Of a stretch of 43,607 nt of DNA, positions 1 to 43,607 are shown piece by piece. The translations under genes and the position numbers were made by a program. The stretch is from contig PGYT01000044.1 of NCBI GenBank assembly GCA_002839805.1, forward strand, positions 1-43,607. The letters are read 5' to 3'. Source of the stretch: Ignavibacteriae bacterium HGW-Ignavibacteriae-2. Its GTDB lineage: Bacteria > Bacteroidota > Ignavibacteria > Ignavibacteriales > Melioribacteraceae. Numbering within the stretch: position 1 is the first letter of the stretch; each line of letters starts with the position of its first letter. Under the pieces are notes generated by a model. It made no database searches, had not been told where the DNA came from, and was given only the letters and a program-made list of their open reading frames with translations.

Positions 1-459
1 GTTTTCCGCAATCACCAATCGTTAACAAGATCTTTTATAAACAGTTTTGCAAAAAATAATTCTTCCGAATTAATAAAATTTTTGGAAGACGGATTTTACG
101 GGACAGTAAATTACGATTACGCTATTACTGGTTTATCCGTTGTTAACAATACAATCTATAATTTAGAACTTGCCAGGTATGGAAGCGGAGTATCTTCATC
201 AAGGATCTATTTGTACACTGAAAAAGATACTCTTACGGCAGAATGGGACGGCAAGAACAAAAAACAAATAATTCAATTTGTTACAGCAAATAGGGTAATA
301 GCCGCAGAAATTAAACCTCAATTCTCGATTCTAATGGATTATAATTACTCTAATAATTCGTATACGGTTGATCAAAAATACTGGGGTTCTTTGTCTATTG
401 CCATAAGATCTTTTTTCTGGTTTCAGAATGCTCTAATGATTTTTGGAAGTATAGGATGA
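1..459 (+). CDS. C-terminal part of an M1-peptidase-like protein (5' cut by window edge)
   Basis: The frame is open from the first base, so this is the 3' end of a larger gene; the TTG at 82 is only an internal codon. About 152 residues are visible. The pattern WDG (about 83-85), a short hydrophobic strand, then AAEIKPQ, ILMDYNYSNNS and a final LQN-like stretch (FWFQNALMIF) resembles the C-terminal tail of M1-family aminopeptidase-like proteins, where a D-N-x-x-NNS segment closes the last domain. The zinc-binding HEXXH region would lie upstream, outside the window, so the call rests on tail resemblance alone. The stop overlaps the next start (ATGA), implying translational coupling to the membrane protein that follows. 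Confidence 0.5.
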   Translation, partial: VFRNHQSLTRSFINSFAKNNSSELIKFLEDGFYGTVNYDYAITGLSVVNNTIYNLELARYGSGVSSSRIYLYTEKDTLTAEWDGKNKKQIIQFVTANRVIAAEIKPQFSILMDYNYSNNSYTVDQKYWGSLSIAIRSFFWFQNALMIFGSIG

Positions 460-1364
460 CTTTACAAAATGTTATTTCACAGGGATTTAATCTAGTCCGT
501 AAAAACTTAAAACTACTCGTTTTGCTCTGGTGCACAAATGCCGCTATGTCAATTATTTTATCAATTCCTATTTATTCTATGTTATTCGATAACTTAAATC
601 ATTCTCTTCTTAGTGACGAACTATCTCAGGGAGTAAACTATTTATGGTTCGCTCAGTTTATGAATATATACAAAGGTACAATCGCTCAAATGCCATTAAT
701 TACTTACGGAGTTGTGGGATTGTACGCTGTTATTCAGACTTTTTATTTCGGCGGACTGATAGCAGTTTTTAATAATCCAGGAAAAAATCATATCTCAGAT
801 TTCTTTTATGGCGGAGTACGGCTATGGTATAGGTTTATGAAAATTTTGTTGATTTCGTTATTCTTTTTTACGGCTGCCTTTAAAATAAATGATCTGTTGG
901 GCAACATATTAACATGGCTTTTCAGCGATTATGGTTATTACTTAACGGATTTTATTCTTAGATCTATGCGTTATATTCTTCTTATTATATTGATTGGACT
1001 TGTTACTTTGATTTCGGATTATACAAAAGTTGGAATGGGGGTTGAGGATAAAAACGATATTTTTAAAAGCATTTTAAAAACATTACTGTTTGTTAAACAA
1101 AATTATAGAATTGTCTTTGTTGTTTTTTTACTTGTAGCATCCTTCGGTGCCATTGGAGCAATAATTTATAATCTTATAGATACATTAGTTCCGCGAAGTC
1201 CATTTTATTTTTTACTACTAACCTTTATTCTTCAGCAAATGTTAATTATTTTTAGACTTACTATTAGAATGTTATTTTGTTCAACGGAAGTTTTAATTTA
1301 TTCGGACAGTATTGCCGAATATGTAAAATCCGAAGTCAAAGAATCAACAGTTGGAGTTAAGTGA
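456..1364 (+). CDS. Polytopic membrane protein of unknown function
   Basis: A 302-residue hydrophobic protein with about six membrane segments (roughly 17-40, 82-105, 127-145, 170-190, 215-240 and 252-275). No catalytic motif is recognised. It starts inside the stop of the M1-peptidase-like gene (ATGA), with GGAAG about five bases ahead of the ATG as a plausible ribosome site. Such coupling suggests the two products act together at the membrane, but this is inference. The stop is one base before the deformylase start, so all three may sit on one transcript. Confidence 0.7.
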   Translation: MTLQNVISQGFNLVRKNLKLLVLLWCTNAAMSIILSIPIYSMLFDNLNHSLLSDELSQGVNYLWFAQFMNIYKGTIAQMPLITYGVVGLYAVIQTFYFGGLIAVFNNPGKNHISDFFYGGVRLWYRFMKILLISLFFFTAAFKINDLLGNILTWLFSDYGYYLTDFILRSMRYILLIILIGLVTLISDYTKVGMGVEDKNDIFKSILKTLLFVKQNYRIVFVVFLLVASFGAIGAIIYNLIDTLVPRSPFYFLLLTFILQQMLIIFRLTIRMLFCSTEVLIYSDSIAEYVKSEVKESTVGVK

Positions 1365-1365
1365 T

Positions 1366-1908
1366 ATGGCGATAATACCAATTACTATTTACGGCGATAA
1401 AATATTAAGAGAGAAGACAAAAAAAGTTAAGCAGGTAGATGACGAAGTAATTCAAAATATACGTGATATGTTCGAAACTATGCGAGCTGCACATGGAATA
1501 GGCCTCGCGGCCAATCAGGTTGGATTGAATAAATCAATATTTGTAATTGATCTTACCCCCGTGGAAGGATATGAGGAAAGCAGTCCATTGGTGATGATAA
1601 ATCCCGTTATTACCGCTGAATCAGACGACAGCGTTATTTATGAGGAAGGCTGTCTGAGTTTACCAAATCTAAGGGCAGATGTAGAACGCGCAGAAGCAAT
1701 TGAAATTAAATATCTGGATACTGACGAGAAAGAACAGATTATTGAAGCCGATGACTGGATGGCGCGAGTTATATTGCACGAGTACGATCATTTAATAGGT
1801 AAAATGATTCCGGATAGAGTTGCCCAGGATATAAAGAAAAGACTGAAAGGAGAGTTGACAGACATTATGAACAGAAATATGGATGTCGATTATCCGATAA
1901 CCGACTAA
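1366..1908 (+). CDS. def: Peptide deformylase
   Basis: Removes the formyl group from the N-terminal Met of nascent proteins in the cytoplasm. All three deformylase motifs are present: GIGLAANQ (44-51), EGCLS (94-98) and HEYDH (138-142), giving Cys96, His138 and His142 as metal ligands and Glu139 as catalytic base. The product is 180 residues, normal for the family. A TTG at 1351 could extend it by five residues, but the ATG at 1366 is preferred: it has GGAG upstream and begins MAIIPI, directly at the conserved domain. It is followed by fmt, which adds the group that this enzyme removes, a very common gene pair. Confidence 0.97.
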   Translation: MAIIPITIYGDKILREKTKKVKQVDDEVIQNIRDMFETMRAAHGIGLAANQVGLNKSIFVIDLTPVEGYEESSPLVMINPVITAESDDSVIYEEGCLSLPNLRADVERAEAIEIKYLDTDEKEQIIEADDWMARVILHEYDHLIGKMIPDRVAQDIKKRLKGELTDIMNRNMDVDYPITD

Positions 1909-1932
1909 TTGCCAATTATCCCATGGAAAATT

Positions 1933-2832
1933 ATGCAGATTGTTTTTTTCGGCACTCCGGATTTTGCTGTGCCCTCACTCGATAGAATTTACAAAAGTGA
2001 ACATAATATCGCGGCTGTTGTAACAGCACCTGATAAAGAAAGGGGAAGAGGAAGAAAAGTTTCCTGCACGCCCGTCAAACAATTTGCGATTGATAACAAT
2101 ATAAAATGTTTACAGCCCGAGAGTTTAAAAAATTCAGGGTTTATTTCTGAATTAAAAGAATTAAAACCGGATGTATTCGTTGTAATCGCTTTCCGTATTT
2201 TACCCAGTGAAGTTTATACAATTCCTCAAAAGGGATCGTTCAATTTACATGGATCACTGCTGCCAAAATACCGGGGTGCAGCACCAATTCAATGGGCGCT
2301 GATTAACGGTGAAAAACTAACGGGAGTAACCACATTTTTTCTGCAGGATAAAGTTGATACTGGTAATATAATTATTAAAGAATCTGTCGGTATCGGTGCG
2401 GAAGACAATCTTGGTACCTTACACGACAAAATGAGTTTGCTGGGCGCTGATGTTATAATGAAAACTCTCGATCTTATTGAAAGCGGCAACGTGGAAGTGA
2501 AAGAACAGGACGATACAATAGCTACTCCCGCTCCGAAAATTACAAAAGAACTATGTGAAATTAACTGGGATAATTCGGCGGAAAATATTCATAATCTTAT
2601 AAGGGGTTTGTCCCCATTCCCAGCAGCATTTTTTGAGTACACCGGAAAACGATATAAAATTTACACATCCAAATATTCTACTGAAGAAAAACAGGAAATT
2701 GGAAAAATTACTGCCGATAAAAAACATATATTCGTCGGATGCAAAACCGGCGTTTTGGAAATTCTTGAAATTCAGCCTGAGGGAAGAAAGAAGATGAGCG
2801 CGGAAGAATTTCTAAGAGGATATCAGTTTTAA
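1933..2832 (+). CDS. fmt: Methionyl-tRNA formyltransferase
   Basis: Transfers a formyl group from 10-formyl-tetrahydrofolate to initiator Met-tRNA. The N-terminus reads MQIVFFGTPDFA, the start of the Rossmann-like formyltransferase fold, and HGSLLPKYRGAAPIQ (106-120) is the family signature. The catalytic triad is visible as Asn104, His106 and Asp142. The length, 299 residues, is slightly below the usual 310-315. The frame is open to a TTG at 1909, but the ATG at 1933 is chosen because the conserved domain begins there. It lies 24 bases after def, so co-transcription is likely. Confidence 0.96.
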   Translation: MQIVFFGTPDFAVPSLDRIYKSEHNIAAVVTAPDKERGRGRKVSCTPVKQFAIDNNIKCLQPESLKNSGFISELKELKPDVFVVIAFRILPSEVYTIPQKGSFNLHGSLLPKYRGAAPIQWALINGEKLTGVTTFFLQDKVDTGNIIIKESVGIGAEDNLGTLHDKMSLLGADVIMKTLDLIESGNVEVKEQDDTIATPAPKITKELCEINWDNSAENIHNLIRGLSPFPAAFFEYTGKRYKIYTSKYSTEEKQEIGKITADKKHIFVGCKTGVLEILEIQPEGRKKMSAEEFLRGYQF

Positions 2833-2867
2833 GAATATTAAATTTTCCACTGAACTACATATAATAA

Positions 2868-3722
2868 ATGCTAAAAAAATTCATTCTCACTTTAAGTTTT
2901 ATTTTCGTACTAATCATTTGTACAGTGATTGTTATTTCTATAGCCGATAATATTTTTAACTCGAGCGTTCATGAGGAAATCGGCGAACTATATTCAGCTC
3001 CTAATAACAGTTATCAATCTGTCGATGAAGTTCACTTAGAATCACTGCCGAATCCGGTAAAAAAATGGTTAAAGTCTTCGGGTATTCCGGGGAAGGTTAA
3101 ATCCAACTCAGTTAGATTAAAACAAAAAGGATTTATGCTTCCTAAAAGAGAGAACGATTGGATGCCATTTGAAGCTTATCAATACTACAGAATTGATAAA
3201 CCGGGTTTTATTTGGCAAGCCAGGGCAAACGCTGGCTGGCCTTTATATATAAGTGCCCGGGATAAATATTATGAAGGTAAAGGCAATATGCTCATTAAAT
3301 TATTTTCTCTGTTCACAATAGCAGATTCGAAAGGGGAGAAAATGGATCAGGGAACTATGCTGCGTTATCTTGCAGAAATTTGCTGGTTCCCGTCCGCCGC
3401 CCTCAGTGATTATATTGAATGGCAGTCAATAGATTCAACTTCGGCTCGGGCGGTTATGAACTATAAAGATAGAACAGTTGCGGGAACATTCTTTTTTAAG
3501 GATAACGGGGATATTTCAGGTTTCGAGGCGATGAGATACGGTGAATTTGAAGGGAAGTTTTCTCTTGAAAAATGGCACGTTAGTATGAATGATTATTCCA
3601 CTTTTCAGGGTATCAGAATTCCGGTTAAAGGAAGTATTACGTGGAAATTAAAAACGGGTGATTTTAAATGGTTGAATTGGGAAATATATGAACTCGATTA
3701 CAATAATCAATTGCCGTATTAA
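2868..3722 (+). CDS. DUF6544-like membrane-anchored protein
   Basis: A 284-residue protein with one N-terminal hydrophobic segment (about 5-27), then a soluble domain probably outside the cytoplasmic membrane. The segment LPNPVKKWLKSSG followed by VRLKQKG, the central RYLAEICWFPSAAL and the closing DFKWLNWEIYELDYN match what I recall of the DUF6544 (or the related DUF6920) family; this could not be checked. The function is unknown. It sits 35 bases after fmt and 22 bases before the transsulfuration enzyme, on the same strand, but the context does not point to a role. Confidence 0.6.
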   Translation: MLKKFILTLSFIFVLIICTVIVISIADNIFNSSVHEEIGELYSAPNNSYQSVDEVHLESLPNPVKKWLKSSGIPGKVKSNSVRLKQKGFMLPKRENDWMPFEAYQYYRIDKPGFIWQARANAGWPLYISARDKYYEGKGNMLIKLFSLFTIADSKGEKMDQGTMLRYLAEICWFPSAALSDYIEWQSIDSTSARAVMNYKDRTVAGTFFFKDNGDISGFEAMRYGEFEGKFSLEKWHVSMNDYSTFQGIRIPVKGSITWKLKTGDFKWLNWEIYELDYNNQLPY

Positions 3723-3744
3723 TTAAAAAATTTTCGGAGATAAA

Positions 3745-4890
3745 ATGGGTTTTGCAACCGACGCGATTCACGCGGGACAAATTCCAGATCCTACTACAGG
3801 AGCTGTAATGACCCCGATTTATATGACAACAACTTACGCTCAGGAGGGTCTCCACGAGCACAAAGGTTACGAATACGGTAGAACACATAATTTTACTCGC
3901 GCGGCAATGGAAAAGAACATAGCTAAACTGGAAAATGGAAAATTCGGCATAGCTTTTTCTTCGGGAGTAGCGGCTATTCAAGCTTTGCTTGGTCTTGTAA
4001 AAGCAGGGGATCATGTAATAGTTTCCGATAATGTTTATGGCGGCACTTATCGTCTGTTTGAAAAAATTTGGACCGATTATGGTATTAAATTCTCATGGGT
4101 TGATATGAGCGACGTAAACAATATTACTGACGCAATATCGGAGAATACAAAATTAGTCTATATTGAAACTCCTACCAATCCAATGTTAAACATTACAGAC
4201 ATACGCTCGGCAGCTAAAATTGCCTCCGATAATAAGTTGGTTTCCATTGTTGATAATACCTTTATGACTCCTTATTTCCAGCGCCCTTTAGAATTGGGAG
4301 CAGATATTGTTGTTCACAGTTCCACAAAATATTTAAACGGGCATAGCGATGTAATTGGCGGAATTGTTGTAACAAACAATGATAAAATAAATGAGCGGGT
4401 AAGGTACATACAAAACGCCGCAGGAGCGGTGCCTTCGCCATTCGATTGCTGGCTTATAATGCGTTCCACTAAAACTCTTCACGTTCGCATGAAACAACAT
4501 AACGAAAACGCCCTTGTACTTGCGAACTATCTGAAGAATAAAGAATTTGTAAAAAAAATATTCTATCCGGGTCTGATTTCACACCCTCAGCACGAATTGG
4601 CAAAAAAACAAATGTTTGGTTTCGGTGGAATGCTTTCGATTGATCTTGGTGATTTTAAATTGACAAAACATTTTCTTAAAAGCACAAAAATATTTACGCT
4701 CGCAGAAAGTTTAGGGGGCGTGGAAAGTTTAGTTTGCCATCCAGCCAGTATGACTCACGCCTCGCTTCCTCCCGAAGAAAGAGAACGTATAGGGATAACA
4801 GATTCCCTTGTTAGGCTCTCAGTAGGTATTGAAGATGTTGATGATTTAATAGAGGATATTGAGCAGGCGATTTTGCAACTGGTAAAATGA
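3745..4890 (+). CDS. Cys/Met metabolism PLP enzyme (cystathionine gamma-synthase/lyase type)
   Basis: A 381-residue fold-type I PLP enzyme of the transsulfuration family. The Schiff-base lysine is Lys195 in SSTKYLNGHSD; Asp170 (IVDNTF) would pair with the pyridine nitrogen; Tyr44/Arg46 (YEYGR) and the YGGTY loop near 98-102 contact the phosphate. The C-terminal CHPASMTHA segment is also typical. A YGGT loop, not the YGCT of methionine gamma-lyase, favours cystathionine gamma-synthase or lyase; sequence alone does not decide between them. The usual NPTR after the YxR motif reads NFTR here, a small departure. CGGAG lies before the ATG. A second paralogue lies at 7480-8808. Confidence 0.88.
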   Translation: MGFATDAIHAGQIPDPTTGAVMTPIYMTTTYAQEGLHEHKGYEYGRTHNFTRAAMEKNIAKLENGKFGIAFSSGVAAIQALLGLVKAGDHVIVSDNVYGGTYRLFEKIWTDYGIKFSWVDMSDVNNITDAISENTKLVYIETPTNPMLNITDIRSAAKIASDNKLVSIVDNTFMTPYFQRPLELGADIVVHSSTKYLNGHSDVIGGIVVTNNDKINERVRYIQNAAGAVPSPFDCWLIMRSTKTLHVRMKQHNENALVLANYLKNKEFVKKIFYPGLISHPQHELAKKQMFGFGGMLSIDLGDFKLTKHFLKSTKIFTLAESLGGVESLVCHPASMTHASLPPEERERIGITDSLVRLSVGIEDVDDLIEDIEQAILQLVK

Positions 4891-4986
4891 AATAATGCTT
4901 GATGGCAATGACTATAATTTGAAATATTAATTTGTCAATCAGCCTTCAGCATAAAATGCTAGCTAAATAATACGATTTAAATCAAT

Positions 4987-7290
4987 ATGAATAAAAACAA
5001 CTTAAATGTTTTCTATAATTTTGTAAAATGTTTGCCTGCAATTATCTCTTTTGTGCTGCCACTTAACATTATGGCTCAAACACCAGAACTTATCGGTCCT
5101 CCAGGGGACTTCCCATATGCGCTTTTTATCCATCCAACCGATCACAGCAAAATCTATGGATCAAATTATTATGGAGGTTTGTTTTATTCCATTGATGGGA
5201 GTCAGTCGGAGATAATTGAGAATGGTAATATGAAAGTTAATCAGATATACGTTTCTCCTCTAACTGGTGATATGTTTGTATATACACGTTCCTTATTTGC
5301 AAGAAAAAAATATTTAACTGATCAATGGGAATTAATTTATGATGACAATGGTTATCCACCAATTATAAGCCAATTCTGCGTAAATCCAGTTAACTCAGAG
5401 ATAATGTATATGCACAGATACGGCAGTGAGATATGGCGTAGTAACGATGGCGGCGATAGCTGGCATTTTATTCATAAGTTTGAAGGCAATTTTGAGAAAA
5501 TGGCTATCGCTCCGTCTGACACTTCAGTATTGTATGCCGCAGCGGGAGCAAATTTGTATAAAACGAAAGATTCCGGCAATAACTGGTTTAAGCTTCTTGC
5601 CGATTCGATTCGAATATCATTTGATCAAATAGTAATAAATCCCCGAAATTCGAATACGCTTTTCATTAAAGGAAACAATCGTCTTTATAGAGTTCGAAAT
5701 TCTGTAATAGATACAGCTGGGATTTACGATCCTGTAAATTTCATTATCGATCCTGTTGACACTACTATTATGTATGCGTCCAAAAATGATAGCTTATTCG
5801 GCACAGGAGAAGGCTTATACAAAAGTGTTGATGCGGGAGATACATGGAGTCATTATCCGACTGAAGGGCTGCCTTATCAGGGTGCTACAATTAATGTGTC
5901 AATTATTAATCCATCTGATCCAAAAATTATCTACGGAACTGTCCCTCGTTTTGGTGTATTCAAAACTACTAATGGCGGTTCTAACTGGGAAGTTACCAAT
6001 ATAGTTTGTGAAGGGAGTAATTCTTTAGGTTACGAAATAATAAATGGAAATCGTGGCGAAGTTATTTGTGTCAGTGATGGCTGGAATATAATTAAAACAA
6101 AGGATATGGGAAAAACCTGGTATAAGCCAAAAGTTGAACCCCAGGAAAGTAAGAGTTTTCATTATTATTTTAGTACACTGTCCTTTAACCCCGAAGATAA
6201 AAATGAAGGACTGTTTATTGACGGTACACGATTATATAAAACTACTGATGCAGGTGATAGTTGGTATGAAACGGAGAGATTTAATAATTGTACAGGGGTC
6301 AAATATCATGATTTTAATCCAAATATTATTTATGTATCGTCAATTGAAGAAGGATATATAGCAAAACATATCACTTTTGATGGTGGAATAAGCTGGTCTA
6401 TTAAGCCCTCCTACTCCCCACACCTCTTTAGTTCTATTGAGGAAAATATTGGCTACACCTACCAACCCGGTCATGTACTGAAAACTACTGATTTTGGGCA
6501 AACCTGGGCAACAAAGGATTCAGGCCTAAAAATTCAAACGGATAGGAAAGTAGCGTACATTAAAGATTTGGCAATTTCCGAGAGTAATCCAAATGTGCTA
6601 TATTCATGTCAGTATAATTTGTTTAACTTAACGGAATTGATAAAAGCAGTTTCAAAAAGTACGGATGGAGGGGAAAACTGGTTTAGTATAGATTCCTCAT
6701 TATATTTAGTTGATCCTAATTTTAGGCCGAAGAGTTTGATGGTTGATCCGGAAAATCCGGATCGGTTATTCCTTGGGTTAGAACAAAACGGTATTTTCTA
6801 TGAGGATGATTATAGTCCCGGTGGTTTATACCTAACAGAAAATGGGGGTAAGGACTGGAAAAAATTATTTAGTGGAACTGTTAACAGAATAAAATTGGAT
6901 GACTCATCACCGAAGAACATTTATTTTCATACTAATTACGGAATTATACGCCTGCCCGACACAGCAAAAGTAACCGGCATTATCCGAACTTCCCAATTTC
7001 CGCAAGAGTTTTACTTAAGCCAGAATTACCCAAACCCGTTTAATCCAAGCACCATAATTGAATATAACATTCCTTCAGCAAGTCAAGCTGGCAACTTGAA
7101 TAACAACATTACTTTAAAAGTTTATAACATAGTCGGGAGAGAGGTTGCAACGATTGTAAATAAATCCCAGAAACCGGGAAATTACAAAGTAAAATTCAAC
7201 GGAGCGGGATTAGCCTCAGGTATATATTATTACAGGCTCGTAAGCGGAGAAAAGTATGTTTCAACAAAAAAAATGATTTATTTAAAATGA
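4987..7290 (+). CDS. Secreted Asp-box beta-propeller protein with type IX sorting tail
   Basis: A 767-residue exported protein. A signal peptide ends near residue 31 (LNIMAQ). About eleven Asp-box-like repeats of the form S/T-x-D-x-G-x-x-W follow (for example SNDGGDSW, TKDSGNNW, SVDAGDTW, TTDAGDSW, STDGGENW), which in sortilin/BNR proteins close beta-propeller blades. The last 85 residues are a type IX secretion C-terminal domain: SQNYPNPFNPSTIIEY, VYNIVGREV, GNYKVKFNG and SGIYYYRL. It is therefore expected on the cell surface or outside. The ligand or substrate is unknown; no catalytic sialidase FRIP motif was seen. It stands between two transsulfuration enzymes with no obvious link. Confidence 0.92.
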   Translation: MNKNNLNVFYNFVKCLPAIISFVLPLNIMAQTPELIGPPGDFPYALFIHPTDHSKIYGSNYYGGLFYSIDGSQSEIIENGNMKVNQIYVSPLTGDMFVYTRSLFARKKYLTDQWELIYDDNGYPPIISQFCVNPVNSEIMYMHRYGSEIWRSNDGGDSWHFIHKFEGNFEKMAIAPSDTSVLYAAAGANLYKTKDSGNNWFKLLADSIRISFDQIVINPRNSNTLFIKGNNRLYRVRNSVIDTAGIYDPVNFIIDPVDTTIMYASKNDSLFGTGEGLYKSVDAGDTWSHYPTEGLPYQGATINVSIINPSDPKIIYGTVPRFGVFKTTNGGSNWEVTNIVCEGSNSLGYEIINGNRGEVICVSDGWNIIKTKDMGKTWYKPKVEPQESKSFHYYFSTLSFNPEDKNEGLFIDGTRLYKTTDAGDSWYETERFNNCTGVKYHDFNPNIIYVSSIEEGYIAKHITFDGGISWSIKPSYSPHLFSSIEENIGYTYQPGHVLKTTDFGQTWATKDSGLKIQTDRKVAYIKDLAISESNPNVLYSCQYNLFNLTELIKAVSKSTDGGENWFSIDSSLYLVDPNFRPKSLMVDPENPDRLFLGLEQNGIFYEDDYSPGGLYLTENGGKDWKKLFSGTVNRIKLDDSSPKNIYFHTNYGIIRLPDTAKVTGIIRTSQFPQEFYLSQNYPNPFNPSTIIEYNIPSASQAGNLNNNITLKVYNIVGREVATIVNKSQKPGNYKVKFNGAGLASGIYYYRLVSGEKYVSTKKMIYLK

Positions 7291-7479
7291 TTAAAATTCG
7301 GGAAAAAATATTTTCTCTTTCCTTTGTTTTTTTTATTAAAATATTTGTTTTATCCTACAAAATCTTAATAATCTGTTAAATCAGAGTCGTATTATATTAT
7401 GATTCCATTTTGTCGTTTCCTAACATCATCTAATTCCATATTTTTAATTCATTAAAAGAATATTTTAGGGGAAATTAGA

Positions 7480-8808
7480 ATGAGTACCGATAATAAAAAT
7501 AAACCACCAGTAAATACTGATGACGATAGTAAATATTCAATGGATACCCATATTATTTATGGGAAAAATGTTTCAGCCAAGTGGGATTATTCTCATCATG
7601 TAACCGCGCCTATATCTTCTTCCACTACTTTCAGGCTCGACTCGGTTGATAGGGGCGCGCAGGGTTTTCAGCGTTTTGCCAATACAAAAGATTTCGGAGG
7701 TGAAGCGCCAATTTTTATTTACGACAGGCTGGGCGAACCCAATAAAGACATGCTCGAGGAAAATCTGGCGTATGTTGAAAAAGGTGAAACAGCAGTTACA
7801 TTTACAACTGGCATGGGAGCTATTTCAGCCGTATTAGGTATTTTGGTAAGCACTGGTGAGGAGATAATAGCTCATAGTACGCTTTACGGCTGTACTATTT
7901 CATTATTTAATAATTGGTATCCGAGATATGGAATTAACGTTTTATATACGGATCTGACAAAATTGGAAAATTTAAAAGAAAAAATTACAGTAAATACAAA
8001 AGCCATATATTTTGAATCGCCCGCAAACCCGAATCTGGATATTATTGATATCAAAAAAATTAGAAAAATTGCAGATGAAATTAACGCGGATAGAGAAGAA
8101 ACAGATCATTTACAAATAATAATCGATAATACTTTTGCTACCCCTTATTGTCAGAGACCACTGGAGCTGGGTGCCGATTTTGTTGTCCACTCATTAACAA
8201 AAGGAATAGGCGGATTCGGAACGGATATGGGCGGAGTTGTAATCGGTAAAAATAAATACCGCGATTTACTACTTTTATTCCGAAAGGATTTCGGTGCGGT
8301 GCTTAATACAAAAAGCGCCTGGGCAATTTTAACATACGGATTACCTACAGTCGGTTTGAGACAAAAGCAACAGATTAGTACCGCTCTGAAGGTTGCAAAG
8401 TTTCTCGAAGCCCATCCTAAGATTTCTTATGTTAATTATCCGGGACTGGAATCATACAAGTATTATAATTTGGCTAAAGAACAAATGCTTGATTTTGAGG
8501 GTAATTTTGCTCCCGGAAGTATGATATATTTTTCCTTGAAAGGAAATACTGCAGCGGAATGTAAATCCAATGGTATAAAGTTTATGGATTACGCCGCTGA
8601 TAATGCCTACACCATGACATTAGCCGTCAGTTTAGGACATACACGCACACTTATTGAACACCCTGCTTCTATGACACATTCTGTAGTGCCGCCCGAAAAA
8701 TTAGAGGAAAAAGGGATTGATCCCGGCGGAGTTCGTTTAGCTATCGGATTGGAAAAAGCAGAGGATATAATTCGTGATCTTGAAGATTCGCTCAATTCCA
8801 TTTTATGA
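7480..8808 (+). CDS. Methionine gamma-lyase-like PLP enzyme
   Basis: A 442-residue member of the Cys/Met metabolism PLP family. Lys241 in VHSLTKGIGG is the Schiff-base lysine and Asp216 (IIIDNTFATPY) binds the pyridine nitrogen. The loop TLYGCT places a cysteine (Cys138) where methionine gamma-lyases carry their characteristic active-site Cys, whereas synthases usually have Gly or Pro. This favours release of methanethiol from Met, though O-acetylhomoserine sulfhydrylase remains possible. The phosphate motif is YDRLGEPN instead of YxRxGNPT. An extra N-terminal stretch of about 45 residues is Asp/Lys-rich. Start supported by GGGGAA nine bases upstream of the ATG. The 189 bases before it are AT-rich and show no recognisable riboswitch. 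Confidence 0.85.
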   Translation: MSTDNKNKPPVNTDDDSKYSMDTHIIYGKNVSAKWDYSHHVTAPISSSTTFRLDSVDRGAQGFQRFANTKDFGGEAPIFIYDRLGEPNKDMLEENLAYVEKGETAVTFTTGMGAISAVLGILVSTGEEIIAHSTLYGCTISLFNNWYPRYGINVLYTDLTKLENLKEKITVNTKAIYFESPANPNLDIIDIKKIRKIADEINADREETDHLQIIIDNTFATPYCQRPLELGADFVVHSLTKGIGGFGTDMGGVVIGKNKYRDLLLLFRKDFGAVLNTKSAWAILTYGLPTVGLRQKQQISTALKVAKFLEAHPKISYVNYPGLESYKYYNLAKEQMLDFEGNFAPGSMIYFSLKGNTAAECKSNGIKFMDYAADNAYTMTLAVSLGHTRTLIEHPASMTHSVVPPEKLEEKGIDPGGVRLAIGLEKAEDIIRDLEDSLNSIL

Positions 8809-8948
8809 TTTGTTACTTATGCGCGTTATAATAGATTGAGTTTAAAGTTTTACTAGTTGTTTAAGGCACGAGGAAAGAAATATAAATCAGCCTGAATGAT
8901 AATAATTTTACGCTGATCGGAGTAAAATCAACAAAAATATTATAAAAC

Positions 8949-8992
8949 TTAAACCCTTTCGATAATCTGATTCATGTCGATTGGGTTTTTTC
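8949..8992 (+). terminator. Weak terminator-like inverted repeat
   Basis: AAACCC (8951-8956) can pair with GGGTTT (8983-8988), followed by a T run to 8992. The loop is about 26 bases, so the hairpin is weak. It lies between the methionine gamma-lyase-like gene and pgeF, a plausible place for an operon boundary. Confidence 0.3.
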
Positions 8993-9009
8993 TTTATTCG
9001 GAATTCTAA

Positions 9010-9747
9010 ATGATTGTAATAGAAAGTTCACTACTTGGCAGATTTAAGGACGTCAAATTCGGGTTTAGCACAAAAATTGGTTTAGGGAGAAACGGACAAT
9101 TTGATTTCAACCTTTCATATTCAGTTGGTGATGATCCCGGAATTGTTACTGAAAACAGAAAAATGTTTATAGAATCTCTGGGATTGAGTAACAATAACAT
9201 TGCCTTCCAAAAACAAATTCATTCGGATATTATTACCATTGTAGATAAACCCGGTGTAGTGGGAGAAAGTGATGGACTTATTACAAATAAATCCGGGATC
9301 GGTCTTGCGGTAACCTCCGCGGATTGTACGCCTATTTTTATTTATGACAGAAAAAACAAAGTGATTGCTGCGGTTCATTCCGGCTGGCGCGGTACGGAAA
9401 AACAAATATTGTTTAAAACACTAGAAAAAATGAAATCAGAATTTGGATCGGAACCAGAAAATCTTTTCGCGTATATCGGTCCTTCAATAAGCAAAGCTAA
9501 TTACGAAGTAGGCGCCGAAGTTGCGACTTTATTCGATGATAAGTTTTTAACGGCGAATAAATCATCATTCCATCTCGATGTATCTTCCGTTAATCTGGAT
9601 TATTTACTTAAATTTGGATTGCCGAAACAAAACATCCAACATTCTCGAATATGTTCATATGGAGCGCGTCATTTACTTCACTCATACAGAAGAGACGGCG
9701 CGGCGTCCGGCAGAGCATTGGGAATTATCGCTTTAATGGAGAATTAA
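9010..9747 (+). CDS. pgeF: PgeF/YfiH family protein (laccase-domain peptidoglycan editing factor)
   Basis: A 245-residue member of the YfiH/DUF152 family, called polyphenol oxidase or peptidoglycan editing factor; it is known to act on aberrant muropeptides in E. coli, and human FAMIN is a purine-nucleoside enzyme of the same fold. The metal or active site residues are present: His71 (KQIHSD), Cys106 (TSADCTP) and His123 (AAVHSGWRG), matching E. coli YfiH spacing, plus IGPSIS and the C-terminal HSYRRDG. First gene of a close-packed plus-strand cluster. Its stop TAA overlaps the next ATG by one base. Confidence 0.92.
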   Translation: MIVIESSLLGRFKDVKFGFSTKIGLGRNGQFDFNLSYSVGDDPGIVTENRKMFIESLGLSNNNIAFQKQIHSDIITIVDKPGVVGESDGLITNKSGIGLAVTSADCTPIFIYDRKNKVIAAVHSGWRGTEKQILFKTLEKMKSEFGSEPENLFAYIGPSISKANYEVGAEVATLFDDKFLTANKSSFHLDVSSVNLDYLLKFGLPKQNIQHSRICSYGARHLLHSYRRDGAASGRALGIIALMEN

Positions 9748-10655
9748 TGTTTTCTGAAAATACAAAAATATTTGCGGGCTATGCTCTTATATGTCTTTTA
9801 TGGGGGTCCACCTGGCTTGCAATTAGAGTTGGACTTGATTCTTTAACTCCCATTTTGGCCGCTGGCATAAGGTTCTCTTTAGCGGCGGTTCTGTTTTATA
9901 CGCTGATGAAATACAAAAAAATCCGTGTTCAAAGGGATCCGCTTTCAATAAAGCTGTACTTTATTATGGGAATTTTTTCTTTTGTTATTCCATTCGGCTT
10001 GGTTTACTGGGCGGAACAATTTATCGCTACAGGTTTAACCTCAGTATTATTCGCCATATTTCCTTTTATAGTTATTATGTTTTCCCGTATTCTTATCCCT
10101 AATGAAACTATTGGGCCATTCAAGATAATTGGAAGCGTAATTGCTTTTATAGGAATATATTTTATTTTTTCCGATGATCTGTCGATGGACGTATCTACGG
10201 ATATTTGGGGAATGGCAGCTGTTCTTGTCAGTGCCACTATGCAGGGGATTGTTGCGGTTATAATTAAAAAACACGGACAGGAACTTAATCCGCTTACAAT
10301 GAATCTTTTCCCCGTACTAATCGCCGGAATTATAATGATTCCTTTGGGCATTTTTACCGAAGACATGAGCCGCGTTGTAATAGACTACGGAGCGATATTC
10401 TCAGTTTCATATCTTGCGTTATTTGGGACGGTATTAACATTTACAACTTACTATTGGTTGATGAAAAGAATGAATCTTGTTATTCTCTCACTCAATTCTC
10501 TTATAACCCCAATTATAGCCGTCCTGTTGGGATGGTTTATTCTTAATGAAAGTTTATCGATGCATGATTTGTTAGGTACTGTAATGGTTCTTATCGGATT
10601 GGTTTTGGCTAATATTGCGGGTATTATAAAATATTATAGGATAAAAACGGTTTAA
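9747..10655 (+). CDS. EamA/DMT-family transporter
   Basis: A 302-residue drug/metabolite transporter with two EamA halves, about ten membrane segments. The first half starts AGYALICLLWGSTWLAIRVG, typical of RhtA/YdcZ-like exporters; the second half (from about 140) repeats the pattern and ends LIGLVLANIAG. The frame is open upstream to 9651, but the ATG at 9747 is chosen: it has GGAG seven bases ahead and begins just before the first membrane helix. The substrate cannot be told from sequence; related exporters carry amino acids or small metabolites. Confidence 0.88.
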   Translation: MFSENTKIFAGYALICLLWGSTWLAIRVGLDSLTPILAAGIRFSLAAVLFYTLMKYKKIRVQRDPLSIKLYFIMGIFSFVIPFGLVYWAEQFIATGLTSVLFAIFPFIVIMFSRILIPNETIGPFKIIGSVIAFIGIYFIFSDDLSMDVSTDIWGMAAVLVSATMQGIVAVIIKKHGQELNPLTMNLFPVLIAGIIMIPLGIFTEDMSRVVIDYGAIFSVSYLALFGTVLTFTTYYWLMKRMNLVILSLNSLITPIIAVLLGWFILNESLSMHDLLGTVMVLIGLVLANIAGIIKYYRIKTV

Positions 10656-10658
10656 ATA

Positions 10659-11027
10659 ATGAAAAACACCATAAGAATTAAAAACGCTACATTTTACGCT
10701 TATCACGGCGCGTTACAGGAAGAACAGATAATCGGCGGTAAATTTGAAGTTGATATCGATATGGAAACGGATTTTAGTAAAGCGGCGTATTCCGATGATT
10801 TAAGTCATACTATAAATTACGATCATGTATATAAATTTATCGGCAAACTAGTGTTCTCTAAAAAGTATTATCTTATTGAGACTTTATCTATGATTATAGC
10901 CGATGAACTATTGCAAAAATTTCCAGTAATAAAAAAAATAATTGTAAAAGTTAGAAAACGAAGTGTGCCTATTGGCGGTGTAATAGATTTTGTTGAAGCG
11001 GAAGTTGAAAAAAGCAATGCTGAATAA
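10659..11027 (+). CDS. folB: Dihydroneopterin aldolase
   Basis: Cleaves 7,8-dihydroneopterin to 6-hydroxymethyl-dihydropterin and glycolaldehyde in folate synthesis. The 122-residue length is normal. FYAYHGALQEEQIIGG (about 12-27) holds the family's YHG-x-x-x-x-E substrate site, TINYDHVY follows, and LIETLSMIIADEL contains the conserved Glu that anchors the pterin. KVRKRSVPIGG holds the late catalytic lysine region. It overlaps the next gene, folK, by 11 bases, matching the order of the two steps in the pathway. Confidence 0.95.
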   Translation: MKNTIRIKNATFYAYHGALQEEQIIGGKFEVDIDMETDFSKAAYSDDLSHTINYDHVYKFIGKLVFSKKYYLIETLSMIIADELLQKFPVIKKIIVKVRKRSVPIGGVIDFVEAEVEKSNAE

Positions 11028-11520
11028 AATTTTTATTGGGCTGGGTTCCAATGTCGGCAACAGTTTGAGTAATATAAAAAATGCGGTAAATCATATTAAT
11101 AATGACAAAAACTGCCTAATTGTAAACTATTCCTCAATTTACGAAACAAAACCATATGGCAATGTTGAACAAAGTAAATTTTTGAATTGTGTCATTGAAA
11201 TATCATCTCTATATTCTGCGAAGGAACTTCTCGATTTTATTAAATCCTTGGAAATAAAACTCGGAAGGATAAAGCGAGAAAAATGGGGTCCTCGCGAAAT
11301 TGATTTGGATATTCTGTTTTATAACGATCATGTTATTGAATCCGATAATCTGCAAATCCCTCATCCCGAATTAATTAAGAGAGATTTTGTTCTTGTTCCT
11401 ATGTTGGAAATAGAACCTTTTTTTGAGCATCCGATATCTAAAAAATTTTTGAAGGAATATTTAGATTCTATCTCGGAAAATCATATTTTAAATAAGCTAA
11501 AAATTGATCTATTGAATTAG
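11017..11520 (+). CDS. folK: 2-amino-4-hydroxy-6-hydroxymethyldihydropteridine pyrophosphokinase
   Basis: Transfers pyrophosphate from ATP to 6-hydroxymethyl-dihydropterin, the step after FolB. The 167-residue protein opens with IFIGLGSNVGN, contains GPREIDLDILFYND (the HPPK signature with the two Mg-binding aspartates), and IPHPELIKRDFVLVPM. An upstream TTG at 10990 stays in frame, but the ATG at 11017 is preferred because the domain begins there. It overlaps the end of folB by 11 bases, so the two are surely co-translated. Confidence 0.96.
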   Translation: MLNKIFIGLGSNVGNSLSNIKNAVNHINNDKNCLIVNYSSIYETKPYGNVEQSKFLNCVIEISSLYSAKELLDFIKSLEIKLGRIKREKWGPREIDLDILFYNDHVIESDNLQIPHPELIKRDFVLVPMLEIEPFFEHPISKKFLKEYLDSISENHILNKLKIDLLN

Positions 11521-11532
11521 CGGAGAATTGTT

Positions 11533-12180
11533 TTGAGCGAGATTAAATATATTTCTATTGAAGGCGTAATTGGCGCCGGGAAAACCTCACTTGCGCAAAA
11601 ACTTGCAAAAAAATTGGACGCAAACCTTGTACTCGAAGAGTTTGAAGCCAATCCTTTCCTCGAGGCCTTTTACGACGATAGAAATCGTTTTGCTTTTCAA
11701 ACTCAAATGTTTTTTCTTATCAATAGATATAAGCAGCAGCAGAAATTAAATCAGGAAGAACTTTTCTCAAACTTTATTGTCTCGGATTATATTTTTGAAA
11801 AAGATCAGATATTTGCTTACTTAAACCTTTCCACCGAAGAATTAAAATTGTACGAAAATATATTCCCGCTATTACAAAGGGATCTTAGGAAACCGGATTT
11901 GATAATATTTTTACAATCGAGTGTAGATAGACTTATTTCCAATATCCGAAAACGTAGCAGAAGAATTGAAAAAAATATGTCCAGAAGTTATATACGTGAA
12001 TTAAGTGAAGCTTATAATAATTTTTTCTTCAAATACAACGAATCTCCTCTATTGATTGTTAACACTACTGAAATAGATTTTGTTAACAGACAGGAAGATT
12101 TTGAAGAACTCTGCAATCAGGTTTTTAGAGAAGACAGAGGATTTATAGAATATTTTAACCCCGTTACGAGCAAATTATGA
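11533..12180 (+). CDS. Deoxynucleoside kinase
   Basis: A 215-residue kinase of the dNK/dGK family (thymidylate-kinase-like P-loop fold) that phosphorylates deoxynucleosides for salvage. Walker A is EGVIGAGKTS (about 10-19); EEFEANPFL binds substrate; SDYIFEKDQIFA replaces the ERS-type motif, as is usual in Bacteroidota enzymes; the lid region is KRSRRIEKN. The start is TTG, with CGGAG ten or so bases upstream and no nearby in-frame ATG giving a whole P-loop. It lies 12 bases after folK and overlaps the next small gene by four bases. Confidence 0.9.
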   Translation: MSEIKYISIEGVIGAGKTSLAQKLAKKLDANLVLEEFEANPFLEAFYDDRNRFAFQTQMFFLINRYKQQQKLNQEELFSNFIVSDYIFEKDQIFAYLNLSTEELKLYENIFPLLQRDLRKPDLIIFLQSSVDRLISNIRKRSRRIEKNMSRSYIRELSEAYNNFFFKYNESPLLIVNTTEIDFVNRQEDFEELCNQVFREDRGFIEYFNPVTSKL

Positions 12181-12383
12181 GTATAATACGAATTATTTTT
12201 ATTGGGATCGTTTTTTATTTTTTCTTTAAACTTTTTAGGGCGATTTTTAAGCTTTTTGAAAATAAGCAGGAAAAACAAAACTCATTCAATAGCATGAATA
12301 CCAACTATAAAAAAAATGTTCGATCCAGAATTGACAAAAAAGACATAATTGAAGCCGACTTTGAAGAAATTGATAAAAAATAA
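12177..12383 (+). CDS. Small membrane protein (DUF4834-like)
   Basis: A 68-residue protein: one N-terminal hydrophobic helix (about 4-25, rich in Ile and Phe), a basic middle, and an acidic end (DIIEADFEEIDKK). The layout resembles the small DUF4834 proteins of Bacteroidota, though identity is weak at this length. Its ATG overlaps the stop of the kinase (ATGA), which supports it as a real, coupled gene. No function is known. Confidence 0.6.
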   Translation: MSIIRIIFIGIVFYFFFKLFRAIFKLFENKQEKQNSFNSMNTNYKKNVRSRIDKKDIIEADFEEIDKK

Positions 12384-12422
12384 AATCCCGTATTTTACCA
12401 AAAAAATATCTCATTCTATTTA

Positions 12423-13973
12423 ATGTTAACCCAAAATTTAGCCGCCATAGACATAGGTACTAATTCATTTCACCTTATAATTGTTCGCCCCGACGAAGAG
12501 GGTAATTTTGAAATAATTGGCCGCGAACGCGAAGTAATTAGATTAAGTGAAGGAAATACAAATGATATTAAAATTCTGAATCCATCGGCCATCGAACGGG
12601 GGATTCGGGCACTTTCTACTTTTAAAGGAATCGCTAATACTTATAACGCTCAAATAAGAGCCGTAGCTACAAGCGCCGTAAGAGAAGCCGAAAACAGGGA
12701 AGATTTTATTCAAAGAGTTTTAATTGAGACGGGTATAAATATAAATGTTGTAAGCGGATTCGAAGAAGCACGTTTGATTTATCTTGGAATTCTTAAAGCT
12801 GTTCCCCTTTTTAACGAAAGAATACTCTGCATCGATATAGGGGGAGGAAGTACTGAATTTGTTGTCGGTGAAAAAGGCGATATTATTTATTCCAATAGTT
12901 TAAAACTTGGCGCTGTTAGATTAACTCAAAAATTTTTCCCGGATGGCAAAGTAACAAAAGAAAGAATTGCGGATTGTTCAAGATGGGTTGAAGGCGAAAT
13001 ATATCCGGTTATAAAAAGTGTTGAACATCTAGATTATAAACATGTCGTCGGATCTTCAGGTACTATTCAGGCATGTACTTCAATATGTATTGGACTTAAA
13101 AGCGGAAGAGCAGCCGAGCCATCTATAATTAATAACCAGATCTTCAGCTTAAAAGAATTGATTGTTGTTAAAGAAAAAATTTTATCAGGTAAAACAACTG
13201 AGTCGAGGAAAAAAATTCCAGGACTAGAATCTAAAAGAGCCGATATTATTCCGGCAGGCGTTATTATACTATCAACAATTTTGGAAAAACTGGGGGCCGA
13301 TAAAATTACAGTCTCGGGATATGCCTTAAGAGAGGGAATTATAATCGATTCCATGTATAAATCACTCGGCGGCAGTTTTACAGATTACCTTCACAACATT
13401 CGAGCGAAAAGCATCGAACAGTTAGCGCAGAGTTCAGAATATGACCGTAATCATTGCAAACATGTCGCAGATTTAGCTTTACAACTCTTCGATAAATTAA
13501 AACAACTTCACAATCTTAACGGAGAATATAAAGAATATTTGTTTGCAGCTTCTCTCCTTCATGATATCGGCTATCATATTTCACACGATAAACATCACAA
13601 ACATAGTTTTTATATTATCAGACACAGTAAACTTCTTGGTTTTACCGATCCGGAAATCTTATTGATAGCAAATATTGCCAGATATCATAGAAAAAGTCAC
13701 CCAAAAAAAAGGCATGACGATTTTACAATTCAAAACGAAGTATTTCAAGATGTAACAAAAAAATTATCCGCTATTTTACGAGTTGCCGATGCACTTGACA
13801 GAACTCATTCAGGGAATGTGAAATATATAGAAACTCATGTTTCCGATAAATCAGTAAAACTATATATAGATTCCGGCAAACAGCCAATTGATATAGAACT
13901 TTGGAGTCTTGAACGTCGTAAGGAATTATTTGAAGAATTGTTCGGAAAAAAGTTACGTGTTGAACTAATTTGA
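12423..13973 (+). CDS. Ppx/GppA family phosphatase with C-terminal HD domain
   Basis: A 516-residue exopolyphosphatase or guanosine pentaphosphatase. The actin-like ATPase fold shows AAIDIGTNSFHLI (phosphate 1 loop), ATSAVREA, CIDIGGGSTEF (phosphate 2) and GSSGTIQA. From about residue 330 an HD-type domain follows, with HCKHVADLA and SLLHDIGYHISHDKHHKHS, the usual C-terminal part of Ppx. Length matches E. coli Ppx (513). It would hydrolyse polyphosphate or pppGpp, tying it to phosphate storage and stringent response. It ends the pgeF cluster; a 458-base gap follows. Confidence 0.93.
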   Translation: MLTQNLAAIDIGTNSFHLIIVRPDEEGNFEIIGREREVIRLSEGNTNDIKILNPSAIERGIRALSTFKGIANTYNAQIRAVATSAVREAENREDFIQRVLIETGININVVSGFEEARLIYLGILKAVPLFNERILCIDIGGGSTEFVVGEKGDIIYSNSLKLGAVRLTQKFFPDGKVTKERIADCSRWVEGEIYPVIKSVEHLDYKHVVGSSGTIQACTSICIGLKSGRAAEPSIINNQIFSLKELIVVKEKILSGKTTESRKKIPGLESKRADIIPAGVIILSTILEKLGADKITVSGYALREGIIIDSMYKSLGGSFTDYLHNIRAKSIEQLAQSSEYDRNHCKHVADLALQLFDKLKQLHNLNGEYKEYLFAASLLHDIGYHISHDKHHKHSFYIIRHSKLLGFTDPEILLIANIARYHRKSHPKKRHDDFTIQNEVFQDVTKKLSAILRVADALDRTHSGNVKYIETHVSDKSVKLYIDSGKQPIDIELWSLERRKELFEELFGKKLRVELI

Positions 13974-14431
13974 CCCAATATCCATTTTTATCTGTCATAA
14001 TCCCATCATTATAAAATAATTTCGTATTAATTTTAATCTGAATGGAAAACCCTACGGCAGGCTCAGAATGCTCCTTCAGATTACAGATTTTAGCTCGACA
14101 CTATAAAGTCCTTCTCAATCGGTTTGCTTAGCGGAGTCTCACACCGAGCTTGCAGAGGTATCGAAAGTGTTGAACAGTGACGGCGTTTAAGTATGTGGCA
14201 TAACAGCATATAATTTTATAATCTTTTAACATCTTTCGTCTTAGCTTTGGACTATTCGTTAATGTTTACGCCGATATTTAACCTTGTATATTCTATTATT
14301 CTGTATGGATTATTATATTTGTTAAGCTATAGCAAAGGTTCAGAAGCCGCATTTTAAATTACTTTTTTATGATTTTTAAGTGCCATAGTCTATATATTTG
14401 GGACTAATTTTGAAACAAATTCTAAAGACCT
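13974..14431. other. Intergenic region with decayed repeat-like segment
   Basis: 458 bases without a convincing ORF. The middle (about 14041-14180) is clearly more GC-rich than its surroundings and, read on the minus strand, contains pieces such as GAAGGAGCATTCTGAGCC and GAGACTCCGCTAAGC. These resemble the CTTCG-CTCAG-type intergenic repeats scattered in many Bacteroidota and relatives. The flanks are plain AT-rich DNA. The promoter of asnS should lie in the right part, but no clear signal stands out. Confidence 0.45.
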
Positions 14432-15730
14432 ATGAGACCAAACATTTACATCAAAGATCTGCCGAATCATATCGGTGAAGAAGTAACATTAAAAGGCTGG
14501 TTATTTAATCAAAGATCCAGTGGAAAAGTAAAATTTTTAATTCTGCGTGATGGTACAGGATACATACAATGTATAGTATTCAAAGGAAACGTTAGCGAAG
14601 AAGTTTTTGAAAACGCTGGAAAGCTAACACAAGAATCTTCCTTTGAGATTACCGGAAAAGTTAAAAAAGAAGACAGAGCCCTTGGGGGTGTTGAACTTGA
14701 CGCAACTGACGTGAAAATCGTATCAATCGCAGAGGAATATCCGATAACTAAAAAAGAACACGGTACGGAATTTTTAATTGATAACAGACATCTGTGGCTT
14801 CGTTCCAAAAAACAGGTAGCAATTATGCGTATAAGACATAGAGTGGTAAAAGCTATACGCGATTTTTTTGACGACCGTGGATTTACGCTATTTGATCCGC
14901 CAATAATCACACCGAACGCATGCGAAGGCACATCAACATTGTTCGAGTTCGATTATTTCGATTTAGGTAAAGCTTATTTAACTCAATCGGGACAATTATA
15001 TGCCGAAGCCGGAGCGATGGCTCTCGGTAAGGTTTATACTTTCGGTCCAACTTTCAGAGCTGAAAAATCTAAAACACGCAGGCATTTAACTGAGTTCTGG
15101 ATGGTCGAACCGGAAATGGCATATTTTAATCTGGATGACGATATGGATTTAGCCGAAGAGTTTTTGGAATATATCGTTCAGACTGTTTTGTCCGAGAGGA
15201 AAGAGGATCTAGAAATACTTGAAAGAGATGTCACAAAGCTCGAAACAGTGAAACGTCCTTTTCCACGTATAAGCTACGACGAAGCTGTAGAAATTCTTAA
15301 AAAGAACGGTGTAGATTTTGAATGGGGAAATGATTTGGGAGCTACTGATGAAACCATTATTTCCAGCCAATACGACAGGCCTGTAATGGTTCACCGATAT
15401 CCATCGGAAGTTAAAGCGTTCTACATGAAACGTGATCCCGAAAACCCTAAAGTAGCTTTGGCAGTTGACGTACTAGCACCCGAAGGTTACGGAGAAATTA
15501 TAGGCGGCAGTCAGAGGGAAGATGATATTGAATTGCTTATCTCCAGAATTAAAGAACATAATCTTCCTCAATCATTTTTCGAATGGTATCTTGACCTAAG
15601 AAGATTCGGTTCCGTGCCGCATTCCGGATTTGGATTAGGTCTGGAGAGAACAGTATCGTGGATTTGCGGAATTGATCATTTACGTGAAGCTATTCCATTT
15701 CCTCGAATGATATACAGAAATACACCATAA
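14432..15730 (+). CDS. asnS: Asparaginyl-tRNA synthetase
   Basis: A 432-residue class IIb aminoacyl-tRNA synthetase. The N-terminal OB fold opens with [19 protein letters not shown]; motif 2 is [21 protein letters not shown]; motif 3 is [15 protein letters not shown] followed by REAIPFPRM. This last segment and the lack of the bacterial AspRS GAD insertion fit AsnRS of the Bacillus/Thermus type, about 430 residues. A nondiscriminating archaeal-type AspRS is the alternative and is less likely given [14 protein letters not shown]. The gene is preceded by the repeat-bearing gap and followed 24 bases later by the antiporter. Confidence 0.93.
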
Positions 15731-15754
15731 TTGATTTTAATTAAAGTGGTTAAA

Positions 15755-17170
15755 ATGAAAAAAATTACAATGACTCTATTTTTGTTAATATTGATGTTAA
15801 TCAATTCCAATTTATTTGCGAATGATGGATTAACCGTTTCCAATCAGGTTGAACAGGCCAGTGAAGTTGTAACGCACGCACTTCCGCCGGCATATATGGT
15901 TATACCATTTGTTCTACTGCTGCTCGCTATCGCGACTGGACCGATTTTTTATCATCACTTCTGGGAAAAAAATTATCCAAAAATTGCAATAGCATTGGGT
16001 GCGATTACTGTGTTATATTATCTTGTAGTTTTACATGATACTCACAGTTTGCTGCATACTTTGGCGGAGTATTTATCTTTTATTGCCTTATTGGCGAGTT
16101 TATTTATTGCTTCCGGCGGTATACTTATTAAAGTCGACCGCAAAGCAACGCCAATGTTAAATGTTGTTATACTCGCAATCGGAGCGGTAATCGCAAATGT
16201 TATAGGCACTACAGGCGCTTCCATGCTTTTGATCAGACCATTTATGAAAATAAATAAAGATCGAATTAAACCCTATCATATTATCTTTTTTATATTCGTT
16301 GTAAGCAATATAGGCGGAGCTCTAACGCCGATTGGCGATCCCCCTTTGTTTTTGGGCTTTTTAAGGGGAATAGAATTTTTCTGGTTTATAAAAAATGTAA
16401 CTCATGTTTGGTTCCCAACGGTTTTACTTGTCATATTGATTTTCTATTTTATTGATTTAAGAAATAAGGACGGAGAAAGTTCTCAAACTTATTCGAATAA
16501 AATTGAATTCAAGGGTTTGAAAAATGTTGGTTATTTAATTGTTATTCTTATTTCTGTATTTATTGATCCGGGTGTAATGAGCTGGGTGCCCAGTTTATCC
16601 CCACTGCCATTTGGAATAAGAGAAATAATTATGTTTTCAGTCTGTTATCTTGCATATAAAGGATCCGATGAAAAAATTCTTAAAGCTAACGAATTCGATT
16701 TTGAACCAATTAAAGAAGTGGCGTATTTATTTATTGGAATATTTGCTACAATGATCCCCGCATTACAATTAATTGCTCACGAAGCAAAAATTTTGGGTGA
16801 TCAAATTAGTGTCAGCAGTTTCTATTGGGCTACTGGTATACTCTCGGGATTCCTTGATAATGCGCCAACATATTTGAACTTTTTAAGCGCGGAACTCGGT
16901 AAATTCGGTTTTGATGTAAATGTAAAGGATCAGGTACATCAGTTCTCATTAGAATATCCAATTTATCTTGAGGCTATTTCAGTTGCAGCGGTATTTTTCG
17001 GCGCAATGACTTATATCGGTAACGGACCGAATTTTATGGTAAAATCTATCAGCGAAAGAGCCGGAGTTAAAATGCCCAGTTTCTTCGCTTATTTAATTAA
17101 ATATTCTATTCCTGTTCTAATACCTATATTTACAATTGTTTGGTTAGTATTCTATTATGGGAAGGGTTGA
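15755..17170 (+). CDS. NhaD-type sodium:proton antiporter
   Basis: A 471-residue integral membrane protein of the ion-transporter superfamily (NhaD / citrate-transporter-like). A hydrophobic, possibly cleaved leader ends near SNLFAND. About twelve membrane segments follow. The conserved stretch GTTGASMLLIRPFM and SNIGGALTPIGDPPLFLGF (about 190-210) and LDNAPTYLNF in the second half are typical of this group. It would exchange Na+ for H+ across the inner membrane. The ATG at 15755 is chosen over an in-frame TTG at 15731 because it begins a normal MKK leader. The end overlaps or abuts the next gene. Confidence 0.88.
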   Translation: MKKITMTLFLLILMLINSNLFANDGLTVSNQVEQASEVVTHALPPAYMVIPFVLLLLAIATGPIFYHHFWEKNYPKIAIALGAITVLYYLVVLHDTHSLLHTLAEYLSFIALLASLFIASGGILIKVDRKATPMLNVVILAIGAVIANVIGTTGASMLLIRPFMKINKDRIKPYHIIFFIFVVSNIGGALTPIGDPPLFLGFLRGIEFFWFIKNVTHVWFPTVLLVILIFYFIDLRNKDGESSQTYSNKIEFKGLKNVGYLIVILISVFIDPGVMSWVPSLSPLPFGIREIIMFSVCYLAYKGSDEKILKANEFDFEPIKEVAYLFIGIFATMIPALQLIAHEAKILGDQISVSSFYWATGILSGFLDNAPTYLNFLSAELGKFGFDVNVKDQVHQFSLEYPIYLEAISVAAVFFGAMTYIGNGPNFMVKSISERAGVKMPSFFAYLIKYSIPVLIPIFTIVWLVFYYGKG

Positions 17171-17171
17171 T

Positions 17172-17537
17172 ATGAGAAAATTAGAAGAAGTAATTTCAAA
17201 AAAAATTAATCCGCTTTATTACGGTAATCGCGTTTTATTGCCATTTATGTGCGATATTTTAAAAATCGTTATCGAAAAGGATATTATTACAGATTTTAGC
17301 AGTTCTAAAAAGGGTGCTGAATATTATAAAAGGGAAACCTATACTGAAATTTATTTCCATGACTATGACGATTTGGAAGATTATGTGACTAAGTACGAAA
17401 CAATAAAAATGATTATTGTTGAAGCGGGGCAGGATGTTTTCGACTTTTCGAACCATATTAAAATAGCGTTTCATGTTAAAGAAAAGCATATTTTGGAAAT
17501 GGAACTTTTAAATGATAATTATCTTTTCATAGAATAA
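17172..17537 (+). CDS. Conserved-looking protein of unknown function
   Basis: A 121-residue soluble protein, no signal peptide or membrane segment, no family recognised. It is rich in charged and aromatic residues: EYYKRETYTEIYFHDYDDLEDY in the centre and alternating strands at the end (IKIAFHVKEKHILEMELL). The frame is open to an ATG at 17157 inside the antiporter, but the ATG at 17172 is preferred because GAAGGG lies six bases ahead and the antiporter stop sits between. Close spacing with antiporter and nnr suggests one operon. Confidence 0.7.
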   Translation: MRKLEEVISKKINPLYYGNRVLLPFMCDILKIVIEKDIITDFSSSKKGAEYYKRETYTEIYFHDYDDLEDYVTKYETIKMIIVEAGQDVFDFSNHIKIAFHVKEKHILEMELLNDNYLFIE

Positions 17538-17563
17538 TTTTTGTCAAATAAAATGGTAATAAA

Positions 17564-19129
17564 ATGATACCGTTGTTTTCGGTTTCACAGGTTAGAGCTG
17601 CGGATGAATTCGCTATAAATACTTTAGGACTAAGCGGGACTGTTTTAATGGAAAACGCAGCCAGAAGTTTATACGAGGAAATTCTGCAGAATTTTGAATC
17701 GATAAATAAATTTTTACCTGTTGGGATTGTTTGTGGAAAAGGAAACAACGGAGGCGATGGATTTGCTCTCGCCCGCCAGTTTTTAATTAATGGCTACAAT
17801 GTAATTACAATATCTCTGGCTGATAATACCAAATTAGAGGGCGATGCTCTAATAAATTTTAATGTTCTTAAAAAACTTTTAAATTATTATAAAGAATCCA
17901 AGCTTATAAAATATTCATCGTTAAGGGATTTAAAGAAATTAGACGGATGTCAGGTGATTGTTGATGCCTTATTAGGCACAGGCACAATGGGTCAATTAAA
18001 ACCGCCTTACGCAAGTATAATAGAAAAAATGAACGAATTAAAAGCTTATAAAGTTGCCGTTGATATACCAAGCGGTTTGGATTTGAATAATTCCACCGGC
18101 CAAATAGTGTTTCAGGCCGATCTAACTGTAAGTCTCGCCGAATTTAAAACGGGATTATTTTATGGTAAAGGTTACAAATGTTCCGGAAAAGTTGTAAAAG
18201 GCTCAATTGGTATTGGGGGGGAGTATTTCAATCAATTAGAAATACAAAATTATTTATCGGAGCCGGAAGACGCGTTAAATGGTGTCCCTGTGCGGGATAA
18301 AGATGCGCACAAATATTCAGCTGGTAAAGTTTTGGTTATTGCCGGTTCTGGAAAGATGCCGGGCGCGGCTTTATTAGCAGCGAACTCAACTATTAATTCC
18401 GGAGCGGGCGCTGTTGTATTGGCATTCCCGGAAACAATAAAACACATTGCTTATCAGAAATTGAATGAAGTTATTGTGCTTGCCTATAACGATGAGGGCA
18501 GGGAATATCTTACATCAGCCAATTTAGAAGAATTATCCGAAAAAATTGAATGGGCAGACGCTCTTGTTATAGGCCCGGGTTTATCAAAAAATCCAGAAAC
18601 TCTCCAAACTTGTTTGCAGATTATAAAAAAATATAAGAATAAAAAAATTATATTGGATGCGGACGCGATTCAATGTTTGTCCGGAGGGCTATTTAAGAAA
18701 GTTGCACTGAACAATGTTATATTTACACCTCACCATGGTGAGTTTGCTGGTCTGCTTGGAATTACCACGGAAGAACTTCAAGAAGATATACTTAACTATG
18801 GAAAAGATTTCTGTAAGAAAACGAATGCACATCTTGTATTAAAAGGTGCGCCCACAATTACTTTTACTCCGGCGGGGGAGGCTTTAATTAACAGCACCGG
18901 AAACGCTAGTCTGGCCAAGTTCGGATCAGGAGACGTTCTTTCGGGAATGATTGGAGGTTTTGTTGGGGCCAATAAAGAAATAGAAAATTCAGTTATATCC
19001 GCCGTTTATATTCACGGTTTAATTTCCGATTTGTTAATAGAACAAAAAAGTGAATTGTCTGTATCAGCATCAGATTTAATTCAAAATATTACTAATGGCA
19101 TCAAATTCGTTTCTAACTCGATTATATAA
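17564..19129 (+). CDS. nnr: Bifunctional NAD(P)HX epimerase / ADP-dependent dehydratase
   Basis: Repairs hydrated NADH and NADPH. The N-terminal epimerase (YjeF_N, about 1-215) shows VSQVRAADEF, LMENAA and GKGNNGGDGFALAR; the C-terminal ribokinase-like dehydratase (about 230-520) shows AGKVLVIAGSGKMPGAA, VIGPGL, LDADA, TPHHGEFAGLLG and FGSGDVLSGMIGG. At 521 residues it is the usual length for the fused form. The 3' end overlaps the VanZ gene by 35 bases. Confidence 0.95.
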   Translation: MIPLFSVSQVRAADEFAINTLGLSGTVLMENAARSLYEEILQNFESINKFLPVGIVCGKGNNGGDGFALARQFLINGYNVITISLADNTKLEGDALINFNVLKKLLNYYKESKLIKYSSLRDLKKLDGCQVIVDALLGTGTMGQLKPPYASIIEKMNELKAYKVAVDIPSGLDLNNSTGQIVFQADLTVSLAEFKTGLFYGKGYKCSGKVVKGSIGIGGEYFNQLEIQNYLSEPEDALNGVPVRDKDAHKYSAGKVLVIAGSGKMPGAALLAANSTINSGAGAVVLAFPETIKHIAYQKLNEVIVLAYNDEGREYLTSANLEELSEKIEWADALVIGPGLSKNPETLQTCLQIIKKYKNKKIILDADAIQCLSGGLFKKVALNNVIFTPHHGEFAGLLGITTEELQEDILNYGKDFCKKTNAHLVLKGAPTITFTPAGEALINSTGNASLAKFGSGDVLSGMIGGFVGANKEIENSVISAVYIHGLISDLLIEQKSELSVSASDLIQNITNGIKFVSNSII

Positions 19130-19505
19130 ATATTTGGGTAGCAATACTACCGCCATCTATATTGCTCTAACTCTTTATTGGGTCATACTATTTGTTTTAA
19201 CCTCAATTCCGGCCAAAAATATGCCGTCACTTGAAATATCGGATAAATTGGAGCATTTCGGGGCTTATTTGTTGTTAGCGTTTTTACTGCGCTTAGCTTT
19301 ACATTTTCAAAAAAAATATTTATTTACTTATAAACAAATTATAGTTATTACTTCGGTTATTGGAGTTGTATACGGATTTTTCGACGAGTTGCATCAATTT
19401 TTAATTCCAGGCAGATTTTTTGACTGGTATGATCTTCTGGCCAATACAATCGGTATAATTTTAGGGCTGATATTGTCAGAAATATTTATTAAATATGGTC
19501 GGTAA
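19095..19505 (+). CDS. VanZ-family membrane protein
   Basis: A 136-residue protein with four membrane segments (about 18-38, 50-66, 78-97 and 112-130). The VanZ-like pattern is clear: LTSIPAKN, DKLEHFGAYLLLA, GFFDELHQFLIPGR, and FDWYDLLANTIGIILG. VanZ proteins are linked to low-level teicoplanin resistance in enterococci, but the general role is unknown. The only ATG ahead of the first helix lies 35 bases inside nnr, implying coupling. Confidence 0.88.
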   Translation: MASNSFLTRLYKYLGSNTTAIYIALTLYWVILFVLTSIPAKNMPSLEISDKLEHFGAYLLLAFLLRLALHFQKKYLFTYKQIIVITSVIGVVYGFFDELHQFLIPGRFFDWYDLLANTIGIILGLILSEIFIKYGR

Positions 19506-19564
19506 ACACAGGTTTAAGATTAAATGGAACATTAGGGTCATTAATGTGTAAAAAAACTATATAG

Positions 19565-19600
19565 TTTGATTGACAAAAGAGTAATCATTTTATAAGTTTC
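19565..19600 (+). promoter_or_regulatory. Candidate promoter for tonB
   Basis: Bacteroidota-type elements are approximated by TTTG at 19565 and TAAGTTTC at 19593 (consensus TAnnTTTG), with a 24-base spacer, a little long. A TTGACA at 19570 followed by TATAAG at 19591 gives a sigma-70-like reading but with a 15-base spacer. Either would place the start shortly before the AGGAG site of tonB. Suggestive only. Confidence 0.3.
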
Positions 19601-19632
19601 ACAAGCTTATTTGTGGAAATAGGAGAATTAAA

Positions 19633-20289
19633 GTGGCTTTAAAAAAGAATCCCAAAGTAGATCTCAAAAGAAAATACAAACGTGTTTTTGAGACAAGTTT
19701 AATAGTGTCACTCGTGGTTTTAATTGCAGCTTTTAAATTTTTCCCGAAATTTGAGGATGAAAATTTAAAACTGGATGGACCGCAGGAATTAATTCAAGTA
19801 ACAGATGTTGAAGCTACAAAACAGGAAGCTGCTCCACCGCCTCCGCCAAAACCTCCAATTCCTATAGAAGCACCTTCGGATGACGTATTGGAAGATATTG
19901 AAATATCTGAAACTGAGCTTGATATTGACGCCGTCGTGGATGCTCCTCCACCTCCTCAAGCTAAAGAGGAAGTGGAAGAAGTTGAACCGGTTTTCTTTGT
20001 TGCCGTGGAAGAAATGCCTGACCCAATAGGCGGCATTGAAGGCATTCAAAAGAAAATTGTATATCCTGAAATTGCCAAAAGAGCAGGTGTTCAGGGAAGA
20101 GTATTTGTAAAAGCATTTGTTGATGAGAATGGAAATGTAAACAAAGTTGAATTGATTAAAGGTATCGGCGCGGGATGCGACGAAGCTGCTATGGCAGCAG
20201 TTCAACAGACTAAATTTAAACCCGGTAAACAACGCGGCAAACCTGTAAAAGTGCAGGTTACTGTCCCCGTCCTGTTCAAACTTCAATAA
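19633..20289 (+). CDS. tonB: TonB-family energy transducer
   Basis: A 218-residue inner-membrane protein spanning the periplasm, which passes proton-motive force to outer-membrane transporters. A basic N-terminus (KKNPKVDLKRKYKR) precedes one helix (about 22-40); a Pro/Glu-rich linker runs from about 65 to 125; the TonB C-terminal domain (about 135-218) has GIEGIQKKIVYPEIAKRAG, QGRVFVKAFVDENGNV and KFKPGKQRGKPVKV. GTG start with AGGAG ahead. No exbB/exbD or receptor is adjacent. A strong terminator follows, so it is probably transcribed alone. Confidence 0.94.
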   Translation: MALKKNPKVDLKRKYKRVFETSLIVSLVVLIAAFKFFPKFEDENLKLDGPQELIQVTDVEATKQEAAPPPPPKPPIPIEAPSDDVLEDIEISETELDIDAVVDAPPPPQAKEEVEEVEPVFFVAVEEMPDPIGGIEGIQKKIVYPEIAKRAGVQGRVFVKAFVDENGNVNKVELIKGIGAGCDEAAMAAVQQTKFKPGKQRGKPVKVQVTVPVLFKLQ

Positions 20290-20296
20290 AAAATTT

Positions 20297-20325
20297 AGCG
20301 CCTCTTAAAAAGAGGCGCTTTTTTT
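20297..20325 (+). terminator. Rho-independent terminator after tonB
   Basis: A perfect ten-base stem, AGCGCCTCTT (20297-20306) with AAGAGGCGCT (20310-20319), three-base loop AAA, then a run of T to 20325. It sits seven bases after the tonB stop codon. Confidence 0.93.
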
Positions 20326-20459
20326 CATGTCTGTAAATTATTTCTCCATCAAATAATTATGTAAATTTGAAACGGCAATTTATTTGTTATGTAAGTAGTA
20401 AAAAATGTTTTTAATGAATTAGTACTTTTTGAAATTGTAAAAAATGTGATGTTTATTTG

Positions 20460-21260
20460 ATGTTGCGAGCCGCAAATTTAATATTTAGCTATAATTATAA
20501 AGACGGGCAAAATAAATTTTCTCTCCAAGATATAAATTTAAATATTTCGGATGGCGATTTTGTGGGAATATTTGGTCCAAATGGTTGCGGAAAATCCACT
20601 CTGCTAAAATTACTTTCCGGCGTGCTTAATCCAAAATCGGGGCAAGTGTTGCTGCATAATAAGAATATGAGGGCGATAAACCGCAAAGAGATTGCAAAAA
20701 AAATTGCATTTGTTCCACAGTCGGCTCCGTCCATATTTTCTTACACTATTTACGAAATCGTGGCCATGGGTCGCACTCCTTATTTTGGGGTTTTCGGCTT
20801 TGAAAGTGAAGAAGACCGAACTATAATAAATGAAAGTTTAGAAATTCTCGAATTGGATTTAATGTCTGATAAATGTATAAATGAGGTATCCGGTGGAGAA
20901 GCGCAGCGCGCATATATTGCCAGAGCACTAGCACAGAAGCCCGAAATACTTTTATTGGACGAACCGAATTCGCATCTGGATTTGAAACATCAGGTGCTTA
21001 TTTATGATTTGCTTCAAAAACTTAATGTTGAACAGAGAATTTCAATTGTTACTGTATCGCATGATCTTAATTTGTCAGCCAACTACTGTAAACGTGCTGT
21101 ACTTATGAATGAAGGGTTAGTATATTGCTACGGAAGTATTTCGGATGTTTTAACTGAAGAACATATAAAAAATATTTTTGATTTAGATTCAAGGGTAAAT
21201 TTTAATTATTCGGAAGATGATATATCAATTGTTATTAAGCCTAAAAAGCAAACCAACTAG
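20460..21260 (+). CDS. FecE/BtuD-like ABC transporter ATP-binding protein (orphan)
   Basis: A 266-residue ATPase of the iron-siderophore/cobalamin importer class. Walker A is GPNGCGKST (39-47); a Q-loop is FVPQSAPS; the class-typical AMGRTPYFG follows; the signature is VSGGEAQRAYIARAL; Walker B is LLLDEPNSHLDL; the H-loop is VSHDLN. A TTG sits just before the ATG at 20460. No permease or binding-protein gene is adjacent, so the partner must be elsewhere; proximity to tonB is compatible with metal-chelate uptake but separated by a terminator. Confidence 0.9.
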   Translation: MLRAANLIFSYNYKDGQNKFSLQDINLNISDGDFVGIFGPNGCGKSTLLKLLSGVLNPKSGQVLLHNKNMRAINRKEIAKKIAFVPQSAPSIFSYTIYEIVAMGRTPYFGVFGFESEEDRTIINESLEILELDLMSDKCINEVSGGEAQRAYIARALAQKPEILLLDEPNSHLDLKHQVLIYDLLQKLNVEQRISIVTVSHDLNLSANYCKRAVLMNEGLVYCYGSISDVLTEEHIKNIFDLDSRVNFNYSEDDISIVIKPKKQTN

Positions 21261-22277
21261 ATGAAAAAAAAATCTTCAAAAATATTATTATATTTTTTAA
21301 TTGTAATAGCTCTTGCCGAATTTATTTTGAGTTCCTTTTACAAATACAATGTAAATAATCTTAGTTTATCCGAATTTGTAATTGTATATCCCGGTAATTT
21401 GATAAGTATTATACTATCTCTTCTTTTGTTAAGTGGAGTAGTTATTCATTTATTTTCGGCGGAAATAAATACCGATAGTTTCAAATATACATTTATAATA
21501 ATATCTGCGGCTGTTATTTTACCGTATCCTTTGATTTACTTATTACCTCAACTTAAATTTAATTTATTCGGCAATTATATATTAGGATTTCCCGCACAAA
21601 AATTAATCCTCGGTTTGTTTCTATTTATAAGTAAAAGTGCATTATTATATTTAATCGGATTGTTTTGGCTCCCTGTTTTTTACAATAAAATATTATTACG
21701 TACCCGAAGTTTGTTGTTCACTGCTGGAATAATTTCGCTATTGCTGGTTTTCTCGTTTTTATATTCTTTGCATTATAAAACCAACTCCATAGTTGAACAA
21801 AAAAATAATTTAGGTATAGTGTTTGGCGCTGCTGTTTGGAGTGGTAATAAACCAAGTCCATTATTTAAGGGCAGAATTGAAAAAGCATATAAACTCTTGA
21901 AGAATTCTCAAATAGTAAATATCCAGGTAACAGGCGGAAATGCTCCTGGTGAACTGAGCGAGGCAAAAACTGCGATGAACCACCTCGTTGAAAAGGGAGT
22001 AAAAGAAGATTTTATAATTTTCGAAGATCAAACTTCAAGCACTTCAGAACAGATCAATTATATTTATAAGCATAGGCAGGAGTTCATTCAAAAATATAAT
22101 GGAATAATTTTAATTTCGGACTCATTTCATCTGCCTAGAATTATGGAAATTTGTAAGTTTTTTAAAATTAAGGCCACTCCAATATCTTCGGATTATAAAT
22201 TAAAACTAGAAAAGTTGTTATATTACCGTTTCAGAGAAAGCATCGCTTTGTTGATTTTTTGGATTTTCGGCATTTGA
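21261..22277 (+). CDS. YdcF/SanA-like DUF218 membrane protein
   Basis: A 338-residue protein. The N-terminal half has about five membrane helices (8-28, 36-60, 73-95, 108-140, 152-168); the C-terminal half (about 185-330) is a DUF218 domain: LGIVFGAAVWSGNKPSPLFKGRI, VTGGNAPGELSEA, DQTSSTSEQI and ILISDSFHLPR. In E. coli, SanA and ElyC of this family affect envelope barrier function and lipid carrier metabolism. It begins directly after the ATPase stop, so co-transcription is likely, function link unclear. Confidence 0.87.
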   Translation: MKKKSSKILLYFLIVIALAEFILSSFYKYNVNNLSLSEFVIVYPGNLISIILSLLLLSGVVIHLFSAEINTDSFKYTFIIISAAVILPYPLIYLLPQLKFNLFGNYILGFPAQKLILGLFLFISKSALLYLIGLFWLPVFYNKILLRTRSLLFTAGIISLLLVFSFLYSLHYKTNSIVEQKNNLGIVFGAAVWSGNKPSPLFKGRIEKAYKLLKNSQIVNIQVTGGNAPGELSEAKTAMNHLVEKGVKEDFIIFEDQTSSTSEQINYIYKHRQEFIQKYNGIILISDSFHLPRIMEICKFFKIKATPISSDYKLKLEKLLYYRFRESIALLIFWIFGI

Positions 22278-22308
22278 TGTGAAAACACTACTTAATGGAG
22301 TATTAAAA

Positions 22309-23421
22309 ATGGAAACTTTTGATATTTTAGAAGAGACCGGACATGAGCAGGTCGTGTTTTGTAATAATAAAGAATCTGGTCTACGATGTATAATCGCTAT
22401 CCATGATACTACTTTGGGCCCCGCTCTGGGCGGCACTCGTATGTGGAATTACAAGAATACAGAAGAAGCCTTAAAAGACGCTCTTCGTTTATCGAAAGCT
22501 ATGACCTATAAATCCGCAATTGCCGGATTAAATTTCGGAGGCGGCAAAGCCGTAATTATTGGCGACGCGGCCACTCAAAAGTCTGAAATGCTTTTTAGAA
22601 CTTTCGGCAAATTTATTGATGGAATGGGCGGCAGGTTTATTGCAGCTGAAGATGTGGGCACCGATGTAAAAGATATGGAATTCGCCCGTATGGAATCCAA
22701 ATACGTAACAGGTATATCAAAAGCCATAGGCGGTTCGGGCGATCCTACACCGGTAACCGCTTATGGTGTTTATGTCGGTATGAAGGCTTGCGCACACGAA
22801 CGATGGGGGAGTGATTCGCTTCGCGGACGCAGAATAGCTGTTCAGGGAGCCGGTCAGGTTTCAAGACATCTTTGCGAATATCTTTACAATGAAGGAGCGG
22901 AAATTTTTATAACAGATATAAATGAAGAAAAAACAAAAATTATTCTGGAAACTATTAAAGCTCAGTCGGTTAAACCAAATGAAATTTACGAAATAGATGC
23001 CGAGATATTCTCCCCATGCGCGCTTGGCTCTGTTGTAAACGACGATACTCTTCCAAAATTCAAATTTGAAATTATTGCCGGCGGAGCTAACAATCAACTG
23101 GAAGATGAAGTTAAGCATGGTAAAATAATTTTGGAAAAAGGCATTTTATACGCTCCCGATTATGTGATTAACTCCGGCGGGCTTATAAATGTGGCCAACG
23201 AGTTGGAGGGCTACAGGCAAGACAGAGCGATGAAACAAGCAGAAGGAATTTACACTATAGTTAAAAAAGTTCTAAAGACTTCGAAAGTTGAAAAAATTCC
23301 GACTAACGAGGCGTCTAAAAAACTTGCCGAAGAGAGATTATCCAGCGTTAGCAGAATTAGAAATATTTATTCCGGTGTGTCGGCTTTCAGCGGTAGATTG
23401 GGTGAATTAACAAGAAAATAA
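22309..23421 (+). CDS. Leucine dehydrogenase (Glu/Leu/Phe/Val dehydrogenase family)
   Basis: Oxidatively deaminates branched-chain amino acids with NAD+. In this 370-residue protein Lys68 (MTYKSA) and Lys80 (FGGGKAVI) occupy the same positions as the catalytic lysines of Bacillus leucine dehydrogenase. GPALGGTRMW lies ahead of them; the Rossmann loop is VQGAGQVSRHLCEYL; NSGGLINVANE lies near the end. The frame is open to a GTG at 22279, but the ATG at 22309 has GGAG eight bases upstream and begins METFDIL, the usual start. Confidence 0.92.
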   Translation: METFDILEETGHEQVVFCNNKESGLRCIIAIHDTTLGPALGGTRMWNYKNTEEALKDALRLSKAMTYKSAIAGLNFGGGKAVIIGDAATQKSEMLFRTFGKFIDGMGGRFIAAEDVGTDVKDMEFARMESKYVTGISKAIGGSGDPTPVTAYGVYVGMKACAHERWGSDSLRGRRIAVQGAGQVSRHLCEYLYNEGAEIFITDINEEKTKIILETIKAQSVKPNEIYEIDAEIFSPCALGSVVNDDTLPKFKFEIIAGGANNQLEDEVKHGKIILEKGILYAPDYVINSGGLINVANELEGYRQDRAMKQAEGIYTIVKKVLKTSKVEKIPTNEASKKLAEERLSSVSRIRNIYSGVSAFSGRLGELTRK

Positions 23422-23469
23422 ACTATTTTCTAAAATTTTTTATTATTTAACTTAAGTGATTTGGATTTG

Positions 23470-23955
23470 ATGATACAGGTAAAGAAATCTAACAGACGTG
23501 TGGCCAGAGAAAGAGTGCTGCAGGCTTTATACGCACATAAAATGAACGGGGAAGGTATTGACGTACTACTTCATTCCATTCTGGCGGATATAGATAGCGA
23601 GAACGATAGAGAGTTTGCCAAAAAATTAGTTTATAAAATTTTGGCTAATGCTCAAATGTTGGAGGATATAATCAGCGATAGAGTGGCAAATTGGGAAATG
23701 GACCGTATCGCTGTTATCGATAAATTATTGCTTCAAATTGGTATTTGCGAAATTGTATTTTTTACTGATATTCCGCCAAAAGTTTCAATAAATGAAGCTA
23801 TTGAAATTGCTAAGGAGTACAGCACTTCTAACAGCGGAAAGTTTATTAATGGTATATTGGATGCAATTCTTTCGGATATGAAAAAAGATGGTAAACTTAA
23901 AAAAGCCGGCAGAGGACTGATTGAAGAAAGCATCCCAAAACAACAGTCCAAATAA
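23470..23955 (+). CDS. nusB: Transcription antitermination factor NusB
   Basis: A 161-residue all-helical RNA-binding protein that acts with NusE (S10) at boxA, mainly in rRNA antitermination. It opens with RRVARERVLQALYAHKMNG, contains NWEMDRIAVIDKLLLQIGICEI, then PPKVSINEAIEIAKEYST and SGKFINGILDAIL, all diagnostic. A basic tail of about 20 residues follows. ATG at 23470 is chosen, with in-frame TTG at 23461 as alternative. Its end overlaps the MFS gene by 35 bases. Confidence 0.94.
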   Translation: MIQVKKSNRRVARERVLQALYAHKMNGEGIDVLLHSILADIDSENDREFAKKLVYKILANAQMLEDIISDRVANWEMDRIAVIDKLLLQIGICEIVFFTDIPPKVSINEAIEIAKEYSTSNSGKFINGILDAILSDMKKDGKLKKAGRGLIEESIPKQQSK

Positions 23956-25243
23956 ACCAAATAAAGAAAAATCAAAAATATTTGTCTGGACTTTGTTCGA
24001 TTTTGCGAACACTTCATATTCCATTGTAATAGTCACTTTTTTATTCGCTGTTTATTTTAAGGACACAATCTGCAGTGGAAAATCAGTAGGCGATTTATAC
24101 TGGAGTTTTGGTGTCAGTATATCCATGATTATAACCGCTCTAATTTCACCAATACTGGGCGCCATTGCCGATCACTCCGCCGGTAAAAAAAGATTCCTCT
24201 TATTCTTTACACTGTTATGTATTATTAGCTGCGCCGCATTATACTTTACAGGCGAAGGTACTATTTTGTTGGCGCTTATTCTTTTTGTGCTTGCCAACAT
24301 TGGTTTTGAAGCTGGACTTGTATTTTACGATTCCTACCTTCCCGAACTTACATCACCAAAAAATTATGGTCGTGTTAGCGGATATGGATTCGCCATGGGA
24401 TACGCGGGCGCTCTTATAACACTTGCTATCGCTTTCCCATTTATTCAAGTTGGAATGATAAAAATAACTTTTCCAATTTCTGCTCTTTTTTTCTTCGTTT
24501 TCGCGATTCCATTATTCGTTGTTTTAGGCGACACCCGAAAGTCGATCTCAATATCCGAACCCTATTTTAAAGTTGGTTTCAAGAGAGTAGTCTACACCTT
24601 TACTCATTTAAAACAATATAAAAATCTTAGCTGGTTTTTACTCGCTTTCTTCTTTTATATTGAAGGCGTTAATACTGTAATATTTTTTTCGGGAAACTAC
24701 GCCAAATCAACTTTAAATTTTACATTCCAGGAATTGGCATTGTTTTTTGTTATCGTACAAACAACAGCTATACTCGGTGCCACAGGATTTGGCATTATGG
24801 CGGATGCAATAGGACAGAAGAGAACTATTATAATCTCTTTATTGATATGGATAGGCACAATGATATTAGCTTATGCCACCAGCAATAAAGATTATGTACT
24901 CATCAAATATTTTAGCGATTTAATTCACTCTGAGCTGGCGGATGCCCAAAGATACAGCTTTTATATAGTTGGATTATTAGCCGGCAGCGTAATGGGCGCT
25001 ACGCAGTCAACAAGCAGGAGTTTAATGTCAAAGTTAACTCCTCCCGATAAAAAAACGGAGTTTTTCGGATTCTATTCTTTCTTCGGAAAAAGTTCGGCTA
25101 TAATAGGTCCTTTAGTTTTCGGTTATGTCAGTTTTCTAACGGATAGTCAGCCAACGGCAATTCTTTCCATAAGTCTGTTTTTTGTGATTGGTCTTACAAT
25201 TCTAATGAAAGTTAAAGATCCTAAAATAGTTAACATCAACTAA
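23921..25243 (+). CDS. MFS transporter, UMF1/Atg22-like
   Basis: A 440-residue twelve-helix transporter. WTLFDFANTSYSIVIVTFLFAVYF at the first helix and GAIADHSAGKKRFLLFF after helix 3 fit the UMF1 group, whose yeast member Atg22 exports amino acids from the vacuole. The substrate here is unknown. The start is TTG with AGAGG six bases ahead; no ATG occurs before the first helix. The gene begins inside nusB and its stop lies within the end of the convergent M50 gene. Confidence 0.85.
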   Translation: MKKASQNNSPNKPNKEKSKIFVWTLFDFANTSYSIVIVTFLFAVYFKDTICSGKSVGDLYWSFGVSISMIITALISPILGAIADHSAGKKRFLLFFTLLCIISCAALYFTGEGTILLALILFVLANIGFEAGLVFYDSYLPELTSPKNYGRVSGYGFAMGYAGALITLAIAFPFIQVGMIKITFPISALFFFVFAIPLFVVLGDTRKSISISEPYFKVGFKRVVYTFTHLKQYKNLSWFLLAFFFYIEGVNTVIFFSGNYAKSTLNFTFQELALFFVIVQTTAILGATGFGIMADAIGQKRTIIISLLIWIGTMILAYATSNKDYVLIKYFSDLIHSELADAQRYSFYIVGLLAGSVMGATQSTSRSLMSKLTPPDKKTEFFGFYSFFGKSSAIIGPLVFGYVSFLTDSQPTAILSISLFFVIGLTILMKVKDPKIVNIN

Positions 25244-25925
25244 CTTGTTTAAATCCTTTATTATAGCCGTATCTAATTAAAAGAAATATTGCACCGCTGG
25301 TAATAAACATCCAGAATAATCCCCACACCAAAGCTGGTAAGCCTGTAGCGTCCGCTATTAATTGCGCGTCGGAGAGCTGCAATCTGTCTGTTATAAGATC
25401 CTCTTTAATATCTATAAAAACATAAATAATACTAATTGAGGCTAGGATTTTTAAAAAGTAACTATTTACAACGGGATTAAAATATCGGGGGGAAAGATAC
25501 AGAAGTATAGTGTATATAATTGATAATGTTATACCTAATCCGCCTTGCAAAAAATTTGCGGAAAATAGCAAAAGAATAACACTTATAATTGTGCAACTCC
25601 AAACCGCCATTCTTTTATTATAAGCTGATAAAAAAAGCAGGGAGCCAAAAATGAGACTGCCCATATATCCTGAACTTGCAATTAATAATTCGTTTCCTCC
25701 TTTACTCAAACATTCGCCACCTAAATATTCATTTATCTCAATGGCAAATACAGTTCCTCCGGAAATTATTACAGCCAATCCATGCGAGATTTCATGTGTT
25801 AGTACCACAAATAATTTTACAGGATATACAACAGGAGTATTCCAGAGGAAGAAAACCATTAAGCCCAGAACGGCTAAAATTCCAAGCTCTAAAAATTGAT
25901 TTTTACGATTATTCGATTTGTTCAT
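25236..25925 (-). CDS. M50-like membrane metalloprotease
   Basis: A 229-residue membrane protein with about seven hydrophobic segments. VVLTHEISHGLA places the zinc motif HExxH at 44-48, in a membrane helix, as in site-2 proteases; ASSGYMGSLIFGSLLFL follows, similar to the G-x-x-x-N/G helix after the first motif. This matches the short M50B-like proteins (PF13398 type). No PDZ or CBS domain is present. The 3' end overlaps the MFS gene end-to-end by eight bases. Confidence 0.82.
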   Translation of the reverse strand: MNKSNNRKNQFLELGILAVLGLMVFFLWNTPVVYPVKLFVVLTHEISHGLAVIISGGTVFAIEINEYLGGECLSKGGNELLIASSGYMGSLIFGSLLFLSAYNKRMAVWSCTIISVILLLFSANFLQGGLGITLSIIYTILLYLSPRYFNPVVNSYFLKILASISIIYVFIDIKEDLITDRLQLSDAQLIADATGLPALVWGLFWMFITSGAIFLLIRYGYNKGFKQVS

Positions 25926-26043
25926 TTTCTCAAAAATTTTCAGGCAAATTTAAGCATTAACCAGCATAATGACTCAAAAAAAATTGGTGAAATATTAAAT
26001 TCATTTCAGTAATTTTAATGTATAAGATCAGTAATATTTTTTT

Positions 26044-26115
26044 GCGGGTGTAACTCAGTGGTAGAGTGTTAGCTTCCCAAGCTGAAAGTCGCGGGTTCGA
26101 ATCCCGTCACCCGCT
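26044..26115 (+). tRNA. tRNA-Gly (CCC anticodon)
   Basis: 72 bases fold as a full cloverleaf: acceptor GCGGGTG/CACCCGC, D stem ACTC/GAGT, anticodon stem TTAGC/GCTGA with loop TTCCCAA, T stem GCGGG/CCCGT with loop TTCGAAT, discriminator T. The anticodon CCC reads only GGG. CCA is not encoded. Confidence 0.95.
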
Positions 26116-26313
26116 CAATTAAAAATCAATTTATTTAGCTGCTATCAGAATCTGTTTATAGACAAAATGTGTTTCATTTAGGTTAGAAAAATTAGGGATA
26201 TAATTCGAATAAAAATGCACTGATTGCTGATTTTTATAAATTTGCTCTTGCATCAAAGAAATAAATACTATAAATTTTCATTCTTGATTTTTGACAGTAT
26301 GTAGTTGTTAAAA

Positions 26314-26388
26314 GGGAGCATAGCTCAGTTGGTTTAGAGCACCTGCCTTACAAGCAGGGGGTCGTAGGTTCGAATCCTTCTGCTCCCA
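26314..26388 (+). tRNA. tRNA-Val (UAC anticodon)
   Basis: 75 bases: acceptor GGGAGCA/TGCTCCC, D stem GCTC/GAGC, anticodon stem CCTGC/GCAGG with loop CTTACAA, T loop TTCGAAT, discriminator A. The T stem GTAGG/CCTTC has one T-T mismatch. CCA is not encoded. It lies about 200 bases after tRNA-Gly. Confidence 0.95.
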
Positions 26389-26393
26389 CACTC

Positions 26394-26421
26394 AAGCCGC
26401 ATTTATTGCGGCTTTTTTTTT
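26394..26421 (+). terminator. Rho-independent terminator after tRNA-Val
   Basis: Stem AAGCCGCA (26394-26401) with TGCGGCTT (26407-26414), loop of five bases, followed by T to 26421. It starts six bases after the tRNA end. Confidence 0.92.
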
Positions 26422-26645
26422 GCCTTCTCGGATTGTAAGATATAACCTATGATAATATCCTATTCAAAAAAACAGTTTATAAATATCACTTATTTCTTTA
26501 AAAGTTATAAACAATTTGGATTTTTTGCGGTTATTATAAATTATATTAAAAATGGTGATGAAAGCTGACTTTCCGAAATTATCTCTGCTGAAAGGTTTAT
26601 CGAATGCGCACATAGTGCAAAGATGCTATTAGCGTCGAATATTTT

Positions 26646-27930
26646 TCAGTTGCAAAACTTAAAATAATCAATTTCCATTTTATAGTTTTCATCTCCTATA
26701 AATTTCAAATAAATGTCCTTAACGCCTTTAATATTTTCAATTTTGCAGGAAACTATCCTGTGTAAGGGAGAATTATTTGCAACATTTATAGAAACAGCTC
26801 CTAAGTGCAGTCCGGAAAGGCTATCGGCTATTATTTCAATTGTCCCTTTGCCTCCCGTGCAATTTATTGAGCTCACAAATTTTTCATTTATACCTTCAAA
26901 ATTTACGTTGGCAAATTTTATCCAGCTGCCATTTTTTATCCCGGTTAGTACAAATCCATTTTCTCGTGAACCTTTCTTTTTTATACCTGAAGAAATTTCA
27001 TAATACCATTCTGCTTCAATTTTATGCCATGAAGAATTATATTGCCCAACTCCCGTGTAAAAATGTTTATCCAAAAAATCAGTGTCCGTTACTATATTTC
27101 CATTATTATCGAAATGACAATATGTGATAATGGACTCGCGATATTTATATCCCGGTCTAATATAATAGCACCAGATATGATAAAACTGTCCCTTCCACCA
27201 AAAGAAACTACCGTGAGCGAACTCGTTTAAATGATGTCCATTTCCAACAGCGCCGACACAATAATATGGTCCATAAATATTTTTAGATACGGCATAGTCT
27301 CTGCCCCAGCTCAAATAGTAAGTGTTGTTGTGTTTAAATAGATAATACTTATCCATCCAATTAGGTGCTTTCTCCCATTCTTCGCCTTTAATACTTATTG
27401 GTTTGGGTGACTCAGCAATTGAAATCATATCGTCATTTAATCTAGCAATAAAATAAGAGTCTGATTTTTCGCCATAAAGAATATATGGCGTTTTGTTAAT
27501 GTCATCATCAATTAAAATAGTTGGATCGTGCAAAGGTGAGACGAGAGGTTTATTTATTGCGTCCTTAAAAGGTCCGGCGGGGGAATAGGACTCCATTACA
27601 CCTATCCCTCTTCTTCTATCCGAGAAATAAAAATAATACTTTCCATTTCTGGTTGCCGCGTCTCCTGCCCAGCAGTCTGAGCTGCTATCGCCCATGTAAT
27701 TATCCTTAATCTTTCATAATCCAAGTCTTGTCGTCCGGAGAAGAATCGTGACCGCTATAAAGGTAGAGCTTATCATTAAATACACGTATATGAGGATCGG
27801 AAACACCCATATCCCTTAGAATAGGATTCTGTCCAAAACTTATTCCTCCAAATAGACATATTACAAACAGGAAGGAAAAAGCTCTGAAACGTAGTTTCCG
27901 AATTTTAAATGCTATTGAAGGTACTTTCAT
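26646..27930 (-). pseudogene. Broken GH43 glycosidase with CBM6-like domain
   Basis: Two minus-strand reading frames together make one glycoside hydrolase. 27706-27930 (74 residues) holds a signal peptide (ending near SFGQ) and the first blade with the catalytic base, SDPHIRVFNDKLYLYSGHD, and stops after WIMKD. 26646-27695 (349 residues) resumes at GDSSSDCWAGDAATRNGKYYFYF, continues through blades with HDPTILIDDD and AHGSFFWWKG, and ends in a CBM6-like module (IEAEWYYE, NGSWIKFANVNF). Relatives have about 25-30 residues (the xxWSSxDLVNW segment) between the two points; here they are absent and the frame changes. This looks like an out-of-frame internal deletion, so the enzyme is probably not functional. 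Confidence 0.8.
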
Positions 27931-28436
27931 AAACTATGACCAATTAGTATAGTAAGTTATTGCTCGTAATCTTTGTATGAGAGCATGTTCAAATAACCAA
28001 TAAGAATTGTAAATATAAATAAATTAAAAATTATATTTATTTAGATAAAGAAATCATCTGAAGGTAAACGAAGTAAGCTTTAAAACACATACCATTCTAA
28101 ATTCTATCCAGCCCTATAAATTCCTGCACAGCATTATTAATATACTTATGTAGCGGAACTTTATCCCGCAGTTGTTTAGCTGGAAATTTGTGCTTATAAA
28201 AATGGTTGATACAACAATTTTATATTACTTAACTCAAAAAATTATTTGGGGAAATATATAACTCCGGCGATATATATAGATTAGATAGAAAAACTGTATC
28301 TTAAGAGATCGGAGCAGCAACGGTTGAGAAAATTGAGGTCCAAAAATAAATTGTATTTGAACAGTTCACAAATCTGATTTAAAATCGGTACGAAATGATG
28401 TTGATGTACAAGTAAACTTAATGTATTGAGAAAAAT
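27931..28436. other. Long divergent intergenic region
   Basis: 506 AT-rich bases between the GH43 pseudogene (minus) and doxX (plus). No ORF is convincing. A short imperfect hairpin, GCGGAACTTTATCCCGC, is at 28153-28169. Promoters for both sides should lie here but none was clear. Confidence 0.5.
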
Positions 28437-28892
28437 ATGAACGAGGGAAATAAAAGCGTTTATTCGAATACCACTGCTAAAGTCCGAAGGATTTTTCAAT
28501 TATTGCTTGGCGTGTTTCTCTTGCTTGCGGGCATCTCACATCTCACCTGGTCTCGGGTCGAATTTTTGGCTCAAGTGCCGAAGTGGTTACCATTGAATGG
28601 TAATTTTGTAGTTATTCTTTCCGGTATAACGGAAATATTATTAGGCGGAGCCTTAATATTTCTTACAAATCAACGTGTAAAAGTTGGATGGATTGTAGCT
28701 GTATTTTTCGTATTAATTTTTCCGGGAAATATTTCTCAATATTTAAATGGTATAGACGCGTTTGGATTAGAAACGGACAATGCTCGCTTTATTAGACTGT
28801 TCTTTCAACCCGTTCTTGTATTCTGGGCTCTATGGTCAACCGGTGCCTTTAAAGCTTGCATGGGGGCTAAAAATCAAAATCTTAATAAATAA
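28437..28892 (+). CDS. DoxX-family membrane protein
   Basis: A 151-residue protein with four membrane helices (about 19-37, 57-77, 82-99, 115-134). FQLLLGVFLLLAGISHLTW, VPKWLP, GITEILLGGALIF and FPGNISQYLNG are the pattern of the DoxX/MauE-like group, many members of which have unknown roles in thiol or redox homeostasis. It stands alone between two minus-strand genes. Confidence 0.82.
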   Translation: MNEGNKSVYSNTTAKVRRIFQLLLGVFLLLAGISHLTWSRVEFLAQVPKWLPLNGNFVVILSGITEILLGGALIFLTNQRVKVGWIVAVFFVLIFPGNISQYLNGIDAFGLETDNARFIRLFFQPVLVFWALWSTGAFKACMGAKNQNLNK

Positions 28893-29000
28893 AAATAAAT
28901 TTCAAAAATTATATTAGGCAATAACTACGAAAAAATCGAATTAAAAAATTTCTTCAAGAAAAGAAACCTACAATATATCAAACTAAAAATCGGCAATTAA

Positions 29001-29708
29001 TTATTCATTCCTTCTTTTTTTAGGTGTTTTTTTTCCATTAAATTTTTCCTCCGGTTTTTTATTTTTTTTATTGAGTATTTCTTTATTAGGGTTTACAAGA
29101 ACCCCGCCCTCATTATCGTTTAATTCTACCATGCTGTTGGCAATTATAAAACCAGTTCCATCATCGTTGACTTTAGCGACGCCATCAAATTCCATAAATA
29201 ATTTAGGCTGATAATTATTTTGAACGGTTTTACTATAAGTCGCACCCATAAAACCGGTGGTTTCAATATTTTTCAGATTATCTTCATCAACTATTGAAGT
29301 AACAATTAACCAACCTTTATTTGACCTATCAATCTTTACCGGATTCATCAATTCCCACTCTTTATAAAAAGTATCTGTATACTTTAACTGTAACTCTATA
29401 AAATCCGGCAGAGTGCTGAATGAATTACCGGCGAAACACATGAAACCAAAATCTTCATAAGTCGCAAATTCATATTCGTAGACCGCAATTAATTTATTCC
29501 CTTCAATTTTTGCTTCTTTAAAACACAGTATGGGGTGTCCGCCTCTTTCAATACTGTAGTCGTTATAAATTCGTTGAGTGAACTCGAATTCCAAGTGACT
29601 CGGACAGATAATTTCCATTCTACTAGATTCTTGTTCAATATTTTTTATTTGAGCCGACAGAGTTGATAATAAAATAATCGAGATAAAAATTACGCCAGCT
29701 AATTTCAT
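29001..29708 (-). CDS. Secreted protein of unknown function
   Basis: A 235-residue protein with a signal peptide ending near STLSAQ (residue 20). The mature part alternates strands, has two Cys-containing spots (IICPS, MCFAG) and ends in a very basic, low-complexity tail (NKKNKKPEEKFNGKKTPKKRR). No family is recognised and there is no type IX tail. A strong GGGAGGTG site lies six bases ahead of the ATG, which supports expression. The gene is isolated. Confidence 0.75.
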   Translation of the reverse strand: MKLAGVIFISIILLSTLSAQIKNIEQESSRMEIICPSHLEFEFTQRIYNDYSIERGGHPILCFKEAKIEGNKLIAVYEYEFATYEDFGFMCFAGNSFSTLPDFIELQLKYTDTFYKEWELMNPVKIDRSNKGWLIVTSIVDEDNLKNIETTGFMGATYSKTVQNNYQPKLFMEFDGVAKVNDDGTGFIIANSMVELNDNEGGVLVNPNKEILNKKNKKPEEKFNGKKTPKKRRNE

Positions 29709-30438
29709 GGCACCTCCCGTTATTTAGTTATTAAATATTTTTGAGGGAGTAGGAGGGAATAAATTTAATATAAAAATAAATGCGCAAAATTATAACTAAA
29801 AATGAAACATTGGAGTATCTTTTGTGCGTAAGATTAAAAAGCGGGATTAATATCTGCGCTATCCGCCAGATGTTTTTTACACTTTGTTAGTTTTTCGTTG
29901 TTCATTTATCTATTTATTCTTCTTTCAATTTTATCCTACTTTTTAGTCTGCCGTGTGTTGGAGCAAAAGTAAATGTGCCATTGTTTGTCGGTTTTCTAGT
30001 CTTGTCAATGGTTCTTTTTTCTGTCCTTTCACAATGGTTTAATTTTCAATTTATTTTTGTAGGTTTCTGTCTTTTTTACTTGGTTGTAACCTATGAGTAA
30101 ATGCAATTGTTCATATCTTTCCGAATCAGCGATTTAGGCGATATTGTTTATATTTATCTTTTAGAAGTTTACTAATTTTGTTCAAAATAAATTTTTAATA
30201 GGATTTCTGTTTTAAGTTTTTGTCAAAGAAAACAACATAAAAATTTTATAAAATTTTAATCCTCATTTAACCTTAACTGAACGCAAATTTGAATACAAGA
30301 TGCTTTATAATTAGATCGATATAATAACTATAAAATTTAAAATATAACATAACGGGTAGGACCGGGTTGTGTGCAAATTGGAATCATGGTAGAATTTGAT
30401 TCATCATCACATCAAAATTGCCGGTTCTTTCTAATTTA
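29709..30438. other. Long intergenic region with dispersed repeat copy
   Basis: 730 bases without a convincing ORF. From about 29870 to 30200 the plus strand is strikingly pyrimidine-rich, with many short T runs. The right end (30254-30370) is a diverged copy of a repeat found again at 36076-36214. It holds the promoter side of the secreted unknown (minus) and the 3' end of the next minus-strand gene. Confidence 0.55.
30254..30370 (+). repeat. Dispersed intergenic repeat, copy 1
   Basis: Shares with 36076-36214, in the same orientation, the segments CTTAACTGAACGCA, ATACAAGATG, TTTATAAT, GATCGAT, ATATAACAT and CCGGGTTG in the same order. It lacks two of the three 14-base units seen in copy 2. 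It lies just downstream of the 3' end of the second T9SS protein gene. Confidence 0.75.
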
Positions 30439-31725
30439 CTATTCCACTAATACCATAGCTTTTGTTTGTCTATTATAATCAGTTACAAGGCTGTAATAAT
30501 ATATACCTGAAGAGAGCGAGCTGCCATTAAATTTTACCTGATAATTACCGGCAACTTTATACTCATCAATTAATGTATTGATCTCTCTTCCTAATATGTC
30601 ATAAACTATAATTTTAACCATACCTGGTATGCCCAGAGCATACTCAATAGTTGTAGTTGGATTAAAAGGATTGGGATAATTTTGACTCAACACGAATGAA
30701 TTTGGAAATTCCTTTGCATCTTCCATATACGTTGTTGTTGCTGTAGGCAGTCTGTAAATCGAATATGAAATAACGCCGCCAGTGGATTTCCAATATTCCG
30801 CGAAAAAATATGAGCTGTTTGCCGTAACTGCGTAATTGGAAAGAATACTGTTGCTTAATCCTATTACATCAGTTGTAAGTTCCGTCCAGCTTTCACCATT
30901 GTTGTATGAAGAGTAATATTTCCTGTTACCGGTTAAAAAGTCACCAAAAGTGGAAATTAAATTATTTCCATTTGCTCCAATACTTATAGGCAAATTAAAT
31001 GAACCTGGTGTATAGTTATTTTCCCACGAATTAGTTGATAAATTAAATTTATAGATTCCGGAAAATCCGGCCGTTCCCCACACATCATTATTAAGCTTAT
31101 AAATAACTCCGATGCTGGAGGTGCCGTTTTTTAAAGTCCAGTTTAATCCGGCATCTGTTGATACAACACAGCCGACTCCTTCCAATACAGCGAAATAGGT
31201 GTTGCCGGAAACCGCAAAACTTAAGATTCCCGATGTACCAGAGTAATTAATAATAATTTCTGTCCATGTAGATCCGCCGTCAACCGATTTGTAGATAGAT
31301 CTTCTATTTGAGACACAGAACAGATTATTTCCATCAGATGCCATACTAAGAATGGCCCCGTTTCCGGAACCTCTAACGATATTAGACTTTTCTGCCCAGG
31401 TTAATCCCTCATCCGTTGACGCGTAAAACGAATATTGTGTAGTTCCCAGAGTAGTAGTTACGGCAAAAACAGTGTTTCCATAACTTAATATAAAGTAAAC
31501 AGTGTACGGAAATGATGACGATATGTCCGTCCATGTTGTTCCATTGTCACCCGATCTTAAAGTTTGATTTGTATTATTGCCGTAGCCTGTCTGAAATAAA
31601 ACATTTTTATGTGTGTATAAAGAAGCTCCATTAGCCCATGTGCTATTCGAGTAAACTTTTTCCCATTGTGCATTTAAGTTGTATGAAACTGCAAATAGAA
31701 TTAATAATAATATTTTCTTTTTCAT
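30439..31725 (-). CDS. Secreted Asp-box protein with type IX sorting tail
   Basis: A 428-residue exported protein with a signal peptide (MKKKILLLILFAVSYNLNAQ). About five Asp-box-like repeats (RSGDNGTTW, STDEGLTW, SVDGGSTW, STDAGLNW, SYNNGESW) point to a beta-propeller. The last 85 residues are the type IX domain, with SQNYPNPFNPTTTIEY, VYDILGREI, GNYQVKFNG and SGIYYYSL. It is a shorter relative of the protein at 4987-7290. GGAGA lies six bases ahead of the ATG. The role is unknown; surface adhesion or glycan binding is possible. Confidence 0.9.
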   Translation of the reverse strand: MKKKILLLILFAVSYNLNAQWEKVYSNSTWANGASLYTHKNVLFQTGYGNNTNQTLRSGDNGTTWTDISSSFPYTVYFILSYGNTVFAVTTTLGTTQYSFYASTDEGLTWAEKSNIVRGSGNGAILSMASDGNNLFCVSNRRSIYKSVDGGSTWTEIIINYSGTSGILSFAVSGNTYFAVLEGVGCVVSTDAGLNWTLKNGTSSIGVIYKLNNDVWGTAGFSGIYKFNLSTNSWENNYTPGSFNLPISIGANGNNLISTFGDFLTGNRKYYSSYNNGESWTELTTDVIGLSNSILSNYAVTANSSYFFAEYWKSTGGVISYSIYRLPTATTTYMEDAKEFPNSFVLSQNYPNPFNPTTTIEYALGIPGMVKIIVYDILGREINTLIDEYKVAGNYQVKFNGSSLSSGIYYYSLVTDYNRQTKAMVLVE

Positions 31726-31947
31726 TTCATCTCCATTATAAATATTATTTAAGTAAAATTAATTTGATTGAATTTTTCCCAATGGTTTGATATAAAATTC
31801 CTTAACGGATAGTGCATATGTTAAAGCACGATTCATGATTACCATTTGCTTAATTTCTGACGGAAAAATATAATAGGACTCCCTGCCCGCTTCAATACGT
31901 CAGATGGCGTATTTTACTCTTATCGGTTAAGGATAGTTTGGATCGGG

Positions 31948-32601
31948 TCAAATAATGTTATGCTTCTGGGCTTTTTGAACAGCTTGAATTTTATTGTGGA
32001 CTTCCAGTTTTTTATAAATATTTTCTATGTGCTTCCTTACTGTAGCGGGCGAAATAAAAAGTTTATTAGAAATTTTTACGTAATCTTCACCCTTGCTTAA
32101 AAGTTCGAGTACTTCCACCTCTCTCTTGGATAATGAAAAGTCCTCAGCGAGAATGTTCGGAATTACAATCTCCGATTTTCTTAAAAGAGAGAGTGTTTTT
32201 ACCGCGATAACCGGGGACATCGGAGCTCCGCCGTCCATTATCATTTCAATCCCCTCAACTATTTTATCGGGCGGTTCGTCTTTTAGTAAATAACCGTTGG
32301 CGCCCGCCTGAATTGATCTGAAGATTTTATCCTCATCATCAAAAACAGTGAGCATTATAACTTTTATTTCAGAATACTTATTTTTTATAAAATTTGTGGT
32401 CTCTATACCATCCATTACAGGCATTTCAATGTCCATAAGCACCGCATCTACATCACCAACGGTTTCAAGTTTCCTGATCATCTCTCCGCCGTTTTTTGCG
32501 CGGAATTTAAATTCGATCCTGTCTGAGAACAATTCCAACTTTTCTTTAATAGATCCGGCAAGCTTATCGTTATCTTCCGCCAGGGCGACCTTAATTTTCA
32601 T
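31948..32601 (-). CDS. NarL/FixJ-type response regulator
   Basis: A 217-residue two-component regulator. The receiver (1-120) has the acidic pair Glu9/Asp10, phospho-acceptor Asp57 (VLMDIEMPVMDG), Thr84 region (MLTVFDDE) and Lys106 (YLLKDEPP). The LuxR-type helix-turn-helix (about 153-210) includes LSKREVEVLELLSKG, ISPATVRKHIENIYKKL. It is encoded 69 bases after the histidine kinase on the same strand, its likely partner. Targets are unknown; the T9SS protein downstream on the same strand is a candidate. Confidence 0.94.
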   Translation of the reverse strand: MKIKVALAEDNDKLAGSIKEKLELFSDRIEFKFRAKNGGEMIRKLETVGDVDAVLMDIEMPVMDGIETTNFIKNKYSEIKVIMLTVFDDEDKIFRSIQAGANGYLLKDEPPDKIVEGIEMIMDGGAPMSPVIAVKTLSLLRKSEIVIPNILAEDFSLSKREVEVLELLSKGEDYVKISNKLFISPATVRKHIENIYKKLEVHNKIQAVQKAQKHNII

Positions 32602-32670
32602 AAATTACTTTCAGTTAATTATATTTTGAAGATAAATTGAATAGTTGATTTTGACAATACGCTATATGTA

Positions 32671-34413
32671 CTATTTTACCTTAAAGGCGCATGTTATTAA
32701 AGTGCCGCCTGGTCCGCTTTCAATTTTTGACTGTCCCGATGCTTCGTTGCATCTATGTCTAATATTATCGAGCCCGCTGCCTTCATAAATCTCATTTACA
32801 TCAAATCCTTTTCCGTTGTCTTTTATAGTTATAATTAATTCATCTATTCCCGACTTAAATTCTATTATTATCTCAGATGCTTCCGAGTGTTTCAGCGCAT
32901 TTTGAATCGCTTCCTGGATAATTCTATAACTGTTGAGTAGCTGTGTTGAAGTTAAATTATATTCCTGATCTGTTTGATTATTGAAAGATATGGTTGGCGT
33001 CATCAAATTCATTTTATAAATAAGGTCATTGATTTTATAAATTATCTGGGATAAGTCTCCCTCTTTCTTCCTGATTGCCCAGATAGTATTCCGCAAATCT
33101 TCGAGTGTTTCTCTGCCGGATAATGCCAGCGATTTAAGTTTTTCAGTAAATGGATTGTTTTTTTCGACATAAATAATATTGTCGAGTGAACTGATTACAA
33201 ATGTAAGTTGTGATCCTATGTTATCATGAAGCTCACGCGAGATTCTAAGTTTTTCATCGCCCATCTTTTTCTCCATCTCAGCGCTCATAAGTTTGCCTCT
33301 GTACTCAAGCTCTATTCTCTCTTTCTCCCTCTTCTTTTTCTGATATTTGTAAGTGGCAAAAAAAGCTGTTCCGAGCACTGACGCAAGGGCGGTGAGAAGA
33401 TAGAGTAGTGAATTTTTTTTACTTAACTCAAGTTTGGCAACAGCTATATCGTGGTCTTTTTTTTCCGATTCATAATTTATTTCAAGCTGGGCAATATTTA
33501 GATTTACCTCCTTATTCAGCACGCTGTCCTTGTGAAGACTAAGCATTTCAAGATTTTTGTATGCTTCACGATAATCACCCTTTTTTTTATACAGATCTGT
33601 TAACTGTTCATAACTGTATCTTATTAAAAAATTAATACCGTTTTTCCCGGAAAGAGAAAGACATCTTTTAAAACTAATAATCGCACTGTCAATTAAGTTC
33701 ATTCGTTTATAAACGTCACCGTAAGCAGCATAATTTTCAGCCCGTCCAAAATCTCCAATTTCCTTTTTCCTGAAAACATCCGAGCGTTTTAAATAATCCA
33801 GCGCAGCAATAAAATTATATTTCATCGACTCAATACCCGCAAGCTTATTTAAACTGTATGGAATTCCAATCGTATCTTTCATATTCTCTTTTGATGAAAG
33901 CGATTTTTTATAAAAATAATCGGCACTGTCTAATTTATTTTCCATCTCTTTTAAAACGCCGTAATTATCATATAAAGAGACAATCAAAGAATCATACTTA
34001 TTTTTTTCTGCGAGATGAAGTCCCTTCCTCATAAATAAATTTGCCCTGACCATATCCCTTCTTTTTAGCTGATATCCAAATTCCCCGTAAGCATCCACCA
34101 ATCCCTTTTCATCATTTAATTCTTCAAACAGGTTAATGGATTTGATATAGTTGAGAGCGCTCGCATCATATTTTCCATTCAGATAAAATGCTTTTCCTAA
34201 TTGCGAATATGATTTTGCCGCGCCTAATTTATACCCAATTCGTTCCGCTTCCTTAGCGTTAAGAGAAAATATCTCTATAGATTTGTAAATGTTTGATACG
34301 ATATATTCATAAGGAATAGAGTTTACAGAATCTATTTTGGCTTTATGTTCCTGCCCGCTTATGAGCAGGGAAGAGAATAAGAGCAAAAATGCTGTTAAAA
34401 ACTTATTTTTCAT
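32671..34413 (-). CDS. TPR-containing sensor histidine kinase (NarX/DesK class)
   Basis: A 580-residue membrane kinase. A signal peptide (ending near ISGQ) leads to a periplasmic array of tetratricopeptide repeats (about 45-300), a short coiled region, one membrane helix (335-354), a coiled coil, then HisKA_3 with His396 in SRELHDNIGSQL, and a HATPase domain with N box IIQEAIQNALKH, IKDNGKGFD and GSGLDNIRHRC. This is the common Bacteroidota layout where the TPR part senses an unknown signal. It is followed by its response regulator. Confidence 0.93.
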   Translation of the reverse strand: MKNKFLTAFLLLFSSLLISGQEHKAKIDSVNSIPYEYIVSNIYKSIEIFSLNAKEAERIGYKLGAAKSYSQLGKAFYLNGKYDASALNYIKSINLFEELNDEKGLVDAYGEFGYQLKRRDMVRANLFMRKGLHLAEKNKYDSLIVSLYDNYGVLKEMENKLDSADYFYKKSLSSKENMKDTIGIPYSLNKLAGIESMKYNFIAALDYLKRSDVFRKKEIGDFGRAENYAAYGDVYKRMNLIDSAIISFKRCLSLSGKNGINFLIRYSYEQLTDLYKKKGDYREAYKNLEMLSLHKDSVLNKEVNLNIAQLEINYESEKKDHDIAVAKLELSKKNSLLYLLTALASVLGTAFFATYKYQKKKREKERIELEYRGKLMSAEMEKKMGDEKLRISRELHDNIGSQLTFVISSLDNIIYVEKNNPFTEKLKSLALSGRETLEDLRNTIWAIRKKEGDLSQIIYKINDLIYKMNLMTPTISFNNQTDQEYNLTSTQLLNSYRIIQEAIQNALKHSEASEIIIEFKSGIDELIITIKDNGKGFDVNEIYEGSGLDNIRHRCNEASGQSKIESGPGGTLITCAFKVK

Positions 34414-34479
34414 CTTTTATTTTCTTAAAGATTTGATTTGCCAACGGCGTTTAGCGTTAATTAAAAAATAGCACATAAT

Positions 34480-34665
34480 TTAACAATTAGGATTACCCCG
34501 CAGCAAGATATTTTGGATGTATTTGTGCGTTTCACCCGGTTTTATTAAAATTAATCTGTAATTTTTTTCCATTTGACATCTTGAGAGATATTTAGGGCTA
34601 ACCACCTGGCTGGCAGCAGATAAATACTTTACTTGTGGAATTAGTTGTTCTATCATCGCGCTCAT
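34480..34665 (-). CDS. Small ORF overlapping the aminotransferase stop
   Basis: A 61-residue reading frame whose ATG overlaps the aminotransferase stop (ATGA). No known family, no signal peptide; it begins MSAMIEQLIPQVKYL and ends in RGNPNC. The overlap is a common translational-coupling arrangement, but at this length it may also be chance or the remnant of a longer gene. No independent ribosome site was seen. Confidence 0.35.
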   Translation of the reverse strand: MSAMIEQLIPQVKYLSAASQVVSPKYLSRCQMEKNYRLILIKPGETHKYIQNILLRGNPNC

Positions 34666-35876
34666 TTGCTATAGATTTCTACCATTTTTACGATTCGTTT
34701 TGCTGCCGCAACTGCCGCATCGTGATCCTGTGAAAAATTAAGACGTATACTATCAATGCAAGCCGGATCAAATTCTGTTCCTGGCGTTACAATTACGTTT
34801 GCCTGATAACGAAGCAAGCCTACGAATGTAATCAAATCGACTTTTAGCGGTGGAAGTTGCGGAAATAGATAACTTCCGGCCTGTGGACATGCTGTTTCCA
34901 GATTGGCAGCTCTGAAGACTTTCAGTATTTCATCCCTGATTGTTTCATGCTCACAAATTCGATTTTCCAACCAGCCTAAAGGTTCCTGAAACCAGGTATT
35001 TAGAACCGCTTGATTATATCCCGCCGCCCGAAGAGAAACGATTGCCTGAAGACGCTCCATTCTATCAATCAATTTGGTTGTGCCAAATGCAACTCCTAGA
35101 CGGAATCCGCTGAGCGACTCAGTTTTTGATGGTCCTATAATAGTAATAAGATTTTCCGGCAAAACATTAAGGGAGCAAAGATGAGTATAATCTTCGCCGC
35201 TATACAGCATTCTTGAATAAAGTTCATCAACGATTAACGTAACATTATAATTGCTTGCGAGCGCTGCAATTTTCGTGATTACGGCTCTAGAATAGACAAG
35301 ACCTGTTGGATTGTTAGGTGTTGAAAAAACAAAAACATTTGTTCCACTTTCAAACGCGTTTTCAAGCAGGTGAAGATCTATTCCTTTTTCAGATTGAGAA
35401 TCCTTATAATACAGAGGAATTGGAACAACTTCACCGCCAAGGAAGACTACAAGTTTGCGATTGGCGAAATAGTCAGGAGCCACAACAGCAACTTTAGTTC
35501 CCACAGTAACAGTAACACCCAATGCCAGAAATAATGCACCTTGAGTTCCGGGAGCTATAATCAATTCTTTTTCTGCTGAAATTGAAGTGCCGATAAATTT
35601 GCTGAGGCGATCAGCCAGACTATTTCGTATTTCTGCCGCACCGCGGTACTCAGTGTAGGCCTGCTTCGCTCCTTTGCCGAAATCATCTTTCCAAGCTACA
35701 TCAGAACCGGGCGTAGGCGGAAAGGCATCCACATCCCCGTGCGAGAAATCAACAACAGCTCCATCAAGTTTCTCGCCAAGCATAATAACCTTAACATCTC
35801 TTAGATCTTGTCTAACTTCCTGACCAGGTGCATTTTCTGCCTCAAGTGCTCTAAATTTTTCATCTAGTGTAATCAT
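34662..35876 (-). CDS. Class I/II PLP-dependent aminotransferase
   Basis: A 404-residue fold-type I aminotransferase. TPNNPTG (186-192), Asp217 and Tyr220 (IVDELYSRM), the Schiff-base lysine Lys251 (GPSKTESLSGFRLG) and Arg259 are all in place. The subgroup resembles aspartate/aromatic or methionine aminotransferases; the substrate is not clear. It stands alone with a small ORF, next to a repeat-rich region, and is visibly more GC-rich than the genes on either side, which could mean recent acquisition. The Shine-Dalgarno signal is weak. Confidence 0.87.
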   Translation of the reverse strand: MITLDEKFRALEAENAPGQEVRQDLRDVKVIMLGEKLDGAVVDFSHGDVDAFPPTPGSDVAWKDDFGKGAKQAYTEYRGAAEIRNSLADRLSKFIGTSISAEKELIIAPGTQGALFLALGVTVTVGTKVAVVAPDYFANRKLVVFLGGEVVPIPLYYKDSQSEKGIDLHLLENAFESGTNVFVFSTPNNPTGLVYSRAVITKIAALASNYNVTLIVDELYSRMLYSGEDYTHLCSLNVLPENLITIIGPSKTESLSGFRLGVAFGTTKLIDRMERLQAIVSLRAAGYNQAVLNTWFQEPLGWLENRICEHETIRDEILKVFRAANLETACPQAGSYLFPQLPPLKVDLITFVGLLRYQANVIVTPGTEFDPACIDSIRLNFSQDHDAAVAAAKRIVKMVEIYSK

Positions 35877-36075
35877 ATCGTATTAAATTAAAATTTATTT
35901 TGTCTAACAAATAATGAGAAACAACTCATAAGTATATTCATCGCTCTTATCCTTCCAAATTAGAGGTATAAGCACAATCATTTATAAATTTTTTTTCTGA
36001 TTCTTTTCAAACAAATCTTCAAAAGGATTACCGATCAGAATTTATGCCCAACAAAAACGCTTAAACTAAGTCTAT

Positions 36076-36214
36076 AATTTTAACCCTCATTGAAACTTAA
36101 CTGAACGCATTTTTAAATACAAGATGGTTTATAATATGATCGATTTAAAAGTTATAAAATATAACATATAAAATATAACATATAATATATAACATATTGG
36201 CAGTAGCCGGGTTG
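36076..36214 (+). repeat. Dispersed intergenic repeat, copy 2
   Basis: Same ordered blocks as 30254-30370 (CTTAACTGAACGCA, ATACAAGATG, GATCGAT, ATATAACAT, CCGGGTTG), same orientation. It is longer because the ATAACAT block is expanded into three tandem units. Confidence 0.75.
36154..36195 (+). repeat. Tandem 14-base repeat, three units
   Basis: ATAAAATATAACAT at 36154-36167 and 36168-36181, then ATAATATATAACAT at 36182-36195 with one change. It lies inside repeat copy 2. Confidence 0.9.
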
Positions 36215-36287
36215 CCTGCCAGAGGGTTATGTTCATAACTACGTTCCAATCCTACACGGTAATCTTTGGCATATCCCAACTTGCCTC

Positions 36288-36666
36288 CGGACACACTCCC
36301 GTCCGGCGAAGCTCGTTTTCTGAGCGAAGACGGAAAACTTCCACTCGGATACTTTTTTACTTCAGGGGGACACACTCCCGTCCGGCGAAGCTCGTTTTCT
36401 GAGCGAAGACGGAAAAGACGGAAAATTTCCGCAGGGATACTTTTTTTCTTCAGGCGGACACACTCCCGTCCGGCGAAGCTCGTTTTTTGAGTGAAGACGG
36501 AAACGTCCACGCGGATACTTTTTTTCTTCAGGCGGACACACTCCCGTCCGGCGAAGCTCGTTTTTTGAGTGAAGACGGAAACTTCCACGCGGATATTTTT
36601 TTTCTGCCTCCGGACACACTCCCGTCCGGCGAAGCTCGTTTTTTGAGCGAAGACGGAAACTTTTTA
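36288..36666 (+). repeat. Five tandem copies of a ~78-base hairpin unit
   Basis: Units start at 36288, 36367, 36455, 36533 and 36611 (79, 88, 78 and 78 bases apart; the last is partial). The 88-base unit is explained by a duplicated GACGGAAAA. A core of about 48 bases (CGGACACACTCCCGTCCGG to GACGGAAA) is nearly identical in all; it folds as CCGTC/GACGG plus GCTC/GAGC around a T-rich loop. In two or three units GAGC is GAGT, keeping a G-T pair. The joining part ends in a T run and is also similar. The units are far more GC-rich than their surroundings. Confidence 0.93.
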
Positions 36667-36893
36667 CATTACATCGGGAGTTTAATTTGCAGTATTATTG
36701 CGGTGATTGATTTATTTTTCAGATGAATCGAAAAATGTACCAACCTTAAATATATTTTGATATATTGTTGGAAAAATTTTAAGATCAATAATTTTTTATA
36801 ATATTATATCATTTTATTTGCAAAGAAAAATAACAGAATAACTTGAAACGAATATTATTACGAAAGTATTTTTTCAAATGTACAATTATATAA

Positions 36894-37424
36894 ATGAGCG
36901 AATTTAGAGAAATAGTTGAAACCTATCAGGTTAAAGTACGCAATATTTGTTTCCGTTATGTGAACAATGTTGATGACGCTGATGATATTGCTCAGGAAGT
37001 GTTTATACAGGTATTTGAGTCAATTTCACATTTTAGGGAGGAAGCACAAATTTCAACATGGGTTTACAGAATTGCTGTAAACAAATCACTCGATTTTATA
37101 AGAAGAAAAAATCGTAAAAAAAGATTTGCTCAACTTACATCTATATTTAAAGCGGGGGAAGAAGAGCAAATAATTGAAATCCCTTCTTATAACACTCCGG
37201 ATAAAGATTTGGACGACAAAGAAAGAAAAGAAGTACTTGATATGGCTCTAAGTAAAATCCCTGAAAATCAAAAAACTGCAATAGTTTTGAGCAAATATGA
37301 AGGATTTAGCAATAATGAGATTGCGAAAATAATGAATTTATCATTATCTGCAGTAGAAGCATTGATACATCGTGCGAAAAAAAATTTACATAAGGAATTG
37401 TATAATTATTTTGAAAAAAATTAA
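36894..37424 (+). CDS. ECF-family RNA polymerase sigma factor
   Basis: A 176-residue sigma factor. Region 2 shows FRYVNNVDDADDIAQEVFIQVFES and then FREEAQISTWVYRIAVNKSLDFIRRKNRKKR (2.3-2.4); region 4 shows LSKIPENQKTAIVLSKYEGFSNNEIAKIMNLSLSAVEALIHRAKKNL. It would direct polymerase to a small stress or metal regulon, most likely the genes that follow, which encode a membrane anti-sigma candidate, a periplasmic sensor and an efflux system. Confidence 0.94.
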   Translation: MSEFREIVETYQVKVRNICFRYVNNVDDADDIAQEVFIQVFESISHFREEAQISTWVYRIAVNKSLDFIRRKNRKKRFAQLTSIFKAGEEEQIIEIPSYNTPDKDLDDKERKEVLDMALSKIPENQKTAIVLSKYEGFSNNEIAKIMNLSLSAVEALIHRAKKNLHKELYNYFEKN

Positions 37425-37465
37425 AAAACGTACAAGTTTTTAAATAAAATAACGTTTAAAATATT

Positions 37466-37804
37466 ATGGTTAGTCAAATGAAAAATAAAGAGAAAATTGA
37501 AGAAGAAATAAGAAAAACACTGGACATGTTTGAACAAAAAGAATCTTTACCACCGAACCCTTATTTCTATACAAGGGTGCAGCAAAGATTAAATGAAAAA
37601 TCTGAAAATAAATCTATTGTTGCGGGATATTTAAAACCGGTATTTTTATCAATCCTGTTATTTATAAATGTAGCAACTTTCGTTTGGTACTTTGATAGTT
37701 CAGCAAATTATACTGCAGCTAATAACCAGGAGGAATTAATTGAATATCTTTCAAGTGATTTAAATCTGAACACTAATCAGAGTAATATATTTTTAGCGGA
37801 GTAG
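37466..37804 (+). CDS. Probable membrane anti-sigma factor
   Basis: A 112-residue protein with one membrane helix (about 53-72: YLKPVFLSILLFINVATFVWY), a charged cytoplasmic N-terminus and a short periplasmic end. No zinc HxxxCxxC motif is present. Position 41 bases after the ECF gene, size and one-helix layout are those of anti-sigma factors; this is inferred from context. The start could also be the ATG at 37478; neither has a strong ribosome site. Confidence 0.65.
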   Translation: MVSQMKNKEKIEEEIRKTLDMFEQKESLPPNPYFYTRVQQRLNEKSENKSIVAGYLKPVFLSILLFINVATFVWYFDSSANYTAANNQEELIEYLSSDLNLNTNQSNIFLAE

Positions 37805-37812
37805 ATAAAACT

Positions 37813-38361
37813 ATGGATATTTTTAAACAAAAACGCTATTTGATATTATTAGTAGTTCTTCTTATCATTTTTAATTTAGCAACGCTCATTATGATTTGGC
37901 TGAATAAACCGCAGCGGCCCATAATGGATAGACAGCATCAGGGACCAGGACAGGAAACTACACATATTAAGCAGCTTCTAAAAGATGAACTGGGCTTTGA
38001 TGAAACACAGATCAAACAGTATTTAAAGATGCAGGCTGAACAACGGAAAAAAGTTTTACAATTACAAAATGAAATTCAGCAAATTAAAAAACAAATGTTT
38101 GATGAGGTTTTGAAGGACAGCCCAGAGCCAACACTTTCTGATTCTCTGCTAACTTTAACGCAGGAAAAAATGGTTGTGCTCGAACAGCTTACCTACAGTT
38201 ATTTATTAGAACTTAAAAATCTGTGTAAACCGGAACAACGCGATAAACTTAAATTTCTGATAGGCGAATTTTTCCGCCAGAATCCACCGGGGGGGATAAA
38301 TAGTGATAGACCTCCACCACCACCTCCTTTTGGAGCTGAACAGCCGCCGCATAAAAATTAA
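37813..38361 (+). CDS. Spy/CnrX-like periplasmic sensor protein
   Basis: A 182-residue protein anchored by one N-terminal helix (about 10-29), followed by a helical periplasmic domain: LKDELGFDETQIKQYLKMQAEQRKKVLQ, a long coiled helix, then LCKPEQRDKLKFLIGEFF. That layout is the heavy-metal-resistance/CpxP-Spy fold (LTxxQ-like repeats). A Pro-rich tail (PPPPPPFGAEQPP) ends it. CnrX proteins hand a metal signal to an anti-sigma factor, so it fits with the two genes ahead. Eight bases separate it from the anti-sigma gene. Confidence 0.78.
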   Translation: MDIFKQKRYLILLVVLLIIFNLATLIMIWLNKPQRPIMDRQHQGPGQETTHIKQLLKDELGFDETQIKQYLKMQAEQRKKVLQLQNEIQQIKKQMFDEVLKDSPEPTLSDSLLTLTQEKMVVLEQLTYSYLLELKNLCKPEQRDKLKFLIGEFFRQNPPGGINSDRPPPPPPFGAEQPPHKN

Positions 38362-38380
38362 TCTATCGTTTGTTAATACC

Positions 38381-38412
38381 AGCCCTTTGTCTTTAGTGAA
38401 TGAAGGGCTTTT
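38381..38412 (+). terminator. Probable terminator after the sensor gene
   Basis: Stem AGCCCTT (38381-38387) with AAGGGCT (38403-38409), 15-base loop, followed by a short T run. It would separate the sigma/sensor genes from the efflux genes. The T tract is short, so it may be partial. Confidence 0.6.
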
Positions 38413-38612
38413 GTAAATCATTCCAAAATCTTTCATCAAAAAAGACAACTCAAAACAAGTTATTTATCAATTCAACTTCATAAGTAAGTGAGAATAAAAA
38501 ACGGAAGTAATAATATTAATTAATACTATGCACAAGTTTTTTTCTCTTTTAACGTCAAAATAAACAGAGAGTAAAAGTTCTACATCGTCAATTAACTGAT
38601 TGGAGTGCTGAA

Positions 38613-38795
38613 ATGAAAAATATAGAAAAAAAAGATAGGACAAAAAAGACTGAAGATGAGAAATACTTCAAAAGTAGATTGTTATCATTAAATAAAAATT
38701 ATTCCTCACAGATTCAATTTATTGTTCCATGGGTTCAATTAGAAGAATATGGTTTAGAAAATAATAAAAACTTATTAGAAAACAGGAAAATTTAA
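38613..38795 (+). CDS. Small protein of unknown function
   Basis: A 60-residue, highly charged reading frame (many Lys, Glu, Asn), without signal peptide or membrane helix. GGAG lies eight bases ahead of the ATG, which supports translation. It precedes the MacA-like gene where related cassettes often have tolC, but it shows no TolC feature. No family is recognised. Confidence 0.45.
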   Translation: MKNIEKKDRTKKTEDEKYFKSRLLSLNKNYSSQIQFIVPWVQLEEYGLENNKNLLENRKI

Positions 38796-38856
38796 TTCTT
38801 ATGAAAATGAATTTTGACGAAAAAAATAACAGCAACAATTATGGATCGTAAGTAAA

Positions 38857-40137
38857 ATGAAAAATAGAAAAAGAACAATAGTAATAGCAGCAGCAATTAT
38901 TCTAATTATCACAAGTGCTGTATTTGTGCTCAATGCAAATGGAAAAGTTGAATATGTTTTTGACACCGTTAAAGTTGAGAAAGGATCAATTAGTAATATT
39001 GTTACAGCAACTGGAACGCTGGAAGCAACAAATACAGTTGTGGTAGGTACTCAGGTTTCCGGCGTAATTGAAAAGTTATACGTTGACTTTAATTCGAAAG
39101 TTAAAAAAGGTCAACTTATTGCAGAACTTGACAAATCTACGTTACAATCTAATCTGGAAAATGCTGAGGCTGATCTTTCGAACGCTGAAGCAGAATTTGA
39201 ATATCAGAAATCAAACTTCGAAAGAGATAAGCAACTTTTTGAAAAAAAAATGATCTCAGAAAGTGGTTATGATTTAAGTAAATACAATTATAAAAAGAGT
39301 GAAGGTGCACTCAAATCGGCAAAGGCAAATTTAAATAAAGCCAAACAAAATTTGAGTTATGCAAAAATTTATGCCCCGATTGATGGTATTGTTACTAACA
39401 GAGCTGTTGAAGAAGGGCAAACTGTCGCTGCAAGTATGAGCACTCCGGAACTCTTCACTATTGTAAATGATCTTACCGAAATGCAGGTTGAAGCTGATGT
39501 TGATGAGGCGGATATTGGAGTGGTAACTGAAGGACAAAGAGTGGAATTTACAGTTGATGCATTTCCGGATGAAACTTTTACCGGAAAAATCACTCAGGTC
39601 AGGCTGCAGCCAAAAGAGTCTTCTAATGTTATAACTTATACTGTGATTGTAACAGTTGCTAATCCGGATCTGAAGTTAAGGCCGGGAATGACTGCAAGCA
39701 TAACTGATTATGTACAGGAAGTAAATGATGTTCTTGTTGTATCCGGAAAAGCAATTCGTTTTACACCAGATAGAGAAATAATGATGGATTATTTTGACTC
39801 ACTTCCGGAAGATAAAAGACCACAACGTAATATGGGACCAAAGCAGGATGGTAAAGAAGATGTTAATGATGAAGGAAAAAGAGAAGAATTGTCGGAAAAT
39901 ATGAAATTAGTATGGATCAAAAACGGGGATATAATTAAGCCGATGATGGTTGAAACCGGAATGACAGATGGAACAAATTTAGAAATCCTATCCGGTCTTA
40001 ATGAGGGTGATGAAATAGTAACTTCTATGGGAATCGGAACCGGTTCCTCAGTTGAAAATGAAAATGATAAAGAAACACAAAAAAGTCCATTTATTCAGGA
40101 ACGACCAGGTAAATCTGAAGGTGGTCCGGGAAGATAA
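38857..40137 (+). CDS. MacA/HlyD-type periplasmic adaptor
   Basis: A 426-residue membrane fusion protein. An N-terminal helix (8-26) anchors it; biotinyl-lipoyl halves GTLEATNTVVVGTQVSG (about 53-70) and YAPIDGIVTNRAVEEGQTV flank a coiled-coil hairpin (about 95-165, rich in Asn/Ala/Glu); beta-barrel and MP domains follow. A low-complexity Asp/Glu/Lys insert (about 320-345) and a Gly/Pro tail are odd. It would bridge the ABC permease to an outer-membrane TolC-like channel, not encoded here. Confidence 0.92.
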   Translation: MKNRKRTIVIAAAIILIITSAVFVLNANGKVEYVFDTVKVEKGSISNIVTATGTLEATNTVVVGTQVSGVIEKLYVDFNSKVKKGQLIAELDKSTLQSNLENAEADLSNAEAEFEYQKSNFERDKQLFEKKMISESGYDLSKYNYKKSEGALKSAKANLNKAKQNLSYAKIYAPIDGIVTNRAVEEGQTVAASMSTPELFTIVNDLTEMQVEADVDEADIGVVTEGQRVEFTVDAFPDETFTGKITQVRLQPKESSNVITYTVIVTVANPDLKLRPGMTASITDYVQEVNDVLVVSGKAIRFTPDREIMMDYFDSLPEDKRPQRNMGPKQDGKEDVNDEGKREELSENMKLVWIKNGDIIKPMMVETGMTDGTNLEILSGLNEGDEIVTSMGIGTGSSVENENDKETQKSPFIQERPGKSEGGPGR

Positions 40138-40139
40138 AA

Positions 40140-40919
40140 ATGAAATCAAATAGTATTATAGAATTAAAGAGTCTTAGTAAAAATTATGCTGTTGGCACTG
40201 AAACCGTAAAAGCTTTGCGGGATGTTAATCTTATAATTGAAGCGGGTGAATTTATAGCAATTATGGGAGCAAGTGGATCCGGCAAGTCAACACTACTAAA
40301 TATTTTAGGGTGTTTAGATAAACCCACTGGCGGCGAATATTGGCTTGATGGAACAAATGTTAATTCATTAAAACGAAATCAACTTGCAAATATCCGGAAC
40401 ACAAAAATTGGGTTCGTTTTTCAGTCTTATAATCTTTTGCCACGTACTACTGCCTTAGAAAATGTGGAGTTGCCCTTGTTGTATAATTCCGGTGTAAGTA
40501 ACAAACTCCGCAGAGAAAAAGCAGAAAATGCTTTGGAAGCAGTTGGACTTGCAGACAGAATGAAACATCTTTCAAATCAAATGTCCGGTGGGCAACAGCA
40601 GCGTGTAGCAATAGCCCGCTCATTAGTAAATGATCCGGTGATAATTTTAGCCGATGAAGCTACGGGGAATTTGGATACTAAAACTTCTTTTGAGATTATG
40701 AGTTTATTCCAGGAATTAAACCAAAATGGAATAACAATCGGGTTTGTAACTCATGAACCTGACATAGCCGCGTTTACAAAGAGAAATATTGTTTTCCGTG
40801 ATGGAAGGTTAATTAAAGACAATGGAGTAAAAAATATATCCAGTGCCCAAATAGCCCTCGAACAATTAAAAGAAGAGGAAAATTTACAAGAGAAATTAGA
40901 ATTGGCTTATGCGGGATAA
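40140..40919 (+). CDS. MacB/LolD-type ABC transporter ATP-binding protein
   Basis: A 259-residue ATPase. Walker A is GASGSGKST (about 42-50), Q-loop FVFQSYNLLPR, signature MSGGQQQRVAIARSL, Walker B VIILADEATGNLD and H-loop FVTHE. All fit the MacB/LolD/FtsE group. The last 35 residues are an extra Glu/Leu-rich helix. It begins three bases after the adaptor and is a separate gene, unlike E. coli MacB where ATPase and permease are fused. Confidence 0.94.
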   Translation: MKSNSIIELKSLSKNYAVGTETVKALRDVNLIIEAGEFIAIMGASGSGKSTLLNILGCLDKPTGGEYWLDGTNVNSLKRNQLANIRNTKIGFVFQSYNLLPRTTALENVELPLLYNSGVSNKLRREKAENALEAVGLADRMKHLSNQMSGGQQQRVAIARSLVNDPVIILADEATGNLDTKTSFEIMSLFQELNQNGITIGFVTHEPDIAAFTKRNIVFRDGRLIKDNGVKNISSAQIALEQLKEEENLQEKLELAYAG

Positions 40920-40999
40920 ACCATTATTCATAATAAGCTTGCTTTATGGTTGGCAGGCATAGCCAAATATCTAAATTATTAATAAATCAAGTAGATAAA

Positions 41000-42220
41000 A
41001 TGAACACATTAAATTTAATCAAAGTAGCTATATCAGCAATCAAGAGAAATAAAACACGGTCGTTCCTAACAATGCTGGGCATAATAATCGGAGTTGCCTC
41101 AGTAATTTCCATGCTTGCAATTGGAGAAGGATCAAATGCAAGCATTAAAGAACAAATATCTACAATGGGTACAAATCTTATTCACATCCAACCTGCCAGT
41201 AGAAGCAGGGGTGGTGTTCAGCAAGGCAGAGAAATGTCTCAAACACTTGAGGTGCAGGATGCTGATTTCATAAGAGAAAACTGCGATAAGATTAAGGCAG
41301 TATCTCCGGAAGTTGATGGTTCAGGCCAGGTAATTTTTGGCTCAAATAATTGGCCGACACAAATTATAAGCGGGAATGAAGAATATACTTATATCAAAAA
41401 GTATGATGTTGCCAGCGGCAGAATTTATAACTCACAAGAGATAAAAAGTGCTGCAAAGGTTTGTTTACTTGGACAAACTGTTGTTGACAATCTGTTTGAA
41501 GATGGTGTTAATCCAATTGGGCAGACTGTACGATTTAACAAAATACCATTTAAAGTAATTGGTGTGCTGGCCGAAAAAGGGGATAACACTTTTGGTCAGG
41601 ATCAGGATGATATAATTCTAGCCCCCTACACAACAGTTATGAAACGAATAACGCGCCAAACTTATCTGCGTGCAATTGTTATGTCTGCCGTATCAGAAGA
41701 TGAAATTGATACAGCAAGTGCTCAAATAGAAGGAGCAATGAGGATTTCACATAAGTTGAAAGATACCGATGAAAATGATTTTGAAATTAGAACACAGCAG
41801 GAGTTAATGAGTACATTCGGATCAATATCAGAAATGATGCTTGTACTGCTTGGCTCTATCTCTGCAATTTCGCTGATTGTGGGGGGTATTGGAATTATGA
41901 ACATAATGTATGTTTCCGTTACAGAACGTACCCGGGAGATAGGTCTAAGATTAGCAATTGGTGGTAAAGGCAATGATATCTTAATGCAGTTCCTAATAGA
42001 AGCTATTTTACTAAGTGTAATCGGAGGGATTATAGGAGTTGGACTCGGCATCTTTGCTTCAAATACTGTTGAAAATATAATGGGTTGGCCAATACTTATT
42101 ACAAGCGATGCCATACTCTTATCTTTTCTTTTCTGCTCTTTTATTGGGGTGTTTTTCGGCTGGTATCCGGCAAAAAAAGCTTCTGCATTAGACCCAATTG
42201 AAGCTCTGAGGCATGAATAA
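41000..42220 (+). CDS. MacB-like ABC transporter permease
   Basis: A 406-residue permease. One N-terminal helix (RSFLTMLGIIIGVASVISMLAIGEG) leads to the periplasmic MacB_PCD domain (about 45-245), then three FtsX helices: MLVLLGSISAISLIVGGIGIMNIM, LIEAILLSVIGGIIGVGLG and ILLSFLFCSFIGVFFGWYPAKKAS, ending DPIEALRHE. These are diagnostic. The ATG at 41000 is chosen over 40946 since it begins at the conserved MNTLNLIK. Together with the two genes ahead it forms a tripartite efflux pump for an unknown substrate. Confidence 0.94.
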   Translation: MNTLNLIKVAISAIKRNKTRSFLTMLGIIIGVASVISMLAIGEGSNASIKEQISTMGTNLIHIQPASRSRGGVQQGREMSQTLEVQDADFIRENCDKIKAVSPEVDGSGQVIFGSNNWPTQIISGNEEYTYIKKYDVASGRIYNSQEIKSAAKVCLLGQTVVDNLFEDGVNPIGQTVRFNKIPFKVIGVLAEKGDNTFGQDQDDIILAPYTTVMKRITRQTYLRAIVMSAVSEDEIDTASAQIEGAMRISHKLKDTDENDFEIRTQQELMSTFGSISEMMLVLLGSISAISLIVGGIGIMNIMYVSVTERTREIGLRLAIGGKGNDILMQFLIEAILLSVIGGIIGVGLGIFASNTVENIMGWPILITSDAILLSFLFCSFIGVFFGWYPAKKASALDPIEALRHE

Positions 42221-42450
42221 TTAATTTAGAAGTTCATGTACAGAATTGAAAGTTTTTTTTATCCTTTATTAAAACAACACACAAATTCTTTATCTATACT
42301 ATAGCCTGATACATAGGAATCATATCTATTTCCGGAAAGTGAAAAGGGATTAATCAGAAAATATATTCCACAATAATTGTTTACAGAATCGTTATAACCA
42401 TGTAACTGAATTTCTTCCAAATTTGTCCTTCTTCATAAATTCTTAAACAC

Positions 42451-42480
42451 CATGCGCATGTTTTTCATCTTAATGACGTC
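42451..42480. promoter_or_regulatory. Two palindromes ahead of the ferredoxin gene
   Basis: A perfect ten-base palindrome CATGCGCATG (42451-42460) and GACGTC (42475-42480) lie within 65 bases of the ferredoxin start. They may be operator sites; no regulator is known. Confidence 0.3.
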
Positions 42481-42513
42481 TTAATAAGAGTGACAATTAA
42501 ATTGGAGTTCCGA

Positions 42514-42729
42514 ATGTCAATTAAAAGTATAAATGGATGCATTGGCTGTGAAACTTGTATAAAATCGTGCCCAACTGATGTAATCCGTTTAGATCCAAAT
42601 ACAAAGAAAGCAATAATAAAGTATCCGGAAGATTGCCAGATCTGTCATTTATGTCGTATGAATTGTCCGGTGGATGCTATTACTATTGCACCTGAAAAGT
42701 ATATTCCAGTTATAGTTTCGTGGGGTTAG
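42514..42729 (+). CDS. Dicluster 4Fe-4S ferredoxin
   Basis: A 71-residue cytoplasmic electron carrier with two cluster motifs CxxCxxCxxxCP: Cys9, 12, 15, 19 and Cys41, 44, 47, 51. The C-terminal EKYIPVIVSWG is like that of AprB-type and related ferredoxins that serve flavoprotein reductases. A GTG at 42490 is in frame, but the ATG at 42514 has GGAG eight bases upstream. It is the first gene of a three-gene redox module. Confidence 0.92.
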   Translation: MSIKSINGCIGCETCIKSCPTDVIRLDPNTKKAIIKYPEDCQICHLCRMNCPVDAITIAPEKYIPVIVSWG

Positions 42730-42732
42730 GAA

Positions 42733-43380
42733 ATGAATAAAAATTCAAAAATAGACTATCTTATACCTGCAACCGGAATCTTTATCGGCCTGCCGCTGCT
42801 TTTCTGGGCATTAGGCGATTTCCCGCGCCGAACCGTTCTCAAAGAATCGATTTCAATTCTGTTCATTCTATCTTTCAGCCTTATGCTCGGACAGTTTTTT
42901 CTTGGCCGGGGTAACAGGAGCATTGTAAAAAGATTCAAAATGGGTACAGTTCTCAGATATCATAAGGTAATTGCTTATTCCATAGTTGGTGTATTCCTGG
43001 TTCATCCCTTTCTTATTGTGGTTCCCAGATATTTTGAATCAGGAGTAACGCCAATGGAGGCATTCATTACCATCATTACAACTTTTGACAGTTTGGGTGT
43101 TGTGCTCGGGCTAATTGCATGGACCCTGATGCTTCTTTTGGGAATAACATCTTTCATCCGTAAGCGGCTTCCGTTAAAATACATAACCTGGAGATACTTT
43201 CACGGTATTTTCTCCATACTGTTTATATCATTTGCTACTTTTCATGTGATTGACCTTGGCCGTCACACAAATCTGGCTATGTCCGTTTATATGATTATTC
43301 TTGCTGTAAGCGGCGTTGTACTGCTTTTAATAACCTATAGTAAAGTGCCTGATAAATTAGAAAGGAGGGCAAATGACTAA
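42733..43380 (+). CDS. Ferric-reductase-like di-heme membrane protein
   Basis: A 215-residue integral membrane protein with about six helices. Two His pairs, His77/His91 and His157/His171, each spaced HX13H, are the heme b ligands of the ferric reductase/NADPH-oxidase transmembrane family, and would set two hemes across the membrane. No FAD/NAD domain is attached. It should pass electrons from the cytoplasmic ferredoxin to the outside. It starts three bases after the ferredoxin and overlaps the flavoprotein gene by eight. Confidence 0.88.
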   Translation: MNKNSKIDYLIPATGIFIGLPLLFWALGDFPRRTVLKESISILFILSFSLMLGQFFLGRGNRSIVKRFKMGTVLRYHKVIAYSIVGVFLVHPFLIVVPRYFESGVTPMEAFITIITTFDSLGVVLGLIAWTLMLLLGITSFIRKRLPLKYITWRYFHGIFSILFISFATFHVIDLGRHTNLAMSVYMIILAVSGVVLLLITYSKVPDKLERRAND

Positions 43381-43607
43381 TTTAAATGAAAATAACGGAA
43401 TGTCCCGTCGTCATTTTATTACATTGGCCGGAGGAACGGCAGGTATGGCAGCCCTTGTTGCAATGGGTGTCCCGGCAGGGTGGGCAAAAAATGAATCAGA
43501 TGTTAATTTAGAGACGATGAACATAAAAGAAAATAAATCAGACGTATTGGTTATCGGCGGAGGAATGGCAGGATTATTCGCAGCAGTTAAAGCTCATGAC
43601 GCGGGAT
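43373..43607 (+). CDS. Tat-exported FAD-dependent oxidoreductase (3' cut by window edge)
   Basis: Start ATG at 43373 with a strong AAAGGAGGG site. The visible 78 residues hold a twin-arginine signal (SRRHFITLAGG, about 11-21, then an Ala/Gly-rich hydrophobic stretch to about 35) and an FAD-binding loop, DVLVIGGGMAGLFAAVKAHDAG, in the style of fumarate reductase / AprA-like flavoproteins. The catalytic part lies outside the window, so the substrate cannot be told. A Tat signal means it is folded with FAD in the cytoplasm and works in the periplasm. Confidence 0.87.
   Translation, partial: MTNLNENNGMSRRHFITLAGGTAGMAALVAMGVPAGWAKNESDVNLETMNIKENKSDVLVIGGGMAGLFAAVKAHDAG

Follow-up and report, generated by a model that had tools for sequence, protein, structure and literature searches.

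The window analysed here, 43,607 nucleotides of contig PGYT01000044.1 from Ignavibacteriae bacterium HGW-Ignavibacteriae-2, ends on its 3' side in three abutting or overlapping genes, which encode a dicluster ferredoxin, a membrane cytochrome bearing two HX13H pairs, and a Tat-signal FAD protein. The ferredoxin and cytochrome open reading frames (ORFs) are spaced by 3 bases, and the flavoprotein ATG, at 43373, gives an 8-base overlap with the cytochrome ORF, just as a sequence-only reading of this DNA had laid the genes out. The triad and its upstream context comprise the following features.

36894..37424, + strand: ECF sigma factor (context)
37813..38361, + strand: small protein with a Pro-rich tail at its end, without a Pfam match; resembles cluster c28 by reading (context)
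38857..40137, + strand: HlyD/MacA-type adaptor with a C-terminal tail containing Gly/Pro (context)
40140..40919, + strand: ABC exporter ATPase, read from the sequence motif GASGSGKST (context)
40946..42220, + strand: MacB-type ABC exporter permease (context just upstream, outside the triad)
42514..42729, + strand: dicluster 2[4Fe-4S] ferredoxin, 71 aa; two CxxCxxCxxxCP motifs, Fer4, tail PVxVSW(G/R)
42733..43380, + strand: NOX/ferric-reductase-type membrane cytochrome b, 215 aa; Ferric_reduct, with H77, H91, H157 and H171 as likely heme ligands
43373..43607, + strand: 5' end of the Tat-signal FAD protein (SDH/FRD/APR superfamily); continues at C24:43623-45056 past 15 Ns

Pfam recognizes Fer4 (6e-10) and Ferric_reduct (5e-12) in the first two products. 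In the flavoprotein part that the window holds, FAD_binding_2 is just over its cut-off (3e-4) and TAT_signal under it (0.0015). This N-terminal part reads MSRRHFITLAGG...DVLVIGGGMAG, up to the end of the window, which stops where an assembly gap of 15 Ns (43608-43622; L002:3609-3623) falls inside the gene. Following the gene past the Ns, a check that the sequence-only reading had proposed, recovers 478 aa (L002:3624-5057), with about 31 residues lost in the gap by comparison with P0001, the G015 protein. The contig extends another 13 kb beyond the window, and its genes downstream of the triad encode a TonB receptor, DUF4249, an LTXXQ-like protein just under cut-off, CotH, DUF4956 and VTC proteins. 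Elsewhere in this genome (G000:C46:4702-5274, L004) the final portion of the flavoprotein gene occurs again in decayed form, 82% identical to the triad copy and broken by two stops. Near this copy lie an AraC-type regulator, identified by reading, and a Gly/Pro-containing protein resembling those beside other triads.

The triad is conserved well beyond this genome. Two peptide patterns scanned in named genomes gave 144 loci encoding relatives, a scan that favours close relatives because only two patterns were used, and 80 loci were kept. All three genes occur in 72 of these 80 related loci, across several phyla, so that their linkage is above chance, and the conservation of the gene set, on which the sequence-only reading had staked its proposal, is borne out. 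The taxa include Bacteroidota, Pseudomonadota, Thermodesulfobacteriota, Campylobacterota, Spirochaetota and others, often marine judging by names; in Paracoccus seriniphilus the triad is on a plasmid. Flavoprotein identity across related loci is 60-78%. The genes run ferredoxin, cytochrome, flavoprotein in 62 of the 80 loci, cytochrome, ferredoxin, flavoprotein in nine, and ferredoxin, flavoprotein in four; five are special cases. L065 is a full triad at a contig edge, with cytochrome matches at 938-1492 between the ferredoxin and the start of the flavoprotein match at 1531, while L050, L054 (which has a cytochrome) and L073 are cut off by contig ends. In L021 the ferredoxin is reduced to its final codons (TISPEKSIPVIVSWG, stop) ahead of the cytochrome, at about 5287-5331, joined to unrelated DNA, apparently through a break in assembly or recombination.

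Within the phylum, the cytochrome query finds a match in 2 of 58 near relatives and in 7 of 395 genomes, three of them strong, and the flavoprotein query reaches 1e-60 or better in 3 of 395, the own genome being counted each time. The unit is therefore rare and patchy there. No cytochrome match was found in either genome listed in the same genus, nor a flavoprotein match in G001, the same-genus genome covered by that search. The cytochrome query of genome contigs gave no match; the flavoprotein alignment did find loci. Changes of taxon label in the tree do not prove transfer. One triad of the same phylum (L013, G151), in a small genome that is perhaps a Chlorobium relative, lies near genes that read as magnesium-chelatase subunits. 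Among the matches listed from the open-licence literature, titles and abstract beginnings revealed no publication on this gene set, which does not imply absence elsewhere.

By sequence and predicted fold, the flavoprotein is a member of the complex II/APS-reductase superfamily. In two flavoproteins scanned, FAD_binding_2 and Succ_DH_flav_C each exceed the Pfam cut-off. Every NCBIfam cut-off listed lies above the protein's score, the best being 163 bits against a cut-off of 587; aprA scores 88 for P0001 and 78 for P0002 (cut-off 641.75 bits) and MFR_Fp_SdhA 61 and 46 (cut-off 1100 bits). On this point the sequence-only reading is supported. A structure model of the L014 protein (43 sequences, pLDDT 71, pTM 0.78) is closest to the PAPS reductase alpha subunit 8a8o_B (Z 34.1, 2.8 Å, 439 aligned), followed by FrdA and AprA with Z about 30. 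A Tat motif, an RRxF-type twin arginine followed by a hydrophobic stretch, is present in the window flavoprotein and in 77 of 83 flavoproteins compared; export is predicted, and the earlier assignment as a Tat flavoprotein holds.

The active site was compared with the SdhA and NadB of the same genome, as the sequence-only reading had suggested in outline. Both active-site histidines are retained in 83 of 83 flavoproteins. We take the PRD-motif Arg of the capping domain and the second Arg, in an NRL motif, to be the catalytic residues of fumarate reductase and succinate dehydrogenase. The first Arg of SdhA faces a gap in 82 of the 83, and the column of NadB's first catalytic Arg holds His in 47, Arg in 27, Asn in eight and Lys in one. 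At the second Arg all 83 have Met or Leu (against SdhA) or Tyr (against NadB). This comparison passes through a badly aligned lid, and SdhA and NadB are not aligned with each other at the Arg places; more weight therefore goes to the conservation of 43 sequences, in which neither the stretch from one His to the other nor the segment of the second Arg contains an Arg conserved in 90%. Because there is no conserved Arg at the catalytic places, the protein is not called a fumarate reductase. The position of the covalent-FAD His of SdhA is Q in 54, L in 22 and otherwise M, E or a gap, and the FAD is most likely non-covalent.

A variable-length segment replaces the SdhA-type capping domain in all 83 flavoproteins. 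Its composition is unusual: in the last 50 residues before the IHKSEG motif, Gly and Pro together make up 30-66%, with a median of 46%; over their full length, 666 control proteins have a median of 11%. This Gly/Pro-rich lid is disordered in the model at 327-371, and the pocket is unreadable from the model because pLDDT is under 50 over much of the lid.

The cytochrome carries its histidine pairs at H77/H91 and H157/H171, confirming the two HX13H motifs; all 68 cytochromes aligned (56 short, 12 long) have His in these four columns. The window protein matches PF01794 and has no flavin/NAD domain by Pfam, so the description of it as a ferric-reductase-like part standing alone is upheld. The model (pLDDT 90) is closest to SpNOX (Z 16.8, 3.8 Å, 184 aligned); Foldseek E-values are weak, 0.055 at best, and no sequence relative was found in the PDB at E 1. 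As modelled, the cytochrome has the NOX/ferric-reductase fold.

Nine gammaproteobacterial loci form a clade with support of 100, in which the cytochrome is longer and the ferredoxin is kept. The long cytochromes of all nine have GQF, HPFS and GGxGxxP motifs, eight of the nine have CGP, and in L078 Pfam finds FAD- and NAD-binding domains on the same chain. At L088, L089 and L092, where the triad itself includes the short cytochrome, a longer relative of the cytochrome family with flavin/NAD motifs is encoded some kb away; these separate genes account for three of the 12 long proteins aligned and do not show two HX13H pairs at that spacing.

Ferredoxin relatives occur in 76 of the 80 loci, 66-87% identical to the window ferredoxin. 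They lack a signal peptide of their own and end in PVxVSW(G/R) in most aligned rows; generic ferredoxins match the window protein better than AprB does. The four loci without a detected cytochrome (L072, L080, L046 and L068) all keep the ferredoxin. In the spirochaetes L072 and L080 an iron-sulfur membrane protein, which we take to be NapH-like (by Pfam for L080), lies downstream, and no membrane feeder was seen at L046 or L068. A presumed NapH-like protein with FMN_bind (Pfam) also accompanies the ferredoxin, three FAD proteins and tat genes in Ilyobacter. There (plasmid pILYOP01, L095) the ferredoxin gene and the tat genes, annotated downstream as tatA, tatC and tatA, flank a tandem array of three flavoprotein paralogues that contain Gly/Pro-rich stretches; the third paralogue has a Tat signal and the other two do not. 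In the spirochaetes L058, L067 and L072, genes that read as tatC and as two TatA/B-like proteins directly follow the flavoprotein. The type of membrane feeder thus changes from locus to locus while the ferredoxin stays, which makes the feeder exchangeable and ties the ferredoxin to the flavoprotein.

These observations point to a transmembrane redox unit, a reading slightly more likely than not. The NOX-type cytochrome b would carry electrons over the inner membrane and feed a periplasmic two-subunit enzyme, AprAB/PAPS-reductase-like, in which the dicluster ferredoxin partners the Tat-exported FAD protein. Because this two-subunit plan is also that of PAPS and APS reductases, the ferredoxin is regarded as a probable subunit exported with the flavoprotein: signal-less itself, it may be carried out folded on its partner by Tat hitchhiking, by analogy, which would place it in the periplasm. 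The FAD would then reduce a periplasmic acceptor, probably no fumarate-type dicarboxylate, and the Gly/Pro-rich lid may help to choose or hold that acceptor. Flavoproteins that are 60-78% identical from Bacteroidota to Vibrio, roseobacters, sulfate reducers and spirochaetes, yet fall under all listed model cut-offs, make a widespread acceptor likely. If the wiring is right, a ferredoxin joins c-type hemes and FMN domains as a means of connecting an exported flavin enzyme, with membrane feeders that can be exchanged.

The sequence-only reading had drawn the electron route differently, with a cytoplasmic ferredoxin reducing the cytochrome in place of the missing flavin/NAD domain and the FAD protein alone in the periplasm. 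This arrangement is possible, if doubtful. It agrees with the lack of a signal peptide on the ferredoxin, with the gene order that prevails in 62 of the 80 loci and with the absence of another visible donor to the short cytochrome. Against it, the nine-member clade whose cytochrome has its own flavin/NAD domain also keeps the ferredoxin. So do the two spirochaete loci and Ilyobacter, with a NapH-like protein nearby, and the loci where no cytochrome is seen. The iron-sulfur subunit of APS/PAPS reductases, described in PMC10322725, likewise speaks against this arrangement. Of the proposed route, the conserved triad, the cytochrome fold and the Tat signal stand, and the ferredoxin as stand-in for a flavin/NAD domain is not supported.

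The genes around the triad were sampled at 83 loci (1,061 kb) and compared with a 766-kb control drawn from nine of these genomes. Recurrent neighbours are Lcl_C (33), CotH (25), Spy-like (17), VTC (12), HlyD (11), DUF4956 (10), EF-hand (9) and c17 (7), each with a control count of 0; since the family models derive from these same neighbours, the test lies in the control counts alone. BaeS-like kinases number 19 near the triad against 11 in the control, and LytS-like kinases 14 against one. At least one counted partner class is present in 52 of the 83 loci and none in 31. Promoter and terminator scans stayed near chance level. The c17 proteins (L046:5274-5582, L047:4340-4612 and relatives) are small and secreted-looking, with a GPP(P/E)EA motif, Cys residues and no Pfam match; no relatives were found in plasmids or E. 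coli.

Such neighbours raise the prospect of a periplasmic repair or detoxification reductase that works in the manner of MsrPQ and serves Spy-like chaperones and envelope proteins. MsrQ is itself a heme membrane protein of the same superfamily as the cytochrome, Spy-like genes lie at 17 of the 83 loci and are missing from the 766 kb control, and two-component genes lie at 29 of the 83. Against this, the catalytic protein differs, using FAD and not molybdenum, 31 loci have no counted partner family, and the Spy-like label comes from weak sub-cut-off matches (LTXXQ 5.7e-5, DUF4890 0.003). A repair system of this kind is rather unlikely.

The neighbours also share a composition with the lid. With at least four Pro and at least six Pro plus Gly in 10 residues as the definition, 41 of 738 neighbours are Gly/Pro-rich against 3 of 666 proteins in 40 control stretches. 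Several thresholds were tried, and of five compared this one ranks second by odds ratio and gives the lowest p-value, the others giving odds of 4.7 to 19; because the loci are related, the p-values overstate independence. With the threshold set first, at 11 of 20 residues, 21 of 800 neighbours passed against 1 of 335 in the control; for seven genomes compared with control stretches of their own, it was 1 of 85 against 1 of 335. Nine genomes compared at the quoted threshold have 8 of 101 at their loci, and the controls taken from them 3 of 666. By family, the 41 comprise Spy-like c5 (7), LytS-like kinases (5), BaeS-like kinases (4), c28 (3), EF-hand c36 (3), c45 (3), Lcl_C (2), one each from c17, HlyD and two other clusters, and ten single proteins, with no CotH (c4). 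Neighbour genes were called as longest ORFs, and some of the ten relative-less single proteins may be spurious ORFs. The sensors show a related trend: in the first 190 residues, Pro makes up 4.2-9.5% of triad-side LytS-like proteins (13 scored) against 1.1% in one control, and 1.9-7.0% of triad-side BaeS-like proteins (12 of 19 scored) against 0.7-2.1% in controls (4 of 11 scored). The BaeS-like sensors are not uniformly Pro-rich, three from Campylobacterota being low.

That unrelated neighbour families are marked in this way hints at a shared ligand, and the marking is a concrete handle toward it. The ligand is perhaps polyphenol-like, by a likeness of composition and theme; other shared ligands, or a structural role of the Gly/Pro segments, are just as conceivable. 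The polyphenol idea arises because salivary disordered Pro-rich proteins bind tannins (PMC5525358) and because tannin strongly induces E. coli Spy, which is under Bae and Cpx control (PMC8144458). In its fullest form, the triad would be the redox core of an envelope system in which Gly/Pro segments of the lid, the sensors' outer parts, Spy-like proteins, EF-hand proteins, surface Lcl_C and exporters bind one ligand class, plausibly polyphenols or humic-type aromatics such as algal tannins, that the flavoprotein reduces. This picture is quite improbable as a whole. If true, it would describe a bacterial counterpart of tannin-binding proline-rich proteins, tied to respiration or detoxification.

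The direction of flow in the favoured transmembrane unit, outward to a reductase, can also be turned around, with the FAD protein as a periplasmic dehydrogenase that passes substrate electrons inward. Its superfamily includes succinate dehydrogenases as well as fumarate reductases, and both active-site His are retained. NOX/FRD cytochromes, including the form with a flavin/NAD domain, are nevertheless known for outward flow, and reverse flow is distinctly improbable. An ordinary periplasmic fumarate reductase of the MfrABE type with a drifted active site is very improbable: it would account for the superfamily, Tat signal, iron-sulfur partner, membrane cytochrome b and the Arg found in 27 of 83 at the NadB column, but not for the lack of any 90%-conserved Arg at either catalytic place (43 sequences), the Gly/Pro-rich stretch in the capping region or scores so far below the NCBIfam cut-offs, the Mfr model included.

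The flavoprotein is thus a conserved variant of the complex II/APS-reductase flavoenzyme kind, tied to a ferredoxin and a NOX-type cytochrome and bearing an unusual lid, for which no name was found. APS and PAPS reductases are cytoplasmic enzymes. AprAB and the Methanothermococcus PAPS reductase (PDB 1jnr/2fja, 8a8o) have the same FAD-subunit fold and are among the nearest in profile and fold searches, yet identity to the flavoprotein is 19-24% over aligned parts, and the aprA score is low. The triad has a Tat signal, an adjoining membrane cytochrome and a Gly/Pro-rich lid, which AprAB and PAPS enzymes lack. The pairing with a ferredoxin, here known from gene linkage, recalls their second (beta) subunit, a dicluster 2[4Fe-4S] ferredoxin (PMC10322725).

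SpNOX and the wider NOX/FRD superfamily share the transmembrane fold with two His pairs; their dehydrogenase domain is missing in the window protein and present in the gammaproteobacterial clade. MsrPQ/YedYZ resembles the triad in pairing a Tat-exported redox enzyme with a heme membrane protein of the ferric-reductase family, but its exported enzyme is a molybdoenzyme, whereas here a FAD protein and a ferredoxin take its place. MfrABE differs from the triad in that its cytochrome subunit is MfrE, where the triad has a NOX-type cytochrome, and the triad flavoprotein scores far under the Mfr model and has no conserved Arg at the catalytic places. Common to both is a Tat-exported, periplasm-facing SDH-like flavoprotein (PMC4148689). 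Flavinylated fumarate-reductase-like systems, as presented in PMC8238504, resemble the triad in combining extracytosolic PF00890 enzymes with exchangeable electron-transfer modules; they differ in their FMN-binding domain, which is absent from the two triad flavoproteins scanned and appears, as FMN_bind, in the membrane protein of Ilyobacter.
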